This document shows positions 1 through 64,000 of a stretch of DNA of 64,000 bases, piece after piece. Origin of the DNA: Capnocytophaga cynodegmi DSM 19736 (GTDB lineage Bacteria; Bacteroidota; Bacteroidia; Flavobacteriales; Flavobacteriaceae). The position numbers and the translations under genes were made by a program. The notes beneath the pieces are model-generated. The model was given only the letters and a program-made list of their open reading frames with translations, did not search any database and was not told where the DNA came from. The stretch's first letter is position 1. Every line of letters starts with the position of its first letter. The DNA lies in contig NZ_KB900703.1 of the NCBI RefSeq assembly GCF_000379185.1, forward strand, positions 1 to 64,000. Reading direction: 5' to 3'.

Positions 1-54
1 AAATATTTTTATTATTTTTTTTCTTGAAAAATATTTTTTATTACAAAAAATGTG

Positions 55-62
55 TATATTTG
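55..62 (+). promoter_or_regulatory. -7 element for tRNA-Leu
   Basis: TATATTTG matches the Bacteroidota -7 consensus TAnnTTTG and lies 24 bases before the tRNA. The only upstream TTG (24-26) is 28 bases away, further than the usual 17-23, so the -33 element is unclear. Confidence 0.45.
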
Positions 63-85
63 CAACCTCAAAACGCTCATCACTT

Positions 86-167
86 GCGGGTGTGGTGAAA
101 TTGGTAGACACGCCAGACTTAGGATCTGGTGCTTCACGGCGTGGGGGTTCGAGTCCCTTCACCCGCA
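86..167 (+). tRNA. tRNA-Leu (anticodon UAG)
   Basis: The acceptor arms GCGGGTG (86-92) and CACCCGC (160-166) pair perfectly and are followed by discriminator A at 167. The anticodon stem CCAGA/TCTGG encloses the loop CTTAGGA, giving anticodon TAG, which reads CUA leucine codons. The T arm GGGGGTTCGAGTCCC is standard, and the long variable arm makes this a class II tRNA, as expected for leucine. CCA is not encoded. Two small overlapping open frames at 50-282 are spurious. Confidence 0.97.
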
Positions 168-329
168 CAAACAGACGCTTTATTATGTTGAAAATAAACA
201 TTTTAAAGCGTTTTTTGTTTTTTATAAATTTCAACTTCTTTCTGTACATCAACTCTTCCATTTCATAAAAACAATTAATTAAATTGTTTGGTATTTCTTC
301 ATAAAACGAAAATTAACAAGAAAAAGAAA

Positions 330-361
330 TTGGGAAATTTTCATAAAAACTATTATCTTTG
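330..361 (+). promoter_or_regulatory. promoter of brnQ
   Basis: TTG (330-332) lies 21 bases before TATCTTTG (354-361). This fits the flavobacterial TTG-N17-23-TAnnTTTG pattern and leaves a leader of about 60 bases to the brnQ start. Confidence 0.6.
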
Positions 362-430
362 CCTTAATTAATGTGAATATTCATTGGATTTTTTCACTAA
401 TAAATTAATCTTCTGAAAACTAAATTACAA

Positions 431-1753
431 ATGAAAACTCATAAGAACAAAGTAGTTACTATCACAACTGTAGGTTTTGCCTTATTCGCTATGTTTTTTG
501 GGGCGGGAAATCTTATCTTACCCCCTCTGATAGGATTAAGTACTGGAAGGAATTGGGTAGAGGCATTAGTCGGTTTTTTTATATCGGCAATCATAGCTCC
601 CTTTTTAGGAATTCTTGTGGTTACAAAATCAGGAACTTCATTTACCGACTTAGGAAAGAAAGTACACCCAAAACTGATTGACATCCTCGCTGTTCTGATA
701 ATTTTATGTATTGGACCTTTGGTAGCAATTCCTCGCACGGGAGCCACTACTTTTGAGGTAGGAATACGTCCTTCTTTTCCAGAACTAAGCAATGTTGTTT
801 TTGCAATCATATTTTTCGCAATTGTTTTGGTTTTATCAATTTCTCGAACAACAATCGTGAATATTATTGGGAAATTTTTAACTCCAGTTTTATTATTATC
901 GTTGTTTGCTTTAATCATTTTGGGAGTTTTGTATCCTGCAAAACCTATTGGGGAAGAAATAGCAGGATTTTACAGCCCGAGTGCATTCAGCGTAGGATTT
1001 ACGGAAGGTTATCAAACTTTGGACGTTTTAGCTTCCGTTATTTTTGCAGGAATTATCATTTCGGCAGTTGTTAGTGATGGATATTCTTCTGTGAGAGAAC
1101 GTGTAAAAATCACAATATCAGCTGGTATGATATCAACTTTGGCTCTGCTGATTATTTACGGAGGGTTGATTTATTTGGGAGCTACTTCAGATTATTTGGA
1201 GGCAACTGGAGTTTCTCCTTCTGAGATTTCAAGAACAAATCTCTTACTTCATATTTCAACTTCCATATTAGGAAAAGTAGGAACATTTGTTATGGCAATA
1301 GCCATCGCCTTTGCCTGTTTGACAACAGCCATTGCTTTGACATCTGCCACAGGCTCAATTTTTGAGAAAATGTCAAAAGACAAAATTCCGTACAAATTAG
1401 GAGTTACCTTGTGTACAGTTGTTTCTGCTTTCATATCAACAAATAGTGTTGACAGCATTATAAATTATGCTATCAACATTCTTCTTTTCATTTATCCGAT
1501 TGTTTTTACACTTATTTTGTACATTTTGCTTTTCGGGAGAATTGTTGAATCGAAAAAACCTTTCATTGCGAGTATCGTTGTTACCGCATTAATATCGCTT
1601 ATTTCGGTACTGAAAAATCTAAACTTAAATTGGAATTTAGACTTTCTATTCCGAATAAAAGAGCAATTGCCTTTAAATAGCTATCACTTAGAATGGCTAT
1701 TACCTTCACTAATTACCTTTGTGATTTTCACTACTTTTAGTAGAAGGAAATAA
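431..1753 (+). CDS. brnQ: branched-chain amino acid transport system II carrier (LIVCS family)
   Basis: This 440-residue inner-membrane protein has about twelve hydrophobic segments. The family couples uptake of leucine, isoleucine and valine to a cation gradient. The N-terminal motif FAMFFGAGNLILPP (about residues 18-31) is the family hallmark, and the length matches BrnQ proteins. The ATG at 431 is followed directly by the first membrane segment, so the start looks right. It is a single gene with its own promoter, convergent with nrdG; only seven bases separate the two stop codons. Which amino acid or ion it uses cannot be told from sequence. Confidence 0.93.
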   Translation: MKTHKNKVVTITTVGFALFAMFFGAGNLILPPLIGLSTGRNWVEALVGFFISAIIAPFLGILVVTKSGTSFTDLGKKVHPKLIDILAVLIILCIGPLVAIPRTGATTFEVGIRPSFPELSNVVFAIIFFAIVLVLSISRTTIVNIIGKFLTPVLLLSLFALIILGVLYPAKPIGEEIAGFYSPSAFSVGFTEGYQTLDVLASVIFAGIIISAVVSDGYSSVRERVKITISAGMISTLALLIIYGGLIYLGATSDYLEATGVSPSEISRTNLLLHISTSILGKVGTFVMAIAIAFACLTTAIALTSATGSIFEKMSKDKIPYKLGVTLCTVVSAFISTNSVDSIINYAINILLFIYPIVFTLILYILLFGRIVESKKPFIASIVVTALISLISVLKNLNLNWNLDFLFRIKEQLPLNSYHLEWLLPSLITFVIFTTFSRRK

Positions 1754-1770
1754 AGCTCGATTATTCCTTC
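1743..1770. terminator. hairpin across the convergent brnQ/nrdG stops
   Basis: GAAGGAA-TAA and TTA-TTCCTTC form an imperfect stem that spans the last codons of both convergent genes. There is no strong T tract, so its role as a bidirectional terminator is inferred from its position. Confidence 0.35.
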
Positions 1771-2234
1771 CAAAAGAAATGGTTTAATATTTTTCCCGTT
1801 TTGATTTCTAACAGATGTTGGTTTGTGGTTTTGCTATCAAGTCCGCCTAATGAGGGAATCCATTTGCCTGTTTTGATGTAATCCAAACGCTCCAATAATT
1901 GTGGGTATTTTCGAGCTACCTGCTTGATGTTTAAACCCGTGTAAAGTGCTGTTTTTAAATTCTTTTCTTTTGCAATCGTAATAAAATTCAGCAGCTGATC
2001 AATATTCCATTCTCCTCCCATAAAAAGCACACAACTGATAGTTCCCTCATACTTTTCGATGAGTTTTTCTAACAAACTAAGCGTTAAAGGCTGTCCAAAA
2101 TTAGGATTCCAGATATGCTCAGAGTGGCAACCCTCACAAGCCAACGGACAACCTGTTATCGTGAAACAAAGCGAAATTTCATTAGAAACTTCCTGTAAAA
2201 CAATATCATACTCGCTATATCGCAGTATTGCCAT
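1761..2234 (-). CDS. nrdG: anaerobic ribonucleotide reductase activating protein
   Basis: A 157-residue radical SAM activase that should generate the glycyl radical on NrdD using S-adenosylmethionine and a [4Fe-4S] cluster. The cluster cysteines are C29, C33 and C36 in GCPLACEGC. The length is normal for NrdG. The start at 2234 overlaps the end of nrdD by 20 bases, so the two are probably translationally coupled. The neighbouring nrdD carries the matching glycyl-radical motif, which leaves little doubt about the partner. Confidence 0.95.
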   Translation of the reverse strand: MAILRYSEYDIVLQEVSNEISLCFTITGCPLACEGCHSEHIWNPNFGQPLTLSLLEKLIEKYEGTISCVLFMGGEWNIDQLLNFITIAKEKNLKTALYTGLNIKQVARKYPQLLERLDYIKTGKWIPSLGGLDSKTTNQHLLEIKTGKILNHFFWKE

Positions 2235-4005
2235 AATATCTTTTTTGGGCTTCCTTTTGTCTGTCTTTCGAGAAATTACTTACTTTTTTCAAATAACCGA
2301 TGATGCGAGTAGCATAATCAACATCAGTGGAATGGCATTTTACACAATGGTCAGTGGTGTGTTTGTTGATATAACCACAACTATTACAATAAGTTACTTT
2401 TACATTGAAACAGAAATAATTACAACCCGTTTTCGCAGCTACATTGAGTAGTTTCAAAAATCCTTCTTGGGTTGGATATTCTTCCAAATTGCAGTGATAT
2501 GCCGAGCCTCCGTCCAAAAATTGGATATATTCGTGTCCGTGCATAAAAAATTTATCTATTATATTAACAGATTCATCTTCAACTACATAAAAATATGAAT
2601 TGTAGCAATCTCTCGGAACAAAAAGCCCATCAGATTTATCCCAATTGGCATTTTTCACACCCAAATTTTCAGCAGGAACAAACTCTGTATTAAACATATA
2701 GCCGTATTTTGCTTTGGCTTTCTTGTTCTTTTCGTAAATCAGCTTTAAATTTTTATTGATGAATGATTTATATTCCTCATTATCAGATATTTTTAACCCT
2801 AAGAATTCTGCTGCTTCCACCATTCCGTTGATTCCTATGGTAAGAAATTGTTTGTCAAGCGAAATAAATCCAGCATCATACACGGGAAGCATTTTAGCAT
2901 CTTTATAATCCTGAATAATAGCACGATACGCAACCTGATATTTATGAATATTATCAATCATTTTTTCCAAAGAAAGCCCTTTTTGATACAATCGGTTCAT
3001 ATTAATGGTAATAACATTGATACTTCCCGTGGAAACGCCTCCCGCACCCAGCGAATAACTGAACGTATTGTCCGAAATTTCATTTCGCAAACGGCAACAA
3101 CTCGCTAGAGAATCGGCATTATCGGACTGATAAATGAAAAATGCGTTTCCTTCGCTAAGTTCTTCGGCACAGAAGTTGGCAAAATTTTCATCGTGAACTC
3201 TTTTGTCCTTGGTTAGCATCGCCGCCGTAACCACAGGAAAAGTCAGAATGGCTTTTTTTCGTTCATTATTAAACCATTTCATAAAATATTTTTGGATTTT
3301 ATCCAACGATTCATAAATTGGTTTACTTCCGTCGGGGAAAACAAAATTCCCGAACATCGAATCGAAATAAGGTTTGTCGTACAAAGAAATATTCCAAAAA
3401 ACAGATTGATAACCACGTGCCGCCGCAGGTTGATTGATAGCATACACCACGTGTTGCATTTCGTTTTCTACTATTTTTGTGTGCGTTTTTAGATAATCAT
3501 TCCCGTAGTCTTTTCGAGCGAAATAGTCAAAATACATCAAAAATTCAACCGTTGCTACAGCTCCTGCAAATTGAGAAGACACTGAAAATAAGAAATTTAC
3601 AAACGAACCACAGAAACTCGCTAAATGCTTCGGAGCTTTGGATTCGCCACCAAGTTTCAACAATCCGTCAAGCAAAAGAGGATACATCGAAACGCTTACG
3701 CAATAAGGTTTCAGACTAGTTTCGTCGTGTACGTAAATTTCGTGTTCTTCAATTTGCCTGATGTATTCATTGGCTAAATCCTGACCAAAAAGTTGCGCAA
3801 TCTTGCGTGAAACCAACATTCTATTCACCTGAATATTAATATCTTTATTCAGTTCGGCTTCCATCGTGGCTATGTTTTTGTTAGAAACATTAGCATTAGA
3901 ATCAAACAAGGAACCACTCGCTGCATTTTGCGATGTTAGGTAATTCTCAATAAAATTACATTTCGTTTTTAGTTGTTCGGGTGTTAATTTTGTGAATTTT
4001 GACAT
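2215..4005 (-). CDS. nrdD: anaerobic (class III) ribonucleoside-triphosphate reductase
   Basis: This 596-residue enzyme makes deoxynucleotides without oxygen. The C-terminal glycyl-radical motif RIIGYL puts the radical at G570, and the zinc site is C540/C543 with C554/C557. An SCCRL motif in the middle (near residue 300) fits the thiyl-radical cysteine. Many NrdD proteins are about 700 residues because of an N-terminal ATP-cone. Here the conserved core begins within the first 40-50 residues, so the ATP-cone appears to be absent and allosteric control may differ. First gene of nrdDG. An inverted repeat about 240 bases upstream (4247-4269) could be its operator. Confidence 0.95.
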   Translation of the reverse strand: MSKFTKLTPEQLKTKCNFIENYLTSQNAASGSLFDSNANVSNKNIATMEAELNKDINIQVNRMLVSRKIAQLFGQDLANEYIRQIEEHEIYVHDETSLKPYCVSVSMYPLLLDGLLKLGGESKAPKHLASFCGSFVNFLFSVSSQFAGAVATVEFLMYFDYFARKDYGNDYLKTHTKIVENEMQHVVYAINQPAAARGYQSVFWNISLYDKPYFDSMFGNFVFPDGSKPIYESLDKIQKYFMKWFNNERKKAILTFPVVTAAMLTKDKRVHDENFANFCAEELSEGNAFFIYQSDNADSLASCCRLRNEISDNTFSYSLGAGGVSTGSINVITINMNRLYQKGLSLEKMIDNIHKYQVAYRAIIQDYKDAKMLPVYDAGFISLDKQFLTIGINGMVEAAEFLGLKISDNEEYKSFINKNLKLIYEKNKKAKAKYGYMFNTEFVPAENLGVKNANWDKSDGLFVPRDCYNSYFYVVEDESVNIIDKFFMHGHEYIQFLDGGSAYHCNLEEYPTQEGFLKLLNVAAKTGCNYFCFNVKVTYCNSCGYINKHTTDHCVKCHSTDVDYATRIIGYLKKVSNFSKDRQKEAQKRYYGNTAI

Positions 4006-4246
4006 AACTGAAACTATTTTTCACTCTACAGAAAACCGCAAAGTGCTGATTAAGAAAAATTAATTTTTAGCAAAAACGCTTGAAAGAAAAAGTTAGTAGA
4101 AAAATTATCGTATCTTTTGTTATTATTTATTTGTCAATAACTTATGAATTAGAAATGATACGAATTACTGAGCCACGAAGCTAAACAAATAAAAGACTAA
4201 TAAATCCTAAAATAAAAAATAGTTATACACAAACTTATCAACATTG

Positions 4247-4269
4247 TACTAAACAAAGTTGATTTAGTA
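4247..4269. promoter_or_regulatory. candidate operator (7-bp inverted repeat)
   Basis: TACTAAA (4247-4253) and TTTAGTA (4263-4269) are perfect inverted arms separated by nine bases, lying between divergent nrdD and aspA. A weaker overlapping pair, TCAAC/GTTGA, is also present. The dyad resembles a dimeric regulator site. The regulator is unknown. Confidence 0.3.
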
Positions 4270-4399
4270 ATTTACTTTATTTTTCGGATATAATGGTTTT
4301 CAGAGGCAATAACTTTTATTTTCTAAAAATAATCGACTCATTTTTACACATTCGTTAAATAAATCACTATTTTTATTTCTCTGTATAAAAATATTTTTA

Positions 4400-4407
4400 T
4401 ACCTTTA
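4400..4407 (+). promoter_or_regulatory. -7-like element of aspA
   Basis: TACCTTTA matches TAnnTTTG at all but the last base and lies 62 bases before the aspA ATG. I see no convincing -33 element. Confidence 0.35.
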
Positions 4408-4469
4408 CGGAAATTTTGTCTCTGTGTAGAATAAAAACATTTAAAGTAACTTAATAAAATTTTAACGAT

Positions 4470-5861
4470 ATGTCAAAATTTAGAACCGAATCAGATTTGT
4501 TAGGCGATTTACAAGTGCCTTTCGATGCCTACTATGGTGTACAAACTCAACGAGCTATTGACAATTTCTACATTTCAGGAAGCAAAATGAGTGAATTTCC
4601 TGAGTTTGTTAGAGCCATTGCCTATGTGAAACTAGCTGCAGCACAAACCAATCACGAATTAGGATTACTTTCTGATGAACTTTTGAAGTCTATCTCACAG
4701 GCTTGTAACGAATTGATTGAAGGCAAAATGCACGAACAATTCCCTGTAGATATGATTCAAGGTGGGGCAGGAACTTCTGTAAATATGAACGCCAATGAGG
4801 TAATTGCCAATCGTGCTTTGGAAATTATGGGCTATGAACGTGGTGATTATCAACATTGTTCGCCTAACGACCACGTAAATCTTTCACAATCAACCAATGA
4901 TGCGTATCCGACAACCATAAAGTTGGCTATCATCCGAATGAATGATTCATTGGTAAAACATCTAAAACAACTTGTAGATGCTTTCCGAAAGAAAGGAAAA
5001 GAATTTGCTGATGTAATTAAAATGGGACGTACACAACTGCAAGATGCCGTTCCTATGACGCTCGGGCAGGAGTTTGAGGCATTTGCAGCAACTTTGGAAG
5101 AGGAAATCACCCGACTAAATAACCTTTCAGATTTGTTTTTGGAAATAAATATGGGAGGAACTGCCATTGGAACAGGATTAAACGCTCCTAAAAAATTCCC
5201 AAAAATATGTGCTGATAAGTTAGCCGCAGCCACAGGTGAAGCCTTCGTTCCTGCAGCAGATTTAGTAGAAGCTACGCCTGATACAGGTTCGTACGTGATT
5301 TATTCATCAGCTTTAAAACGTATGGCTGTAAAACTTTCAAAAATCTGTAATGATTTACGTTTGCTTTCCTCTGGACCACGTGCTGGACTGAATGAAATTA
5401 ATTTACCTCCAATGCAACCTGGCTCGTCCATTATGCCTGGAAAAGTGAATCCAGTAATTCCAGAAGTAGTAAATCAAGTGTGTTTTAAAGTTTACGGAAA
5501 CGACCTTACCGTAACATTTGCTGCCGAAGCAGGACAATTACAGCTTAACGTTATGGAGCCTGTTTTGTGCCAATCCATTATTGAATCCATTGTATTTTTG
5601 GAAAGAGCTTTGGACACACTCCGTGAAAAATGTATCGTTGGGATTACTGCCAATCGTGAAGTTTGCTTAAATATGGTTAAAAACAGTATCGGAATTGTAA
5701 CTGCTCTAAACCCACATATTGGCTACAAGAATAGTACAAAAATCGCTAAAGAAGCACTCGAAACTGGTAAATCAGTTTATGATTTGGTTTTGGAACACAA
5801 ACTGCTTTCACAAGATAAATTAGACGAAATTTTAGACCCGAAAAATATGTTAGGGATTTAA
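4470..5861 (+). CDS. aspA: aspartate ammonia-lyase
   Basis: A 463-residue cytosolic enzyme that converts L-aspartate to fumarate and ammonia. The fumarase/aspartase signature [11 protein letters not shown] is present near residue 320, with the lyase motifs [10 protein letters not shown] and [10 protein letters not shown] upstream. The N-terminal [22 protein letters not shown] reads as aspartase rather than class II fumarase. The length is normal. Next to the anaerobic reductase operon, it could supply fumarate for anaerobic fumarate respiration, which is an inference. Transcription ends at a clear terminator just downstream. Confidence 0.92.
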
Positions 5862-5874
5862 TAATTCCAACATT

Positions 5875-5910
5875 AAAAAAGCGGAATTTCAGTAGAACTT
5901 CCGCTTTTTT
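5875..5910 (+). terminator. intrinsic terminator of aspA
   Basis: The stem GCGGAA/TTCCGC is extended by TTC/GAA around loop AGTA. It is flanked by A6 and T6, so it can also act for the convergent lipoprotein gene on the minus strand. Confidence 0.9.
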
Positions 5911-5923
5911 AATATCTCATAAA

Positions 5924-6418
5924 TTATTCAATTAGAATGATAGGGGACCAATGGAGAGAAGGTAACTCTTCTTTTTTCTTCCCATTTATTATTAGTTCCT
6001 CTGTTTTACTAAATGTGTCACATTCTGTTTCTACGCGTTTTGCTTTTATTTGTAAAATGTCTGACTTTCCTTTATTATTCAAATAGATAGTTTCTGAATT
6101 GCCTGTAACAAGTATGTTCCGAACAATATTTCTATCTAACTCTATCATCAAATACTCTTTTTTGCTATCTTCTATTTTTCCTATCCCTACTAATGTTTTA
6201 TAAGGGGTTTTTGTGATATTGTCATTTGCCAACTTATAAAAATAAACCGACCTGTCTTTCTCTTTCTTTTCGTTAAGAAAATCTTGAGCGTGTGGATTTT
6301 CCATACTTATTGCAACAATAAACCTCTCAGGAGGAATACCTGTATCGAGACATTCTCCAGTATCTGTACATCCGAATCCTGTTAACAAAAGTACCAAATA
6401 AAAAGCTAATTTCTTCAT
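5924..6418 (-). CDS. small lipoprotein of unknown function
   Basis: A 164-residue protein with a lipoprotein signal peptide: KK, a hydrophobic stretch, then C17 after TGFG. It should be exported and lipidated. The mature part has scattered cysteines and charged beta-like segments, and I recognise no domain. It is a single gene between the aspA terminator and a 163-base gap without a recognised promoter. Function unknown. Confidence 0.7.
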   Translation of the reverse strand: MKKLAFYLVLLLTGFGCTDTGECLDTGIPPERFIVAISMENPHAQDFLNEKKEKDRSVYFYKLANDNITKTPYKTLVGIGKIEDSKKEYLMIELDRNIVRNILVTGNSETIYLNNKGKSDILQIKAKRVETECDTFSKTEELIINGKKKEELPSLHWSPIILIE

Positions 6419-6581
6419 CGTATGTTTTGTTTGATTGATGTCACAAAAGAAAGAAAAATAAATTGTGTTTCCAAATTTTAAGGTTATTTCTAAAGATGGC
6501 TGTTACAAATTTCTAGAAAAAAGAAAAGCGAAAGTTTTCTACAATATCAAACTTTCACTTCTTAATTTTCTATTTTCTTTA

Positions 6582-6812
6582 TTATTTAAAAAACGAATGT
6601 GAAACAACATCGGTTCTTTCATCATTCTTTTTGCTGTATTTGCGTAACTGCCCTAACCAATATGCAAAAAATGCAATAGCAATCAGTATAAAAATCCAGC
6701 TTATTAAATTAGCCATCCACCAATTTTCAAGTTCCAAATTTCGTAAAAAATCTAATGGAGCAAATAAAATCTCTTCAAAAAAATATTGTATTGCTTCAAA
6801 AAATGCTTTCAT
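6582..6812 (-). CDS. small membrane protein conserved in Flavobacteriia (DUF6341-like)
   Basis: A 76-residue protein with an amphipathic N-terminal region (FFEAIQYFFEEILFAPLDFLR) and one transmembrane helix at about residues 33-52, followed by a basic, polar tail. It resembles a small flavobacterial family that I believe is catalogued as DUF6341, though I cannot verify that. It lies 39 bases downstream of an ABC ATPase gene on the same strand, with a possible -7 element (TATCTTTG on the minus strand, 6844-6851) between them. Function unknown. Confidence 0.7.
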   Translation of the reverse strand: MKAFFEAIQYFFEEILFAPLDFLRNLELENWWMANLISWIFILIAIAFFAYWLGQLRKYSKKNDERTDVVSHSFFK

Positions 6813-6851
6813 AGCTTATTGTTTCTAATAGTGTTATTGTTGGCAAAGATA

Positions 6852-7781
6852 TTAATTCTTTTTAGATAAATAAATTTTTTTGCCGATTTCTAACGGATTT
6901 TCATTCAAAAAATAGACATATTCATCATTTGACAAACAACAAACTAAAAAAGTATTTCCTTGAAAGTAGCAATTTTCAACAATTGCCTCCCAATCTGATT
7001 TTTCAGCAAGTTCTATCTGATGCGGTTTTAACAACAATGTTTTTCCGTTTTCAGTGTAGTTACTAACATCTCCAAAAAGTGAAGCTGTGTAAAAATCTGT
7101 ATTCTGATTATAAACTATCAGCAAATCATCAAATAAAATAAGCTTTCCATCCCTCATAATAAGCACTTTATCAGAAAAAGACAAAGCCTCTTTACCATCG
7201 TGAGTAGCTACGATACAACTGATTTTTTTCTTTTTTAAATACGAAAAAAGCGTTCGCTGCAATCGACTTCGTCTGAAATTATCAATTTGGCTAAATGGCT
7301 CATCAAGTATCAGCATTTCAGGTTCTTGTGCCAAAGCCATCGCCAAGCCAATACGCTGCTTTTCACCTCCACTGAGCAAATGTGCCTTTCTGTCCGAAAA
7401 ACGTTCCATTTCCACAAGCGAAAGTAGCTCACTTACACGTTGCTTTTTATAATCTAAATCAATGTTAGACAAGAATTTACCAATATTCTCTGCCACAGTA
7501 TGATACGGACTCAAACCAAAATCCTGTGCTAAATACTTCATTTTTTCATAGCCTGGAACCAACTGACGTGAAGGTCCTACCACCTTATTCTCGTTGAAAA
7601 AAATGGTTCCTTCTTGTAAATCAAAAAGTCCGTAAATAGCTTTCAGTAACGTACTTTTGCCACTGCCACTTTCACCCATAACAGACAGATGTTCACCTTG
7701 TTGCAATTTAAATGAAATATTACGAAACCCAGAATCGGATTCACCGTGTGTATATGATATGTTATTAACCTCGAGCATCAT
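6852..7781 (-). CDS. ABC transporter ATP-binding protein
   Basis: A 309-residue ATPase with Walker A GESGSGKST (36-44), signature LSGGEKQR (about 137-144), Walker B LILDEP (about 157-162) and the switch histidine in ATHD. The last 80 residues after the nucleotide-binding domain look like a TOBE-type beta extension, as in ATPases of sulfate, iron or molybdate importers. No permease or binding-protein gene is adjacent, so the substrate is unknown and its partners must be elsewhere. The first two codons are both ATG; either could start the protein. Confidence 0.85.
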   Translation of the reverse strand: MMLEVNNISYTHGESDSGFRNISFKLQQGEHLSVMGESGSGKSTLLKAIYGLFDLQEGTIFFNENKVVGPSRQLVPGYEKMKYLAQDFGLSPYHTVAENIGKFLSNIDLDYKKQRVSELLSLVEMERFSDRKAHLLSGGEKQRIGLAMALAQEPEMLILDEPFSQIDNFRRSRLQRTLFSYLKKKKISCIVATHDGKEALSFSDKVLIMRDGKLILFDDLLIVYNQNTDFYTASLFGDVSNYTENGKTLLLKPHQIELAEKSDWEAIVENCYFQGNTFLVCCLSNDEYVYFLNENPLEIGKKIYLSKKN

Positions 7782-7793
7782 TCAAAAAGAAAG

Positions 7794-7823
7794 CAAATAT
7801 ATAAGAAATAACCAAAACCACAA
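7794..7823 (-). promoter_or_regulatory. possible promoter of the ABC ATPase gene
   Basis: On the minus strand, TTG (7823-7821) is followed after 19 bases by TATATTTG (7801-7794). The leader would be only about ten bases, which lowers confidence. Confidence 0.35.
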
Positions 7824-7923
7824 TACTTACACAAAATCAACTATTTAGAAGTAAATTTTCTATTACAATGAAAAATTTTTTGAAAAAAGTTAGAAGAAAA
7901 TTTTTTCTATTTAAAATTTGTTT

Positions 7924-7956
7924 CTACATTTGTAGTGTAAAATCTAAATTTGTAGA
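7924..7956 (+). promoter_or_regulatory. BlaI/MecI-type operator overlapping the -7 element
   Basis: CTACATTTGTAG (7924-7935) is a perfect palindrome matching the TACAnnTGTA core bound by BlaI/MecI repressors. The same bases contain TACATTTG (7925-7932), a perfect TAnnTTTG -7 element. A second, imperfect dyad TCTAAATTTGTAGA lies at 7943-7956. A repressor here would block polymerase directly. The start codon of the repressor gene is at 7959. Confidence 0.7.
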
Positions 7957-7958
7957 AA

Positions 7959-8327
7959 ATGAAAAAATTATCAAATACAGAAGAACAGCTTATGGAATAT
8001 TTATGGCAGAAACAAACTGCCTATATGAAAGATTTATTGGAGGCTTATCCTGACCCAAAACCGGCAAGTACAACCATCGCTACACTTCTTAAACGAATGA
8101 TTGACAAGCAGATGGTTGGGTATCATCAGCGGGGAAATTCGCGTGAGTATTATCCGAAAATTTCTAAAAACAGCTATTTTTCCCAAAAGATGAAAACCAT
8201 TATCAACGATTATTTTGGAAATTCAGCTTTTCAGTTTGCTTCCTTTTTTGCGAAAGAAATTTCGATGACTCCCGAGCAATGGGAAGAATTAAAAAAAATA
8301 GTAGATTCAAACCTTAAAAAGGAATAA
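7959..8327 (+). CDS. BlaI/MecI-family transcriptional repressor
   Basis: A 122-residue winged-helix protein of the penicillinase-repressor family. The N-terminal half (NTEEQLMEYLW, then PASTTIATLLKRMIDKQMVGY) has the family's DNA-binding helices, and the C-terminal helices should dimerise. An upstream in-frame-looking ORF from 7868 is a shadow. This start follows the operator closely, which suggests autoregulation. Its stop is separated by one base from the metalloprotease gene, so the two are coupled. In Bacteroidota such pairs are common and often unrelated to beta-lactams. Confidence 0.88.
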   Translation: MKKLSNTEEQLMEYLWQKQTAYMKDLLEAYPDPKPASTTIATLLKRMIDKQMVGYHQRGNSREYYPKISKNSYFSQKMKTIINDYFGNSAFQFASFFAKEISMTPEQWEELKKIVDSNLKKE

Positions 8328-8328
8328 A

Positions 8329-9717
8329 ATGATACCATATCTTATCAAAACACTATTATGTGGTATGTGTTTCTACACATTGTATCACTTGTTACTATCG
8401 CGAGAAAAAATGCTGATATTCAATCGGTTTTTCTTGCTTTTAGCTTTGGTAGCTTCGTTTGTTTTTCCGCTGATTACCATTGAAATGCCTTTTCAACCCA
8501 TATTTGAAAAAACATTCGAGCAAATAGTCGTTACACAAGAAATTAACAATTCCTCGATTTACGCAAATCCAACAACAGAGCAACTCATTACAGAAACTAA
8601 AGACTTTACAAATCTGATTATCATATGTTTATATGGAGTGATTGCGTTTCTGATGCTATTTCGATTCTTACGTAACTTGCTTAAAATCTTCAATAAAATC
8701 AAAAAGCATCCTAAACAACCTTATCAAGGAGCTTATTTGGTGATTTTGGAAGAAGAATGTGCACCTCATTCGTTTTGGAATTACATTTTTATCAATAAAA
8801 AAGACGCCTATGAACAAAAAGTTTTATTACACGAACTGACCCACATTCGGCAAAAACATTCTTTGGATTTACTTTTTGTCGAGTTTTTGAAGATCGTGTT
8901 TTGGTTTCACCCTGTGGTGCATTTGTTTGGGAAAGCTATCCGAATCAATCACGAGTTTTTAGCCGATGCTTGTGTGGTTTCTAAACACACAAATATTGCA
9001 GAATATCAAATGATTATACTCAAAAGAGCTACTTCTGCAAATGTCCCATTTTATAATTATTTCAATTTTTACAACACCAAAAAACGTCTGATTATGTTAC
9101 AAACAAAAGTAAATCATCTTCGTAATTTATGCAAAATGGCGTTGCTTATTCCAACAAGTGTTTTATTCCTTGTGGTTTTTGCCGAAAAAAGCTACGCCCA
9201 AGAAGCGGAAAAACAAAAAGAAGTTTCTCCCTTACAAGCATCTGCCAAATATAAAATAATAAGAGTAGAAGGTGTAAGTTTTAAGGGAAAAGGAGAAAAA
9301 ACAACTGTTACTCTGACAGATGAAGCAGGTAATGAAATTGTGGAGCAAATTACCAATAAATCAGAAAGAGAGGCTTTTACTAAGAAGTATGGCTTACAAT
9401 TGCCGCCTCCGCCACCAACTCCACCATCTGCTATCAGAGTAAAAAAAGCTGAGGAATTACCACCTCCGCCATTACCTATCAACGAAGATCCAAAAATATA
9501 TTTGCTTTCTTCTGATAAATACAAAATGATAGATATGGAAGTAGTGCCCAGTCGGAAAGACGGAAACACTATCATTGTCTTGGAGGATAAAGAAGGGAAT
9601 AGAATTGTAGAAAAATTAGACATCTACAGCAAGGAAGAAACAGCTGCCTTTGCTAAAAAATATGATATGGAGTTGTTAGTTCCACCTCCTCCTCCAACAT
9701 CTTCCAAAAAGAAGTAA
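8329..9717 (+). CDS. BlaR1-like M56-family membrane metallopeptidase
   Basis: A 462-residue membrane protease, expected to cleave the adjacent repressor after sensing a signal. Hydrophobic segments lie at about residues 5-22, 33-50, 95-115 and 263-285. The zinc motif HELTH is at 168-172 and a downstream E209 in the HEFLADA segment can be the third ligand. There is no penicillin-binding sensor domain. Instead, the exported tail has two copies of a roughly 60-residue module (307-365 and 397-457), each ending in polyproline (PPPPPTPP and PPPPPTSS). The ligand is unknown. The promoter and operator lie upstream of the repressor gene. Confidence 0.85.
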   Translation: MIPYLIKTLLCGMCFYTLYHLLLSREKMLIFNRFFLLLALVASFVFPLITIEMPFQPIFEKTFEQIVVTQEINNSSIYANPTTEQLITETKDFTNLIIICLYGVIAFLMLFRFLRNLLKIFNKIKKHPKQPYQGAYLVILEEECAPHSFWNYIFINKKDAYEQKVLLHELTHIRQKHSLDLLFVEFLKIVFWFHPVVHLFGKAIRINHEFLADACVVSKHTNIAEYQMIILKRATSANVPFYNYFNFYNTKKRLIMLQTKVNHLRNLCKMALLIPTSVLFLVVFAEKSYAQEAEKQKEVSPLQASAKYKIIRVEGVSFKGKGEKTTVTLTDEAGNEIVEQITNKSEREAFTKKYGLQLPPPPPTPPSAIRVKKAEELPPPPLPINEDPKIYLLSSDKYKMIDMEVVPSRKDGNTIIVLEDKEGNRIVEKLDIYSKEETAAFAKKYDMELLVPPPPPTSSKKK

Positions 9718-9741
9718 CCTATTCCTCTGTAAAGAAATAAC

Positions 9742-9773
9742 AAAAAAAGCAAGTTTTAAAAACTTGCTTTTTT
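9742..9773. terminator. bidirectional terminator, M56 peptidase/pheS
   Basis: AGCAAGTTTT/AAAACTTGCT forms a tight stem flanked by an A run and a T run, placed between two convergent genes. Confidence 0.9.
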
Positions 9774-9782
9774 ATTGTCATC

Positions 9783-10802
9783 CTAAAAAGAACTTTTGAA
9801 CTGCTCTAAAAAACGGACATCATTCTCATAAAACATACGAATATCTCCAATTTGATAGAGCAACATCGCTATACGTTCTACTCCCATTCCGAAAGCAAAA
9901 CCGCTGTATTCTTCACTATTTATATTGCAGTTTTTCAACACATTAGGGTCAACCATTCCACAACCCATAATTTCGAGCCAACCCGTTCCTTTGGTGATTC
10001 GATAATCAATTTCGTTATTCAAGCCCCAATAAATATCCACTTCCGCAGAAGGCTCTGTAAACGGAAAATACGACGGACGCAAACGAATTTTAGACTTCCC
10101 GAACATTTCTTTGGTGAAATAAAGCAATGTTTGTTTCAAATCGGCAAAAGACACCTCTTTGTCAATGTAAAGTCCTTCAACCTGATGGAATAAACAGTGT
10201 GAACGTGCCGAAATAGCTTCATTTCTGAATACACGTCCTGGAGAAATGGTACGAATTGGCGGTTGGTGGTTTTCCATATACCGAACCTGTACCGAACTAG
10301 TATGCGTACGGAGCAAAATATCAGGATTGGTTTGAATGAAAAACGTATCTTGCATATCACGAGCAGGGTGATATTCAGGTAAATTCAATGCCGTGAAATT
10401 ATGCCAATCGTCTTCAATTTCAGGTCCTTCGGAAACGTTAAATCCAATGTTAGAAAAAATTTCCACGATTTGGTTTTTTACCAGTGATATTGGGTGTCTT
10501 GCTCCTAAGCTAATGGGTGTAGCAGGACGTGTTAAATCTCCATAAACGCCTTTGCTTTCTTGTTGTTGTTCCAAAGCATCACGAAGTTCTTGTACCTTGG
10601 CTTCTACCTTATTTTTCAGCTCATTGATAACTTGTCCGAAAGCCTTTTTTTCTTCATTAGGAACTTGCTTAAAAGCAGCAAAAAAATCATTTAAAATTCC
10701 TTTTTTTCCTAAATACTGGATGCGAAACTGTTCTAAATCCTCCTTCGTATGGGCTTTAACTCCCTCAATATTAATAATATGTTCTTTAATTTTCTCAATC
10801 AT
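9783..10802 (-). CDS. pheS: phenylalanine--tRNA ligase alpha subunit
   Basis: A 339-residue catalytic subunit that charges tRNA-Phe together with PheT, which is not in this window. The N-terminal coiled coil (residues 1-90) precedes the class II core. Motif 2 with FRNEAISARSHCLFHQVEG and motif 3 with GMGVERIAML are intact. I chose the ATG at 10802 (MIEKIKEH) rather than the upstream frame from 10847, because the extra residues are not family-like and the upstream ATG lies at the predicted -7 element. Single gene, with promoter at 10837-10866. Confidence 0.96.
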   Translation of the reverse strand: MIEKIKEHIINIEGVKAHTKEDLEQFRIQYLGKKGILNDFFAAFKQVPNEEKKAFGQVINELKNKVEAKVQELRDALEQQQESKGVYGDLTRPATPISLGARHPISLVKNQIVEIFSNIGFNVSEGPEIEDDWHNFTALNLPEYHPARDMQDTFFIQTNPDILLRTHTSSVQVRYMENHQPPIRTISPGRVFRNEAISARSHCLFHQVEGLYIDKEVSFADLKQTLLYFTKEMFGKSKIRLRPSYFPFTEPSAEVDIYWGLNNEIDYRITKGTGWLEIMGCGMVDPNVLKNCNINSEEYSGFAFGMGVERIAMLLYQIGDIRMFYENDVRFLEQFKSSF

Positions 10803-10836
10803 CTTTTGAATGAATTTCCTGTTAGTTTCAAGATAG

Positions 10837-10866
10837 CAAAAGTACAAATTTTAGGACAACGAACAA
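10837..10866 (-). promoter_or_regulatory. promoter of pheS
   Basis: On the minus strand, TTG (10866-10864) and TACTTTTG (10844-10837) are separated by 19 bases, matching the flavobacterial consensus, with a leader of about 30 bases. Confidence 0.6.
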
Positions 10867-10912
10867 AAAACTAACTATCTTTTTATTCAACAAAGCAAAC
10901 GAATTGATAAAC

Positions 10913-10943
10913 AAAAAAGCTGGTAAATATTTACCAGCTTTTT
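10913..10943 (-). terminator. intrinsic terminator of acn
   Basis: The perfect stem GCTGGTAAA/TTTACCAGC has A and T runs on either side and lies 27 bases downstream of the acn stop. Confidence 0.9.
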
Positions 10944-10969
10944 CAAATTATTTCTATTTCACTTTCTTA

Positions 10970-13234
10970 CTATTTTGCATTGGCAGCTATCAAATTTAAA
11001 GCACTTCCAGCCTTGAACCACTCAATTTGGCTATCGTTGTAAGTATGATTCGCCACGATAATATCTTTTGTTCCGTCAGCGTGAACAAACTCCAAATGCA
11101 AAGGTTTGTTTGGAGCAAATTCAGTCAAATCCAAAAAGTTAATTGTATCATCTTCTTGAATTTTATCATAATCTCCTTCATTAGCAAATGTTAAAGCAAG
11201 CATTCCTTGTTTTTTCAAGTTCGTTTCGTGAATTCGAGCAAAGGATTTCACCAAAACGGCTCTCACTCCCAAATGACGAGGTTCCATTGCTGCGTGTTCA
11301 CGTGACGAACCTTCGCCGTAGTTATGGTCACCTACCACGATAGTCGGAATATTGTTGGCTTTGTACTGACGCTGTACCGCTGGTACTTCGTCATATGCTG
11401 CTGTAAGCTGATTTTTCACCGAATTTGTTTTCGAATTGAAAGCATTTAACGCTCCAATAAGCATATTATTTGAAATATTATCTAAATGCCCACGGAAACG
11501 CAACCAAGGTCCTGCCATTGAAATATGGTCAGTGGTACATTTTCCTTCAGCTTTGATAAGCAATTTTGCTCCTGTGATATTTTTTCCGTCCCAAGCAGGG
11601 AAAGGCTCAAGCAATTGCAAACGTTGAGAATCAGGACGTACCACAACTTGCACTGTCGAACCATCTGCCGCAGGAGATTGATAACCTGGGTCATCAACTT
11701 CAAAACCTTTAGTTGGAAGTTCTTCACCAAAAGGAGGTTTAAACATTACCTCTTCCCCTTTGTCATTCAGCAGCTTATCCGTTATTGGATTAAAATCTAA
11801 TCTCCCTGAAATTGCTAATGCTGCAACCATTTCTGGTGAAGTTACAAAAGCGTGTGTATTAGGATTTCCGTCTGCTCGTTTGGCAAAATTACGGTTGAAA
11901 GAATGCACAATAGTGTTTTTTTCTTGCTTATCAGCACCTTCTCTGTCCCATTGTCCAATACAAGGACCACAAGCGTTGGTAAATACTTTTGTTCCCATCT
12001 TTTCAAAAGCATCTATAATTCCATCACGCTCAATGGTATATCTAATTTGTTCCGAACCTGGATTAATTCCGAATTCTGCCTTTGGCGTAATTCCCAATTC
12101 CAGAGCCTGTTTTACAATGGAAACCGCACGTGTCATATCTTCATACGAAGAATTGGTACACGAACCAATAAGTCCCCATTCCACTTTTAGAGGCCAACCA
12201 TTTTCAATGGCAACTTCTTTCATTTTTGAAACTGGTGTTCCTCTATCTGGTGTAAAAGGCCCGTTGATATATGGCTCTAATTCAGAAAGATTTATCTCAA
12301 TTAATTGGTCGAAATATTTTTCAGGATTTGCATATACCTCAGCATCAGCCGTAAGATGTTCAGCAATTTTATCAGCTGCAAGAACCACATCTTCACGCCC
12401 TGTGGCACGTAAATATCTTCTCATTGAATCATCATACCCAAAAGTAGACGTTGTTGCACCGATTTCGGCTCCCATATTGCAAATAGTTCCTTTACCAGTA
12501 CAAGAAATGGCTTTTGCTCCTTCGCCAAAATATTCAAGTATAGCCCCAGTTCCACCTTTCACGGTAAGAATATCGGCAACACGCAAAATGATGTCTTTAG
12601 GAGCTGTCCAACCGCTGAGTTTACCTGTAAGTTTTACTCCAATGATTTTTGGAAATTTAAGCTCCCACGCCATTCCTGCCATCACATCTACGGCATCGGC
12701 ACCTCCTACCCCAATGGCTAACATACCAAGTCCGCCAGCATTAGGCGTATGCGAATCTGTTCCAATCATCATTCCTCCAGGGAAGGCATAATTTTCTAAA
12801 ACCACTTGGTGGATAATTCCTGCTCCTGGCTTCCAAAAACCAATACCATATTTATTTGATACTGAAGAAAGAAAATCAAAAACTTCTTTTGATTGTTCAT
12901 TGGCAACTTGTAAATCCTTCTCTGCACCTACTTTTGCCTGAATGAGGTGATCGCAATGTACGGTTGTAGGAACTGCAACTTTTGATTTTCCAGCGTGCAT
13001 AAACTGCAATAAAGCCATTTGGGCAGTTGCGTCCTGACAAGCAATTCGGTCGGGAGCAAAATCCACATAATCCTTTGAACGCTCGTAGGCTTTTTCGGGC
13101 GTTCCGTCCCAAAGATGAGAGTAAAGGATTTTCTCAGCAAGTGTAAGCGGACGTCCTACTAATTCACGAGCTTTGGTTACTCGTTCAGGCATACGCTCAT
13201 ACACTTTTTTTATCATTTCAATATCAAATGCCAT
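10970..13234 (-). CDS. acn: aconitate hydratase, mitochondrial type
   Basis: A 754-residue enzyme interconverting citrate and isocitrate. The [4Fe-4S] ligands are C359 (GSCTNSS), C422 and C425 (ACGPC); the spacing equals that of mitochondrial aconitase. The swivel domain follows at about residues 580-754, with the active-site motif GSSREHAA. The N-terminal sequence and length place it with the mitochondrial-like bacterial enzymes rather than AcnB. It is a single gene; citrate synthase and isocitrate dehydrogenase are not beside it. A -7 element (TATCTTTG on the minus strand) lies at 13264-13271. Base composition is richer in GC than the flanks, as in other conserved genes here. Confidence 0.96.
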
Positions 13235-13537
13235 AAATAAATTCTTTTGATTTTATGTACTCGCAAAGATATGAAATGTTTTTATCAAATAAAAGATATT
13301 CAATTAAATGATTATTTTATTATTCTATTAATCGCTTCAAACTATTTGTCATTTTACTAAAGTTGTGTTTTACAAAATTTCTTTTTCCTAAATAAATTAA
13401 TCAAGTATTAGAAAACCAATACAAAACAACATATTTTAACAATTGAAATTTTCGCAATAAAAACCACTATTTATAACAATTCTATTTTACAAAGCAGGAT
13501 TTAGAAAATATTTCTTACAAAAATCAGACAGACGTCT
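13235..13537. other. acn upstream region
   Basis: 303 AT-rich bases between the start of acn and the stop of the MutS-like gene. They hold the acn -7 element TATCTTTG (minus strand, 13271-13264) and nothing else I can identify. No terminator is obvious for the MutS-like gene. Confidence 0.6.
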
Positions 13538-15313
13538 TTAATCAATTATTCCTATTTTTTTCATTAAAAAAGTGGCATTTTTGTTTTGGCAGACACCATC
13601 TCTGATTTTATAATCAAAATGAAGTTCATCATTTTCAATTTCTACTTCAAAACATTTATTTTGAATAATTTGCGGATATTTTTTAGCAAGTTGACACACC
13701 TCAATATCGTGCGTTGCGACAACCCCAAAGGCTTTCAGTGAAATAATTTTCTCAATTATCTTAATGGTTCCCAATTGTTTATCTTCTGAATTTGTTCCTC
13801 TCAAAAGCTCGTCTAAAAGTACAAAACAAATTTGATTTTCAAGCTTTTGTATAATTGTCTGAATTCGGCGTATTTCCGCAAAAAAGTACGATTTTCCATC
13901 ATTCAGAGAATCAGATAACCGCATAGAAACCAATATCTTCATAGGATGAACGACTGCCCTTTTAGCACAAACGGGCAAACCAACTGCCGTTAAAAGCATA
14001 TTTACACCCAAAGTCCGTAAAAAAGTGCTTTTTCCTGACATATTTGAGCCCGTTAAAATTACAAACGAGTTTTCTGTAAAAGACACCGAATTTGTAACCC
14101 TCTGTTTTTCAGCAATAAGTGGATGCCCAACTTCTTCAAAATATATTTGATAATCTGAATTTATTTCTGGAAAAACATATTTCGGATTGTTATATTTAAA
14201 GTTGGCAAAGCTAATAAACGCTTCCATTTCCCCGACAACATCTAACCAATCTTGTATTTGACTTACATACTGATTTTTCCAACGAATTAATCGACAATAG
14301 GTATGAAAATGATAAAAAGTGAAGCAATTTAGCGGAATTGACACTAAAACATTTCCTAAATTATCCAAATCATCTAACAAATTAGATAATTTTTGAATCA
14401 AAACACTTGCTTTTTCTTTATTCTGAAGTAATTTTTGCTGAATCTTAGTCAATTTTCCTGACTCAAAGTTTGAATTTTCAATAAAAACAATGCTTTTCTT
14501 ATATGAATACAAAATTTTATAAGCTCCTTCAAAACTTATTTTGTTACGTTGAATAACTCCGAATATGTAACCAAAAATTATTAAATTAATCAGAAATAGT
14601 AATTTTGCCCAATTATGAAATGAAAATGTTTCCGAAACAAATCCTAAAATAACACAAGTCATTAATAATAAAGGAGATATAAAAGTAAAAATTTGTATCC
14701 ATTTCGGAAAAGAAGTTTGCTTTTTTTGAGTCCAACTTTTGATATTTTCGTAAAAATCAGCAGAATCATTCACCTGTGATGTTAATGCAGAAAAATGTTG
14801 TCTCCAATCAATTTTTTCAGCCAACTCAGAGATACTTTGTTGATTTTCAACAATACTATTCAATTTAGGATTTAAAAAGTAAGAAGCCAAATACTTTTTA
14901 CCAAGAAATGTTTTTGCTCGGTTAATATGATGAAATACAGATTTTTCACCAAAAATATCCAAATCATACGCATACGAATGTGACTCTTCCTGAAATTCAA
15001 TCCCATTATCTGAAAAATACTCATTATTTTCCAAAAAACGGATTTCATATGTGTTGATTTCTATTTTGGATTTCTCTAATTTACGAGAAAAAGACACTTT
15101 TTTGTGCCAAATAACAAGAAACAAGAATAAAACTACTGAAAAAATAGCACTCAAAACAGATTTTACATCGAAATTTTGAAAACAAAAGTAAATCAAAACA
15201 ATAGCAGATACCGCAACAATGAGCCTTAAAAAACTTATTAAATTGTATTTTTTAGTCAGTTTTTTATATTTGGTAGTTGCTTCTTGTAGTTTTTCCTTAT
15301 AAATAGAAATCAT
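13538..15313 (-). CDS. membrane-anchored MutS-like ATPase
   Basis: A 591-residue protein whose last 200 residues are a MutS ATPase: Walker A GSNMSGKST near 420-430, FVLLDELLRGTN near 500-512, and the ATHD switch. The mismatch-recognition domain I of MutS is absent. Two hydrophobic pairs, at about residues 25-70 and 210-260, suggest membrane anchoring. A membrane-tethered MutS-related family exists in Bacteroidota and is often labelled DNA mismatch repair protein, but its role is unproven. A single gene on the minus strand. I would not name it mutS. Confidence 0.85.
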   Translation of the reverse strand: MISIYKEKLQEATTKYKKLTKKYNLISFLRLIVAVSAIVLIYFCFQNFDVKSVLSAIFSVVLFLFLVIWHKKVSFSRKLEKSKIEINTYEIRFLENNEYFSDNGIEFQEESHSYAYDLDIFGEKSVFHHINRAKTFLGKKYLASYFLNPKLNSIVENQQSISELAEKIDWRQHFSALTSQVNDSADFYENIKSWTQKKQTSFPKWIQIFTFISPLLLMTCVILGFVSETFSFHNWAKLLFLINLIIFGYIFGVIQRNKISFEGAYKILYSYKKSIVFIENSNFESGKLTKIQQKLLQNKEKASVLIQKLSNLLDDLDNLGNVLVSIPLNCFTFYHFHTYCRLIRWKNQYVSQIQDWLDVVGEMEAFISFANFKYNNPKYVFPEINSDYQIYFEEVGHPLIAEKQRVTNSVSFTENSFVILTGSNMSGKSTFLRTLGVNMLLTAVGLPVCAKRAVVHPMKILVSMRLSDSLNDGKSYFFAEIRRIQTIIQKLENQICFVLLDELLRGTNSEDKQLGTIKIIEKIISLKAFGVVATHDIEVCQLAKKYPQIIQNKCFEVEIENDELHFDYKIRDGVCQNKNATFLMKKIGIID

Positions 15314-15363
15314 ATTTATTATCTCCTATGTTTGTTATAAAAAATATCTAAGTAAAATAATCA

Positions 15364-15426
15364 TTACTTATTGGTAATAGTCACACCTATGTTAAGAGCA
15401 AAACGTTTATCCCTGTCGTGGAAATA
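15364..15426 (-). pseudogene. possible remnant of an outer-membrane barrel gene
   Basis: Just after the WG-repeat gene, the minus strand reads 20 codons without a start, YFHDRDKRFALNIGVTITNK, then TAA. Alternating hydrophobic residues at a C-terminus resemble the last strand of an outer-membrane barrel. It may be a relic left when the upstream cluster was inserted, or a chance reading. Confidence 0.25.
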
Positions 15427-15442
15427 CTATTGATGGTAATAT

Positions 15443-16147
15443 TTATACTTCAACCACTTCCTTACCTTCTTCATTGATTATTATCTTTTTCCCTCCAAAC
15501 TTTTCAACCAACGCAAAACCATTGTAAAAAGGCTCTATTATTAAATAACGCTCTTTGTATAATTCACGTCCCTGCTTATCAATGTGAAACCAACCCTTTT
15601 TATCCTTTGCTGTTGCAAAGTTTTTATGAAATACTCCTAAATCAAAAAACTGTTTATCATTGATATAATTTCCTTCTGCATCAATATGTTTAAAATATCC
15701 ATTTGGTAATTTCACGCACGCCACGCTGTCTTTAAAATCGCCTACATATAGATAATTTTCTTTATAGATTCGATTTCCATTTAAATCAATATGAAAATAT
15801 TGTCCGTTTTCATCTCTTACAGCACACAAATTCTCTTGATAATTTCCTGTCCATAAATATGATCTTGGATAGATTCTTTCTCCTTTTTCATTTATATGGA
15901 ACCATTGGTTGTGCTTATTAATAACTGATGCTCTATTACAATAATATCCGAAAGTACGTAGGTATCTTTTCTGGTACAATTCTTTTCCATTAAAATCTAT
16001 GTGATAGGCTCCAGATTCATCTAATACAGGAGCTAATCCTGGTGAGTGAAATTTTAAAACTTCTATAAACTTTCTGCCAAAAATTAGTTCTCCTTCATAA
16101 AGAAAATGTGTGGCTCTTTTAGATACTTTTATTTCTTTCCAATTCAT
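15443..16147 (-). CDS. WG-repeat protein
   Basis: A 234-residue protein built almost entirely of about six units of roughly 35 residues. Each starts with a variant of HIDxxGxxxYxxxYL and ends near a W, Y or F (for example YHIDFNGKELYQKRYL, FHINEKGERIYPRSYL). WG repeats are thought to form beta-propeller-like scaffolds. There is no signal peptide, so it should be cytosolic. It is the last gene of the six-gene operon, six bases after the carbamoyltransferase. It may be a scaffold or a specificity factor for the pathway; that is inference. Confidence 0.85.
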   Translation of the reverse strand: MNWKEIKVSKRATHFLYEGELIFGRKFIEVLKFHSPGLAPVLDESGAYHIDFNGKELYQKRYLRTFGYYCNRASVINKHNQWFHINEKGERIYPRSYLWTGNYQENLCAVRDENGQYFHIDLNGNRIYKENYLYVGDFKDSVACVKLPNGYFKHIDAEGNYINDKQFFDLGVFHKNFATAKDKKGWFHIDKQGRELYKERYLIIEPFYNGFALVEKFGGKKIIINEEGKEVVEV

Positions 16148-16153
16148 TATTTT

Positions 16154-17812
16154 TTATAATTTATGTAGTGTATTATTAATTACAACTGCTTGTAATTTCA
16201 TTTGTTTGGCTGATTGTAGTGCGTTTTCCGATGTATGAACGATAGGCTCTCCTTGGGTATTGAAAGAAGTGTTAATCAACGCTAAAACATTGTATTTTTC
16301 GTATAAATAACTTAATAATTTGAAAATAAATGGATTATCTTCTTGTTTTGAAATTACTTGAATTCGTGCCGTTTTGTTTACATGAGTTACTCCGCATAAA
16401 TCGTTTTCAAAATCTTTCTTTATAGTAAAATCTAGCAACATATATTTTGCTAAGTGATTCATTTTTTGAGTTGTAACTTTTTGAAATACTTTTTCCAACA
16501 TAATAGGAGCAACGGGACGATACCATTCGCGTTTTTTTATATCTACACTTAATTTTTGAGCAATTTCTTTGTCATTTGCCAAAGCTAACATACTTCTGTT
16601 TCCTAATGCTCTTGGACCTACTTCGGCATTATCGTTACATACGGCTATTACACCTTTTTGCATAATTATTTCTGCTGTTTGCTCTATTGTTTTTTGTGTA
16701 ATTTTATTTTTAGAAGAGCGTATTCCTACATTGTTTAAGTAAGGAGAATGCAGATGAATTTCATTACCTTTTTTCCACTCTAAAAAAGTGGCAGCTCCTA
16801 CACTCAGTCCGCTATCATTGCAACAAGGAGGAATAAAGACATCTTTAAAAAAATTGTTTTCTACAATTTTTGAATTAGTAACAATGTTTAACGCACAGCC
16901 TCCACTGTAATATAAGTATTCGGCTTGAGTTTGATTTTGTAAGTTTCTTATTTTCATAATGATATCTCTTTCAAAAATATATTGAAAAGTTGCGGCTACA
17001 TTTTGAAAGAAAGGATTTTTAGTATCAAAATTATCAATTTTAATTCCGAATGTTTTTTGAATTGAATTGAAAATAGCGTCTTGATTATTCCACGTTGTTC
17101 TGAAATAATGATGTTCTTTTAACCAATTTTCTATTTTTAAATCATAATTACCAAAACTTGCATACCCCATAAGCTTACCTGGCACACTGCAATGTTCGCT
17201 TGGTTTAGCTCCCAAAATCTGAAAAGACAGGGCGTTATCGTTAAAAAATTTGGAGAGATAACCCAATTCCCAATGGCATTCTATTAGATTCATTTTCCCT
17301 GTTTTGTAATGAAAAGCCGAAAAATTACCAAGGCTTGAACCACCATCAAGCGAAATGAGTAAACTATTTTCTTTAAATTTTCCAAAAAATGGAAGGCAAG
17401 AGAATATATGTGCCAATTCGTGAGGGCAATTGTAGGCGTTTATTTCTTTACTTCCCCTCAAATTATGCTGATAGGTAAAAAAGCCTTTTTGTAAATCGGT
17501 TGATAAATCTGTTTCTATGGACGACTCAAACCTAAATCGCCCATTTTTAGATATAAAAGCATTACCTACAAATGAATTAATGCTAACAAAATCAAATTCA
17601 TCAGGCAAATCTATTTGTTTATTTTCAATTAGATCTTCTAAAAATAAGTCCAAACGATTGTCGTATTTTCGTCTTGTGAGCCTTTCCAACTGTAAATATT
17701 GCAAAATTTTTCCGTTTTGCATAAGGCAAAGATTATGATCGTGTGTAAATTCTGGATACAGAAAATCGTTGCGATCTTTTATTCCGTATATTGCCAGAGT
17801 TGGTTTACTCAT
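16154..17812 (-). CDS. carbamoyltransferase, NodU/TobZ/CmcH family
   Basis: A 552-residue enzyme. The family uses carbamoyl phosphate and ATP to place a carbamoyl group on a hydroxyl of a sugar or antibiotic. The N-terminal Kae1-like part carries HELAHIFSC and LDGGSSLGNFSAF. The YYSGGCALN motif follows, and the C-terminal domain has EVGPRALGNRS (E397-S407) with KREWYRPVAP. The length is typical. Its start overlaps the NTase-phosphatase gene by eight bases. Two glycosyltransferase-like genes in the operon suggest a sugar acceptor, not proven. Confidence 0.9.
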   Translation of the reverse strand: MSKPTLAIYGIKDRNDFLYPEFTHDHNLCLMQNGKILQYLQLERLTRRKYDNRLDLFLEDLIENKQIDLPDEFDFVSINSFVGNAFISKNGRFRFESSIETDLSTDLQKGFFTYQHNLRGSKEINAYNCPHELAHIFSCLPFFGKFKENSLLISLDGGSSLGNFSAFHYKTGKMNLIECHWELGYLSKFFNDNALSFQILGAKPSEHCSVPGKLMGYASFGNYDLKIENWLKEHHYFRTTWNNQDAIFNSIQKTFGIKIDNFDTKNPFFQNVAATFQYIFERDIIMKIRNLQNQTQAEYLYYSGGCALNIVTNSKIVENNFFKDVFIPPCCNDSGLSVGAATFLEWKKGNEIHLHSPYLNNVGIRSSKNKITQKTIEQTAEIIMQKGVIAVCNDNAEVGPRALGNRSMLALANDKEIAQKLSVDIKKREWYRPVAPIMLEKVFQKVTTQKMNHLAKYMLLDFTIKKDFENDLCGVTHVNKTARIQVISKQEDNPFIFKLLSYLYEKYNVLALINTSFNTQGEPIVHTSENALQSAKQMKLQAVVINNTLHKL

Positions 17813-19244
17813 TTTTTAATATTTTTTGCTTCAATTTTTGAATTTGTTTGTCAGATAGACTACAACTTCTTAGATAAGGAATAATGCCTCCTTCTTTTTC
17901 AATAATTTCTAAAAAAGCGTCTATTTTATTTTTGTTAGTATCAACTTCTGTTGCCAGATAGTCCGTATAAATGGTTTCTTTATCAGCTTCCGAAAGCAAG
18001 TGCAAGAGAGACACAAAAGCTCCTGTTCTGTCTTTTCCTGCAAAACAATGAATCGCTACAGACTGATTTTCAGCTAAAATAGCTTCAATTGCCTTTTTTA
18101 TAGAGGACTTACCTTCTACCGCAAAAAAACGATAAGCGATTTGAATATCTGTTCCGTAATGGAAATTTTCTTTAAAATAATCTGTTTGTTTCCAAGGGTC
18201 AAAAGGAGTCCAACAATAATTGATTTTTTTTAATGAATTTTCGTTGTAACGCAGATTTTCATCTAATAATTCTCGGTCGGCACGTAAATCGATAACAGTT
18301 TTGATGTTTTTTTCTTTCAATAATTCATCAAAGAAAGATTGTTTTTGGAATAGCGTTAAAGTAGCCGTTCTGTAAATGATTCCTTCTTTTATTCGATTGT
18401 TATACAGGCTAATATCTCTGAAATTCCATAGATAATCGCGTTTGTAAATAGCTTCTAAAAAACTTTTAATTTCATTTATTTCTTGCTCAGAATGAATATT
18501 CAATCTTTCAAGAGCGGCATAGAAAAAATCTAGTAAGAATCGTTTTTTATCATTAGCTTTTTCAAGATTGGTTGTGGCGTTTAGTTTTTCTAAAAATTTT
18601 TCACCAGTCATTAGTATCGAAAAATGTTTCGGTAAATAATGTTGTTTGGTGTTTCCTAACGACAAATAATTGAGCTGAACAGCCATTTGTAAAGCTATAT
18701 TATAGTGAAAATAAAAGCGATACGAATCGCTTCGGCTGTGTAAATTAGAAGTTGTTTCAAATTCGTACAGAAAATTATCAGTAAGGTTTTTGCCCTTTGT
18801 GATGATGTCTTTTTGGGGTAAAATTGCCTGTTTTTCATCAGATATTTTTTTCAGGTGATTTTTTACATCTTCTTGTAAATCAGGCAAAACATAAATAAGA
18901 CTATAGTTTATGTCTGTTATTTCTGAACCTAAAAAATTTTTATCAATTTCAGAAAGATTTTTGTACCAAACGATTTCAGCCCTTGGACAATCTTCAAAAT
19001 AGATTACAATTCTGTTTCGTAAGTTATTTTGTAAAATTTTCAATGCAGAAGGAAAGATTTCCTTCATTTTTTTACCAAGAATTTCTGGATTAAATAATTT
19101 TTCATCAATCCAAATCGAATAATCTACATCTGATTTTACCGTTGCTTCCTTTCTAGCAAAAGAACCAATGAGTAGGGCTGTTTTTATCCCCTCAATCTCT
19201 TTAAATGAAGAATTTATTTTTTTGATAATTTCTAATTGTTTCAT
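17805..19244 (-). CDS. nucleotidyltransferase fused to a tyrosine-phosphatase-like domain
   Basis: A 479-residue two-domain protein. Residues 1-100 are a polymerase-beta-type nucleotidyltransferase with GSFAR (27-31) and SDVDYS giving D39 and D41. Residues about 110-280 are helical, like the C-terminal part of small NTases, without a canonical HEPN RNase motif. Residues about 285-479 are a Y_phosphatase3-like domain: YRTATLT, TVIDLRADREL, and the loop HCFAGKDRTG with C400 and R406. Both active sites look intact. The fusion is unusual. It sits between the glycosyltransferase-like and carbamoyltransferase genes; its substrate may be a nucleotide-linked intermediate, which is speculation. Confidence 0.82.
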   Translation of the reverse strand: MKQLEIIKKINSSFKEIEGIKTALLIGSFARKEATVKSDVDYSIWIDEKLFNPEILGKKMKEIFPSALKILQNNLRNRIVIYFEDCPRAEIVWYKNLSEIDKNFLGSEITDINYSLIYVLPDLQEDVKNHLKKISDEKQAILPQKDIITKGKNLTDNFLYEFETTSNLHSRSDSYRFYFHYNIALQMAVQLNYLSLGNTKQHYLPKHFSILMTGEKFLEKLNATTNLEKANDKKRFLLDFFYAALERLNIHSEQEINEIKSFLEAIYKRDYLWNFRDISLYNNRIKEGIIYRTATLTLFQKQSFFDELLKEKNIKTVIDLRADRELLDENLRYNENSLKKINYCWTPFDPWKQTDYFKENFHYGTDIQIAYRFFAVEGKSSIKKAIEAILAENQSVAIHCFAGKDRTGAFVSLLHLLSEADKETIYTDYLATEVDTNKNKIDAFLEIIEKEGGIIPYLRSCSLSDKQIQKLKQKILKNE

Positions 19245-19306
19245 TTTTTATGCTTTATAAAAATTGTAGATGCTTTCTATTATTAAAGCTAAAATTAGAT
19301 GTTTTT

Positions 19307-19986
19307 TCAATGAAATCTTTCCCTATATTTACTATTTTGTTTTAACATTTCAAAATTCTTCAAATGTAAAAAATAAGTATTATCTGTTACTTGATTAAAA
19401 TCACTTTCGTCCCAAATGTTTATTACCAAATCATTTAGCCAAAAATGCGGTAAAGAGCAAATATTTTCAGGTAAAACAGATTTCCATAACAATTCGTCAT
19501 TAGGTTCAGAAACAACCGATTGAAAACTTCGCTCCATCTGAGGAATATAATCTTCATTCAAATAATAAACCGCACAATTCACAACAGCCCAATAATTTTC
19601 AATGAAGGTAAATTTAGGCACGTTAGAATCAAAACATTTGTTATAGAAAAAGTCATCAATTGACTTCACAGAATATGTATCCCAATCTATCCACACAACA
19701 TCTTTGAATTCTTTTACAGCGTTTAGCATAATCCAATGTTTCATTTTATGAGCAGAGTCATAAATAATATCTTTTGGGGCATCATCACTTTATGAACATA
19801 TAACCCTTTATTTTGCAGTATTTTAGCCATCTCTATTGAGTCTGCATAACAAATTAACTTGTCTTTATACCAAGTATTTATTTCTAAGGATTGTTCTATC
19901 TCAGGCACTATAGTCGGATAGTTTGTCTTACCGTTTCTTGTATAAAAATATAACCCCGAAACGAAAGTTATTTCTTTTTGTATCAT
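19307..19986 (-). pseudogene. GT-A-like glycosyltransferase split by a frameshift
   Basis: Two frames, 19741-19986 (81 residues) and 19307-19744 (145 residues), overlap by an ATGA. Reading upstream from the second frame gives codons DIIYDSAHK, which continue the first frame's KVMMPQK naturally. The break lies at CCCCAAAAG (minus strand, 19779-19771); one extra A would restore a protein of about 227 residues. The restored protein has a DWD motif in VVWIDWDTYSV, as expected for a metal-binding GT-A glycosyltransferase. The start overlaps the radical SAM gene by four bases. It could be a sequencing error, a mutation or a slippage switch. Confidence 0.7.
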
Positions 19987-21008
19987 ATTTTTCTCATATT
20001 ACAAGTTCTGCACAAATCAATTTTTTTGTAATTTTTCACAAGGTTTTGATAAATATCGCTTTGCAATACCTCTTGGATACTTGTGTTTTGAATGTTTCCG
20101 AAATTTCCTAATGTTTGCCGTTTTTCATCAGGGGCACAGCAAGGGGAAATATTGCCCGTTGCAGAAATCCAAAGTTCTTTTTCCAAAAACGGACAATCAT
20201 AACTCTCTGGAATTTCGATGTTTTCGTTCTCTTGCAAAGGAACGATATTCTCTAATATTATCTTTTCTCCGTTGGCTTTGCGGTATTTTTCTTGTGCTTG
20301 GTGTGCTTGTTCTACATATTCGTTCCATTTTGATATGCTTTCAGGTGTAGCCTTCATTGACAGATGTTTTATTTCGTCAAAATGTGTCCAAAGTTGATGT
20401 CCCTTAACTCTATCCACTCCAAGCTCTGCGGCTAATTTTACAATGTCAGCCAATTCGTGCATATTGTTCTGCATAAATGTCAGCTGAAATGTAACACGAC
20501 AATAATAGCCCGTTTCAGCAAAATGTTCGTCTCTAATACGGATAAACTCTTTAACGTTTTCAACGGCTTGATTGAAATCAATTTTGAGCATTACTTTTTG
20601 TGAGGTTTCTGCCGTTGCACCATTCCAACTTATTTTTACATCGGTAGTAATAGGAACGATGAGTTTTGCCCATTCAGTAACATTTTTTTCGGTTGTTCGC
20701 GGAAATGTGCCGTTGGTTGTTAGGTTCATTTTTATATCATATTTGTAACACAAGGCTACAAAATCAGCGAAATACTTGTATATCAGAGGCTCACCCATTG
20801 TGGAAGGAATCATTTCGGTTACGCCTATTTTTTTGGCTTGTTCAAAAATGGGTTCTAACCACTCTTTGGGCATTCTTCGGTGTTTTCCGTTGAGTTTTTC
20901 TTTGATATAAGTTGAAAATGGGCTATGTTCTTCACACATAGTGCAACTTAAATTGCAATCTTCTGGGTTTGTGTCAAGCGTAACACGCCAAAGTTTATAT
21001 GCTTTCAT
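19983..21008 (-). CDS. radical SAM protein with SPASM-like domain
   Basis: A 341-residue enzyme with the radical SAM triad C18, C22, C25 (CNLSCTMC). The C-terminal segment has more cysteines (YDCPFLE, ISPCCAP, LCRTC), matching a SPASM or twitch auxiliary-cluster domain. Members modify ribosomal peptides or oxidise sugars; BtrN in aminoglycoside biosynthesis is an example of the second kind. The start overlaps the GT4 gene by 14 bases and the stop overlaps the next gene by four. With a carbamoyltransferase and glycosyltransferases nearby, a sugar substrate seems likelier, though no substrate is visible. Confidence 0.88.
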   Translation of the reverse strand: MKAYKLWRVTLDTNPEDCNLSCTMCEEHSPFSTYIKEKLNGKHRRMPKEWLEPIFEQAKKIGVTEMIPSTMGEPLIYKYFADFVALCYKYDIKMNLTTNGTFPRTTEKNVTEWAKLIVPITTDVKISWNGATAETSQKVMLKIDFNQAVENVKEFIRIRDEHFAETGYYCRVTFQLTFMQNNMHELADIVKLAAELGVDRVKGHQLWTHFDEIKHLSMKATPESISKWNEYVEQAHQAQEKYRKANGEKIILENIVPLQENENIEIPESYDCPFLEKELWISATGNISPCCAPDEKRQTLGNFGNIQNTSIQEVLQSDIYQNLVKNYKKIDLCRTCNMRKI

Positions 21009-22284
21009 CTGAAATAAATTTGCTGTAGATTTGTTCTAATTCTCTACAATGGTTTTGAATATCAGGAACACTTCCATCAAGTGAAAACAAATAGCCTTTT
21101 TTTCCCAATCGTTGCATTTTTTCAGGATTTGCCACTGCGTATTTTAATTGCTCTGCTAATGAGCTGACATCGCGATGTTTGAACAGAAGTCCGTTTACGT
21201 TGTGTTGGACGTATTCTCTCATACCGCCAAAATCAGCCGTAATTACAGGCACTTTACACGCCTGTGCTTCGTGAATAACAAGTGGAGAATTTTCACCCCA
21301 AATGCTTGGAACTACGATACAATCAACATTAGCAAAAACCAGATTTGTCAAATCTTGATTCATATATTCCCCTAAAAATTCTATTTTATTTTTTGAAGTA
21401 GAAGCCAATTCTTTCAGAGCATTGGTACTTTGTCCGTTAGGTCTGCCGAAAATCTTTAATGTGGCTTCTGTTTCAAGTTGTTTAAAGGCTTCAATTAACA
21501 GATTTACACCTTTTGCAGGAATATGCGTTCCAATGTAACCAAAAGTATAATTGATTTTTTCTTTTGATTTTGCTGTAGGCAAAAGGTATCCCGTTGGAAA
21601 TCCGTAATCTAAATAAATTATTTTATGACTTGGAACTTCAAAATCATTGATGAATCTATCTCTCAGATAATGAGCAGGAGCTATGAACAAATCAACCTTG
21701 TCAATGATGGCTTTTGTTTCTTCCATTCGCTGATGTACCCAATGAGTCCAATTCTCTATATCCAAATTTTCGTTATCTTCTTTTCCACTGAAATAAACAC
21801 GGTAACAGTTTGTTGCACATTTTGTGTCATCCTGTTTTTCACAAACTTGAAAATTATTGACCCTACCAATACTTCGTGTTAAAAATTGCCCACGCGGACA
21901 CATCAGCCAAAAATCGTGAAGTGTGTATACAATGGGAATTTGAACTTTATTCAATTCGTCAATCAAACCTGTAGAAAGATGATTTACGTGACCTACATGA
22001 GCAATATCAGGATTGAGTTCTTTGACAAGTTCAGCAAATTTATCATCCATTTGCTTATGGCGATAACCATCTTTGCCCTGCGGGTTATTTATTAAATAAA
22101 GCGTTAGGTTTTCGTTTATCTTTTGCTCACGAATACTGAAACAAGGAGCATATAAATTTTCCCCTCGTGTAAAAACGGAAACCTTATGATGTTTAGAAAG
22201 TTCATTACAAATAGATTGACTATACACCTCTGAACCAGCATTATAATTTGGCGGATAGCCGTGAATGATTTTAAGAATATGCAT
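20995..22284 (-). CDS. family 4 glycosyltransferase
   Basis: A 429-residue GT-B enzyme. The N-terminal half begins with KIIHGYPPNYNAGSEVYS, a typical GT4 acceptor-domain start, and the C-terminal half has YIGTHIPAKGVNLLIEAF and the donor-binding IHEAQACKVPVI segment. It should transfer a sugar from a nucleotide donor to an unknown acceptor. It is the first gene of the minus-strand operon running to 15443, overlapping the radical SAM gene by 14 bases. I found no TAnnTTTG promoter in the 237 bases upstream. Confidence 0.9.
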   Translation of the reverse strand: MHILKIIHGYPPNYNAGSEVYSQSICNELSKHHKVSVFTRGENLYAPCFSIREQKINENLTLYLINNPQGKDGYRHKQMDDKFAELVKELNPDIAHVGHVNHLSTGLIDELNKVQIPIVYTLHDFWLMCPRGQFLTRSIGRVNNFQVCEKQDDTKCATNCYRVYFSGKEDNENLDIENWTHWVHQRMEETKAIIDKVDLFIAPAHYLRDRFINDFEVPSHKIIYLDYGFPTGYLLPTAKSKEKINYTFGYIGTHIPAKGVNLLIEAFKQLETEATLKIFGRPNGQSTNALKELASTSKNKIEFLGEYMNQDLTNLVFANVDCIVVPSIWGENSPLVIHEAQACKVPVITADFGGMREYVQHNVNGLLFKHRDVSSLAEQLKYAVANPEKMQRLGKKGYLFSLDGSVPDIQNHCRELEQIYSKFISDESI

Positions 22285-22521
22285 AATTATTTTTTGGTAG
22301 ATTAATAAATTAAATTATTTTTTAGCATCTGCAACATCTAAAAGAACTTTTACTTGTAATCAAAAAGAGTCCAAGTACCACACAACAAACTAAAAGAAAG
22401 TAAATTCTATATACATTGAAATTTTACACTCTTCAATTAAAAATTATGTTTACAGATATAGCACTATTTGGTGTACTAATGCTTTTGTAAGAATATAGTT
22501 TTTTCTTAATATTCACAAATA

Positions 22522-24393
22522 TTACCTCCCCATATACACCAACAAAATGCTGATATCTGCGGGGGAAACGCCGCTGATACGTGAGGCTTGCGAAAGGGTT
22601 GTCGGACGGATTTTTTTCAGTTTTTCACGACTTTCAAACGAAATAGATGTCAGTTTATCGTAATTGAAGTTTTCAGGTATGCGAATGTCTTCCAAGCGGT
22701 TAAGTTTGTCGGCGTTGTTCTTTTCTTTTTCAATGTACCCTGCGTATTTTACCTCAATTTCCGTTTGTTCAATGATTTCTTTATCAATTTCATTAGCTTC
22801 TACGAATGATTTTACGCCCTCCAATTGTTGCAAATCGGCAATGGTAATGTTCGGACGCGAAAGTACTTTGAACATCTTGTCGCCTTGTTTCATTGGAGAC
22901 GAGTCGTATTTTTCCAAAATCGGGTTCGCTTCTTCAGGTTTGATACTCGTTTCCTTAAAAAACTCCACAAAAGCATTGGTTTTTGCTTGTTTTCTTTCCA
23001 AAACGTCCATTCGTTTTTGCGATGCCAATCCTAATGAAAAACCAAGAGGCGTAAGTCGTGCATCGGCGTTATCTTGTCGCAAAAGAGTACGATATTCTGC
23101 TCGTGAGGTGAACATTCGATAAGGTTCTTCCGTTCCTTTGGTAATCAAATCATCAATCAAAACACCGATGTAAGCCTCATTTCGTTTCAGAATGAAAGGT
23201 TCTTGTTCACGAATTTTCTGTACAGCGTTTATTCCTGCCATAATTCCTTGTGCGGCAGCCTCTTCATAGCCCGTTGTTCCGTTGATTTGTCCTGCAAAAT
23301 ACAGATTTTCAACAAGTTTTGTCTCCAACGTATGTTTGAGTTGCGTTGGTGGAAAATAATCGTACTCAATGGCATACCCTGGTCGGAAGAATTTCACATT
23401 CTCAAAGCCTTCCACCTTACGAAGTGCCTCAAACTGAACCTCTTCTGGAAGCGATGTCGAAAATCCGTTTACGTAGACTTCCACCGTGTTCCAACCTTCG
23501 GGTTCTACGAAAATCTGATGGCGGTCTTTGTCGGCAAATCGGTTGATTTTATCCTCAATTGATGGGCAATAACGCGGTCCAACGCCTTGGATTGCCCCAT
23601 TGAACATCGGTGAGCGGTCAAATCCTGTGCGGAGCAAGTCGTGTACTTCCTCGCTGGTGTAGGTCATATAACAATCCTTCTGAATTTGAAGCGGTTGTGT
23701 TTCTTCCGAAAAGGAAAATTTCTCAGGATTTTCATCGCCGGGTTGGGGAATCATTTTGGAATAATCAAGCGAACGACTGTCCACACGCGGTGGCGTTCCT
23801 GTTTTCATTCTTCCTGATTCAAATCCGTGAGAAACAAGGCATTCGGTAATCCCTTTGGAAGCCTTTTCACCGGCTCTTCCGCCTCCTAACTGCTTCATTC
23901 CTATATGAATAACTCCATTTAAGAAAGTTCCATTAGTCAGAATCACAGTTTGGGAATAAATAGGAATTCCCAAAGAGGTTTTTACGCCTTTTACCTGATG
24001 ATTTTCGATAATGAGGTCGGAAACCATATCTTGATAGAAGTCGAGATTGGGCAATCTTTCGAGTTGCAGACGCCATTCTTCGGCAAATCGCATTCGGTCA
24101 GACTGAGCTCGAGGACTCCACATCGCAGGACCTTTCGATTGGTTGAGCATTTTGAACTGAATGGCAGTTTTGTCGGTGATGATACCTGTATATCCACCCA
24201 AAGCGTCAATCTCACGAACGATTTGCCCCTTGGCGATGCCCCCCACCGCTGGGTTGCACGACATCTGTGCTATATTTTGCAATTGCATTGTGATGAGCAA
24301 GGTTTTCGCTCCCATATTGGCAGCAGCAGCGGCAGCTTCGGCTCCTGCGTGTCCGCCACCCACTACGATAACGTCATATTTTTCTTGAAACAT
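22522..24393 (-). CDS. mnmG: tRNA uridine-5-carboxymethylaminomethyl modification enzyme
   Basis: A 623-residue FAD protein that works with MnmE to modify wobble uridine in tRNA. The dinucleotide-binding motif VGGGHAGAEAA is at the N-terminus, CNPAVGGIAKG follows at about 50-60, and the GidA C-terminal domain is complete. The ATG at 24393 (MFQEKYDV) is chosen because the 12 extra upstream codons are not family-like. Composition is GC-richer than the flanks. An SGNH hydrolase gene and ybeY follow upstream on the same strand. Confidence 0.96.
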   Translation of the reverse strand: MFQEKYDVIVVGGGHAGAEAAAAAANMGAKTLLITMQLQNIAQMSCNPAVGGIAKGQIVREIDALGGYTGIITDKTAIQFKMLNQSKGPAMWSPRAQSDRMRFAEEWRLQLERLPNLDFYQDMVSDLIIENHQVKGVKTSLGIPIYSQTVILTNGTFLNGVIHIGMKQLGGGRAGEKASKGITECLVSHGFESGRMKTGTPPRVDSRSLDYSKMIPQPGDENPEKFSFSEETQPLQIQKDCYMTYTSEEVHDLLRTGFDRSPMFNGAIQGVGPRYCPSIEDKINRFADKDRHQIFVEPEGWNTVEVYVNGFSTSLPEEVQFEALRKVEGFENVKFFRPGYAIEYDYFPPTQLKHTLETKLVENLYFAGQINGTTGYEEAAAQGIMAGINAVQKIREQEPFILKRNEAYIGVLIDDLITKGTEEPYRMFTSRAEYRTLLRQDNADARLTPLGFSLGLASQKRMDVLERKQAKTNAFVEFFKETSIKPEEANPILEKYDSSPMKQGDKMFKVLSRPNITIADLQQLEGVKSFVEANEIDKEIIEQTEIEVKYAGYIEKEKNNADKLNRLEDIRIPENFNYDKLTSISFESREKLKKIRPTTLSQASRISGVSPADISILLVYMGR

Positions 24394-24567
24394 ATTTCTA
24401 TTTGGCTTTGAGCAAAAGGCATTAGGCAATAGATACTTGTGATTTTTGAGTTTTTTTGCTTAATACTTTATGCATTTTAGTGATTTCGTTCTATTTTTTT
24501 TAGATTATTTGACTTATTTACACGTGTTTTTGATATATTATTACTATTTTTTTGGATTCTATGATGC

Positions 24568-24650
24568 TTTTTCAACTCACTTTTGGTTTTTTCAACTCAA
24601 CGGAGTGATTTTTATACTCAACGGAACTCTTTTTGGACTCACTCTTCGAT
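24568..24650. repeat. four imperfect 20-21-bp tandem units
   Basis: ACTCA occurs at 24575, 24595, 24616 and 24637, each preceded by a T run, with AACGGA following in the middle two copies. The spacing of 20-21 bases equals two helical turns, so the units face one side of the DNA. Confidence 0.55.
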
Positions 24651-24738
24651 TTTTTGAAGTTGACAGATTAATTTTTCAAACATTCTGACAGCTTTTTAAT
24701 TAAGATAAGGACACATTCTCTCTTTTTGTTAGTTTGAC

Positions 24739-24784
24739 AAAACGTCCGAAACGCTTCGACTATGCTCAGCGATACAGACGTTTT
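24739..24784. repeat. palindromic intergenic repeat, copy A
   Basis: AAAACGTC (24739-24746) and GACGTTTT (24777-24784) are perfect inverted arms. The centre holds CTTCGACTATGCTCA flanked by a second stem CGCT/AGCG. The core CTTCGACTnnGCTCA recurs at 41252-41266 in another hairpin, which suggests a dispersed REP-like family. Confidence 0.6.
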
Positions 24785-24923
24785 ATCAGTGTGAACTTAG
24801 TTAAAGACAATTCTTTTCAAAAAATTGTATTAATTACTTTACAAATGGTTGCAAAAATACAATAATTTGGAGAAAAAGAACTAAGCTCTAAAAATGTCAT
24901 TGATTCCTAACCACTTAACCTCT

Positions 24924-25574
24924 TTACAAATAAGGCAAAACGATTTTCTTCCACAGCAAATATCCTTCCGCCATTAGATGAAGTCCATCGTTGGTGTATT
25001 CAGGATTTAGTTTGTCAGTATTCGGTAGGATAAAGTGTGAATATAAATCCACATAAGTAACTTTGTATTTCTGACAAATTCGCTGAATTTCGGCATTAAG
25101 TTCGTGTATTTTTTCAGGCTGTTGATGATTTTCAAACATCTTAAAATCAGCATTTACGGGCAAAACACTTTGCAAATAAATTTTTGTTTTTGGAGAAACT
25201 TGTTGAATTTTCATCACAATTTTTTCAATGTTTTGTGAAGTGATTACTGTTGGAATTTTTCGGGCAATATCATTGACACCAATCAACAGAAATATTTTTT
25301 TGGGTTTTCCGTTTACGATATTGTCCAATCTTTCATAAGCTCCTTGCGAAATATCGCCACTAATTCCCCTATTTTTTATGTTTTTCTTTCCGAAAAGTTC
25401 CGCCCATTCGCATCCGTTAGTTATGCTATTGCCCAAGAAGACAATATCTTTCGATGTGATAGGAAATTTGTCGAAAAAATCGGCACGTTGGTAATAAAAA
25501 TGTGAATGTTTTTGCTCTTGTGAAAAAGCAGTAAATGAGAGCATTACGGCTAAAAAAATAATTACTTTTTTCAT
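24924..25574 (-). CDS. SGNH/GDSL-family hydrolase
   Basis: A 216-residue protein with a signal peptide ending near residue 18 (AFSQ), so it is periplasmic or secreted. The four SGNH blocks are present: LGNSITNG (Ser), NRGISGD (Gly), GVND (Asn) and NDGLH (Asp-His). Such enzymes remove acyl groups from lipids, glycans or other esters; here the substrate is unknown. It lies 30 bases downstream of ybeY on the same strand and may share its transcript. Confidence 0.88.
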   Translation of the reverse strand: MKKVIIFLAVMLSFTAFSQEQKHSHFYYQRADFFDKFPITSKDIVFLGNSITNGCEWAELFGKKNIKNRGISGDISQGAYERLDNIVNGKPKKIFLLIGVNDIARKIPTVITSQNIEKIVMKIQQVSPKTKIYLQSVLPVNADFKMFENHQQPEKIHELNAEIQRICQKYKVTYVDLYSHFILPNTDKLNPEYTNDGLHLMAEGYLLWKKIVLPYL

Positions 25575-25604
25575 TGTTATTCAGTTTAAATAGTTGAGTT
25601 TCCT

Positions 25605-26015
25605 TCAAAATAACTGCATTTTTTCCTCTTCTTTGCTTCGCATTTGGTTACTTTCAGCATCGGATTTGTCCTTATAGCCACACAGATGCAACACCCCGTG
25701 AGCCATCACTCGTAATAGTTCGGTTTGGAAATCAACATTGAAATCTTTTGCGTTATCTGCGACCCGTTCTACCGAAATGAAAATATCCCCCGAAATGGTT
25801 TGCTCTTCCGTATAATCAAACGTAATAATATCGGTAAGTGTATCGTGGTCAAGATATTGCACGTTGATTTGGTGCAAATAATTATCATCACAAAAGATGT
25901 AATTTAATTCACCCAATTCCTTTTCTTCGGAAGCGATAATTTTTTCAATCCACACTTGAAAAACAGTTTCTTGCTCAGGAAGCTCAAATTCAGTTTCGTA
26001 ATTAAATGTTATCAT
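25605..26015 (-). CDS. ybeY: endoribonuclease YbeY (16S rRNA maturation)
   Basis: A 136-residue metalloprotein of the UPF0054 family acting in 16S rRNA 3'-end processing and ribosome quality control. The start is taken at 26015 (MITFNYETEF), since the ten codons before it do not resemble the family. The zinc motif reads HGVLHLCGYKDKS: the first two histidines are kept, while the third, normally in GxDH, is replaced by a KDK sequence, which I believe is common in Bacteroidota. It sits near mnmG. Confidence 0.92.
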   Translation of the reverse strand: MITFNYETEFELPEQETVFQVWIEKIIASEEKELGELNYIFCDDNYLHQINVQYLDHDTLTDIITFDYTEEQTISGDIFISVERVADNAKDFNVDFQTELLRVMAHGVLHLCGYKDKSDAESNQMRSKEEEKMQLF

Positions 26016-26067
26016 AAAAAATATTTGATTTATGGAATGAAACACAAAAATACTTCATAATATTGAT

Positions 26068-28920
26068 TTACTTCACATTCATTGCAACATTTTTTTGATA
26101 CTGACTCGGTGTAGTGCCAAATTCTTTCTTAAATACTCGCGAAAAATAACTCGAATCATAGAACCCACAAAGGTCTGCTATTTCACCTAAAGTGATTGAT
26201 GTGTTGTGAAGCATTTTCTTGGCTTTATTAAGTTTTACCTTGAGAATATATGAAGATGTTGAAAATCCCGTTATCTGATTGAGTTTTCTGCTTAATTGTG
26301 ATTGACTTATTGACATTTTATCTGCTACAAAAGCGGCATTGAAATCAGGATTATTCATCTCAGAATGAATGATTTTAATTACTTTCTGCAAAAATTTTAG
26401 GTTTTCATCATTATGTAAGTGATGTTGAGGATTACCGCTTTCAATAACGCTTAAATACTTCTCCTTCAGTACTTTCCTGTTTTGCAAGATATTTTTCACC
26501 CAAACTAATAGTTCTTTGGAGGAAAAAGGTTTTTGTATGTAGGCTTCCACTCCATATTTCAAACCTTGTAGGCGGTCTTGTTCCGAAGTTTTTGCAGTGA
26601 GCATAATGATAGGAATATGATTTAATAACACGCTGTCTTTCATTTCCTTACATAAGTCATATCCATTTTTAACAGGCATCATAACATCTGTAATAACCAA
26701 ATCGGGTACACATTTTTCAGCCAATTCTATACCTTCTTTTCCATTTTTAGCTGTAATAATAGTATAATTTGCCTCTAATAAAGACTTTATATACAAGGTT
26801 ACGTCTTTATTATCCTCTACCACCAATATTTTAGGTAATTCACTATGTTTTATACTCTCACTATTTATTACCTCTTCTTCAATTTCATCTTTTGGAGTAT
26901 TTGGAAGAGCCATTAATTCTTTTTTGATAGTTTTTATACTCGAAATATCTTTCAAATTTCTGTTTCTCAGTGGCAATGTGACAGTAAATGTTGTTCCTTT
27001 TCCAAGTTCACTTTCCACAGTAATTTTCCCGTGCATCTTTTCAACCAACATTTTCGTAAACGCCAACCCAATACCCGTTCCTGAAGTATTTCTTGCATTC
27101 GGATTTTGATAAAACAAATCAAAAATGTTTGTTAATTCTTCTTTTGGAATTCCCTCTCCATTATCAATGACACGAATGATAATTGTATTTGGTTTTGAAC
27201 CTCTTACCACAATGAAATCAATCTTGTCGCCATCTTCAGTATGTTTAATAGCATTGGAAAGTAAATTACCGACTATTTTATCTATGTAGAAAGGCACAAA
27301 ATCCATTTCTTGTTTGGCTACATCGGTGTAAAAAATCAGATTTATATTTCTTTCCTCAGCATATAATCGGAAAGTTTCTGCCGTCATTTGCAGGTAAGGA
27401 ACAATATCGTCTCTTTTCCACTCTGGTTTTTCAGTTCCACTTTTCAGTTTTGTAATATCCAATAGCTGATTAACCAAATTGAGCAAATTGCTACTTTGCC
27501 GAGCGATAGACTCCATAAATTTTGATTTCTCTTTTTCGGAAAGGTCTTTTCTGCTTTGTAGCTGGCGGTTAAGCCCCTGAATTACAGTTAATGGTGTTCT
27601 GAACTCGTGAGTGAGATTTGTAAAAAATTCTGTTCTTGCTTTTTCAAGATTTTTGAGTATACGATTACTCACCGCACGTTGATAATACGCATAATATAAA
27701 AGTCCTAATATAAGTATACTTACCAGAATTATCGCCCAAGTTATTTTCAATATGAATTGCTTTTCCCTTTCCTTTATAATATTTGTAGCCTCAACTTGCT
27801 TAAGTCTGCGTGTATTTTGTTCTCTTTCATAATTTACACGCAAATCCATATAATGATTTGTATTTCTGATTCCCTGAACACTATCCCTCATTACCATACT
27901 TTTCTTGTAACTCTCTAGTGCATCTCGGAAATTATGTTGTTTTATTGCCTGATTATACTTTAACATATTTATCTCGGAAATATGTCCCATCGACCCAATT
28001 TGGTTTGCGACTTTCTCAGCAAGTTGAACGTATTTCGTGTATTTCTCAAAGCTACCTTGTTCCTGATATATGGTTGCAAGAGCAACACAAGCATTAAGCC
28101 AGTGCCACCTGTCTGCAAAACTCTCCATTAAATCATACGCCTTTTGATATTCCTTTTCTGCAAGATTGAATTTTTTTTCAATTCTATATAAATTTCCCAG
28201 ATGAATGTAGCACAATCCTATACCTACTTCTGAATTAGCTTTAATATTCTTTTCCAATGAATGTTGATAATACACTCTTGCGGAGTCATATTCTTGTCGA
28301 CTTCTAAACACAGAACCTATATTTGCATAATTTATTGCTTGTCCTAAGTCGCTTTTCAATGCTGTTTCTTCTGCAAGGGCTTCACGAAAATATCTTTCAG
28401 CATCAGATAAATAGCCAAGCTGATGGCTAATATTTCCTATTCCATTTAAAGCCATTACACGAGCCTTTCTACCACTATTTTTCACATCAGAATAGGCATC
28501 AGCATACCGAAGTGCTTCATAATGGTAGTTTGAAGCCTCAGACATCGCTCCTATGCGTCTAAAATCAGTACCTAAATCATTGAATGCCTGAATAATTTCA
28601 ACTGTATCCTTTATTTTTAAAGCAAGTTCTAAATATTCTTGGTGAGATTCAATCGCTTCAGAGAACTTTGCATTTTCCCTCTGATTTTTTCCAAGATACT
28701 TATATGATAACATCACACCAACATCATTCTTTGCATCAATTTGCTTATGAAGCATAATTTGCAAAGAATCCTCCCTTTTTGAAAAACTATTTAGTATTTC
28801 CGAATATTCTTTTTTTAAATCATCTTTTTTTACTTCTTCCTTTTTAGGGGAACAAGCATTGAAAAATATAAAAACACATAGCAAGAAAAATGGCTTCCCT
28901 TTATTAAAGAAAATCTCCAT
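26068..28920 (-). CDS. hybrid two-component regulator with TPR sensor and AraC output
   Basis: A 950-residue one-protein signalling system. An apparent lipoprotein signal ends at the cysteine in FFNACS (about residue 23). TPR-like repeats occupy about 60-360, a transmembrane helix 385-407, and the histidine kinase follows: H-box LTHEFRTPLTV near 440, HATPase 535-650. A receiver domain is at 695-810 (VITDVMMP) and an AraC-type DNA-binding domain at 850-945. Such hybrids usually control nearby envelope or polysaccharide genes and often have a YYY/propeller sensor; here the sensor is TPR. Its targets are not evident. Confidence 0.9.
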   Translation of the reverse strand: MEIFFNKGKPFFLLCVFIFFNACSPKKEEVKKDDLKKEYSEILNSFSKREDSLQIMLHKQIDAKNDVGVMLSYKYLGKNQRENAKFSEAIESHQEYLELALKIKDTVEIIQAFNDLGTDFRRIGAMSEASNYHYEALRYADAYSDVKNSGRKARVMALNGIGNISHQLGYLSDAERYFREALAEETALKSDLGQAINYANIGSVFRSRQEYDSARVYYQHSLEKNIKANSEVGIGLCYIHLGNLYRIEKKFNLAEKEYQKAYDLMESFADRWHWLNACVALATIYQEQGSFEKYTKYVQLAEKVANQIGSMGHISEINMLKYNQAIKQHNFRDALESYKKSMVMRDSVQGIRNTNHYMDLRVNYEREQNTRRLKQVEATNIIKEREKQFILKITWAIILVSILILGLLYYAYYQRAVSNRILKNLEKARTEFFTNLTHEFRTPLTVIQGLNRQLQSRKDLSEKEKSKFMESIARQSSNLLNLVNQLLDITKLKSGTEKPEWKRDDIVPYLQMTAETFRLYAEERNINLIFYTDVAKQEMDFVPFYIDKIVGNLLSNAIKHTEDGDKIDFIVVRGSKPNTIIIRVIDNGEGIPKEELTNIFDLFYQNPNARNTSGTGIGLAFTKMLVEKMHGKITVESELGKGTTFTVTLPLRNRNLKDISSIKTIKKELMALPNTPKDEIEEEVINSESIKHSELPKILVVEDNKDVTLYIKSLLEANYTIITAKNGKEGIELAEKCVPDLVITDVMMPVKNGYDLCKEMKDSVLLNHIPIIMLTAKTSEQDRLQGLKYGVEAYIQKPFSSKELLVWVKNILQNRKVLKEKYLSVIESGNPQHHLHNDENLKFLQKVIKIIHSEMNNPDFNAAFVADKMSISQSQLSRKLNQITGFSTSSYILKVKLNKAKKMLHNTSITLGEIADLCGFYDSSYFSRVFKKEFGTTPSQYQKNVAMNVK

Positions 28921-28942
28921 AGGTTCAAAATTAAATAGGTGA

Positions 28943-28950
28943 CAAAATTA
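28943..28950 (-). promoter_or_regulatory. -7 element of the hybrid regulator gene
   Basis: The minus strand reads TAATTTTG, a perfect TAnnTTTG, about 25 bases upstream of the start codon. No -33 element at a good distance was seen. Confidence 0.4.
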
Positions 28951-29252
28951 TGTAATATACTTGAATAATTTATGGAATTTAACAAAAAAATATAACGCGT
29001 TTTTCGCTGATTTACAGAATAAATATATTCTGTTTGAACATATTCAAAATCAACAGAGCTATCTTGTAAAATTTTTCCAACTATAATATAGTTTAGCAAT
29101 AGAAACATTGATAGTTTTTCAAATTCAAAAAGACTTCGATTTTATTAATTTCTCATACATAAATAACACGATTATCTTGCTTATTAAGGCTCAGTTTATG
29201 AGCTTGACTTGTATTCATTAATAATTGATTACAAATAACTTACATATGAAAT

Positions 29253-29303
29253 ATGCGTGATTTGTACAAATTTTTGAAATGTTAATGCGTGATTTATACA
29301 AAT
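29253..29303. repeat. two direct repeats of 19 bp
   Basis: ATGCGTGATTTGTACAAAT (29253-29271) and ATGCGTGATTTATACAAAT (29285-29303) differ at one base and start 32 bases apart, that is three helical turns. They may be paired binding sites for a regulator. Confidence 0.5.
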
Positions 29304-29498
29304 AAAATTAAATTTTTTACAAGAGTTTGATTACTGATTGGGGTAGTTTTGTACCGAGAGATTGGCACTCAAATTTGAGTCGTTTTTTTTATAGAAATTG
29401 ATTTTCACATTGCATAGATAAGTTCAAGGTTGTGTCTGGTAGTTTCAGTTCACAATCGTTGGCTGTCTGGGCGTTTATTAACTAATATTTTCGGAATT

Positions 29499-30179
29499 AT
29501 GGATTTGCTTGGTAAAATTAAATCTCTCGAATTGAAATTTTTACATCGAAACATTGATGTAATAAAATGCACAGAGAACGAAAACAAATTATGGAACATT
29601 TTTTCATCTCCTGCTACGATAAAGAACGGAGCGAAGCTTGTTGTTGATAAAACACAAATCGCAGCTTTGGTAAGTGGAGGAAGATTAGCTGATATTTATG
29701 GGTGTGGACAGCACAAATTAGTAGCATCTAATATGCCAATTTTTGCAACAATGAAGGGATGGAAATGCAACCACAACTCATCATTTGAAGCAGAGGTTTA
29801 TTTCATCAATACTGCTACGTTTAACAATCAAAACTGGGCAACGTTATATCCCTTTCCTCTCGAAGACGATAAACTGAAGTCTGTAGCTATCGAAACTTCA
29901 GGTACTTATAGTTTTTGCGTAAAGCCGAATCCTTCTGCTTTTATAGAAAATTTGATAAAAGACCAAGAAGTTGATTCTCAGGAAAGATGGTTTAACAACT
30001 TCATTATTAGAAGATTTAGAAGTTTTTTAGAAACATCAGGAGTTGATTTACTTAGTATAGTGAAAGAGCCCCAGAATTTTTCTGACAAATTAATGCCTTA
30101 CCTCAAAAATGACCTTTTAGATTACGATATTGTTCTGTATGATTTTCAAATTGAGAAATTTATCGTTTACAAAAATTAA
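29499..30179 (+). CDS. short SPFH-domain protein (YdjI-like)
   Basis: A 226-residue protein resembling the SPFH part of YdjI/virion-core-like proteins: IKNGAKLVV, FATMKGWKCNHNSSFEAEVYF and GTYSFCVKPNP match that family's pattern. Those proteins normally continue with a coil and a C-terminal zinc ribbon; this one stops at the end of the SPFH fold. I chose the ATG at 29499 (MDLLGKIKSLE), as family members begin this way; the frame is open from 29430. Function is unknown; the family may organise membrane microdomains. A terminator follows at 30235-30263. Confidence 0.75.
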   Translation: MDLLGKIKSLELKFLHRNIDVIKCTENENKLWNIFSSPATIKNGAKLVVDKTQIAALVSGGRLADIYGCGQHKLVASNMPIFATMKGWKCNHNSSFEAEVYFINTATFNNQNWATLYPFPLEDDKLKSVAIETSGTYSFCVKPNPSAFIENLIKDQEVDSQERWFNNFIIRRFRSFLETSGVDLLSIVKEPQNFSDKLMPYLKNDLLDYDIVLYDFQIEKFIVYKN

Positions 30180-30234
30180 AAAAGTACAATTTAAAATCCA
30201 TTCTTTTTAAACAATATTTTAATTCACTATTCAA

Positions 30235-30263
30235 GAAGATACCTAAGTGTATCTTCTTTTTTT
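30235..30263 (+). terminator. terminator of the SPFH gene
   Basis: Perfect 8-bp stem GAAGATAC/GTATCTTC with a six-base loop and a run of seven Ts. Confidence 0.88.
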
Positions 30264-30449
30264 GTAGAATATGAACCTTATAATACGCTTCTTATACTTG
30301 ATTTTTATTTCTTCAAAATAGCAAGTCAAGATACTGACTATCAATCATATATATTAATTATTTTATAAAACACATTGTATCAGAGTGTTAATTTATTTCT
30401 AATTGTGTATCAATTTTTTGAAAAAAAATTTTTTGTGTAAAAGTTATTC

Positions 30450-30457
30450 ATATTTTT
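30450..30457 (+). promoter_or_regulatory. -7 element of the first SUMF1 lipoprotein gene
   Basis: TATTTTTG followed by GCCCC. The same TTTGCCCC context recurs at 31656 before the paralog. A TTG lies only 15 bases upstream, shorter than usual. Confidence 0.5.
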
Positions 30458-30561
30458 GCCCCGAATAAGAAGATGTTTGAAAACATATACTATCAACAGA
30501 ATGACTTTCATTTGATTGGAATGAAACCTAATAACAAAAATAAATCAACTCAAATATAGTA

Positions 30562-31476
30562 ATGAAAAATACTAAACTCACTCAAAAAGGTTTAATTCAC
30601 CAACAAATTCTGCTCAAACTTGTTTTTTTAACAGTAATTATTGCAATCGTTTCACTAACAAGTTGCAGAAAAGAACAGGAAGATTTAATTAATCCTATCA
30701 CAAATTCATCTTCTTCAGGAGAAGGGCTATCAAATTCTGGAGAAGCTATCTCCAAACCTGAGGACTCAAATTTGGTTTTTGTGGAAGGAGGAACGTTTTT
30801 AATGGGTAGCCCTGCTGGTTCGGGCGATGGTGATGAACGTCCACAACACAAAGTAACCCTCAAAAGTTTCAAAATCACTAAGTACGAAATCACCAATGAA
30901 CAATACGCTAAATTTCTGTCTGCAAAAGGAAATCAGACTGAAAATGGTGTAAAATGGTATCAGGGAACAGATTTTGAAATAAAAGGAAAAGTATTCACTC
31001 CTAAAAAGGGAATGAGTAAAATACCTGTACGATTCGTTAGCTGGAATGGAGCCGTAGCTTATGCCTCTTGGGTAAAAGGAAGAATACCAACAGAAGCTGA
31101 ATGGGAATATGCAGCAAGAGGAGGTAAAAAAAGTAAAGGCTACACTTGGAGCGGAAGTAACAACATCAACGAAGTAGCTTGGTATGTAGGAAATTCAGGG
31201 CAACGATTACACAATGTAGGAGAGAAAAAACCAAATGAGTTGGGAATATATGATATGAGTGGAAATGTATGGGAGTGGACAGCAGATTGGTATGCTCCTT
31301 ATTCCAAAGAAGCCAAAACAAACCCTAAAGGTCCCGCTAAAGGCAAAGCTCGCTCACGGCGCGGTGCTAGTGCTTTCTGTACATCACACAACAATCGTTC
31401 AGCAAATCGGAGTAGTAGAGCTCCTAATGGAGTACGTCACAATTTAGGTTTTCGTGTGGTTTTTGACGTAAAATAA
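30562..31476 (+). CDS. SUMF1/FGE-type lipoprotein, paralog 1 (second Cys missing)
   Basis: A 304-residue lipoprotein (lipobox SLTSC near residue 35) with a formylglycine-generating-enzyme fold. It begins with VEGGTFLMGSP at about 74 and ends with GFRVVF. Motifs DERPQHKV, KYEITNEQYAKF, GRIPTEAEWEYAARGG and MSGNVWEWTADW are typical. At the site matching the FGE pair CxxxxC it has FCTSHNN, keeping the first cysteine but with Asn at the second, so classical oxidase activity is unlikely. It may be structural, like GldJ/GldK. It is followed by a tandem paralog with its own -7 element. Confidence 0.88.
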   Translation: MKNTKLTQKGLIHQQILLKLVFLTVIIAIVSLTSCRKEQEDLINPITNSSSSGEGLSNSGEAISKPEDSNLVFVEGGTFLMGSPAGSGDGDERPQHKVTLKSFKITKYEITNEQYAKFLSAKGNQTENGVKWYQGTDFEIKGKVFTPKKGMSKIPVRFVSWNGAVAYASWVKGRIPTEAEWEYAARGGKKSKGYTWSGSNNINEVAWYVGNSGQRLHNVGEKKPNELGIYDMSGNVWEWTADWYAPYSKEAKTNPKGPAKGKARSRRGASAFCTSHNNRSANRSSRAPNGVRHNLGFRVVFDVK

Positions 31477-31655
31477 AAAAATTAATTGAAAAAGTGAATG
31501 TTTTCTTACAACAATTTGTGATTTAGGCATTTGTAACTTATCGTAAAAGCAATAAGAAAGGACTTTCGAGTGCATATTTTAAACATTTTAACTTTTTTCA
31601 TTGAAAGTTTACATCTTTTTTATGATTAAGTCGTCTTTAATGTAAAATTAATTTG

Positions 31656-31663
31656 TAACTTTG
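31656..31663 (+). promoter_or_regulatory. -7 element of the second SUMF1 lipoprotein gene
   Basis: TAACTTTG followed by CCCC, the same context as the first paralog's promoter, 90 bases before the start codon. Confidence 0.5.
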
Positions 31664-31745
31664 CCCCATTAAAATTAATGTTTTTGAAAATTGATTTCAC
31701 TAACTACTAATTTATTAATTATTAATAACTCAATACTATTTACTT

Positions 31746-32672
31746 ATGAAGAAAAACATTGTAAAGCTAACAAAAAGTATTTTAGCAACAACAATATCTC
31801 TAGTTACAATTTCGCTGGTTAGTTGTAACAAAAAAGATGAGGAAATAACACAAAAGCCAATAGAAGGAGTGCAAGAGCCTAAAACTGAATCACCTCAAAC
31901 GCCAGGTACAGAAACATTGAACCCTTTCCTTAAGGAATTGGATGCTGTTTTTGTTGAGGGAGGAAGCTTCATAATGGGTAGCCCAACTAAAGACAAGGAA
32001 AGCCAGTGGGACGAAAGACCTCAACACAAGGTAACAGTAAGTGATTTTAAAGTAAGTAAGTACGAAATCACCAATGCTCAGTATGCTAAATTCCTAACAG
32101 CAAAAGGAAATCAAATTGAAGATAAAAAGAAATGGTACCAAGGTAAAGATATTAAGCAAGAAGGAGATACTTTTGTTGTAACAACTGGGAAAGAAAATCA
32201 TCCTGTAACACTTGTTTCTTGGTATGGTGCAAAAGCGTATGCTGAGTGGGTAGGAGGAAAATTACCTACTGAAGCTGAGTTTGAATACATTTTAAGAGGT
32301 GGAAGTAAGAAAGTAAACCAAGATGGTATTTTTGCAGATGAAGATGGTAGTGGTAATAATATAGATGATTATGCTTGGTACAGAGCTAATTCAGGTGGTG
32401 TTTTACACCCTGTTGGAGAGAAAAAAGCTAATGAATTAGGGTTACACGATGTCAATGGAAATGTTTGGGAATGGACTGCTGATTGGTATGGAAGTTACTC
32501 AAGTGCTGACCAGACAGACCCTACGGGTCCTGAAAATGGAATTTATCGTGTTCGGCGTGGGGCAAGCTACACTTGTCTAAAAGATAAGTGCCGTATTGCT
32601 AATCGCGGAGCTTACGTTGCTCGTGGTGGACAAGGAAACATAGGATTCCGTGTTGCTTTCCCTGCAAAATAG
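31746..32672 (+). CDS. SUMF1/FGE-type lipoprotein, paralog 2 (both FGE cysteines present)
   Basis: A 308-residue lipoprotein (lipobox SLVSC, about residue 27) closely related to the preceding one over the whole SUMF1 domain: VEGGSFIMGSP, DERPQHKV, KYEITNAQYAKF, LPTEAEFEY, VNGNVWEWTADWY. Near the C-terminus it reads RGASYTCLKDKC, giving C-x4-C exactly where formylglycine-generating enzymes have their copper-binding cysteines, and then IGFRVAF. It may therefore be catalytically active in the periplasm or at the surface. No sulfatase lies in the window. A terminator follows directly. Confidence 0.9.
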   Translation: MKKNIVKLTKSILATTISLVTISLVSCNKKDEEITQKPIEGVQEPKTESPQTPGTETLNPFLKELDAVFVEGGSFIMGSPTKDKESQWDERPQHKVTVSDFKVSKYEITNAQYAKFLTAKGNQIEDKKKWYQGKDIKQEGDTFVVTTGKENHPVTLVSWYGAKAYAEWVGGKLPTEAEFEYILRGGSKKVNQDGIFADEDGSGNNIDDYAWYRANSGGVLHPVGEKKANELGLHDVNGNVWEWTADWYGSYSSADQTDPTGPENGIYRVRRGASYTCLKDKCRIANRGAYVARGGQGNIGFRVAFPAK

Positions 32673-32694
32673 TATAGCTTTAAATATAAATAAG

Positions 32695-32727
32695 AGTCTC
32701 AACATAGTTTTGTTGAGACTTTTTTTA
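32695..32727 (+). terminator. terminator of the SUMF1 pair
   Basis: Perfect stem AGTCTCAAC/GTTGAGACT with an eight-base loop and a T run. Confidence 0.92.
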
Positions 32728-32873
32728 TTTCCCTCAACTTTTCTTATGTTAAAGAATATAATGATTTTTATATTTAAAAAATTTCTTCCATAGTATATTG
32801 TTAAATTTTTAGGATTAAATCATAAAAAAAAATCGTTTTTATTAAAAATATTTCTGCTTAAAAATATATTTCA

Positions 32874-32881
32874 TACCTTAG
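32874..32881 (+). promoter_or_regulatory. -7-like element of ruvA
   Basis: TACCTTAG differs from TAnnTTTG at one base and lies 36 bases before the GTG start. The -33 element is not clear. Confidence 0.3.
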
Positions 32882-32916
32882 CGGTTCAGTTTGAAATTAA
32901 ATTCAGAATTTGTAAA

Positions 32917-33501
32917 GTGATTACTCAATTACAAGGAAAACTCGTTGAAAAAAATCCCACCTATGTTGTTATAGATTGTGGTGGAGTAGGGTATTTTGTA
33001 AACATTACACTACATACTTTTTCATCACTACCTAATAGTGAATTTATTAAACTATACACACATCTGCAAATCAAGGAAGATTCTCATACGCTTTATGGTT
33101 TTTCAACCAAAGCGGAACGAGAAATTTTTGTTTTATTACTATCTGTTTCAGGAGTTGGAGCAAACACAGCTCGTACAATGCTTTCATCACTTACAGCTTC
33201 TCATATACGGAGTGCTATCATAAATAGCGATGTAGTTAGCATTCAATCTGTTAAAGGAATTGGAGCAAAAACAGCCCAACGTGTAATTTTAGATTTGAAA
33301 GAAAAGATGGTCAAACTTCAGGATTTTGAAGATGTTTCACTTACTACTCCAAATACAAATAAAGAAGAAGCTCTTGCCGCATTAGAAGTTTTGGGATTTG
33401 CCCGAAAACAATCCGAAAAAGTAGTGGACAAAATTGTGAAATCAGCTTCGGGAGAAATTTCTGTAGAAGAAATCATCAAACAAGCATTAAAGAATTTATA
33501 A
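32917..33501 (+). CDS. ruvA: Holliday junction ATP-dependent helicase subunit RuvA
   Basis: A 194-residue protein that binds Holliday junctions and loads RuvB. It has the N-terminal OB-fold domain (MITQLQGKLVEKNP, VIDCGGVGYFV), helix-hairpin-helix motifs (VSGVGANTARTML and VKGIGAKTAQRVI) and the flexible C-terminal UBA-like domain. The start codon is GTG, supported because the translated N-terminus matches RuvA exactly from its first residue. The order ruvA to sprA is conserved in flavobacteria; the next gene starts one base after its stop. Confidence 0.96.
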   Translation: MITQLQGKLVEKNPTYVVIDCGGVGYFVNITLHTFSSLPNSEFIKLYTHLQIKEDSHTLYGFSTKAEREIFVLLLSVSGVGANTARTMLSSLTASHIRSAIINSDVVSIQSVKGIGAKTAQRVILDLKEKMVKLQDFEDVSLTTPNTNKEEALAALEVLGFARKQSEKVVDKIVKSASGEISVEEIIKQALKNL

Positions 33502-33502
33502 A

Positions 33503-34003
33503 ATGATAAATTTAGAATCAATTGTCTTAAGTCACAGTAGGTATACTGAACAAGTAATGTTTGTAAGTGATGCAGTAAAAGGAAAAGTATCAACAAATAA
33601 TAATCCTTTCAGCGTAGATACAAAAGAAGGAGATTTCTTGTACCTAACCAACAGAAAATTTGAGCGATATTCTTATTTATATGATAATTTAGAAGAAAAT
33701 GAGGTTTATTATAACGCCACAATGCGTTTAGGCTATACGTCTCTTTTGATATGTCAAAAAATAGGTTATTTAGAGAACACAAAACTAAATTTTCCAAGAA
33801 TAGAGAAAAGAGTGAGTTGTAATAGATTAAATGATAAATATTGTGTTTTTCAAAATCCATTGGATAAATTATTCGATTATGACCATAATGACATTATCGG
33901 CATTTATGAAGATTATGACACAGCACTAACATATTTCAATCTATTTAGTCGTCAAACATCTGTTTTATTGGCAAAAATAAAATCACATATTGATTGGCAT
34001 TAA
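33503..34003 (+). CDS. conserved-position hypothetical protein
   Basis: A 166-residue protein that I do not recognise. It has no signal peptide or membrane segment and is rich in Tyr, Asn and Asp, with a cysteine pair (SCNRLNDKYC) near 105-115 and acidic stretches (DYDHNDIIGIYEDYDT). Its ATG follows the ruvA stop by one base, so the two are very probably co-transcribed; sprA starts 38 bases later. It occupies a position between two genes that are near neighbours in flavobacteria, and it may be a lineage-specific insertion. Confidence 0.65.
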   Translation: MINLESIVLSHSRYTEQVMFVSDAVKGKVSTNNNPFSVDTKEGDFLYLTNRKFERYSYLYDNLEENEVYYNATMRLGYTSLLICQKIGYLENTKLNFPRIEKRVSCNRLNDKYCVFQNPLDKLFDYDHNDIIGIYEDYDTALTYFNLFSRQTSVLLAKIKSHIDWH

Positions 34004-34041
34004 CAATAAATACTTTTTCGAAGCACTAAAACAAAAGATTT

Positions 34042-37000
34042 ATGTGTAAAAATCTAAAAAACATAACGCTGATATTATTTTTTTTGAGCTTAACTACTTG
34101 GGGTCAAGAACCTAAAAAAGACAGTATTGTCTTCAAAAATAATATCCCAAAAATCGGGCTAAAAAATCCTGAGAGTATCGTTCATAAATACACGTACAAT
34201 CCACAACTTAATAAATACGTTTACACGGAAAAACTGGGTGAATATGACCTTTCCACTCCAATGTTTCTAACCGTGAAGGAGTATGAAAATTTAGTACTTC
34301 GTGAACGAATGCGGGCATATTACAAAGAAAAATGGGACGCCGTTGATACAAACAAATCAGGAGAAGAAAAAAAGAAAATACAACGTGATTTACTTCCGGA
34401 TTTGTATGTGAACTCTGATTTTTTTGAGAGTATTTTTGGTGGAAGAAATATTGATATAATTCCTCAAGGAAGTGTAGGAATTGATTTAGGTTTACGCTAT
34501 ACAAAGAATGATAATCCTGCCATAACACCACGAAACAGAAGCACTTGGGGATTGGATTTTGACCAACGTATCAGTTTGGGATTGACTGGAAAAATAGGTA
34601 CAAGACTTTCTCTAAACGCTCAGTACGACACACAGGCTTCATTTGATTTTCAAAACGTTTTCAAGTTAGAGTACGAACCCAATGAGGACGATATAATTCA
34701 AAAAATAGAGTTAGGAAACATCTCAATGCCAATGTCTAACTCTCTCATTACAGGCTCACAAAGTCTGTTTGGAGTTAAAACAGAATTAAAATTTGGAAGG
34801 ACAACTATCACGGGAGTTTTCTCTGAGCAAAAATCAGAGCGAAAAACTGTAACAGCACAAGGAGGTGGAGCCATAACCGAATTTGACTTCACCGCGTTGG
34901 ATTATGACGAAAACCGAAACTTCTTCTTAGCGCAATTCTTTCGAGATCAATATGATAAGGCATTAGAAAATTATCCATTCATCAATAGTAAAGTACAAAT
35001 CACTCGGTTAGAAGTTTGGGTTACCAATCGCAATAACCGGACAGGAAATATTCGTAACATACTTGCCCTGCAGGATTTAGGCGAGGTAAAACCTGAAAAT
35101 ACGCGTATCAACCAAAACGCTCCCTCAGGCTTTTTTTCTTCGACCACAAACGATATGCCTACCAATGAAGCTAACCACTACGACCCAACACAAATTGGGA
35201 AAACTTCAGTACTTACTGAGGCTATTCGCGATGTAGCAACTTTGCAACAAGGATTCGGAAGTATTTCAGCAATCGTAAACCAAGGATACGACTATGCAGT
35301 AATTGAAAATGCTCGGAAACTTGAAGAAGGAATTGATTATAAAGTAGATACAAAGTTGGGTTATATTTCTCTAAATATTGCCCTTAGCAGTGATGAAGTA
35401 CTTGCTGTTGCATATCAATATACTTACGGAAGTCAAGTATTTCAAATTGGGGAATTTGCCAATGATGGTATTTCTGCTACCAGTCATAACATTTCAGCAA
35501 ATAATAATGCCATTACGAACAATTTACTGGTACTGAAAATGTTAAAAAGTAATCGGTTGAGTGTTAAAGATCCTATCTGGGATTTGATGATGAAGAACGT
35601 CTACGCATTAGGAACCGCTCAGTTAGACCCTGAAGACTTCAGAATGAATATCTATTACTCTGATCCATCGCCTATTAACTACATTACAAAAGTATCCGAT
35701 GTAGGTTGGCCTTCGGGGTTGGAAGACAAAATATTACTGAATTTGTTTAATTTCGACCGATTGAACAAATACAACGACCCACAACCTGGCGGAGATGGAT
35801 TTTTTGACTTTCTCCCTGGAATTACCGTTGATGAACAATACGGAAAGATTTTCTTTACCAAAGTAGAACCCTTTGGGGAATTTTTGCACAAAACATTAGG
35901 TGGAGGAGATTATTCAAATCCAAGTACTTACAATGAAAATCAACGAAAATACGTATATCCAAGTCTGTATTCCAATACCAAAACACAAGCCCAAATGGAT
36001 GGTAATAAAAACAAATTCCAACTCAAAGGGCGTTACAAATCATCAGGTAGAAGAGGAATATCGTTAGGAGCATTTAATGTTCCACGTGGCTCAGTTACAG
36101 TTACTGCTGGTGGACGGATTTTGGTTGAAGGTCTTGATTATTTAGTTGATTATCTGTCAGGAATAGTTGAAATTACCAACCCAAGTTTGGAGGCTTCGAA
36201 CCTACCAATACAAGTTTCTGTGGAAAATAATCTAATTTTTGGAGGACAAACTACACGTTTTATGGGAGTGAATATCGAACATAAATTCAACGATAAATTC
36301 ATAGTAGGAGCCTCTGTGGTAAACCTTCGAGAACGTCCGTACACCCAAAAGACAAGTTACGGGCAGGAATCGGTAAATAATACTATTTTTGGTTTCGGAG
36401 GAACCTATTCAACAGAACTTCCTTTCCTAACTCGCTTAGTGAATCGGATTCCTACCATAAAATCAGATGTTGCTTCAAATCTCTCCTTGCGGGGCGAATT
36501 TGCTTACCTCATTCCAGGAACTCCTAAAGGGGACAATTTTGACGGAGAAACAACTGTTTACTTAGATGATTTCGAATCCTCCCAAATAACCATTGACATA
36601 CGTTCGTCTCTGGCTTGGAAATTAGCCAGTACACCTTTGGAATTTGGTTCAGGAAGTGGTTCTCAACCTCAAAACTTGTATGGAACATCTCCTGATGACC
36701 CTGAAAACTTGAAGAACGGCTATGGTCGTGCCAAAATGGCTTGGTACACCATCGACCCTATATTCTACTCTACACAAAAGCCTTCGGACATTAGTAGTGA
36801 CGAAATTTCAAAAAACAGTACGCGACGTATCTACATTGAAGAAATCTTCCCCCAACAACAAATAGCTCAAGGACAAACCCTCGTGCAAACAACTTTAGAC
36901 CTCGCCTACTACCCGAATGCTAAAGGACAATACAACAATAACCCTGCGTTTGGAGCTACCAATGCCGATGAAAAATGGGCAGGAATTATGCGAGGAATGA

Positions 37001-40000
37001 CCTATTCCGATTTCCAAGAAAGTAATATCGAATATATCCAGTTTTGGATGCTTGACCCGTACACCTCAGGAGAATATTCAGGAACAGGAGAACTGGTCTT
37101 TAACTTAGGAAATATCTCCGAAGATGTTTTAAAAGATGGTCGGAAACAATATGAAAACGGATTACCTGGGCTTTCATCATCATCAAGTGTTAATACTTCT
37201 TCTTGGGGAAAAACTCCTGGTGCACAATCATTACTATATGCTTTTGATGCGAGTAGCGAGAACAGAACCCTACAAGATGTGGGATTGGACGGACTTCCAA
37301 GCTCACAAGAGGCGAGTATATACAATAACAATACATCAGAGTCACCAAACGACCCCGCTCTGGATAATTATGAATACTATTTAGCTCGTAGTGGAGGAAT
37401 TCTTAACAGATATTACAACTATAACGGAACAGAGGGTAACTCTCCAGTTGCAGTAGGCAATAACAACAGAGGTTCAACAACAGTTCCTGATTACGAAGAT
37501 ATTAATGCCGATTTCACGATGAATACGGCAAACAATTACTATGAATATCGCTTACCTATCAAGCCTAATATTTCACGTAGTGATAAATACGTAAATGATA
37601 TCCGTAATGTATCTATTGAAGCTCCTAACGGAAGAAACGTATCAGCCCGTTGGATTCAATTTAAAATACCTATTGCAGAAGGTAAAATGGTACGTGAAGG
37701 ATTCAGATTTCCTCTTAATCCTAACGACGAGATAGATATCATCAATTCCATAACCCATATGCGAATGTATATGACAGGTTTCCCTCAAGAAATGCTACTG
37801 CGTTTTGGAACATTGGACTTGGTACGTGGCGACTGGCGTTACTATAACTATACATTGAGTAGTGATTTGGACGATCCATCAGATGATAATACACATACTG
37901 AAATCAATTCAGTGAATCTCATTGAGAATGAATCCCGTACCCCTATTCCATACCGAATGCCTCCAGGAGTTCATCGTGAGCGAATCAATATGAATAACAC
38001 CCTAATTGAACAAAATGAGCAATCGCTATCTTACATTGTTGATAACTTAGAGTCGTATGATAGTAGGGCTGTGTACAAAGTAATGAACCTTGATTTAAGG
38101 CAGTACAAGTACATCAAGATGTTCACCCACGCTGAGGCATACAATAACAAATCTCTGGATAACGGACAGATGGTTGCCTTTATGCGAATCGGAACGGATT
38201 TTAATGAGAATTATTATCAAGTGGAAGTTCCGCTACGAGTAACTCCTATAGGAACTACCTCTGAAGGGCTTATTTGGCCTAAAGAGAATGAATTGATTGT
38301 TCCTATGGAAGTCCTAACTAAGCTCAAGGCTATTGGGCTAAGAAATCAAACATTAAATAACGCTACGTATTACGATGCAAATCTTAATATCGTTACCGAA
38401 AACACACCTTACGTACTTGGAGAAAACCGATATGTAGTGAAAGGAAACCCTTCCTTAGGTAGTGTGCGTTCCGTTATGATAGGTGTTAAGAACGTGTCAG
38501 GACATACAGCAAGTGGCGAATTTTGGTTTAACGAATTGCGAGTAGCTGAACTCGTTAATAATGGAGGTTGGGCGATGGTAGGTGCATTAGATGCCAATGC
38601 CTCCGAACTACTAAATGTATCCGCTACAGGACGTATGAACACCGTTGGCTTTGGTGCAGTCGACCAAGCTCCTAACCAACGAGCCATCGAAAGTACTAAG
38701 GAATACGATGTGGTAATGAACATCAATGCAGGAAAACTACTTCCTCCTAAGTGGAATATGCAAATTCCTGTAACTTTGAATCATTCTCAGAAGTTATCCA
38801 CTCCTGAGTACGACCCAGTTTATCAGGATATTCGCTTGGAAGACAGGCTTAGCGTAGCCCAATCTGCTGAAGAGCGTCAGTCCATTAAAGAACAAGCTGA
38901 GGATTTCACTCTTCGCAGAGGTATCAACCTAATCGGGGTGAAGAAAAATATGTCTGAAGGGCAGAAAAAAAGGTTTTATAATGTTGAAAACTTAACCCTA
39001 AACTATGCGTACAATGAGGTAAAACATCGTGATTATGAACTCAAATACGAAGACGAGCAAAGGGTACGTGCAGGTTTGTTGTACAATTATGCCTTTGAAC
39101 CAAAAACATTAGAGCCTTTCAAGAAGATAAAGTACTTGGAAGGCAAAAAATACTGGCAATGGTTATCTGATCTAAACCTAAACGTGCTACCTGCGAGTGT
39201 AACTTTCTCTTCGAATATCACAAGGTCATTCTCAAAACAACTATTCCGAGATGTGTACATTCAAGGTATCGACATTACTAAACAAAAGGCTATGCCTGAG
39301 CTTCAGCAAAGAAATTACCTGATGGATTATCAATTTGGAGTGAATTATAACCTGACTCGCTCACTGCGTGTGAACTTCAATGCTACGAATAATAGTATCA
39401 TCCGTAATTACTACACATACGATGCTAACGGAGAGGTTTCTGGCACACGCAAGGACATCACTTTATGGGATAATTTCTGGGATTTAGGAGACCCAGACCA
39501 TTTCTTCTCTAAGTTTCAGGTAAATTATGAGCTTCCATTCTCTAAGTTTCCGTTCCTACAATTCATCAAATCGAACTACACGTATTCAGGTGATTTTGAT
39601 TGGCAACGCGGTTCACAAACGCTGTTACAACTGGCTAAGCACGATATTAACAGGTTACAGAACGCTAACACACACAATTTTACAGCCAATATGAACTTCG
39701 ACCAACTCTATCGATACATTGGCATCAAACCAAGTGCAAGGACAGAGAAGCAGAAACTATGGAAATCATTAGCTACGATGATTAAAAACATAGGTGTAAA
39801 CTACGCTGAGACTAACGGAAAGACGCTCCCAGGTTACACACAAAGCGTTGGCTTTTTAGGAACCACCAAGCCTTCCTTTGGGTTTATGTTCGGAAGCCAG
39901 TCCGATGTGCGTTATGAGATGGCAAAAAGAGGCTACCTTACCAATTTCGTAGATTTCAATGACCAATTCTTACAATCTAAGGAGAGGGATTTGACCATCA

Positions 40001-41094
40001 CAGCAAACTTGCAACCTATTCCAGACTTGCAAATTACTCTTAAAGCTGCACGGCAATATTCCGATAACTATACGGAAACCTTTGAAGTGAAGAACTTCGT
40101 ATATAACAAACTCATAGGAAACCAAGTAGGTAACTTCAACATTTCAACCAACCTACTAGCAACAGCCTTTGACAAAGTAGACGAATACTATTCGGCAGGG
40201 TTTGAACGTTTCAAGCAAAACAGAATTACCATAGCACGACGCTTAGCTACTGAACGAGGCATCAACCTGAATGATTCCAATAACTTGGATAGCGAGGGAT
40301 TCCCTAAAGGATTTGGGAAAACGAGTCAGTCTGTAATGATACCAGCCTTTTTAGCAGCCTATTCAGGGCAAAATGCTAATAGCGTATCTCTTGGAGCTTT
40401 CAAAAATATTCCTGTACCTGAGTGGAGCATCACTTACACAGGGCTAATGCGTCTGGAACCTATCAAAAAGGCATTCAGGAGGTTTACAATTGACCATAGT
40501 TATAGAGCAAGTTACTCCTTGAGCGAATTCCGAACTAACTTGGAATACGACCCGAATGACTTGAACAAGGTAAACGCTGCTGGTAACTTCCTAAATGAAA
40601 AGCTATTCACTAACGTTACCTTAGTGGAGCAATTTAATCCGCTTATTAGAGCTAATATGGAGATGAAAAACTCTATTAATGTACTTGCTGAACTAACACG
40701 CGACCGCACGGTATCTATCAGTCTGGATAACGATTACCTAACTGAGATTATCGGTAAGGAATATAAATTAGGGCTGGGATATCGCATTAAGGACTTGCGA
40801 TTTGTTACTAAGGTAGCAGGAGTGAAAACCACACTGAAGAGCGACTTAGTCCTTAAAGGTACCCTCTCCTACCGCGATGAGTTTACTGTAATCAGGAATA
40901 TGGAAGTATTCAACAATCAGGTTACAGCTGGGCAAACGAACTGGTTGGGGAACTTTACGGCAGAGTATAACTTAAGTAAGAACCTACTGGCTTCATACTA
41001 CTTGCAGTATAACTTCTCTAAATCTGCTATATCCACTGCCTTTCCGATGACCACAATTAGGACTGGGCTATCCGTGCGATATACTTTCAATTAA
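34042..41094 (+). CDS. sprA: T9SS translocon / gliding motility protein SprA
   Basis: A 2350-residue outer-membrane protein. In flavobacteria SprA is the giant 36-strand barrel that forms the type IX secretion channel and is needed for gliding. The signal peptide ends after about residue 20 (TTWGQEP). Length and recurring barrel segments (SVGIDLGLRYTKND, RRYDLSLSF-like strands, final GLSVRYTFN) fit SprA. Base composition seems to rise from about 35% GC in the first third to the mid-40s in the last third (a few lines counted by eye). A 12-bp terminator stem follows. Partner genes (gldKLMN, sov) are not in this window. Confidence 0.96.
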   Translation: MCKNLKNITLILFFLSLTTWGQEPKKDSIVFKNNIPKIGLKNPESIVHKYTYNPQLNKYVYTEKLGEYDLSTPMFLTVKEYENLVLRERMRAYYKEKWDAVDTNKSGEEKKKIQRDLLPDLYVNSDFFESIFGGRNIDIIPQGSVGIDLGLRYTKNDNPAITPRNRSTWGLDFDQRISLGLTGKIGTRLSLNAQYDTQASFDFQNVFKLEYEPNEDDIIQKIELGNISMPMSNSLITGSQSLFGVKTELKFGRTTITGVFSEQKSERKTVTAQGGGAITEFDFTALDYDENRNFFLAQFFRDQYDKALENYPFINSKVQITRLEVWVTNRNNRTGNIRNILALQDLGEVKPENTRINQNAPSGFFSSTTNDMPTNEANHYDPTQIGKTSVLTEAIRDVATLQQGFGSISAIVNQGYDYAVIENARKLEEGIDYKVDTKLGYISLNIALSSDEVLAVAYQYTYGSQVFQIGEFANDGISATSHNISANNNAITNNLLVLKMLKSNRLSVKDPIWDLMMKNVYALGTAQLDPEDFRMNIYYSDPSPINYITKVSDVGWPSGLEDKILLNLFNFDRLNKYNDPQPGGDGFFDFLPGITVDEQYGKIFFTKVEPFGEFLHKTLGGGDYSNPSTYNENQRKYVYPSLYSNTKTQAQMDGNKNKFQLKGRYKSSGRRGISLGAFNVPRGSVTVTAGGRILVEGLDYLVDYLSGIVEITNPSLEASNLPIQVSVENNLIFGGQTTRFMGVNIEHKFNDKFIVGASVVNLRERPYTQKTSYGQESVNNTIFGFGGTYSTELPFLTRLVNRIPTIKSDVASNLSLRGEFAYLIPGTPKGDNFDGETTVYLDDFESSQITIDIRSSLAWKLASTPLEFGSGSGSQPQNLYGTSPDDPENLKNGYGRAKMAWYTIDPIFYSTQKPSDISSDEISKNSTRRIYIEEIFPQQQIAQGQTLVQTTLDLAYYPNAKGQYNNNPAFGATNADEKWAGIMRGMTYSDFQESNIEYIQFWMLDPYTSGEYSGTGELVFNLGNISEDVLKDGRKQYENGLPGLSSSSSVNTSSWGKTPGAQSLLYAFDASSENRTLQDVGLDGLPSSQEASIYNNNTSESPNDPALDNYEYYLARSGGILNRYYNYNGTEGNSPVAVGNNNRGSTTVPDYEDINADFTMNTANNYYEYRLPIKPNISRSDKYVNDIRNVSIEAPNGRNVSARWIQFKIPIAEGKMVREGFRFPLNPNDEIDIINSITHMRMYMTGFPQEMLLRFGTLDLVRGDWRYYNYTLSSDLDDPSDDNTHTEINSVNLIENESRTPIPYRMPPGVHRERINMNNTLIEQNEQSLSYIVDNLESYDSRAVYKVMNLDLRQYKYIKMFTHAEAYNNKSLDNGQMVAFMRIGTDFNENYYQVEVPLRVTPIGTTSEGLIWPKENELIVPMEVLTKLKAIGLRNQTLNNATYYDANLNIVTENTPYVLGENRYVVKGNPSLGSVRSVMIGVKNVSGHTASGEFWFNELRVAELVNNGGWAMVGALDANASELLNVSATGRMNTVGFGAVDQAPNQRAIESTKEYDVVMNINAGKLLPPKWNMQIPVTLNHSQKLSTPEYDPVYQDIRLEDRLSVAQSAEERQSIKEQAEDFTLRRGINLIGVKKNMSEGQKKRFYNVENLTLNYAYNEVKHRDYELKYEDEQRVRAGLLYNYAFEPKTLEPFKKIKYLEGKKYWQWLSDLNLNVLPASVTFSSNITRSFSKQLFRDVYIQGIDITKQKAMPELQQRNYLMDYQFGVNYNLTRSLRVNFNATNNSIIRNYYTYDANGEVSGTRKDITLWDNFWDLGDPDHFFSKFQVNYELPFSKFPFLQFIKSNYTYSGDFDWQRGSQTLLQLAKHDINRLQNANTHNFTANMNFDQLYRYIGIKPSARTEKQKLWKSLATMIKNIGVNYAETNGKTLPGYTQSVGFLGTTKPSFGFMFGSQSDVRYEMAKRGYLTNFVDFNDQFLQSKERDLTITANLQPIPDLQITLKAARQYSDNYTETFEVKNFVYNKLIGNQVGNFNISTNLLATAFDKVDEYYSAGFERFKQNRITIARRLATERGINLNDSNNLDSEGFPKGFGKTSQSVMIPAFLAAYSGQNANSVSLGAFKNIPVPEWSITYTGLMRLEPIKKAFRRFTIDHSYRASYSLSEFRTNLEYDPNDLNKVNAAGNFLNEKLFTNVTLVEQFNPLIRANMEMKNSINVLAELTRDRTVSISLDNDYLTEIIGKEYKLGLGYRIKDLRFVTKVAGVKTTLKSDLVLKGTLSYRDEFTVIRNMEVFNNQVTAGQTNWLGNFTAEYNLSKNLLASYYLQYNFSKSAISTAFPMTTIRTGLSVRYTFN

Positions 41095-41132
41095 CAAAGT
41101 TATCAGACAATTGTGTAGAATCATTGTATAAA

Positions 41133-41175
41133 AATTCTCCCTTAAGTGCTTTACCTAAGGGAGAATTGCTTTTTA
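41133..41175 (+). terminator. terminator of sprA
   Basis: Perfect 12-bp stem AATTCTCCCTTA/TAAGGGAGAATT followed by GCTTTTT. Confidence 0.93.
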
Positions 41176-41244
41176 TACCTGATACGATAGTATCACATTA
41201 CTGGCATTTTATAAATTCTTATTATAACAAGTAACAGAAACACC

Positions 41245-41274
41245 TGTCAGTCTTCGACTCCGCTCATACTGACA
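41245..41274. repeat. palindromic intergenic repeat, copy B
   Basis: TGTCAGT (41245-41251) pairs with ACTGACA (41268-41274). The loop contains CTTCGACTCCGCTCA, nearly identical to the loop of copy A at 24739-24784, while the arms differ. It lies between convergent genes. Confidence 0.6.
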
Positions 41275-41320
41275 TTCTGTGGTACTTTAACATCACTTAG
41301 TCTACTAAAAGGGCAATGCC

Positions 41321-42991
41321 TTACTCACTTGCAAATATCTGCTCTAATATTTTTAGCGTTATCAGATAGGTAGGCTTAACGCCCGTAGTACCCAAACCTC
41401 CTGATGCTAATGTACTTCCTGTCTCCAACGGATTATCCGATGCATAGTAAGCATAACGTACCTTTACATCTTCACGAATACTCTTACGTATCTTCGATGC
41501 TGACTGAATTGCTTTTTGATAATGAACACCCTCCATCTCAAGTCCTACTACATTCCAAGTAGAGCGTAGGAAGTAATTTAATACATCTTTGTTCTGCAAT
41601 GATGTACCAAGTACTGTAATCATAGTGCCTTCGAATACCTTCAGCCCGTTGTTCTCAAAGTCCTGCAGTGTTAGCTCATTCTTAAAAGGATAGTTATCAG
41701 ATGTCCCTTCGAATATGTGTGCCGTAGGAATCATCAAATCCCCTTTGCCCCCTTCCAAGATACCAGCTTTCCCCATTATGGATACAGAATCCACATTCAT
41801 AAAATGGGTCTCTCCATTTGTCCGAAAGGGTTTCAAGAGCTCATCGATGGTCTCATAGGCTTGTTCTCCGAATGCGTAGTCCATTACAAAAATGACCGGC
41901 TTCTCCTTTGAGCTTAGTGCATAGGGTGTTCCCGTTAGGTCTATCTTCTCGGTATCGAATATCTGCACATCTATGTTCGTACCTGAGGTATCTGGAATGG
42001 ATATCATTCCGTTGCTGAGTGCATAGTCATTCACCTTTTTACGAAGTCGTTCGCTTTCAGGATTACTCAAAAGCTCAAAGATTTCCATTCGTGTCTTGCC
42101 CTTTACTTCCGTTTTTAATGCCTTTTCAGCAAATAAACTATTCATTACACTATGCATATTAGCACTGATGATATGTAACGGACGTGTTAGCAATCCATTT
42201 TTATATAAGGTGCTTTTAATCGTGTCTGCCCAGATTTCGCCGTGAAGATGATGACCCAATCGTTCGCGAAGGACTGTACTGAAGGTAATTACTCGTTTCT
42301 TATCTTCCAGTATTTCATCTAAAGCTAATTTTCCAAGCCAATATATAATATGTATGAAACGCTCAGGCTGTGAGGAAGTAGCAAAGGATTGATACACTTC
42401 TAAGACTTCTTCAAAGGTACGCCCTAATATATTCCCGATGTGTATGAGGGTAGATTCACGCTCTGCTTGGGTAAGTTTACTTTTATTGTATGCTTGTTCC
42501 AACTTTTCCCAGTCACGTGACAGACCTCCTGTTTCTTCTATCAACACATTTCTGGCAATTTTCTGTGATTCAATAAATAAGAAAGTTAAATGTGTAAGAG
42601 CATCATAGATATCCGACCTACCGCGTGTAATCTCAATATTCATCTGTTGGCTATCTATTCTGTAGCAATTACGTCTTCTTTTAGGCGGAATAATAGGCTT
42701 GAAGTGTGACTTTCGGTAGCCTTCATCAGAAATCAGGTTAATGTACGTGCATTGTTCAATACCTTCTGGTAAACGCTCAAGTACGTAGGACAGCCCATTG
42801 AGTTCTGCTTTGCTCTCGGCAATGGTACCATAAATTTCTGGACGAAGCAATAATAACGATTCACGTAAGGCTTCTCCTGATACACCCATCGGTTTGTAAA
42901 ATCCTCGTGCAAAGAGATGACGCATTGTAACGTACATACGCTCAATGGCACTTGTGGACTCTTGGGCTCTGCTTCTTTCTTTTATCTTCAT
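41321..42991 (-). CDS. conserved Bacteroidota protein of unknown function (DUF6909-like)
   Basis: A 556-residue cytosolic protein without signal peptide. The N-terminal half (1-330) is mostly helical with SAIERMY, LTRPLHII and similar motifs. The C-terminal part (about 365-556) alternates beta and alpha; its VVGLEMEGVHY segment recalls the MEGxx motif of the purine nucleoside phosphorylase/MTA nucleosidase fold. I believe the family is catalogued as DUF6909, without certainty. It ends an operon with the gene at 42995, three bases away. Enzymatic function is unproven. Confidence 0.75.
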   Translation of the reverse strand: MKIKERSRAQESTSAIERMYVTMRHLFARGFYKPMGVSGEALRESLLLLRPEIYGTIAESKAELNGLSYVLERLPEGIEQCTYINLISDEGYRKSHFKPIIPPKRRRNCYRIDSQQMNIEITRGRSDIYDALTHLTFLFIESQKIARNVLIEETGGLSRDWEKLEQAYNKSKLTQAERESTLIHIGNILGRTFEEVLEVYQSFATSSQPERFIHIIYWLGKLALDEILEDKKRVITFSTVLRERLGHHLHGEIWADTIKSTLYKNGLLTRPLHIISANMHSVMNSLFAEKALKTEVKGKTRMEIFELLSNPESERLRKKVNDYALSNGMISIPDTSGTNIDVQIFDTEKIDLTGTPYALSSKEKPVIFVMDYAFGEQAYETIDELLKPFRTNGETHFMNVDSVSIMGKAGILEGGKGDLMIPTAHIFEGTSDNYPFKNELTLQDFENNGLKVFEGTMITVLGTSLQNKDVLNYFLRSTWNVVGLEMEGVHYQKAIQSASKIRKSIREDVKVRYAYYASDNPLETGSTLASGGLGTTGVKPTYLITLKILEQIFASE

Positions 42992-42994
42992 AGT

Positions 42995-43765
42995 TTACTG
43001 GCGTGTTGTTTCTTCTGTTTTATTCTCTGGTAAAGTAGGTTTTGCTGCATTCTGCGTAGTTCTTTGCTTATTAGCATTCATCGTATCTGTTATCAATTTG
43101 TTCAATAACGTTATGAAGTTAGCACTTTCGGCAGACTGAAATACAGCGTGGCTACTTGATGCACATCGCGTTACATACCGATATAACTTCGTTGCCTCTT
43201 TCCTGACCTTCTTAGTATTGATAGGCTTATTAGTAACTTGGCTTTCAGCACGTTCTTCAATGAGCTTTTGGCATTCTTTATTCACTTCTGTCAGTGAAGT
43301 AATCGTTTGGCTTATGCCCAGCGTATGGACGTACTTTTCAAACTCAGGTTTTGTGATATCCTTTAAGAAACCTTCTATTGTTTGCGATTTCTGCCGAAGT
43401 GGCAAAGCCTGAATCCCTGAATATCTTTTCATATTCTTATGAAGCATAGCAGCTGCCTCCCTTCGCTCTGCAATAGCATTTTTTTGCTCGAAGCGGAACG
43501 AGGATAGCAGGAATATAAGATAATCACATCGTTGCCTATCTAACTGAGTAATGTCTTTCGTTTCATTACTAAATCGGCTTTGTCTTGTAGCCTCTGTAAG
43601 GTTTTCGTGATAGGATTGCAATGCATCATACACCTCTTGCTCTACACTTAACTTCTCCAAAGAAGCATTCTGAACCAAGTTAAGAACACTTTTTACAAAC
43701 TGAGCATACTCATCGTTATTAAGTTGCTCCAATTTTACGGATTTTACATCTAAAAATGTTTTCAT
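42995..43765 (-). CDS. helical protein of unknown function (DUF6261-like)
   Basis: A 256-residue, almost wholly alpha-helical, charged protein without signal or membrane segment. The N-terminal half (VKSVKLEQLNNDEYAQFVKSV, then a hydrophilic helix pair) and length resemble a Bacteroidota family I believe is DUF6261. The last 30 residues are low-complexity and Thr/Lys rich. It is the first gene of a two-gene unit with the DUF6909-like gene, three bases apart. Function unknown. Confidence 0.7.
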   Translation of the reverse strand: MKTFLDVKSVKLEQLNNDEYAQFVKSVLNLVQNASLEKLSVEQEVYDALQSYHENLTEATRQSRFSNETKDITQLDRQRCDYLIFLLSSFRFEQKNAIAERREAAAMLHKNMKRYSGIQALPLRQKSQTIEGFLKDITKPEFEKYVHTLGISQTITSLTEVNKECQKLIEERAESQVTNKPINTKKVRKEATKLYRYVTRCASSSHAVFQSAESANFITLLNKLITDTMNANKQRTTQNAAKPTLPENKTEETTRQ

Positions 43766-44093
43766 ATTCTTATAGTTTAAATGAATTAAATACTTCTACA
43801 AATATAAGAAAATAATTTCAATACGTCAAAAATGTTTACAAATAGCCTTATCTAATTAGTTTATCTATATAAAACTCCTATCCAGTAACACAAGACAATA
43901 ACTTTAATACATCAAAATGGTTTTCTAGCAGTACAAGACAACAAGTCTTAAAATACAAAGCTAAAAGTCACCACAAGTTGCTTATACGTTTTTATTACTT
44001 ATAAAAATTCCAGCACTACCAAAGAAACTTACTCTTACAAAAAAGAATGATTCAGTAGTACTGGAATAGAACTTGATAAATATATTACGAGTT
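43766..44093. other. region between the DUF6261-like and CDF genes
   Basis: 328 AT-rich bases. They hold a diverged direct repeat (AATAATTTCAATACGTCAAAA at 43811 and AATAACTTTAATACATCAAAA at 43897) and a longer inverted repeat at 44007-44067. No gene was found. Confidence 0.6.
44007..44067. repeat. inverted repeat downstream of the CDF gene
   Basis: ATTCCAGCACTAC (44007-44019) and GTAGTACTGGAAT (44055-44067) pair at 12 of 13 positions across a 35-base loop. Lying 26 bases after the CDF stop, it could end that transcript, though there is no T run. Confidence 0.5.
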
Positions 44094-45086
44094 TTATACC
44101 TTCGTTTCTTCTATCAATTTATGTTTTTTAACTTGTGAAATATTCTTTGCATTCCACTCTATCTTCTTTACAAAAGGTCTTTTACGTAAAGTACATTCTA
44201 TAGTACATATTTCGCAAGAGAAAGGTTTGCAGTCGTCCATATGGAAATTAAATTCAACAGTTCTGTTGGTGTGTTCCAATAACAATCGGATAACTTTCTC
44301 CATTTCCTGATGTGCTTCCCTTAAAGAATAATAGTACGGAAGGGTGATATGTGCATCAATATGCAGATGAGAGCCAAACTGCTGCACTTTCATATTATGT
44401 ATGTCAATCCATTCGGAACATCTATTCTCTTTCAAGACCTGCACGATGTTAGCTAAGAGTTGTTCGTCCCTCTCGTCCATAATGCCACCTAAGGCTTTCC
44501 GAACGATTTTATAACCAACAACCACAATGTACCCACCAAAAAGAAGAGCTACAATGGCATCTAACCAAAGCCAGTTCGTTATATAAACCAGTAGTAGGCT
44601 CAGTACTACCCCAATGGTAGATATCGTATCACTCTGCAAGTGCTTTCCTGAACTTATAAGCACAAGTGAATTTTCCCTTTCTCCCTTCTTACAGGATATA
44701 TATCCCATTATATAGTTGATAAGAGCCGTTGCTCCTACAATGCCGATTCCCCAATCCAGCTGATGCAGCGAAATGCCTGTAAGCAAAGAATGAACCGATT
44801 GAATGATGATGAGTAGTCCTGCAATCGCTATCAATACACCTTCAATACCTGCTGTTACAAACTCTACCTTTCCGTGCCCATAAGGATGGTCATTATCTCT
44901 GGGCTTGGCTGCCAAGTACAATGAATACAGCCCCATAAATGCCGAGACAACATTCACAATACTTTCCATAGCATCAGAAAATACAGCGTCAGAATTAGTT
45001 AATTGCCACGCAATGAGTTTGCCGACAAATAAAACAATACCGACAAAGGCTACAACCTTTTGAAAGGAAAGGGATTTGTGCATCAA
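44094..45086 (-). CDS. cation diffusion facilitator (CDF) metal transporter
   Basis: A 330-residue inner-membrane exporter with six predicted membrane helices. The family exchanges Zn2+, Fe2+ or other divalent ions for protons. The metal-site pairs are present: FSDAMES in helix II and HLQSDT in helix V, with the HPYGHGKVE loop between. The cytosolic C-terminal domain has a cysteine cluster not typical of the family, C286, C291, C294 and C298. It starts 14 bases after the alkaline phosphatase stop, so the two are probably one operon. Confidence 0.92.
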   Translation of the reverse strand: MMHKSLSFQKVVAFVGIVLFVGKLIAWQLTNSDAVFSDAMESIVNVVSAFMGLYSLYLAAKPRDNDHPYGHGKVEFVTAGIEGVLIAIAGLLIIIQSVHSLLTGISLHQLDWGIGIVGATALINYIMGYISCKKGERENSLVLISSGKHLQSDTISTIGVVLSLLLVYITNWLWLDAIVALLFGGYIVVVGYKIVRKALGGIMDERDEQLLANIVQVLKENRCSEWIDIHNMKVQQFGSHLHIDAHITLPYYYSLREAHQEMEKVIRLLLEHTNRTVEFNFHMDDCKPFSCEICTIECTLRKRPFVKKIEWNAKNISQVKKHKLIEETKV

Positions 45087-45100
45087 TTCTCTTAAAACCT

Positions 45101-46528
45101 TTAGCTTTGTTTAGGATTGAAGTATTTGTTTTCCATTTCGGCTACCTCCAGCAAGAAGTTATGCATTTCATAATTGTACATAAATGGTTTTAGCTTCTCG
45201 CTTCCAGGTCCAAACATAGCCAATTCCACATAATCAGACGAGTGGTCCATACTTATCCAGCCCACTGATGTATGTTCTTTCTGTATCTCTGCCAATAACC
45301 TGAAAGGTAAGTGCTTGAAATTATAAAGCCCATCTTCCTTGCCTTTATCTAAGTAATATGCTTGTAATGCTTTTGCTTGTTCGTCAGTGAGCTTCATATT
45401 GCCAAAGTTCTCTGCCATAATATCTTTTATGAAACTTGTTGAACTATCAGGAGCAATATTGTTCAGCACCCATTCGTTTGTATGTTTGAAATGCTGAAGA
45501 TTGTCGAAGTTGTTATTGCAATTCTTACCATAAATCAGTCCGGGGTTAGCATTACCGTGGTCGGTAGTAATCACTACGAGTGTGTTTTTGTCCTGTTTTG
45601 CAAACTCAATAGCCACGCCCACTGCTTCATCAAATGCAAGTTGGTCGAAAAGCAATGCTCCGATATCATTCCCGTGAGCTGCCCAGTCCACTTTGCCACC
45701 TTCTACTTGCAGCACGAAGCCCTGTTTGTGGTCTTTCATTTGTTCTATGGCTTTGCTGGTCATCTCAGCCAACGTCGGACGATTGTGTAATGCCTTGTCA
45801 TACTTATAATCCAATGAATATGGAAGTCCTTGACTATCAAACACACCCAACAGGGGCTTACCTTTAGGAGCCTTTTGCATTTGTACTTTATCTCTGGCCA
45901 CAGTAAATCCATTGTTTATGAACTCTTTGTACAAGTCTTCCCTATCCTTTCTATGGTCTGCACTGAAGTAATCATCACCTCCGCCCATCATTACATCGAA
46001 TCGTAGTTGCAGGTATTGTTCGGCGATTTCAGGCTGAGCGTTTCTGGCTTTGCTGTTAACACAAAAACCTGCTGGTGTAGCGTGGGTTATCATCACGGTA
46101 GTAACACAACCTACCTTCTTTCCACTTGCTTTGAACTTCTGCAAGATAGGCGTGTACATCTCCCCGTTAGCTCCTACGTTAAGCCTACCATTCGGTACGC
46201 GATACCCGCCCCCCCAAGATGAACTTGCAGCAGCCGAGTCTGTAACCACAGAGTTAAGCGATTGCATATCCATAAATGCTTTCGTAGCTAAATTCTGCTG
46301 GTAGAGATTTATCCAGTTGGAAGGTTTTCCTAAAATTCGCCTTGAATACAAGTCTGCCATTGCAAGTGTACCCGAACTCATTCCATCACTCACCATATAG
46401 ATGATGTTTTTGGCTTTTTTACCTCTAAATTCCTCTTTAACAGCATTAGCTCTTAAATCAAATGGGGATATCAATACACCTCCGAGAGTTGCTAACGCTC
46501 CTTTTTTGAAAAATGACCTCCTTTTCAT
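45101..46528 (-). CDS. alkaline phosphatase, Tat-exported
   Basis: A 475-residue PhoA-superfamily enzyme removing phosphate from monoesters outside the cytoplasm. The Tat signal is RRSFFKKG (R3, R4). The catalytic serine is S98 in VVTDSAAA; IYMVSDGMSSG and ITTDHGNANPG supply zinc ligands. A poly-G run encodes WGGG just after the active site. Tat export fits a metal-loaded enzyme. A CDF transporter gene follows 14 bases later. A TACCTTTC -7-like element lies at 46641-46648 on the minus strand. Confidence 0.92.
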   Translation of the reverse strand: MKRRSFFKKGALATLGGVLISPFDLRANAVKEEFRGKKAKNIIYMVSDGMSSGTLAMADLYSRRILGKPSNWINLYQQNLATKAFMDMQSLNSVVTDSAAASSSWGGGYRVPNGRLNVGANGEMYTPILQKFKASGKKVGCVTTVMITHATPAGFCVNSKARNAQPEIAEQYLQLRFDVMMGGGDDYFSADHRKDREDLYKEFINNGFTVARDKVQMQKAPKGKPLLGVFDSQGLPYSLDYKYDKALHNRPTLAEMTSKAIEQMKDHKQGFVLQVEGGKVDWAAHGNDIGALLFDQLAFDEAVGVAIEFAKQDKNTLVVITTDHGNANPGLIYGKNCNNNFDNLQHFKHTNEWVLNNIAPDSSTSFIKDIMAENFGNMKLTDEQAKALQAYYLDKGKEDGLYNFKHLPFRLLAEIQKEHTSVGWISMDHSSDYVELAMFGPGSEKLKPFMYNYEMHNFLLEVAEMENKYFNPKQS

Positions 46529-46695
46529 AAAAAATATTTTTTGAGTAGTTTGTTTTTCAGTGGCTTTGCACCAAATTCACAACTAATTGTTTCTCATTAA
46601 TTTAACAAATAATAAATCGTAACAGATAATAATTAGTTGCGAAAGGTACGGATTTTTTTTTAGTGGGCAAATAAGAATTTGTTAAAAAATTTCAT

Positions 46696-46703
46696 TATGT
46701 TTG
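46696..46703 (+). promoter_or_regulatory. -7 element of the GT4/CBM9 unit
   Basis: TATGTTTG is a perfect TAnnTTTG. TTG ends 14 bases upstream (46681), shorter than usual. The leader to the chosen ATG at 46800 is about 95 bases. Confidence 0.45.
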
Positions 46704-46799
46704 TAGCTGACTAATCCAGAAGAGAATTATGTGCAAAAAATTTCAGTTATTTTATCTGAAAGACAATATTATCAGGATTTTTTAATAAAATCAATATTT

Positions 46800-47909
46800 A
46801 TGAAAATAGGTTTTGATGCCAAAAGAGCTTTTCACAACAATCGCGGATTAGGAAATTATAGTCGTGATTTAATTCGTATTTTGCAGGAGCAAAGTGATTG
46901 TGAGCTCGTTCTGTTCAACCCAAAACCAAAGAAGGATGAACGCATAAAACTTACTGAAAAAACGAAAGTAATTTCGCCAAAATCTTTCTTTTGGAAAAAG
47001 CTCAAAAGCATCTGGAGAACTCTGAAAATAAGTTCGTTATCTGAAAAAGAGAAATTAGATATTTATCACGGACTCTCGGGTGAAATCCCTTTAGGCATCT
47101 ATAAAAACACGCGAACCATTGTTACCATACACGATTTAATTTTTCTTCGTTATCCGCATTTGTATTCCTTTTTTGATAGAAAAATTCATTATTGGAAATT
47201 TCTGTACGCGGCACAAAAGTCGCATCACATCATCGCAATTAGCGAACAAACAAAGCAAGACATCATCAAATTTTTGAAGATTCCTGAGCAAAAAATTTCG
47301 GTTGTTTATCAAGGTTGCCATAAGGCTTTCAAACAATTTTATTCGGAAGAAAAAAAACAACAAATTCGCAAAAAATATAATCTTCCAGAAAAGTTTGTGC
47401 TAAACGTAGGAGCTATAGAGCCTCGCAAAAATGCTTTAGAAATTGTAAAAGCTATTAAAGATTTGGATATTTCTTTGGTTTTGATAGGCAAAAAAACAAA
47501 ATATTTCAACGAAATTGAGAAGTATTGCATTGAAAACAGAATGCAAAATCGTGTATTTGTACTGAAAAATGTTTCGATGGAAGATTTGGCTGTAATTTAT
47601 CAATCGGCAAGTATTTTTTGTTATCCGTCTGTTTTTGAAGGATTTGGAATTCCAATTATTGAAGCCTTATTTTCAAAAATTCCAGTAATTACTTCCTCTG
47701 GAAATTGCTTTCCTGAAGCTGGTGGCGAACATTCCATTTATATTGATTTAAACAATGCTTCTGAAGAAATAAAACAAGCTATTTTAAGCATTCTTTCTGA
47801 CGAAAAGAAACGAGAGTTTATGATTGAAAAAGGCTTTGAATATGCTCAGAAATTTACTGATGAGTCTGTTTTTAAGCAAATTATGAACGTATACAAAACA
47901 AAAATTTAA
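46800..47909 (+). CDS. family 4 glycosyltransferase
   Basis: A 369-residue GT-B enzyme. MKIGFDAKRAFHNNRGLGNYSRD is a typical GT4 N-terminus, so I took the ATG at 46800 instead of the upstream GTG at 46731. Donor-binding residues lie in FEGFGIPIIEALFS, and VGAIEPRKN marks the start of the C-terminal domain. Donor and acceptor are unknown. It is followed after seven bases by a secreted CBM9-like gene, so the pair may modify an envelope glycan. Confidence 0.9.
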   Translation: MKIGFDAKRAFHNNRGLGNYSRDLIRILQEQSDCELVLFNPKPKKDERIKLTEKTKVISPKSFFWKKLKSIWRTLKISSLSEKEKLDIYHGLSGEIPLGIYKNTRTIVTIHDLIFLRYPHLYSFFDRKIHYWKFLYAAQKSHHIIAISEQTKQDIIKFLKIPEQKISVVYQGCHKAFKQFYSEEKKQQIRKKYNLPEKFVLNVGAIEPRKNALEIVKAIKDLDISLVLIGKKTKYFNEIEKYCIENRMQNRVFVLKNVSMEDLAVIYQSASIFCYPSVFEGFGIPIIEALFSKIPVITSSGNCFPEAGGEHSIYIDLNNASEEIKQAILSILSDEKKREFMIEKGFEYAQKFTDESVFKQIMNVYKTKI

Positions 47910-47916
47910 TCAAACA

Positions 47917-48963
47917 ATGATGAAAAATTTTTTTACATTTTTAGGGATTGTATTCAGCCTGAGTGTCTTTGCCCAAACAAAGCCTGAGCCAAAATCGTAT
48001 GTAGCTTATCGAACTACTGAAAAAATAGAGATTGATGGCAAAGATGGAGAAAAATCTTGGAAATCAGCGGAATTTACAGACGATTTTATTGATATTGAAG
48101 GAAAAAAAATTCCATATCTTAAAACCAATGTAAAAATGCTTTATGACGATGAATATTTTTATTTCTTTGCAAAAATGGAAGACCCCCATATTTGGGCCAC
48201 ACTTAAGCAACGTGATACTGTTATTTATCATAATAATGATTTCGAAATTTTCTTAGACCCTGACAATGATTCGCATAACTATTATGAATTTGAAATAAAT
48301 GCCCTAAATACGGTTTGGGATTTATTCTTAACAAAACCATATCGTGAGAGAAATAAGGTACTTGATGGTTGGGACATAAACGGCTTAAAAACAGCTGTTC
48401 ATATCGAAGGAACGCTAAATACTCCTACCGATATTGATAAGTTTTGGAGCGTTGAAATAGCTATTCCGTGGGCAGCAATGCGAGAGGCACATATGCAGAA
48501 TAACATTCCTACTGGAAAATTTTGGCGAGTCAATTTCTCACGTGTACATTGGGATTTCGAACTAAATGAGGGAAAATATCAGAAAAAAAGAGATGAAAAG
48601 GGCAAAAATCTACCAGAATATAATTGGGTTTGGTCCCCTCAGTGGAAAATCAGTATGCACGAACCTGAATTATGGGGATATGTGTATTTTTCAGAAAAAA
48701 AAGTAGGTGAAAAAGACCATTTTGAAGTTCCAAAAGACGAAAGCATCAAAAGATACTTGTATGATTTGTATCATTTCAGCAAATCAAATAAAAGATCAGT
48801 ACTTGCAAAAAAAGTTAAAGAAGAAATCATCATTTTTAAAGAGAAAATAACCGCAACATTCAATGATAATCCATTTTTTTGGAATATCTCTGTAAAAAGC
48901 CCTTTTTCAGGAAAAACATTTGTAATTATGCAAGATGGAAAGCTGGAAGAATTTGAAAGATAA
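47917..48963 (+). CDS. secreted carbohydrate-binding family 9-like protein
   Basis: A 348-residue protein with a signal peptide (cleavage near FAQ at residue 20). The CBM9/DOMON-like beta-sandwich spans about residues 30-240: EKIEIDGKDGEKSWKSA, a DDEYFYFFAKMEDPHIW strand pair and FEIFLDPDND. The last 100 residues are helical and polar. Such domains bind carbohydrate; whether this one is also enzymatic is not clear. It lies seven bases after the GT4 gene, with a shared hairpin downstream. Confidence 0.82.
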   Translation: MMKNFFTFLGIVFSLSVFAQTKPEPKSYVAYRTTEKIEIDGKDGEKSWKSAEFTDDFIDIEGKKIPYLKTNVKMLYDDEYFYFFAKMEDPHIWATLKQRDTVIYHNNDFEIFLDPDNDSHNYYEFEINALNTVWDLFLTKPYRERNKVLDGWDINGLKTAVHIEGTLNTPTDIDKFWSVEIAIPWAAMREAHMQNNIPTGKFWRVNFSRVHWDFELNEGKYQKKRDEKGKNLPEYNWVWSPQWKISMHEPELWGYVYFSEKKVGEKDHFEVPKDESIKRYLYDLYHFSKSNKRSVLAKKVKEEIIIFKEKITATFNDNPFFWNISVKSPFSGKTFVIMQDGKLEEFER

Positions 48964-48967
48964 AAAT

Positions 48968-49004
48968 ATAAGCCTACTTACTATTTTTCAATAAGTAGGC
49001 TTAT
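48968..49004. terminator. bidirectional hairpin, CBM9-like/ketosynthase
   Basis: A 13-bp perfect stem, ATAAGCCTACTTA/TAAGTAGGCTTAT, with an 11-base loop. It spans the 3' end of the ketosynthase gene. The T run is poor. Confidence 0.6.
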
Positions 49005-50135
49005 TGCATTTCCGCCAAATCCTACAGCGTTAATCAATACCTTTCTGATTTTGTGAGGTACACTTTTCTGGTTTTCAATATAAGGAACCCCATAGAAGGT
49101 TTGATTTTGTAGCATCAAAATTGCCATTTCGAGACTTAAGGCTCCACTAGCTCCATAAGTATGTCCTATTTTCCACTTATTATTAGTCAAAATAGGTGTT
49201 TTATCCGCAAAAACTTCACGAATTGCAGTGATTTCTGCCAAATCTCCTTTTATTGTTCCTGGTGTGTGTGTTACAACAACATCAATTTCTTCCAAACTTG
49301 TATTTTCCAAAGCTATTCGCATCGATTTTTGTAAACATTCGCCATTTGCCGAAAGAGAAACGCTATGAGTCAGTTTTTCAGTAGCAAATCCTAATCCTGT
49401 AATTAAAGCCAACCTTTGTTCTTTGGCTCCTTCTTCTAAGCAGAACACACCAGCTCCTTCTCCCAAAACCATTGTGTTTTGTTTTTTGGTAATATCCATC
49501 GCCTTACAAGGGAAATCATCTCTTAGATTACTATAAATTTTCAAGGCTTGAGCTTGAGCGATTGTAAACGGGGTTAAAGGATCTTCACTTCCACCAACCA
49601 AAAAACGATTTTCCATTCTGCTTTTAAGCCAAGCGATTCCATTCGCCACAGCGTGCAAAGCCGTTGAACAAGTAATGGAATGTGACATTTCAAATCCTGT
49701 AGCTTTCAAATCCTGCCCTACCCACGTGGCGATATTTCCGAGTGTAGTTGTAGGAGACGCTAAAGTCATACATTTCTGATTTTTAGAAAAATAAGAATAA
49801 TGTTCCTCAAAAAGAGAGGTCGCCCCACGCGATGAGCCAATATTTATACCAAATTGCACATCTTGCCAACCAGCCTGAGAGACTGCCTTACGTGAAGCAC
49901 AAATAGCATACAAAACAGAAGCATCTAAACTTTTATAACTTTCGATGGAATGTCTGAGATTTTCAACTTCCAAATGGCTACTTTCGGATAATCTTGCCAT
50001 TGGAATTGAATTATTTACGGAAATATGTGTCTTGTTATTTTCATAGGATTGGGTGATTTCTTCTAAAGAATTTCCTAAAGCCGAAACCGATCCCATACCC
50101 GTTATGGAGATTCTTACATCAGAATTCAATTCCAT
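48981..50135 (-). CDS. orphan beta-ketoacyl-ACP synthase (FabF-like)
   Basis: A 384-residue condensing enzyme. The catalytic cysteine is C156 (TCSTALHA), with histidines in VTHTPGT and KIGHTYGASG, so the triad looks intact. It is shorter and more diverged than housekeeping FabF, and MGSVSALG differs from the usual FabF N-terminus. No acyl carrier protein or reductase lies nearby. It could serve a specialised lipid or aryl polyene pathway whose other genes are elsewhere; this is inference. It is followed upstream by fbp on the same strand with a 78-base gap. Confidence 0.85.
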   Translation of the reverse strand: MELNSDVRISITGMGSVSALGNSLEEITQSYENNKTHISVNNSIPMARLSESSHLEVENLRHSIESYKSLDASVLYAICASRKAVSQAGWQDVQFGINIGSSRGATSLFEEHYSYFSKNQKCMTLASPTTTLGNIATWVGQDLKATGFEMSHSITCSTALHAVANGIAWLKSRMENRFLVGGSEDPLTPFTIAQAQALKIYSNLRDDFPCKAMDITKKQNTMVLGEGAGVFCLEEGAKEQRLALITGLGFATEKLTHSVSLSANGECLQKSMRIALENTSLEEIDVVVTHTPGTIKGDLAEITAIREVFADKTPILTNNKWKIGHTYGASGALSLEMAILMLQNQTFYGVPYIENQKSVPHKIRKVLINAVGFGGNAISLLIEK

Positions 50136-50213
50136 TATCTATTTTTTTAAACATTATAATATTCCCATAATCGTCATCTATAACAATTATGGGAGCACAC
50201 TAACTAAATTTTT

Positions 50214-51245
50214 TCAATAAACTGGTTTATCTTCGGGATATTTTGCCATAAACTCCTCTGCTTTTTCTACCATATTTACCGAACCACAGAAAAAAGGTAC
50301 ACGTTGGTGCAAAGTGGTTGCTTGAATATCCATAATTCGATTATAACCATCAGAGGCTTTTCCTCCAGCTTGTTCCGTTAAAAATGCAATAGGATTACAC
50401 TCGTAAAGCAAACGCAATTTTCCTTGTGGCGTACGTGTTCCCGAAGGATAAATATAAATTCCTCCTTTTAGCATATTTCTATGGAAATCAGACACCAAAG
50501 AACCTATGTATCGTGATGTATAAGGACGATTTTCTTCCAACTCTTGGCAATACTTGATATAATCTTTCACTCCTTGCGGAAAATGGACGTAATTGCCTTC
50601 ATTTATGGAGTAGATAGAGCCTTCTTTTGGGAATTGCATATTGGGATGTGAAAGATAATAAGTCCCGATGGAAGGGTCTAACGTAAAGCCATTTACACCT
50701 CTGCCTGTAGTGTAAACGAGCATAGTAGAAAGCCCGTAAACAATATAACCCGCCGCAACCTGCTGATTTCCTGGTTGTAAAAAATCCTCTAATTGCACTG
50801 GCGTTCCTTCTGGAGTAATTCTTCGGTAAATTGAAAAAATAGTTCCAACTGTCACATTTACATCGGCATTACTTGAACCATCAAGAGGGTCGATAAGCAC
50901 CACATATTTGCTTAAATGGCTGTTTTCAGAAGCTTCTACAGGAATAAAAAATTCGTTTTCTTCAGAGGCAATTCCGCAAACTACTTCGCGTTGCGTCAGG
51001 GCTTTTATAAAAATTTCATTAGCGAAAACATCTAATTTTTTTTGAACTTCGCCTTGAATGTTTTCTTCACCCATATCGCCTAAAATGTCTTCTACTAATC
51101 CCGCTTTATTCACTTCTCGATTTACAGCCTTGGAAGCCAATCGAATAGAGCTCAAAAGTCTGGTAAGTTCTCCTGTGGAATATTTAAAATCCTTTTGGTT
51201 TTGGATGATAAACTCACCCATTGTTTGATACGTTTTTTTAGCCAT
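50214..51245 (-). CDS. fbp: fructose-1,6-bisphosphatase, class I
   Basis: A 343-residue gluconeogenic enzyme converting fructose 1,6-bisphosphate to fructose 6-phosphate. The metal and catalytic motif [12 protein letters not shown] is intact, preceded by CGIASEENE, and the sugar-phosphate-binding segment [14 protein letters not shown] follows. The length is usual. A consensus promoter lies directly upstream (51280-51310). An orphan ketosynthase gene follows after 78 bases and may be read from the same promoter. Confidence 0.96.
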
Positions 51246-51279
51246 TTCTCAAAGTTTTAAGTTTTAATTTTCATTGCCT

Positions 51280-51310
51280 CAAAGTTAGCAAAAAATAGTT
51301 ATTGAAACAA
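51280..51310 (-). promoter_or_regulatory. promoter of fbp
   Basis: On the minus strand, TTG (51310-51308) and TAACTTTG (51287-51280) are 20 bases apart, with a leader of about 30 bases. Confidence 0.65.
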
Positions 51311-51373
51311 AAAGAATTCAGTTTTTTAGACATTAAACTATCATTAATAAGAATTTTTGAGATTAAATTATTA

Positions 51374-51410
51374 CAAAAAATAAGAGCTGACTTTATTGTC
51401 AGCTCTTTTA
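51374..51410 (-). terminator. terminator of the Wza-Wzc unit
   Basis: Stem AAGAGCTGAC/GTCAGCTCTT with a six-base loop; a T run follows in minus-strand direction. It begins 15 bases after the Wzc stop. Confidence 0.9.
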
Positions 51411-51424
51411 TTTTAATAATTAAA

Positions 51425-53770
51425 TTATCCTAATATTTTCTTCCACCAAGGTTTCTTTTGGTGTTTGTCCTGAAAATAACCATAACCATAGCTATCGTTA
51501 GCTTTAACAGTTGTGTCATTCAATAACACACACATATTAGGAAGTTTATTCTCCTTATGTAATTTTTGTGCTTTTTGAAGCATTTCCTTAGTTGTTTGAT
51601 TCTCTCTTACTACATAAACAAATGCATCCGCATTTTTTGCCGTTAACAGAGTATCTGCAACTAAATTCACAGGAGCCGTATCAACGATTATGTAATCAAA
51701 CTTTGTCTTCAGATATTCAAACATTTCTGCAAGCTTCGGATTCATAAGCAATTCTGCTGGATTTGGCGGAACTACTTTTGCTGGAATTACATATAATTCT
51801 TTGAAATCTGGAACTTTAACTATCACAGAGTTGATGTCTATATCACTTGATGCCAGATAATTAGTAAGGCCTTGTGAAGGTAATTTTAAATATTGACCTA
51901 TTTTAGGATTACGGATATCCATTTCAATAAGTAAAGTCTTTTTACCAGAAAGAGCGAACGTCCCTGCAAGATTCATTGCCATAAAGGTTTTTCCTTCTTT
52001 AGGCAAACTTGAAGTTACAAATATAGATTTACTTCTGTTTTCCGCAATATTACCAAGAATAAAATCCATATTAGTCCTAATGATACGAAGTGCTTCAGCA
52101 AACTCGGAGTTACTATTAGCCTTAATGATTTTATCATCTGACTTGGTATGAGGTACATCTCCTAAATATGGAGCAGATAGATATTTCTCCACATCAGACT
52201 TATTCTTGATTTTATTATCTAATAAAGTACTAAGATATATGATTGTAAAAGGAATAACTAAACCAAGTATCAAAGCTGCTAGATAAATTATCATCTTTTT
52301 AGGAGATACTGGAATGTTTGAAGAGAACGCTCTATCAATTACCTTAGCATTAGGTGCTAAAGCAACTGTAGAAATCTCTGCCTCTTCTCTTTTCTCCAAT
52401 AAATATAGATATAATGCGTCTTTTACACCTTGTTGTCTTGTAATTTCTCGGAATTCTCTTTCCAAAGTAGGTACTGAACTAACTCTACCACTCAATACTC
52501 TTTGTTGTCTACTAATATCTGATTTTTGTATATTCAAGTTAGACTTCAACAAGATAAGGTTTTCTTTGATGGCTTTTTTTAGCGATTTGATTTGCTCATC
52601 CATTTGTTTTATCCTAAAGTTCTCAGGACCTGCATTAACCGCTGATTCATTACGAGACAAAACTAACTTGTTGTGTTCATTAATTGCTGCTGACAATGCA
52701 GGATCTGCCGTAAGAGCATCTAACATAGGAAAAGTCTTCCCTGTTGTTTCCGTATCAATAAATCCTTTTATTACATTGTCAATCAACTCAACACGAGTGT
52801 TGACATCCAAGTATCTTTTCTCAAATTCACTCGTGTTTTGAGTATACAGATTAGCCTCAGAAACAATATCTGTAACCTGATTATCTTTCTTGAACTTTTC
52901 AGTAGTTTTCTCAACTGCATCTATTTCCTTAGTAAGAATGTCAAGACGTTGGGTTAAAAAATCAGAAGTGTTTTCAGATATAAAACGTCTGTCAGCAATC
53001 GCATCTGAATTATAAATTTCAACAAGAGTGTTCAAATAGTCTATTGCTTTCTCCTTATTTGAATTTGTTGATGAAAGCTCCAAAACGCTAGTATTTTTTC
53101 CAAGCAAATTTACATTCAATACTCTTCTATATATCTGAGCTGTATTTTCAACTCCATTAAGTTCTATAGACAAACCGAAATCTGGTTTGCTAAAATACAG
53201 CTCAGACTTGTTTACCACAAACTGCCCTATTTCATTTTTAACCGTTTCTCCATAGTTATATTTTCCCAGTAACTTTCCATCATTGTAAAAATTGTAGGCA
53301 ATATCACTTAATCCTTTAACTTCTAAATTTAGAGGCATTTCTTTATCAAACCTACCCGCTATTTTCTCCAGTGTAATATTTACTGGAGATTCTTTGTATA
53401 AGTCCGGCTTTTTCTTCCCTAAAGGAAAATAAGAAACATTCAAATTAAGTTTTTTGACTACTTTCTCTGATAATGTTCTCGAGCGTAGTACTTCTACTTC
53501 ATTTTCGACATTGTCTTTTACTCCAATATTCAAATCAGAAAGGATTGAGAATTCATTGACAGTCCCTCCTTTGTTTTCATCTTTAAGCATAATTGTTGTT
53601 GATGCTTTATAAAGTGGAGTTGCATACCTCAAATATAAAAAAGCAACCAACAAAGCTAAAAAGCCTCCAGCTAAAAACCATTTCCAACGGGAAACATATG
53701 GAGTTATTTGCTCCATAAAATTAAAATTTCCTGTCGTTTCCTCTGAGTTAAATTTTTCTCTATTATCCAT
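51425..53770 (-). CDS. Wzc-like polysaccharide co-polymerase / tyrosine autokinase
   Basis: A 781-residue inner-membrane protein that should control chain length and export of a capsule or exopolysaccharide. The Wzz domain follows the first membrane helix (about 33-52), a long coiled periplasmic part spans about 90-480, a second helix lies near 495-515, and the BY-kinase has Walker A SSLPKEGKT (about 586-594) and IIVDTAPV. The C-terminus has a tyrosine cluster Y761, Y763, Y765 for autophosphorylation. It lies five bases after the Wza-like gene; no polymerase, flippase or glycosyltransferase gene adjoins. Confidence 0.93.
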   Translation of the reverse strand: MDNREKFNSEETTGNFNFMEQITPYVSRWKWFLAGGFLALLVAFLYLRYATPLYKASTTIMLKDENKGGTVNEFSILSDLNIGVKDNVENEVEVLRSRTLSEKVVKKLNLNVSYFPLGKKKPDLYKESPVNITLEKIAGRFDKEMPLNLEVKGLSDIAYNFYNDGKLLGKYNYGETVKNEIGQFVVNKSELYFSKPDFGLSIELNGVENTAQIYRRVLNVNLLGKNTSVLELSSTNSNKEKAIDYLNTLVEIYNSDAIADRRFISENTSDFLTQRLDILTKEIDAVEKTTEKFKKDNQVTDIVSEANLYTQNTSEFEKRYLDVNTRVELIDNVIKGFIDTETTGKTFPMLDALTADPALSAAINEHNKLVLSRNESAVNAGPENFRIKQMDEQIKSLKKAIKENLILLKSNLNIQKSDISRQQRVLSGRVSSVPTLEREFREITRQQGVKDALYLYLLEKREEAEISTVALAPNAKVIDRAFSSNIPVSPKKMIIYLAALILGLVIPFTIIYLSTLLDNKIKNKSDVEKYLSAPYLGDVPHTKSDDKIIKANSNSEFAEALRIIRTNMDFILGNIAENRSKSIFVTSSLPKEGKTFMAMNLAGTFALSGKKTLLIEMDIRNPKIGQYLKLPSQGLTNYLASSDIDINSVIVKVPDFKELYVIPAKVVPPNPAELLMNPKLAEMFEYLKTKFDYIIVDTAPVNLVADTLLTAKNADAFVYVVRENQTTKEMLQKAQKLHKENKLPNMCVLLNDTTVKANDSYGYGYFQDKHQKKPWWKKILG

Positions 53771-53775
53771 AAAAA

Positions 53776-54546
53776 TTATCTACTTATATTCACTATTAAA
53801 GCTACCACAGCTACAAGCACTGAAATAGACGAAATTATTGTGGTTGTATTAGGTCCCACAACTGAAGAATTAACTCTCGTTTTATTTGGTTCTACATAAA
53901 CAATGTCATTTTGGTTTAAGTAGTAGTACTCGGAATTCATAAAATCTGTAGAAGTAATATCAATAGTTTTATAAACTCGTTGATTATCTTGCTCTCGTAT
54001 GATCAAAATGTTCTTTCTTTTGCCATAAATTGTCAAATCTCCAGCAAGGCTCAAAGCTTGAAGAAGTGTTATTCTCTCCGATTCTATAGTGTAGGTACCA
54101 GGTCGATTAACCTCGCCTTCTACTGTTATTTTGAAATTCAAAATTCTCAAATTGATTGTAGCGTCCGTTATATAAGGCTTTATAGCATTTGTAAGCAAAT
54201 CTACAGCTTCTTGCCTTGTTAGACCTCCCAACTTTATTTTCCCAATAGTTGGATAGTGGATGTATCCATCCTTATCTATCAAGTAAGTCTGTAACATCGA
54301 CTGTGATACTCTTACTCCTGAAGAAGGCTGAAATCCTACTAACCCTTTGTTAAACTCACTAAGTAATTCTTCACTTTTGGAGTTCACTATGATACTCAAC
54401 AAATCATCTGGCTGAAGTCTTGAAACATAGGATTTCAATGTCTCCACCTTGTTATTCTTAGCATTGGTAAAGTAAGCTACCTTATCCCTTGATGCACAAG
54501 AAAACAACATCAAACTTACACAAAATAAAATTAATACTCTTTTCAT
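53776..54546 (-). CDS. Wza-like polysaccharide export lipoprotein
   Basis: A 256-residue outer-membrane lipoprotein (lipobox LFSCASRD, C17) of the BexD/CtrA/VexA family, forming the exit channel for a surface polysaccharide. The Poly_export domain (LQPDDLLSIIV, DGYIHYPTIGKIKLGG) and the SLBB domain (VTVEGEVNRPGTY) are both present. A C-terminal hydrophobic helix is seen at 232-252. The family is often longer; this is the compact form. First gene of the Wza-Wzc pair with a consensus promoter upstream. Confidence 0.93.
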   Translation of the reverse strand: MKRVLILFCVSLMLFSCASRDKVAYFTNAKNNKVETLKSYVSRLQPDDLLSIIVNSKSEELLSEFNKGLVGFQPSSGVRVSQSMLQTYLIDKDGYIHYPTIGKIKLGGLTRQEAVDLLTNAIKPYITDATINLRILNFKITVEGEVNRPGTYTIESERITLLQALSLAGDLTIYGKRKNILIIREQDNQRVYKTIDITSTDFMNSEYYYLNQNDIVYVEPNKTRVNSSVVGPNTTTIISSISVLVAVVALIVNISR

Positions 54547-54644
54547 TATTTAGTTTTTATTTATAACAACTTTTAAACTTGAACTTTTTGCGCGTATTCA
54601 CTCCTTTTCTAAAATGCTACATTTTTGGTTAGAATAATCAACGC

Positions 54645-54675
54645 CAAAAGTATAATATCAGCGTTAATTTTCCAA
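54645..54675 (-). promoter_or_regulatory. promoter of the Wza-Wzc operon
   Basis: On the minus strand, TTG (54675-54673) and TACTTTTG (54652-54645) are 20 bases apart, which leaves a leader of about 90 bases. Confidence 0.65.
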
Positions 54676-54730
54676 GTTTAAAATAATTCCTAACAAATAT
54701 TTAACATACAAACATTATGTCAACAAACAG

Positions 54731-55126
54731 CTAGTCTAAAAGAAATTTCCTAACCTGTTCAGCTATTTTGTTAAATTCGGCATCTGTAAGCTTTACTTTT
54801 TCGTTAAAAGTCATCTCTTCCATCCTATTGATAGGAATCAGATGTACGTGAACGTGAGGCACTTCCAATCCTACGACCGCTACTCCTACTCTATTACAAG
54901 AAATAGCCTTTTCTAATGCTTTAGCTATCTTTTTAGAGAAAATCATCAACTTCAAGTACAGCTCATCTTCCAAATCAAAAATTTTATCCACTTCTTTTTT
55001 GGGAACACAAAGTGTGTGTCCTTTGGCATTCGGATTAATATCCAAAAAGGCTATAAAATCGTCATCTTCTGCAATTTTGTAGCACGGAATTTCTCCATTT
55101 ATGATTTTTGTAAAAATTGTTGCCAT
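54731..55126 (-). CDS. HIT-family nucleotide-binding protein
   Basis: A 131-residue histidine-triad protein with the motif HVHVHLIP near residues 93-100. The family hydrolyses adenosine phosphoramidates or related nucleotides. It has the normal fold elements (CVPKKEVDKIFDLED). It starts seven bases after the greA stop, so they are probably one operon, an arrangement also seen in other flavobacteria. Confidence 0.93.
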   Translation of the reverse strand: MATIFTKIINGEIPCYKIAEDDDFIAFLDINPNAKGHTLCVPKKEVDKIFDLEDELYLKLMIFSKKIAKALEKAISCNRVGVAVVGLEVPHVHVHLIPINRMEEMTFNEKVKLTDAEFNKIAEQVRKFLLD

Positions 55127-55133
55127 AAGCCTT

Positions 55134-55607
55134 CTATCTGGTAATTTCTAAAATTTCCATTTTTAAAACTCCGTTGGGAACATTTATTTCTGCTATTTCC
55201 CCAACAGATTTACCCAATAGGCCTTTGCCAATAGGAGAACTTACAGAAATTTTTCCTGACTTTAAGTCAGCTTCACTTTCAGCAACCAAAGTATATGTCA
55301 TTTGCATATTATTATTCAAGTTTTTTATCTTAACCGTTGAAAGCACCAACACTTTTGAAGTATCAAGTTGTGATTCATCAATCAGTCTGGCATTTGCTAA
55401 CAGTGTTTCCAACTTAGCTATTTTCATCTCCAAAAGTCCTTGAGCCTCTTTGGCTGCATCATATTCGGCATTTTCAGATAAATCTCCTTTATCTCTTGCT
55501 TCAGCGATAGCTTGCGAAGCCTTAGGGCGCTCAACATCTTTTAGTTGATTAAGTTCTTCTCTCAACTTTTTTAAACCATCAGCGGTGTAATACGATACGT
55601 TACTCAT
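55134..55607 (-). CDS. greA: transcription elongation factor GreA
   Basis: A 157-residue factor that rescues backtracked RNA polymerase by stimulating transcript cleavage. The N-terminal coiled coil (MSNVSYYTADGLKKLREEL, then ARDKGDLSENAEYDAAKE with the acidic tip) and the C-terminal FKBP-like domain (ISVSSPIGKGLLGKSVGE) are complete. The ATG at 55607 is right; the longer frame from 55724 would read through the promoter and leader. A terminator-like hairpin lies between promoter and gene, as in E. coli greA. Confidence 0.96.
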   Translation of the reverse strand: MSNVSYYTADGLKKLREELNQLKDVERPKASQAIAEARDKGDLSENAEYDAAKEAQGLLEMKIAKLETLLANARLIDESQLDTSKVLVLSTVKIKNLNNNMQMTYTLVAESEADLKSGKISVSSPIGKGLLGKSVGEIAEINVPNGVLKMEILEITR

Positions 55608-55634
55608 AATTCCTTTATTTTTAAAAAAACGAAA

Positions 55635-55658
55635 AATCCTCAAAGCGTTTTGAGGATT
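55635..55658 (-). promoter_or_regulatory. terminator-like leader hairpin of greA
   Basis: In the minus-strand direction, AATCCTCAAA and TTTGAGGATT form a ten-base stem around a four-base loop, followed by TTTTCGTTTTTTT. It sits between the promoter and greA, starting near the expected transcription start, so early termination could yield a roughly 40-base RNA. Confidence 0.65.
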
Positions 55659-55664
55659 CGGGGA

Positions 55665-55693
55665 CAAAGATACGAAAAATAAGTTGAAAGCAA
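55665..55693 (-). promoter_or_regulatory. promoter of greA-HIT
   Basis: On the minus strand, TTG (55693-55691) and TATCTTTG (55672-55665) are 18 bases apart. Confidence 0.65.
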
Positions 55694-55811
55694 AATACAA
55701 AAGTCTAATTTTTAAATTAAGCACCCAGAATTTGCAATAAATTGATAATAAATATTTTATTTATTTGTAGAAAATACAAAACTTTACCAGCAATTCTATG
55801 GCAACGTCACA

Positions 55812-55868
55812 AAAAAAGAACTCGTTACAAAACTCTTGAAAAGTGAAAAATAAGTTTTGTAACGAATT
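55812..55868 (-). terminator. terminator of the SusC-SusD-TlpA operon
   Basis: TCGTTACAAAACT (55822-55834) and AGTTTTGTAACGA (55853-55865) pair perfectly. In the minus-strand direction a T7 run follows. It begins 25 bases after the TlpA stop. Confidence 0.88.
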
Positions 55869-55892
55869 CAAAAAAACTTCTAAATAACTAAA

Positions 55893-57323
55893 CTATAAGT
55901 ACTTATTTAGTTGGTCGAATAAATCTTGTTTATCACTAGGACGTTTGGCGGATTTCTCTTTAATTTTACCATCTTTCCCAACTATGATATAGTGAGGAAT
56001 TGCCTTAACAAACTCGCCCAATTCCTTTTGAAGTGATTCACTGGCTCTGATATGAATACCTTCCAATTTCAGATTTTTAATCATTGTTTTCCATTGATTA
56101 TCAGCACTATTTTTATCAATCGAGAGATAAACAGGAATCACGCCCATTGTTTCCAAAGTGGGATGATTTTCCTTAGAATATTGTAATTCTTTACGGCAAG
56201 GCACACACCAAGTCGCCCAAATATCAATGTAAAGTACTTTTCCTTGATATTTTGCAAAAAGTTCATCTAAAGAGTTGATGTTTTGATAGTTTTCTACAAA
56301 ATTCACAGAAAAACCTTTCTCACTACTGTGATATTCAACAACCTTCTTTAAATAAGGAATAAGCAAATCCGTGAGTTTACTCCTCGGAAATTGTGTTTTA
56401 AATTCTTCGAAATTGGCAATCCATTCTTTTTCAAAATTTCCCTGCATCAGCCCTTCGTACATTGTATTTGCCCAAGCATACTCAACTAAATTTTGTGGTA
56501 AATTTGCTCGGAAAAAATCAATTTCACGAATGAAATAAGGCTTTTCAGATGATTCAAACTGCAAAGTTCCTGTATTTTTAATATCTTGTAGCATTCTGTA
56601 ACGCGAAAGAAAGGCAGTTTGCCCATCATACGCCGATAAATCGGGGTTTTGAAAGGCTTTTTCGTAAATTTCTTCCCAAGAATTCAAATATACATCAGCA
56701 AATTCCTTATTTTTTTCGGGAGTTTGCTCATAAAAAAGTCGGAATGTGAAGAAAAAATCAGCAGATTGCAAGTCAGCTACTTTCAATGCTACCAGATTTT
56801 TCAACTTTTCATAAGCCACTTCAGAAAGTTGCAATTCTTCACGAGCTTTATCCAGAATTTCTTTTCTTCGCTGCAATAATTCAGAATAATACTTTACTTT
56901 ACTCTCCAAGTTCGTGTGCTTTTCCACATCTACTGTGCTGCGAACATCAGCAAACAATTCCAAATCATTGAACAATTGAAACATCTTTTGATTATCAGAG
57001 TCGTAAGTAACTTCTTCGCCCTGAAAATCCACAACATATTGTTCTTGCTTATCTATAAACAAGTAGGCTGGAATAAAGTGATTGTGTAAAAAAACCATTC
57101 CTGCTGTTCCCTCAGGAATTTCAACAGAATAACTTCCGTCTTTTTTAATGTTGATTTGCTGATTATTCCCTGCAAAATATTTCCCGTCAATAGGCAAATT
57201 AACCGACAAATTATTATTGGCTTCTCCTGAAACTTTTCCCGAAAGTAAATTACCTTTTTTATCTGGCGTACCACAGCTAATTACCATAGTAAAAGCCAAA
57301 AGTATGCTTATTTTTTTCATCAC
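55893..57323 (-). CDS. TlpA-like thioredoxin lipoprotein
   Basis: A 476-residue lipoprotein (C17 after VIS) with a C-terminal thioredoxin domain. The redox site WCVPC lies near residues 370-374 with the preceding DIWATW. An N-terminal DUF4369-like beta region (about 25-120) and a helical middle precede it. Such proteins reduce disulfides or help maturation of exported proteins. It is third in the SusC-SusD operon, five bases after susD, as often found in Bacteroidota. The stop is followed by a terminator. Confidence 0.9.
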   Translation of the reverse strand: MMKKISILLAFTMVISCGTPDKKGNLLSGKVSGEANNNLSVNLPIDGKYFAGNNQQINIKKDGSYSVEIPEGTAGMVFLHNHFIPAYLFIDKQEQYVVDFQGEEVTYDSDNQKMFQLFNDLELFADVRSTVDVEKHTNLESKVKYYSELLQRRKEILDKAREELQLSEVAYEKLKNLVALKVADLQSADFFFTFRLFYEQTPEKNKEFADVYLNSWEEIYEKAFQNPDLSAYDGQTAFLSRYRMLQDIKNTGTLQFESSEKPYFIREIDFFRANLPQNLVEYAWANTMYEGLMQGNFEKEWIANFEEFKTQFPRSKLTDLLIPYLKKVVEYHSSEKGFSVNFVENYQNINSLDELFAKYQGKVLYIDIWATWCVPCRKELQYSKENHPTLETMGVIPVYLSIDKNSADNQWKTMIKNLKLEGIHIRASESLQKELGEFVKAIPHYIIVGKDGKIKEKSAKRPSDKQDLFDQLNKYL

Positions 57324-57328
57324 ATAAA

Positions 57329-58678
57329 TTAATTATTCTTCCAAGAAGGGTTGAATTTCATTACTTGTGCAGGAATAGGTAGCACCAACTTGCCTGAATT
57401 TGGTTCAGCTTTGTAAGTTTCTCCCTGAAATTCCTTTACAAGCGTGGTTGCAAAATCAGGCTCCAAATTCATTCGCTTCACATCAAACAAGCGTAAATGC
57501 GATTGGAAAGTTTCTCGTCTTCGTTCCTCCAAACAGAATTTTATCAAATCTTTATCTGACGAAAAATCAGCAGATTGCAAAGGTGTGTAATTTTTGAGGC
57601 GTTTTTCGCGTAACGTATTCAAATCGGCGATTGCCAAATCTTTTTTACCCAAACGAGCATAACATTCAGCACGAGTTATGTACATTTCACCCACAGAAGG
57701 AGCCGCATTGGGTGTAACTTGGTAGGATATTCTTCCCTCACCATAGTTTGGATCAACCTCATAGAACTTGTAATAACGGGCATCGTCCGTAGTGCTTAAA
57801 ACAGTTTTCAAATTATTAGATAAACTACCTCCATAACCTGCAGTTGCACCAAAATAGCGAATGGAATATTGTTCAAAGCTATAAGCTTCTTCCATTTTTG
57901 TTTCATCAAAATTTACATAATCCTGCAACGTAACATTAGAAATTCCTATTGCTTTATTAGCATATTCTAAAGAATTTTGATAATCTCCCTTATAAAGATA
58001 CACTCTTGATAACAACGCGTAGCCTGAACCTATATTCGGACGAATATGCGCTTTTGATTTAGCAGGAAGATATTCTAACGATTTTTCTAAATCATTGATA
58101 ATAAAATCATAAACCTCTTTAACTGTTGCTCTTGGTAAATTATATTGTGTTACATCAGCCTTAGTAACTATGGGAACAGAAAAATCTCTATCAGCTGAAG
58201 ATGAATAGGCTTTAGCAAAAATGTTTGCCAAGAAAAAGTAGTCCAATGCTCTGTTGTAATAGGCTTCGGCTTGTATTTTAAATTTATCTTCTTCCTTGAA
58301 ACTCAGTGAAGGATCTGATTGTATTACCTCATTGATGATTTTATTGTTGATATAGATATTACTATACGATGTGTTCCAAGCCAAAACAGGGTAGGTTATG
58401 TTATAGAACCGAAAATCGCCCCACGAATACAACTGAAAATCTTGGTTATCTGGACTTTTTACATCTATCGCCTGTGACGAATTGAAAGTATAAAGATTAA
58501 AATCATCAGCTGTAAGTGCCAGAACATCTTCATTAGAAGTGCTATGTATTCCATTAAGGAGCAAATCGTATTCTTCCACCGTACGAGGAATAACGGAGCC
58601 TTTTGGTTCAATATCCAAATATTTATCACAGGAAACAATGGCTCCTGCCAGTATGCTTAAAAAATATAACTTTTTCAT
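57329..58678 (-). CDS. SusD/RagB-family nutrient-binding lipoprotein
   Basis: A 449-residue outer-membrane lipoprotein (C17 after IVS) that caps the SusC channel and binds ligand. The N-terminal YLDIEPKGSVIP and the TPR-like RALDYFFLANIFAKAY segment (about 145-160) are typical, as is the C-terminal VLPIPAQVMKFNP. The length is slightly short for the family. It starts 11 bases after the SusC stop. The ligand cannot be told from sequence. Confidence 0.92.
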   Translation of the reverse strand: MKKLYFLSILAGAIVSCDKYLDIEPKGSVIPRTVEEYDLLLNGIHSTSNEDVLALTADDFNLYTFNSSQAIDVKSPDNQDFQLYSWGDFRFYNITYPVLAWNTSYSNIYINNKIINEVIQSDPSLSFKEEDKFKIQAEAYYNRALDYFFLANIFAKAYSSSADRDFSVPIVTKADVTQYNLPRATVKEVYDFIINDLEKSLEYLPAKSKAHIRPNIGSGYALLSRVYLYKGDYQNSLEYANKAIGISNVTLQDYVNFDETKMEEAYSFEQYSIRYFGATAGYGGSLSNNLKTVLSTTDDARYYKFYEVDPNYGEGRISYQVTPNAAPSVGEMYITRAECYARLGKKDLAIADLNTLREKRLKNYTPLQSADFSSDKDLIKFCLEERRRETFQSHLRLFDVKRMNLEPDFATTLVKEFQGETYKAEPNSGKLVLPIPAQVMKFNPSWKNN

Positions 58679-58689
58679 TTCTTCAAGAT

Positions 58690-61600
58690 TTAAAAGATTA
58701 GATTAATCCCCATCGTGTAGGTTTTGGGCAGTCGAGGAGTTCTGATTCCTAACCCTTGTGTTTCAGGATCGATACCTTCTTTATTTTTAGTCCACAACCA
58801 CAAATTTCCTGCTCTCATATTTACTGTCAATTCTTTGACTTTAAGCCCACCTAAGAGACTGGTTGGTAAGGTATAACTTAAAACTACATCCCTTAATCGG
58901 ATAAAATCAGCAGGTAACACATTCTTAGTTGAACCACTAATGATGCTACTATATAATGCCGAATTAAGCTTAGGAATATCAGTAAAAGACTCATCACCAG
59001 GTTTTTGCCAAACTCTTTCAGTATCTTTATGCATTAGTGAAACTCCATTTTGAATTGGAGAACCATTATAGCTATCTTTGAGCATAACGTGTCCTCCTTG
59101 ATACACAAATAAAAATGAAAGTCCCACCCCCTTGTATGTAAAATTGTTATTCATTGAAGCTGCGTACTTAGGTATTACTGTTCCCACAGCTTTCAAGTCA
59201 TCATAATTGAAAAGTTTGGGAGTACTATAGCTATACTCTACTTTTACTAGACTACCATCTGCCTTACGGATTTGACCTTCTCCAGTATCACTAACCCCAG
59301 CATACTCAAATACATACAAAGAGTTAGGTTCGTTACCTTTCATATTGTGTACTTTTCCGGAAAAATTGTGTGGTCTTCCTGTACTGGTATCAAAACTTGC
59401 TTCAGTAATCTTTGATTTATTATATCTGAAGAAGAGTTGAGTTTCCCAAAGTACATCTGGTGTACGAATATTTCGGGAAGTGAGCATTACTTCATACCCA
59501 TTGTTGATTAAAGAGGCATCATTGCGATAAACAAAATCAGCACCAAAAGTGGGATCTGAATCTATTTTTGCCAAAGCATCTGTTGTCTTTTTACGATAAT
59601 AGTCCAATACTAATTCTAAACGATTGTTGAAAAAAGACAAATCCGCTCCAAAATTGGCAGTTTCTGACCTTTCCCATCTTAAATTGTTGATTCTATAGTT
59701 TGTAATATTTAAAGCAAGTATGTCTCCTGCTCGATACTCGAATCTCCTTTCTGCAATATCAAAAGGTCCGTATTTATTAGCGATATTTCCATTAACTCCA
59801 TAAGAAACACGTAAATCAAGTTTCATATTTTTATCCTTTAGGAAAGCCTCTTCTCCCAAACGCCAACGACCAGCCAACGACCAGAAAGGTTTATATCGAT
59901 ATTTAGGGTCTGTTCCAAAAAGATTAGATTGGTCGATACGTATGCTTCCAGAGAGTACGTATTTATCGGTGTATAAGTACGAAAAGTTAGAATATGCGGC
60001 AATATATCTGTTTTGAAATTCTTCAAAGCCCTCATCAAAACGAATACCACTGGCAATTCTTTTGTTAGGATGATAAACATTATTTATATCATCACGTAAG
60101 GTTTTATAATCGGTAGGTAAATACAAGTTTGACTTAGGGTCATATCCTAAACGATCTATTTGGGTTAGTTGTATTTTATCCTCCTGAGCTTCAGCCCCTG
60201 CGAGTAAATGTATGTTATGTTCACCAAATGTTCTATTAAATTCAAGTTGGGTGCGGAACAAATAATCAATAGATTCTCCACGAGTTTCTCTGAAACGAGC
60301 TCCGTAAGGAATTATCAAATCTCTGGCATTTCCACTGAATGACAATGGTGTGGTATTATTGATAAGACTTTTCATATACCAAGAGTCCGCAGCTGATGTG
60401 TTATTTGTGCTAAAGGCTTTCTTCCTCAATTGTCCTCCTATTTTAGCAACTAACCCTTCATTGAGTTCGATGTTTAAAAGTCCTTGAACGTGTGCTGTCC
60501 AATCGTTTTCTTTAGTTGTGTATTTACCAAAGTCAAGTGCTGGGTAATAGGTTTCATCTAAAAGCCCATTAGCTACTAATCTTTGAATTTCATAGGGATC
60601 TTTTCCACCAAAAAGCCCTCCAGAGTTTGTCCCTACATTTCCTCCAGGTTTAAAAACAGATAATGGATTTCCTTTTTCGTCAAAAAAGCGGTCATATGAA
60701 CCAATTTTAAAAATGTCGCTTCGTTCCAAACTTTTCTGTTGATCTTCTATGAGTTTGTAAGAATTATTGTTTGATGTTAAACTAGTTTGAAAATCTAAAT
60801 TCACTTTTGGACTAAATTTCAAATTAGAGATAAAATCAAATATAACTCTTTGGTTCTCATTATTTTTAACACCTTTCAAACTATGTGTGTAGTTCAATGA
60901 AGTTCGATATTTGAATGCTTCTGAACCACCTGATACTGATATGTTTTGTTGATTAGTAATTGGGCTTTGCAAATACAAACGCTCAATATCTTTCGTGTTA
61001 TCATACAAGCGAAGTTGAGCTATCTGCTCATCAAAATCTTGTTCGGTAATATACCCATATTTCTTTAATCCATAAAGATAATACACACGATTTGAATTTG
61101 CTGCATAGTATGAAGCATAAGGGCTATTCGCTTCAAAAAGTTTTTGATAATTTTGTACAAAATTGTGATTTTCCTTAGCATACTGATGCTGAATATCCAC
61201 CAATTTAGACGAAGAAACCCGATTCATAATATACCCCAAATCCATTTTATCTTCAAAAGTAAGATTGCTAGTATAACGCACTTGTGTTTTTCCTTCTTTA
61301 CCTTTTCGAGTTGTAATTACGATTACTCCGTTAGATGATTTTGCTCCATAAATAGAAGCCGAAGCAGCATCTTTAAGCAAGGTAATACTTTCTACCTCAT
61401 ACGGATTGATGTCTTCAAGTCTCCCGCCGTATTGAAATCCGTCCAAAACAATAAGCGGACGAGAATCTCCAGAGAGTGTAGAAACCCCACGAATGGAAAA
61501 TTCCTTAGAACCTGTCGGGTTATTCGGATTGTTGGACAAAACCAAAGAAGCCGAAAGCCCTTCTATTCCTGAAATAATATCGGGTGTTCCTCTTCGCTCA

Positions 61601-61977
61601 AAGTTTTTAATGTCAATTTTAGTATAGGAAGTAGCCACTTTAGTAGGGTCAACTGTCTGATAACCTGTAACAACCACCTCATCTATTTCCATCAAATCCT
61701 CTTCCATTACAACAGAGATAAAAGCTCCGTTTTTCATCACTTTTTTCTCCTGCATTTTGTAACCAATTGCCGAAAACACAAGCACATTTCCTTCTTTGGC
61801 TGACAACACAAAATTACCTTCAAAATCAGTAGAAACTCCTTTGCTAGTTCCTTTGATAACGACATTCACCCCTATAATGGGTACGCCCTGCTGGTCTTTT
61901 ACCACTCCTGTAACGTCTTTTTGTCCCCAAACCACAACGGTTAGTAAAACGAAAAATAATACAAGTCCTTTTTTCAT
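58690..61977 (-). CDS. SusC/RagA-family TonB-linked outer-membrane transporter
   Basis: A 1095-residue barrel that imports a large nutrient using TonB energy. After the signal peptide (ending near VVWG, residue 18) comes a carboxypeptidase-like domain (VTGVVKDQQGVPIIGVNV), then a TonB-box and plug region (EVVVTGYQTVDPTKVATS, SIRGVSTLSGDSRPLIVLDGF) and the barrel, ending in TYTMGINLIF. First gene of the SusC-SusD-TlpA operon with a good promoter upstream. No glycosidase or regulator gene adjoins, so the substrate could be peptide, metal complex or glycan. Confidence 0.95.
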   Translation of the reverse strand: MKKGLVLFFVLLTVVVWGQKDVTGVVKDQQGVPIIGVNVVIKGTSKGVSTDFEGNFVLSAKEGNVLVFSAIGYKMQEKKVMKNGAFISVVMEEDLMEIDEVVVTGYQTVDPTKVATSYTKIDIKNFERRGTPDIISGIEGLSASLVLSNNPNNPTGSKEFSIRGVSTLSGDSRPLIVLDGFQYGGRLEDINPYEVESITLLKDAASASIYGAKSSNGVIVITTRKGKEGKTQVRYTSNLTFEDKMDLGYIMNRVSSSKLVDIQHQYAKENHNFVQNYQKLFEANSPYASYYAANSNRVYYLYGLKKYGYITEQDFDEQIAQLRLYDNTKDIERLYLQSPITNQQNISVSGGSEAFKYRTSLNYTHSLKGVKNNENQRVIFDFISNLKFSPKVNLDFQTSLTSNNNSYKLIEDQQKSLERSDIFKIGSYDRFFDEKGNPLSVFKPGGNVGTNSGGLFGGKDPYEIQRLVANGLLDETYYPALDFGKYTTKENDWTAHVQGLLNIELNEGLVAKIGGQLRKKAFSTNNTSAADSWYMKSLINNTTPLSFSGNARDLIIPYGARFRETRGESIDYLFRTQLEFNRTFGEHNIHLLAGAEAQEDKIQLTQIDRLGYDPKSNLYLPTDYKTLRDDINNVYHPNKRIASGIRFDEGFEEFQNRYIAAYSNFSYLYTDKYVLSGSIRIDQSNLFGTDPKYRYKPFWSLAGRWRLGEEAFLKDKNMKLDLRVSYGVNGNIANKYGPFDIAERRFEYRAGDILALNITNYRINNLRWERSETANFGADLSFFNNRLELVLDYYRKKTTDALAKIDSDPTFGADFVYRNDASLINNGYEVMLTSRNIRTPDVLWETQLFFRYNKSKITEASFDTSTGRPHNFSGKVHNMKGNEPNSLYVFEYAGVSDTGEGQIRKADGSLVKVEYSYSTPKLFNYDDLKAVGTVIPKYAASMNNNFTYKGVGLSFLFVYQGGHVMLKDSYNGSPIQNGVSLMHKDTERVWQKPGDESFTDIPKLNSALYSSIISGSTKNVLPADFIRLRDVVLSYTLPTSLLGGLKVKELTVNMRAGNLWLWTKNKEGIDPETQGLGIRTPRLPKTYTMGINLIF

Positions 61978-62091
61978 ACGAAGCCAGTTTTTATGTTAAA
62001 AAAATAATGATATGCTACACTTTTCTGGAAATAGATATTTATTCAATAAATTTTTATCATTTATAAAAATAAATTCAATAAATATTACCGA

Positions 62092-62122
62092 CAAATATAA
62101 CATAAAATAATAAAAAAAGCAA
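62092..62122 (-). promoter_or_regulatory. promoter of the SusC operon
   Basis: On the minus strand, TTG (62122-62120) and TATATTTG (62099-62092) are 20 bases apart. The leader is about 110 bases. Confidence 0.65.
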
Positions 62123-62242
62123 ATAATTTAGCTTTTAATTGAATTTTTTATATTATCATTTATTTTTAAAATCAATAGAAGTATGCACTATTATGCCTGT
62201 GCAATATTGGTAACCCTATGTAGAACTACTTTTGGACGTCTT

Positions 62243-62719
62243 TTAAAATTTTACAGCGAATCCAATTCCCATTCCGTTGGAAATTAAATTAAATTCAGGA
62301 TGAAATCTGTATGAACTATCTTTATTTAAAGAAGAATTGTATATCTCGACAGCCTGTTTTGAATATTTATTTACATTTGAATTTAGTTTGATTGCAATCC
62401 CTGTTAATCCAGCTCCTATTCCTGCCACAATCCAATTCGGTTTGCCTCCTGAGATTAATTTACCTAAATTCCAACCAATCAAACCACCTCCCCCAATAGA
62501 AACAGGTATAGCTATGTTATTGTTTTGTCTGGCTTTTTTCATAATTAGTAAAGCTTCCTGATTGTTTTCCATCAATGTAATTACATCTTTCATATACAGA
62601 CGCTTTCCATCTTGGTAAAATCTATTTTCACCAAATACTTTCTTAATTTCAATCTGCTGAGAATATGAAAAAGATAATGAGGTAAATGCAATGAGCAATA
62701 CTAAAAACATTCTATTCAT
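62243..62719 (-). CDS. secreted protein of unknown function
   Basis: A 158-residue protein with a signal peptide ending near residue 20 (SFSYSQ). A glycine-rich hydrophobic segment (about 74-110, IPVSIGGGGLIGWNLG, IVAGIGAGLTGIAIKL) may form one or two membrane hairpins. The N-terminal IEIKKVFGENRFYQDGKRL is charged. The protein ends with FAVKF, like small outer-membrane proteins. I recognise no domain. It is a single gene between the SusC operon promoter and the lipoprotein gene at 62828. Confidence 0.6.
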   Translation of the reverse strand: MNRMFLVLLIAFTSLSFSYSQQIEIKKVFGENRFYQDGKRLYMKDVITLMENNQEALLIMKKARQNNNIAIPVSIGGGGLIGWNLGKLISGGKPNWIVAGIGAGLTGIAIKLNSNVNKYSKQAVEIYNSSLNKDSSYRFHPEFNLISNGMGIGFAVKF

Positions 62720-62827
62720 AATATATTAATTTTATGGTTAATTTATTTTAAAAATAGTATTTCTGTTTATCAAACGAAGAAACTAAAAATTAGTTTACCT
62801 TATTTGACAAACAGAAATACCCTAAAT

Positions 62828-63934
62828 TTATTTGCTTAATTCCTGAATTACCTTTAATTGTTCTTCTGTAATTTCAGGACCATCATAAAAGGAAACTCCT
62901 GTAGCTCCGTTATCTTTAGCAAACAGAATCGCCTTTCTTAATTCATCTGCTGAAATTGGTGGCACATAAATACCTGTATGTAATTCGGTGTTATTATTTT
63001 TTAAATCCTCAACTCCTTGTTTGGTTGCAAATCCTACCCAATCAGTTTCTTCATTATAGAAGTTATGATATATCATCGGATATACGCGGTCTATATTCCA
63101 TTTATCCCAACGTTGTCTTACCATATGGTCAGCCATTTCGGGATAAGGAAATACGGCTGCTGTAATTTTTTTACCCTTTTTATGTACTATTTCTGAAGCC
63201 TCGTTAACCAAATCACGTATTTTATTCAAACGAAATTGCTTCCATTCCATATCAATAGCCGGATTTGAGAATGATTTTGGGTTCTTATGATGTAATTTCT
63301 CGAATTCAGAGGTACACGCATCACAATAACAGAAATCAAATTGCGGTAATTCTTCTTCCTGAACAAGATTATAATTTGGTAATAGCCCTATCGGGAGATA
63401 AATATCAGGAAAACGAATATAATCCAAGTGAACACTCTCTATACCTTCCACTTCTGCAAGTTGGCTAACCAGATTCAGGATATGTTCTCGGGATTCTGTA
63501 CGTGTGGGGCATAACCACTGATAATAATCAACGTAAGGACGAACATCGTGGCACGATTTGCCTTCCCTACTGACCATATACCATTCAGGATGTTCCAAAG
63601 CGACCTTATCTCCAGGGCGATTTACAGTCATTATCCACGCGTGGAGTTTAATTCCTTCTTGTTTTGCTATCGGAACAAGTCGTTTGAGTGCCTCTGCATT
63701 GGCTTCTGTATTTACTAAAACCTCAGTAATGCCGTGTTCTTTGTATTTTTTAAATTCTTCGTGATAACTTGTGTTTGTTTTTTCCCTGTCATAAGTTATC
63801 CAAGTCGAAAAAGTAAATGTTTTTTGTTTCTCAGGAATTGCATCAGCCTCTTTCGAAGTACTTTTTTTCTCCTCACAACTCCAAACAAGCAAAGACGTTA
63901 GTCCTGCTAACAATATTTGTTTTATTTTAATCAT
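62828..63934 (-). CDS. glycoside-hydrolase-like lipoprotein (DUF4015/GHL10 type)
   Basis: A 368-residue lipoprotein (C20 after VWS). The body is a TIM-barrel-like fold resembling putative glycosyl hydrolase families DUF4015 or GHL10: HAWIMTVNRPG, HLDYIRFPD with an acidic residue at the strand end, and VYPMIYHNFYNEETDWV. A CYCDAC pair (about 203-208) is unusual. Substrate and activity are unproven. It starts about 65 bases before the window's right edge, so its promoter and upstream neighbours are not fully visible. Confidence 0.78.
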   Translation of the reverse strand: MIKIKQILLAGLTSLLVWSCEEKKSTSKEADAIPEKQKTFTFSTWITYDREKTNTSYHEEFKKYKEHGITEVLVNTEANAEALKRLVPIAKQEGIKLHAWIMTVNRPGDKVALEHPEWYMVSREGKSCHDVRPYVDYYQWLCPTRTESREHILNLVSQLAEVEGIESVHLDYIRFPDIYLPIGLLPNYNLVQEEELPQFDFCYCDACTSEFEKLHHKNPKSFSNPAIDMEWKQFRLNKIRDLVNEASEIVHKKGKKITAAVFPYPEMADHMVRQRWDKWNIDRVYPMIYHNFYNEETDWVGFATKQGVEDLKNNNTELHTGIYVPPISADELRKAILFAKDNGATGVSFYDGPEITEEQLKVIQELSK

Positions 63935-64000
63935 AATGGTATTAAATTAATAATTTATCGTATCAATGATAGGCTAATTAGGCATTCAGATATAGCTATT

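Follow-up and report, generated by a model that had tools for sequence, protein, structure and literature searches.

The window, as the whole stretch of 64,000 nucleotides from Capnocytophaga cynodegmi DSM 19736 is called here, contains an operon of five intact genes and a frameshifted sixth, within an island whose two immediate flanking genes are both housekeeping genes. The features are as follows.

13538–15313: MutS-like gene, flanking the island
15314–22521, no strand assigned: island between mnmG and the MutS-like gene
15443–16147, minus strand: WG-repeat protein (234 aa; core gene 3), a predicted beta-propeller with a WG match below the Pfam cut-off
16154–17812, minus strand: NodU/TobZ-type O-carbamoyltransferase (552 aa; Pfam Carbam_trans_N and Carbam_trans_C)
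17805–19244, minus strand: NTase-phosphatase fusion (479 aa; Pfam Polbeta/NTP_transf_2 and Y_phosphatase3)
19307–19986, minus strand: GT-A-like gene, frameshifted (frames 19741–19986, 81 codons, and 19307–19744, 145 codons)
19983–21008, minus strand: radical SAM (rSAM) protein (341 aa; core gene 2; Pfam radical SAM and SPASM) with a twitch/SPASM-like C-terminus
20995–22284, minus strand: GT4 glycosyltransferase (429 aa; core gene 1; Pfam Glycos_transf_1, 1.7e-32)
22522–24429: mnmG, flanking the island

The list of open reading frames (ORFs) confirms the initial annotation in placing all genes here on the minus strand, and the joints that it gave (overlaps of 14, 4 and 8 bases, gaps of 62 and 6) are recovered as −14, −4, +62, −8 and +6. 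Its count of six genes stands for the five intact ones, but the third gene is two overlapping frames rather than a single ORF. Pfam scans of all seven frames of the island support the GT4, radical SAM/SPASM, carbamoyltransferase and NTase-phosphatase families, whereas the WG match is sub-threshold and nothing in Pfam matches the GT-A-like frames. The observation is thus partly confirmed, and the interpretation attached to it is partly supported.

The island is missing from the 19 congeners compared. Fifteen genomes with a strong match to the MutS-like gene were screened for an adjacent mnmG, and the comparison of the site comprises the two congeners, L123 and L124, in which mnmG was found near the MutS-like gene in the 1.5 kb examined, L124 yielding the tail of mnmG alone. 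In L123, a sister species, the place of the island between the same two genes is taken by an ORF of 251 aa that looks TPR-like by eye. The six-gene stretch is apparently a small mobile cassette, which may move as a unit.

The GT4 protein carries an E-x7-E motif (residues 331–339) and is 48% identical both to the N-terminal half of Wolbachia UC3 and to an Arsenophonus protein. The rSAM protein has the CxxxCxxC motif at residues 18–25 and further cysteines at 272, 290/291, 333 and 336. Its tail has a weak profile match to BtrN (E 4.7e-5), which is tied with other radical SAM chains and is one of several weak matches to solved structures; searches for solved-structure relatives found none for GT4 at E 1e-20 or for rSAM at E 1e-5, and looser searches returned distant ones only. 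A single phage family, PHROG 21308, spans both proteins. The WG protein scores 20.7 bits against a Pfam cut-off of 25.6, and it models with high confidence (pLDDT 96.4) as a beta-propeller in which polar residues are strictly kept; in Foldseek, BamB and designed propellers rank highest among the matches of the model (E about 1e-9), and comparison with eIF2A gives Z 10.5 and rmsd 3.6 over 230 residues. These polar residues, of the types H, K, D, E and N, are invariant in the WG alignment, from which L083 was left out owing to a stop within the fragment, and vary from one repeat to the next.

Among the accessory genes, the two GT-A-like frames match residues 1–76 (66%) and 84–217 (75%) of one 229-aa protein of locus L031, indicating a frameshift, which may be natural or an assembly error; in L031 and L044 the homologue is a single unbroken frame. 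A DWD motif suggests that the product may be a glycosyltransferase. The proposal that two glycosyltransferases supply the glycosidic steps is not supported, the second being a broken gene. The fusion models as a LinB/ANT-like nucleotidyltransferase (NTase; residues 1–269) followed by a PtpB-like phosphatase (residues 271–477, with HCFAGKDRTG). Structure comparison of the NTase domain gives Z 16.6 over 257 residues with LinB and Z 13.3 with ANT(6)-Ib, and identities in the structural alignments are 19% to LinB and 26% to PtpB; these predicted folds are here joined in one operon protein. Among 20 genomes of the genus, 249 of the family and 395 of the phylum, the full-length fusion was found in the window genome alone; the matches in 6 and 17 others cover one half of it or a part. 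One match to the phosphatase region was obtained in plasmids and one in phages. The carbamoyltransferase is of the NodU/TobZ type, with a match to TobZ, both Carbam_trans domains, and HxxxH and GPRALG motifs whose roles are assumed here; its matches to TsaD and Sua5 are weak and below cut-off. Single-protein searches of viral contigs with the fusion, the rSAM protein and the carbamoyltransferase found no close relative.

The recurrence of the operon was examined in 84 loci collected through the rSAM protein alone, the relatives used being the top 80 among at least 394; of five strong annotated matches (H3–H7), H3 and H5 were included. In 81 of the 84, GT4 lies upstream and WG downstream of rSAM on the same strand, and in the other three the missing gene falls at the end of the locus. 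This joint occurrence, beyond chance, supports a conserved system, and the description of WG as an unusual partner is not borne out, WG being part of the fixed core. The loci cover 10 named phyla and include the Undecim Cluster of Wolbachia phage WO. The label Bacteroidota is inferred for part of the genomes. Not all 84 loci are independent, because L108 and L065 have the same core and L070 and L072 nearly so. Among 395 genomes of the phylum of the window, core rSAM (581 and 578 bits) is present in two, and the same pair, which includes the window genome, has core WG (375 and 368 bits, against 86 for the next match). Pairwise distances of GT4, rSAM and WG correlate with r of 0.85 to 0.90 over 74 loci, a level reached in none of 999 permutations. 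In the Bacteroidota-type set (39 rows, including the window, the Ignavibacteriota MAG L055, the unassigned MAG L036 and the viral-collection copy L108), the correlations involving rSAM are lower, at 0.68 and 0.63. Of the 80 loci in which both GT4 and rSAM were scored, 50 have them in a single ORF, and WG shares one with a methyltransferase in 35 loci. The version of Bizionia echini DSM 23925 consists of three ORFs, for GT4-rSAM, WG and a phosphatase; Azospira oryzae DSM 21223 is another cultured carrier from the environment. Genes were tabulated for 83 loci plus the window, with L085 excluded; a WG-rSAM fusion suggested there by position-only labels was dropped, since frame-aware tabulation places no rSAM in the ORF concerned. 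The six families of the window are found together in none of the 83 other tabulated loci, but five of the six are present in the Saprospiraceae MAG L059, in the order of the window, and in the archaeal MAG L099, in a different order.

Around the core vary two phosphatases, an O-methyltransferase (Methyltransf_2 class by Pfam in representatives), the carbamoyltransferase, the NTase and an epimerase, the last being an NAD-dependent epimerase/dehydratase-like gene among the tailoring genes. A histidine phosphatase (HisPhos) occurs in 33 of 84 loci and a PTPc phosphatase in 24, never both together (Fisher p 5.9e-7, relatedness ignored), and the type switches at least 11 times on the core tree, suggesting that two unrelated enzymes fill one step. 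In the remaining 27 loci no phosphatase was recognised; for 20 of these the sequence extends more than 7 kb downstream, and three of the 27 carry another His_Phos-like family. Since the ORF caller overlooked WG in L077, L102 and L109, where it was recovered by tblastn, HisPhos or PTPc may likewise be missed in GC-rich loci. An ABC gene is found in 5 of 84 loci, and most versions are without an exporter.

The neighbourhood of some loci is defence-like. An RtcR-like CARF regulator lies upstream of the core in 22 of 84 loci, divergently in 21 of these, and viperin genes (pVip scores of 205–290 bits) lie near the core in at least five; in L035 the viperin lies 12 bases before GT4-rSAM. Flanks of the loci match 302 PADLOC models and the control 52, in a crude comparison with overlapping models and unmatched genomes. 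The window island has no RtcR-like regulator, and the window genome has matches to its AAA region only.

The closest known system is the Undecim Cluster (WD0611–WD0621) with its pREIS2-type copies, in which GT4 and rSAM are fused as UC3 and followed by WG, the same order as in the window. Identities to the window proteins are 48% for GT4, 48% for rSAM and 51% for WG, placing the window pair in the UC3 family. Passages of PMC4701759 and PMC9203015 describe part of the core as Wolbachia WD0613–WD0614, and a 2015 paper had already recorded part of the synteny; the statement that no pathway with this set is described therefore holds for function, but not for that part of the core. The two systems differ in their accessory genes. 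The Undecim WG is joined to an O-methyltransferase domain (passages of PMC4701759), unlike the window WG, which ends after the WG domain, and no methyltransferase is found among the island frames. Undecim adds an epimerase, a phytanoyl-CoA dioxygenase, an ABC transporter and two threonine aldolases; the dioxygenase, transporter and aldolases are present in L026 and absent from the window island, which has instead the NTase-phosphatase, the carbamoyltransferase and the broken GT-A-like gene. The cluster is highly expressed according to PMC9203015 and is duplicated in an obligate Wolbachia according to PMC12801941. Literature searches found no paper combining a WG repeat with radical SAM or a glycosyltransferase, REIS with aminoglycoside antibiotics, or BtrN with BtrP, no relevant one joining viperin to RtcR, and no description of the window gene set in passages of PMC7159879.

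A further likeness is to the 2-deoxystreptamine aminoglycoside pathways, in which BtrN weakly resembles the rSAM tail and TobZ the carbamoyltransferase. These pathways also include BtrM and BtrP and share with the window the logic of GT4 plus phosphatase; we know of no WG counterpart in them, and their aminocyclitol synthase and aminotransferase are not found among the island frames.

The reading preferred here, with a rough probability of 0.45, is that a modular small-molecule pathway that moves horizontally is present in the window in one of its versions, with GT4, rSAM and WG as its invariant core and a small glycoside as product. We infer each chemical step, the product and its role as follows. 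GT4 would transfer a sugar from an NDP-sugar onto a common, probably phosphorylated metabolite, and the rSAM enzyme would oxidise, epimerise or rearrange the glycoside while the WG propeller holds it. A phosphatase, of the PtpB type in the window and the histidine type elsewhere, would remove a phosphate, and tailoring enzymes would cap hydroxyls with carbamoyl and possibly nucleotidyl groups in the window and O-methyl groups elsewhere. The product would probably work inside or near the producer cell, and in many Bacteroidota the RtcR-like regulator may turn the pathway on, suggesting a stress- or phage-induced chemical defence. The tailoring enzymes belong to small-molecule classes (TobZ relatives, Methyltransf_2, LinB-like NTase, epimerase-like), which favours this reading, and the earlier idea of a tailored glycoside fits best, given the TobZ-related carbamoyltransferase and the LinB/ANT-fold NTase. 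Against it count the absence of any scaffold-making gene among those found and the fact that SPASM/twitch enzymes commonly act on peptides, together with the 27 loci lacking a recognised phosphatase, the rarity of exporters and the lower correlations in the Bacteroidota-type set.

Modification of a peptide or protein, by rSAM and GT4 acting on a peptide or on the WG propeller itself, is the first alternative. The listed NCBIfam matches of rSAM are peptide or cofactor maturases, all below family cut-offs, and the presence of WG is no less constant than that of the enzymes. However, with ORFs of at least 60 codons called, no small ORF family occurs in most loci (C6 in 10 of 84, C12 in 5 of 84), and the 35 shared WG-methyltransferase ORFs are easier to reconcile with a functional component than with a product; this alternative seems unlikely. 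Modification or repair of RNA or nucleotides, either resembling RNA end-healing or yielding a viperin-like nucleotide analogue, would account for the divergent RtcR-like gene and the adjacent viperin, and the regulator, NTase, phosphatases and methyltransferase together recall end-healing systems. It is nonetheless judged improbable: the NTase matches antibiotic nucleotidyltransferases, the methyltransferase and the TsaD and Sua5 scores noted above point elsewhere, and neither the window frames nor ten representatives scanned from other loci contain an RNA ligase family, RtcB ligase or RtcA cyclase. Prokaryotic viperins are radical SAM proteins like that of the window, but the latter scores just 33 bits to pVip and differs in its C-terminal SPASM match. 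Decoration of a surface or exopolysaccharide, the role suggested for Undecim in passages of PMC9203015, would suit GT4 and the epimerase genes of 25 of the 84 loci. The seven island frames, however, hold no flippase, polymerase or initiating transferase by Pfam, leaving the surface product of the initial annotation without support. To our knowledge a surface pathway has no place for a WG propeller, NTase or phosphatase, and we consider this explanation quite improbable. A chance neighbourhood of unrelated sugar genes would explain why the exact set does not recur, but it is contradicted by the recurrence of the core and the swapping of modules and is very improbable indeed.

An extension of the small-glycoside reading, judged doubtful, takes GT4-rSAM-WG as the centre of a form of inducible chemical defence not described so far, in which a CARF signal would lead to a radical-modified glycoside alongside or in place of viperin chain terminators, with Undecim the same machine in insect symbiosis. 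Exchangeable phosphatases and tailoring enzymes would then trim and cap the glycoside, diversifying the product. The lack of the regulator in the window island and the housekeeping flanks count against a defence link. Conservation of the core over ten named phyla, a phage and symbiont plasmids points to one product or reaction; its identity would give Undecim a testable function and reveal the output of the RtcR-like, sometimes viperin-linked island, and the exchange of two unrelated phosphatases singles out one step for assay. The idea of a sigma-54 promoter in the interval that separates the RtcR-like gene from the operon was set aside, a site of the stricter pattern being present in 2 of 22 intervals; the pattern averages 6.8 of 12 letters over 21 intervals and 5.3 in shuffles, a weak excess.

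The initial annotation placed six minus-strand genes at 15443-22284, a layout that is borne out, with joints of -14, -4, +62, -8 and +6 bases. The other enzymes carry the motifs expected of them, namely CxxxCxxC in the radical SAM (rSAM) protein, E-x7-E in the GT4 glycosyltransferase, G-S...D-x-D and C-x5-R in the NTase-phosphatase fusion, and HxxxH and GPRALG in the carbamoyltransferase. The third gene was correctly positioned at 19307-19986 but is not a single intact gene; two overlapping frames align to successive stretches of one 229-aa homologue, indicating a frameshift, in nature or in the assembly. Its glycosyltransferase label derives from a DWD motif only, and a Pfam scan of these GT-A-like frames gave no match. 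GT4 and rSAM, which share one ORF in the nearest relatives, are here two genes that overlap at 20995-21008.

Three of the genes recur as a fixed core. PHROG 21308, a GT4-rSAM fusion, pointed to Wolbachia phage WO (48%) and three Arsenophonus plasmids (48%), and in the two of these records that were examined the next gene starts with a WG domain of ∼48-51% identity to the WG-repeat protein of the window. The 84 loci compared comprise the best 80 of at least 394 relatives (genome scan, rSAM-only alignment), two from a viral scan and two annotated records, with near-duplicates L065/L108 and L070/L072 among them. By tblastn (E 1e-4) GT4 is found in 82 loci, WG in 83 and all three genes in 81; in the remaining three (L042, L085, L080) rSAM lies at the extreme end of the fetched piece. 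Wherever they are found, GT4 precedes rSAM and WG follows it, both on the strand of rSAM; the distance to GT4 stays within 120 bases in 81 of 82 loci (1237 in L037), that to WG within 100 bases in 43 of 83 and within 2.5 kb in 78. GT4 and rSAM form a single ORF in 50 and two ORFs in 30 of the 80 loci with both scored in the ORF table. Pairwise distances of the three proteins correlate at r 0.85-0.90 across 74 loci, a level reached in 0 of 999 permutations, and at 0.63, 0.68 and 0.89 inside the 39-row Bacteroidota-type set (which includes an Ignavibacteriota MAG, an unassigned MAG and a viral-collection piece). The core WG type occurs in 2 of 395 genomes of the phylum, that of the window and one other (368 and 375 bits; next WG protein, 86), and the rSAM family occurs in the same two. 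In the core tree 67 of 74 rows fall in 10 named phyla; seven lack a phylum, one of them titled archaeon. A single 1105-codon frame at L077:682-3999 matches the profiles of epimerase, GT4 and radical SAM alike, tying the NDP-sugar step to the core.

Around this core the accompanying genes are exchangeable.

Modules among ORFs up to 7.5 kb from the rSAM centre (83 loci and the window, n=84)
O-methyltransferase: 53
Histidine phosphatase: 33
Epimerase: 25
PtpB-type phosphatase: 24
RtcR-like regulator: 22
NTase: 18
Carbamoyltransferase: 8
Phytanoyl-CoA dioxygenase: 7
ABC transporter: 5
Threonine aldolase: 5
GT-A-like: 4

The unrelated histidine and PtpB-type phosphatases occur together in none of the 84 loci (Fisher p 5.9e-7, relatedness ignored), and phosphatase type switches at least 11 times on the core tree. 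The window falls in a strongly supported 10-row clade with histidine phosphatase in 8 rows. Its nearest core kin, Bizionia echini among them (best identity 81%), are of the histidine type, yet the window has the PtpB-NTase fusion and the carbamoyltransferase, a set of tailoring genes different from theirs. The nearest layout is that of locus L059, with GT4, rSAM, fusion, carbamoyltransferase and WG in identical order. Neither phosphatase is found in 27 loci, of which 20 extend over 7 kb downstream, which argues against a universal phosphatase step; a second histidine-phosphatase-like family occurs in three of the 27, Pfam-confirmed for one.

The predicted WG structure (pLDDT 96.4) matches the beta-propellers BamB and eIF2A and designed propellers at Z 8 to 11, where models lacking a clear match typically give 7 to 8. 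An alignment of 55 sequences has 25 invariant positions, including H34, H49, H84, N102, Q104, D137, H154, H174, K175, H188, E205 and N209; because the histidines recur about every 35 residues while the polar residues vary from repeat to repeat, the protein may contain a binding or active site rather than being a mere scaffold. In the fusion model (pLDDT 87.9) residues 1-269 match the lincosamide nucleotidyltransferase LinB (Z 16.6, rmsd 3.1, 257 residues), with ANT(6)-Ib at Z 13.3 for this NTase half, and residues 271-476 match PtpB (Z 22.1, rmsd 2.8, 192 residues). For the rSAM tail BtrN is a weak match (E 4.7e-5) that ties with other radical SAM chains; the cysteine pattern of the tail suggests one extra cluster.

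The tailoring enzymes belong to classes acting on small molecules, no polymer machinery is found by Pfam in the island between mnmG and the MutS-like gene, and pairing GT4 with a phosphatase is how pathways such as those of sucrose and mycothiol build on a phosphorylated acceptor. For these reasons a modular pathway to a putative small glycoside is favoured for core and modules, which retains the glycoside of the earlier proposal of a surface or secreted product and favours a small one.

In Bacteroidota the likeliest use of such a pathway would be induced chemical defence. An RtcR-like gene lies upstream of the operon in 22 loci, divergently in 21, and 21 of the 22 fall in the Bacteroidota-type set. 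The one RtcR-like protein scanned best matches PADLOC RtcR_PspF1 CARF-AAA-HTH (269 bits), its match to NCBIfam RtcR being below cut-off. According to a review (PMC4012209), RtcR-like proteins unlinked to rtc genes often adjoin restriction-modification genes. The regulator is missing from the window, whose genome matches it only in the AAA region. Three different small ORFs of 96-107 aa lie between regulator and operon (L035:7543-7842, L039:8155-8478, L057:8326-8616), one DUF4258-like below cut-off and one with CxxC pairs by eye. Prokaryotic viperin genes occur in at least five loci.

Prokaryotic viperin genes
L035:7844-8704, 12 bases before GT4 (GT4-rSAM)
L048:6769-7620, ∼1.1 kb before GT4
L052:4675-5394, 138 bases before GT4
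L101:14338-15258, opposite strand, kilobases off
L107:4009-4938, opposite strand, kilobases off

In 20 Bacteroidota-type loci 152 flanking ORFs were eligible, and a PADLOC scan at 1e-10 of 120 of them matched 302 models; for 120 of the 195 ORFs in 20 arbitrary windows of other genomes of the phylum the figure was 52, a rough control in that models overlap, one gene may match many and the genomes are unmatched. The models matched most often in the flanks of the core loci (each 2 or 3 of 120 proteins) are type I, II and IIG restriction, MADS, AriA and viperin. In another genome of the family two DNA-methyltransferase-like genes lie directly 3' of the core copy (L137:4300-7598), matching PADLOC MTase_II, one with PglX as its best match.

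Parts of this gene set have been described in Wolbachia. PMC9203015 defines the Undecim Cluster of phage WO and its GT4-rSAM fusion UC3, describes transfers to Rickettsia, Cardinium and Phycorickettsia, and suggests roles in exopolysaccharide/LPS, methylation and export; PMC12801941 calls the functions of these genes currently unknown. PMC4701759 reports protein expression in a Wolbachia-infected cell line and describes WD0614 as a WG-methyltransferase fusion; it also names Haliangium, Desulfovibrio, Saprospira and Capnocytophaga granulosa as carriers of possible syntenic homologues. In the library searched no paper was found that links WG repeats to either radical SAM or glycosyltransferase terms, although word searches can miss such work, since PMC4701759 describes the fusion under another repeat name. 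As far as these searches go, WG as third fixed core part, the swaps of phosphatases and other modules, the predicted propeller (WG) and LinB-PtpB (fusion) assignments, the neighbourhood of CARF, viperin and restriction genes, and the wide spread over phyla are new.

The fusion, rSAM and core WG protein were each not found in 19 other species of the genus; the 2015 paper (PMC4701759) lists C. granulosa homologues of WD0613 and WD0614, so Capnocytophaga carries the core somewhere. In the window the cluster takes up the interval separating mnmG from the MutS-like gene. In a sister species (L123; MutS-like gene 84% identity) these genes flank a different ORF, and homology to the window ends at the mnmG end and restarts at the MutS-like start. 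Of the congeners with a strong MutS-like match, none of the 12 besides L123 and L124 has mnmG within the 1.5-kb flanks compared. A second sister (L124, also 84%) has, in the stretch L124 1-1440, a similar ORF at the site, upstream of which are only the mnmG tail and a different frame, Fic-like by eye, so the site is variable there too. The L123 ORF (251 aa, L123:692-1447), adjoining the MutS-like gene, appears TPR-like by eye.
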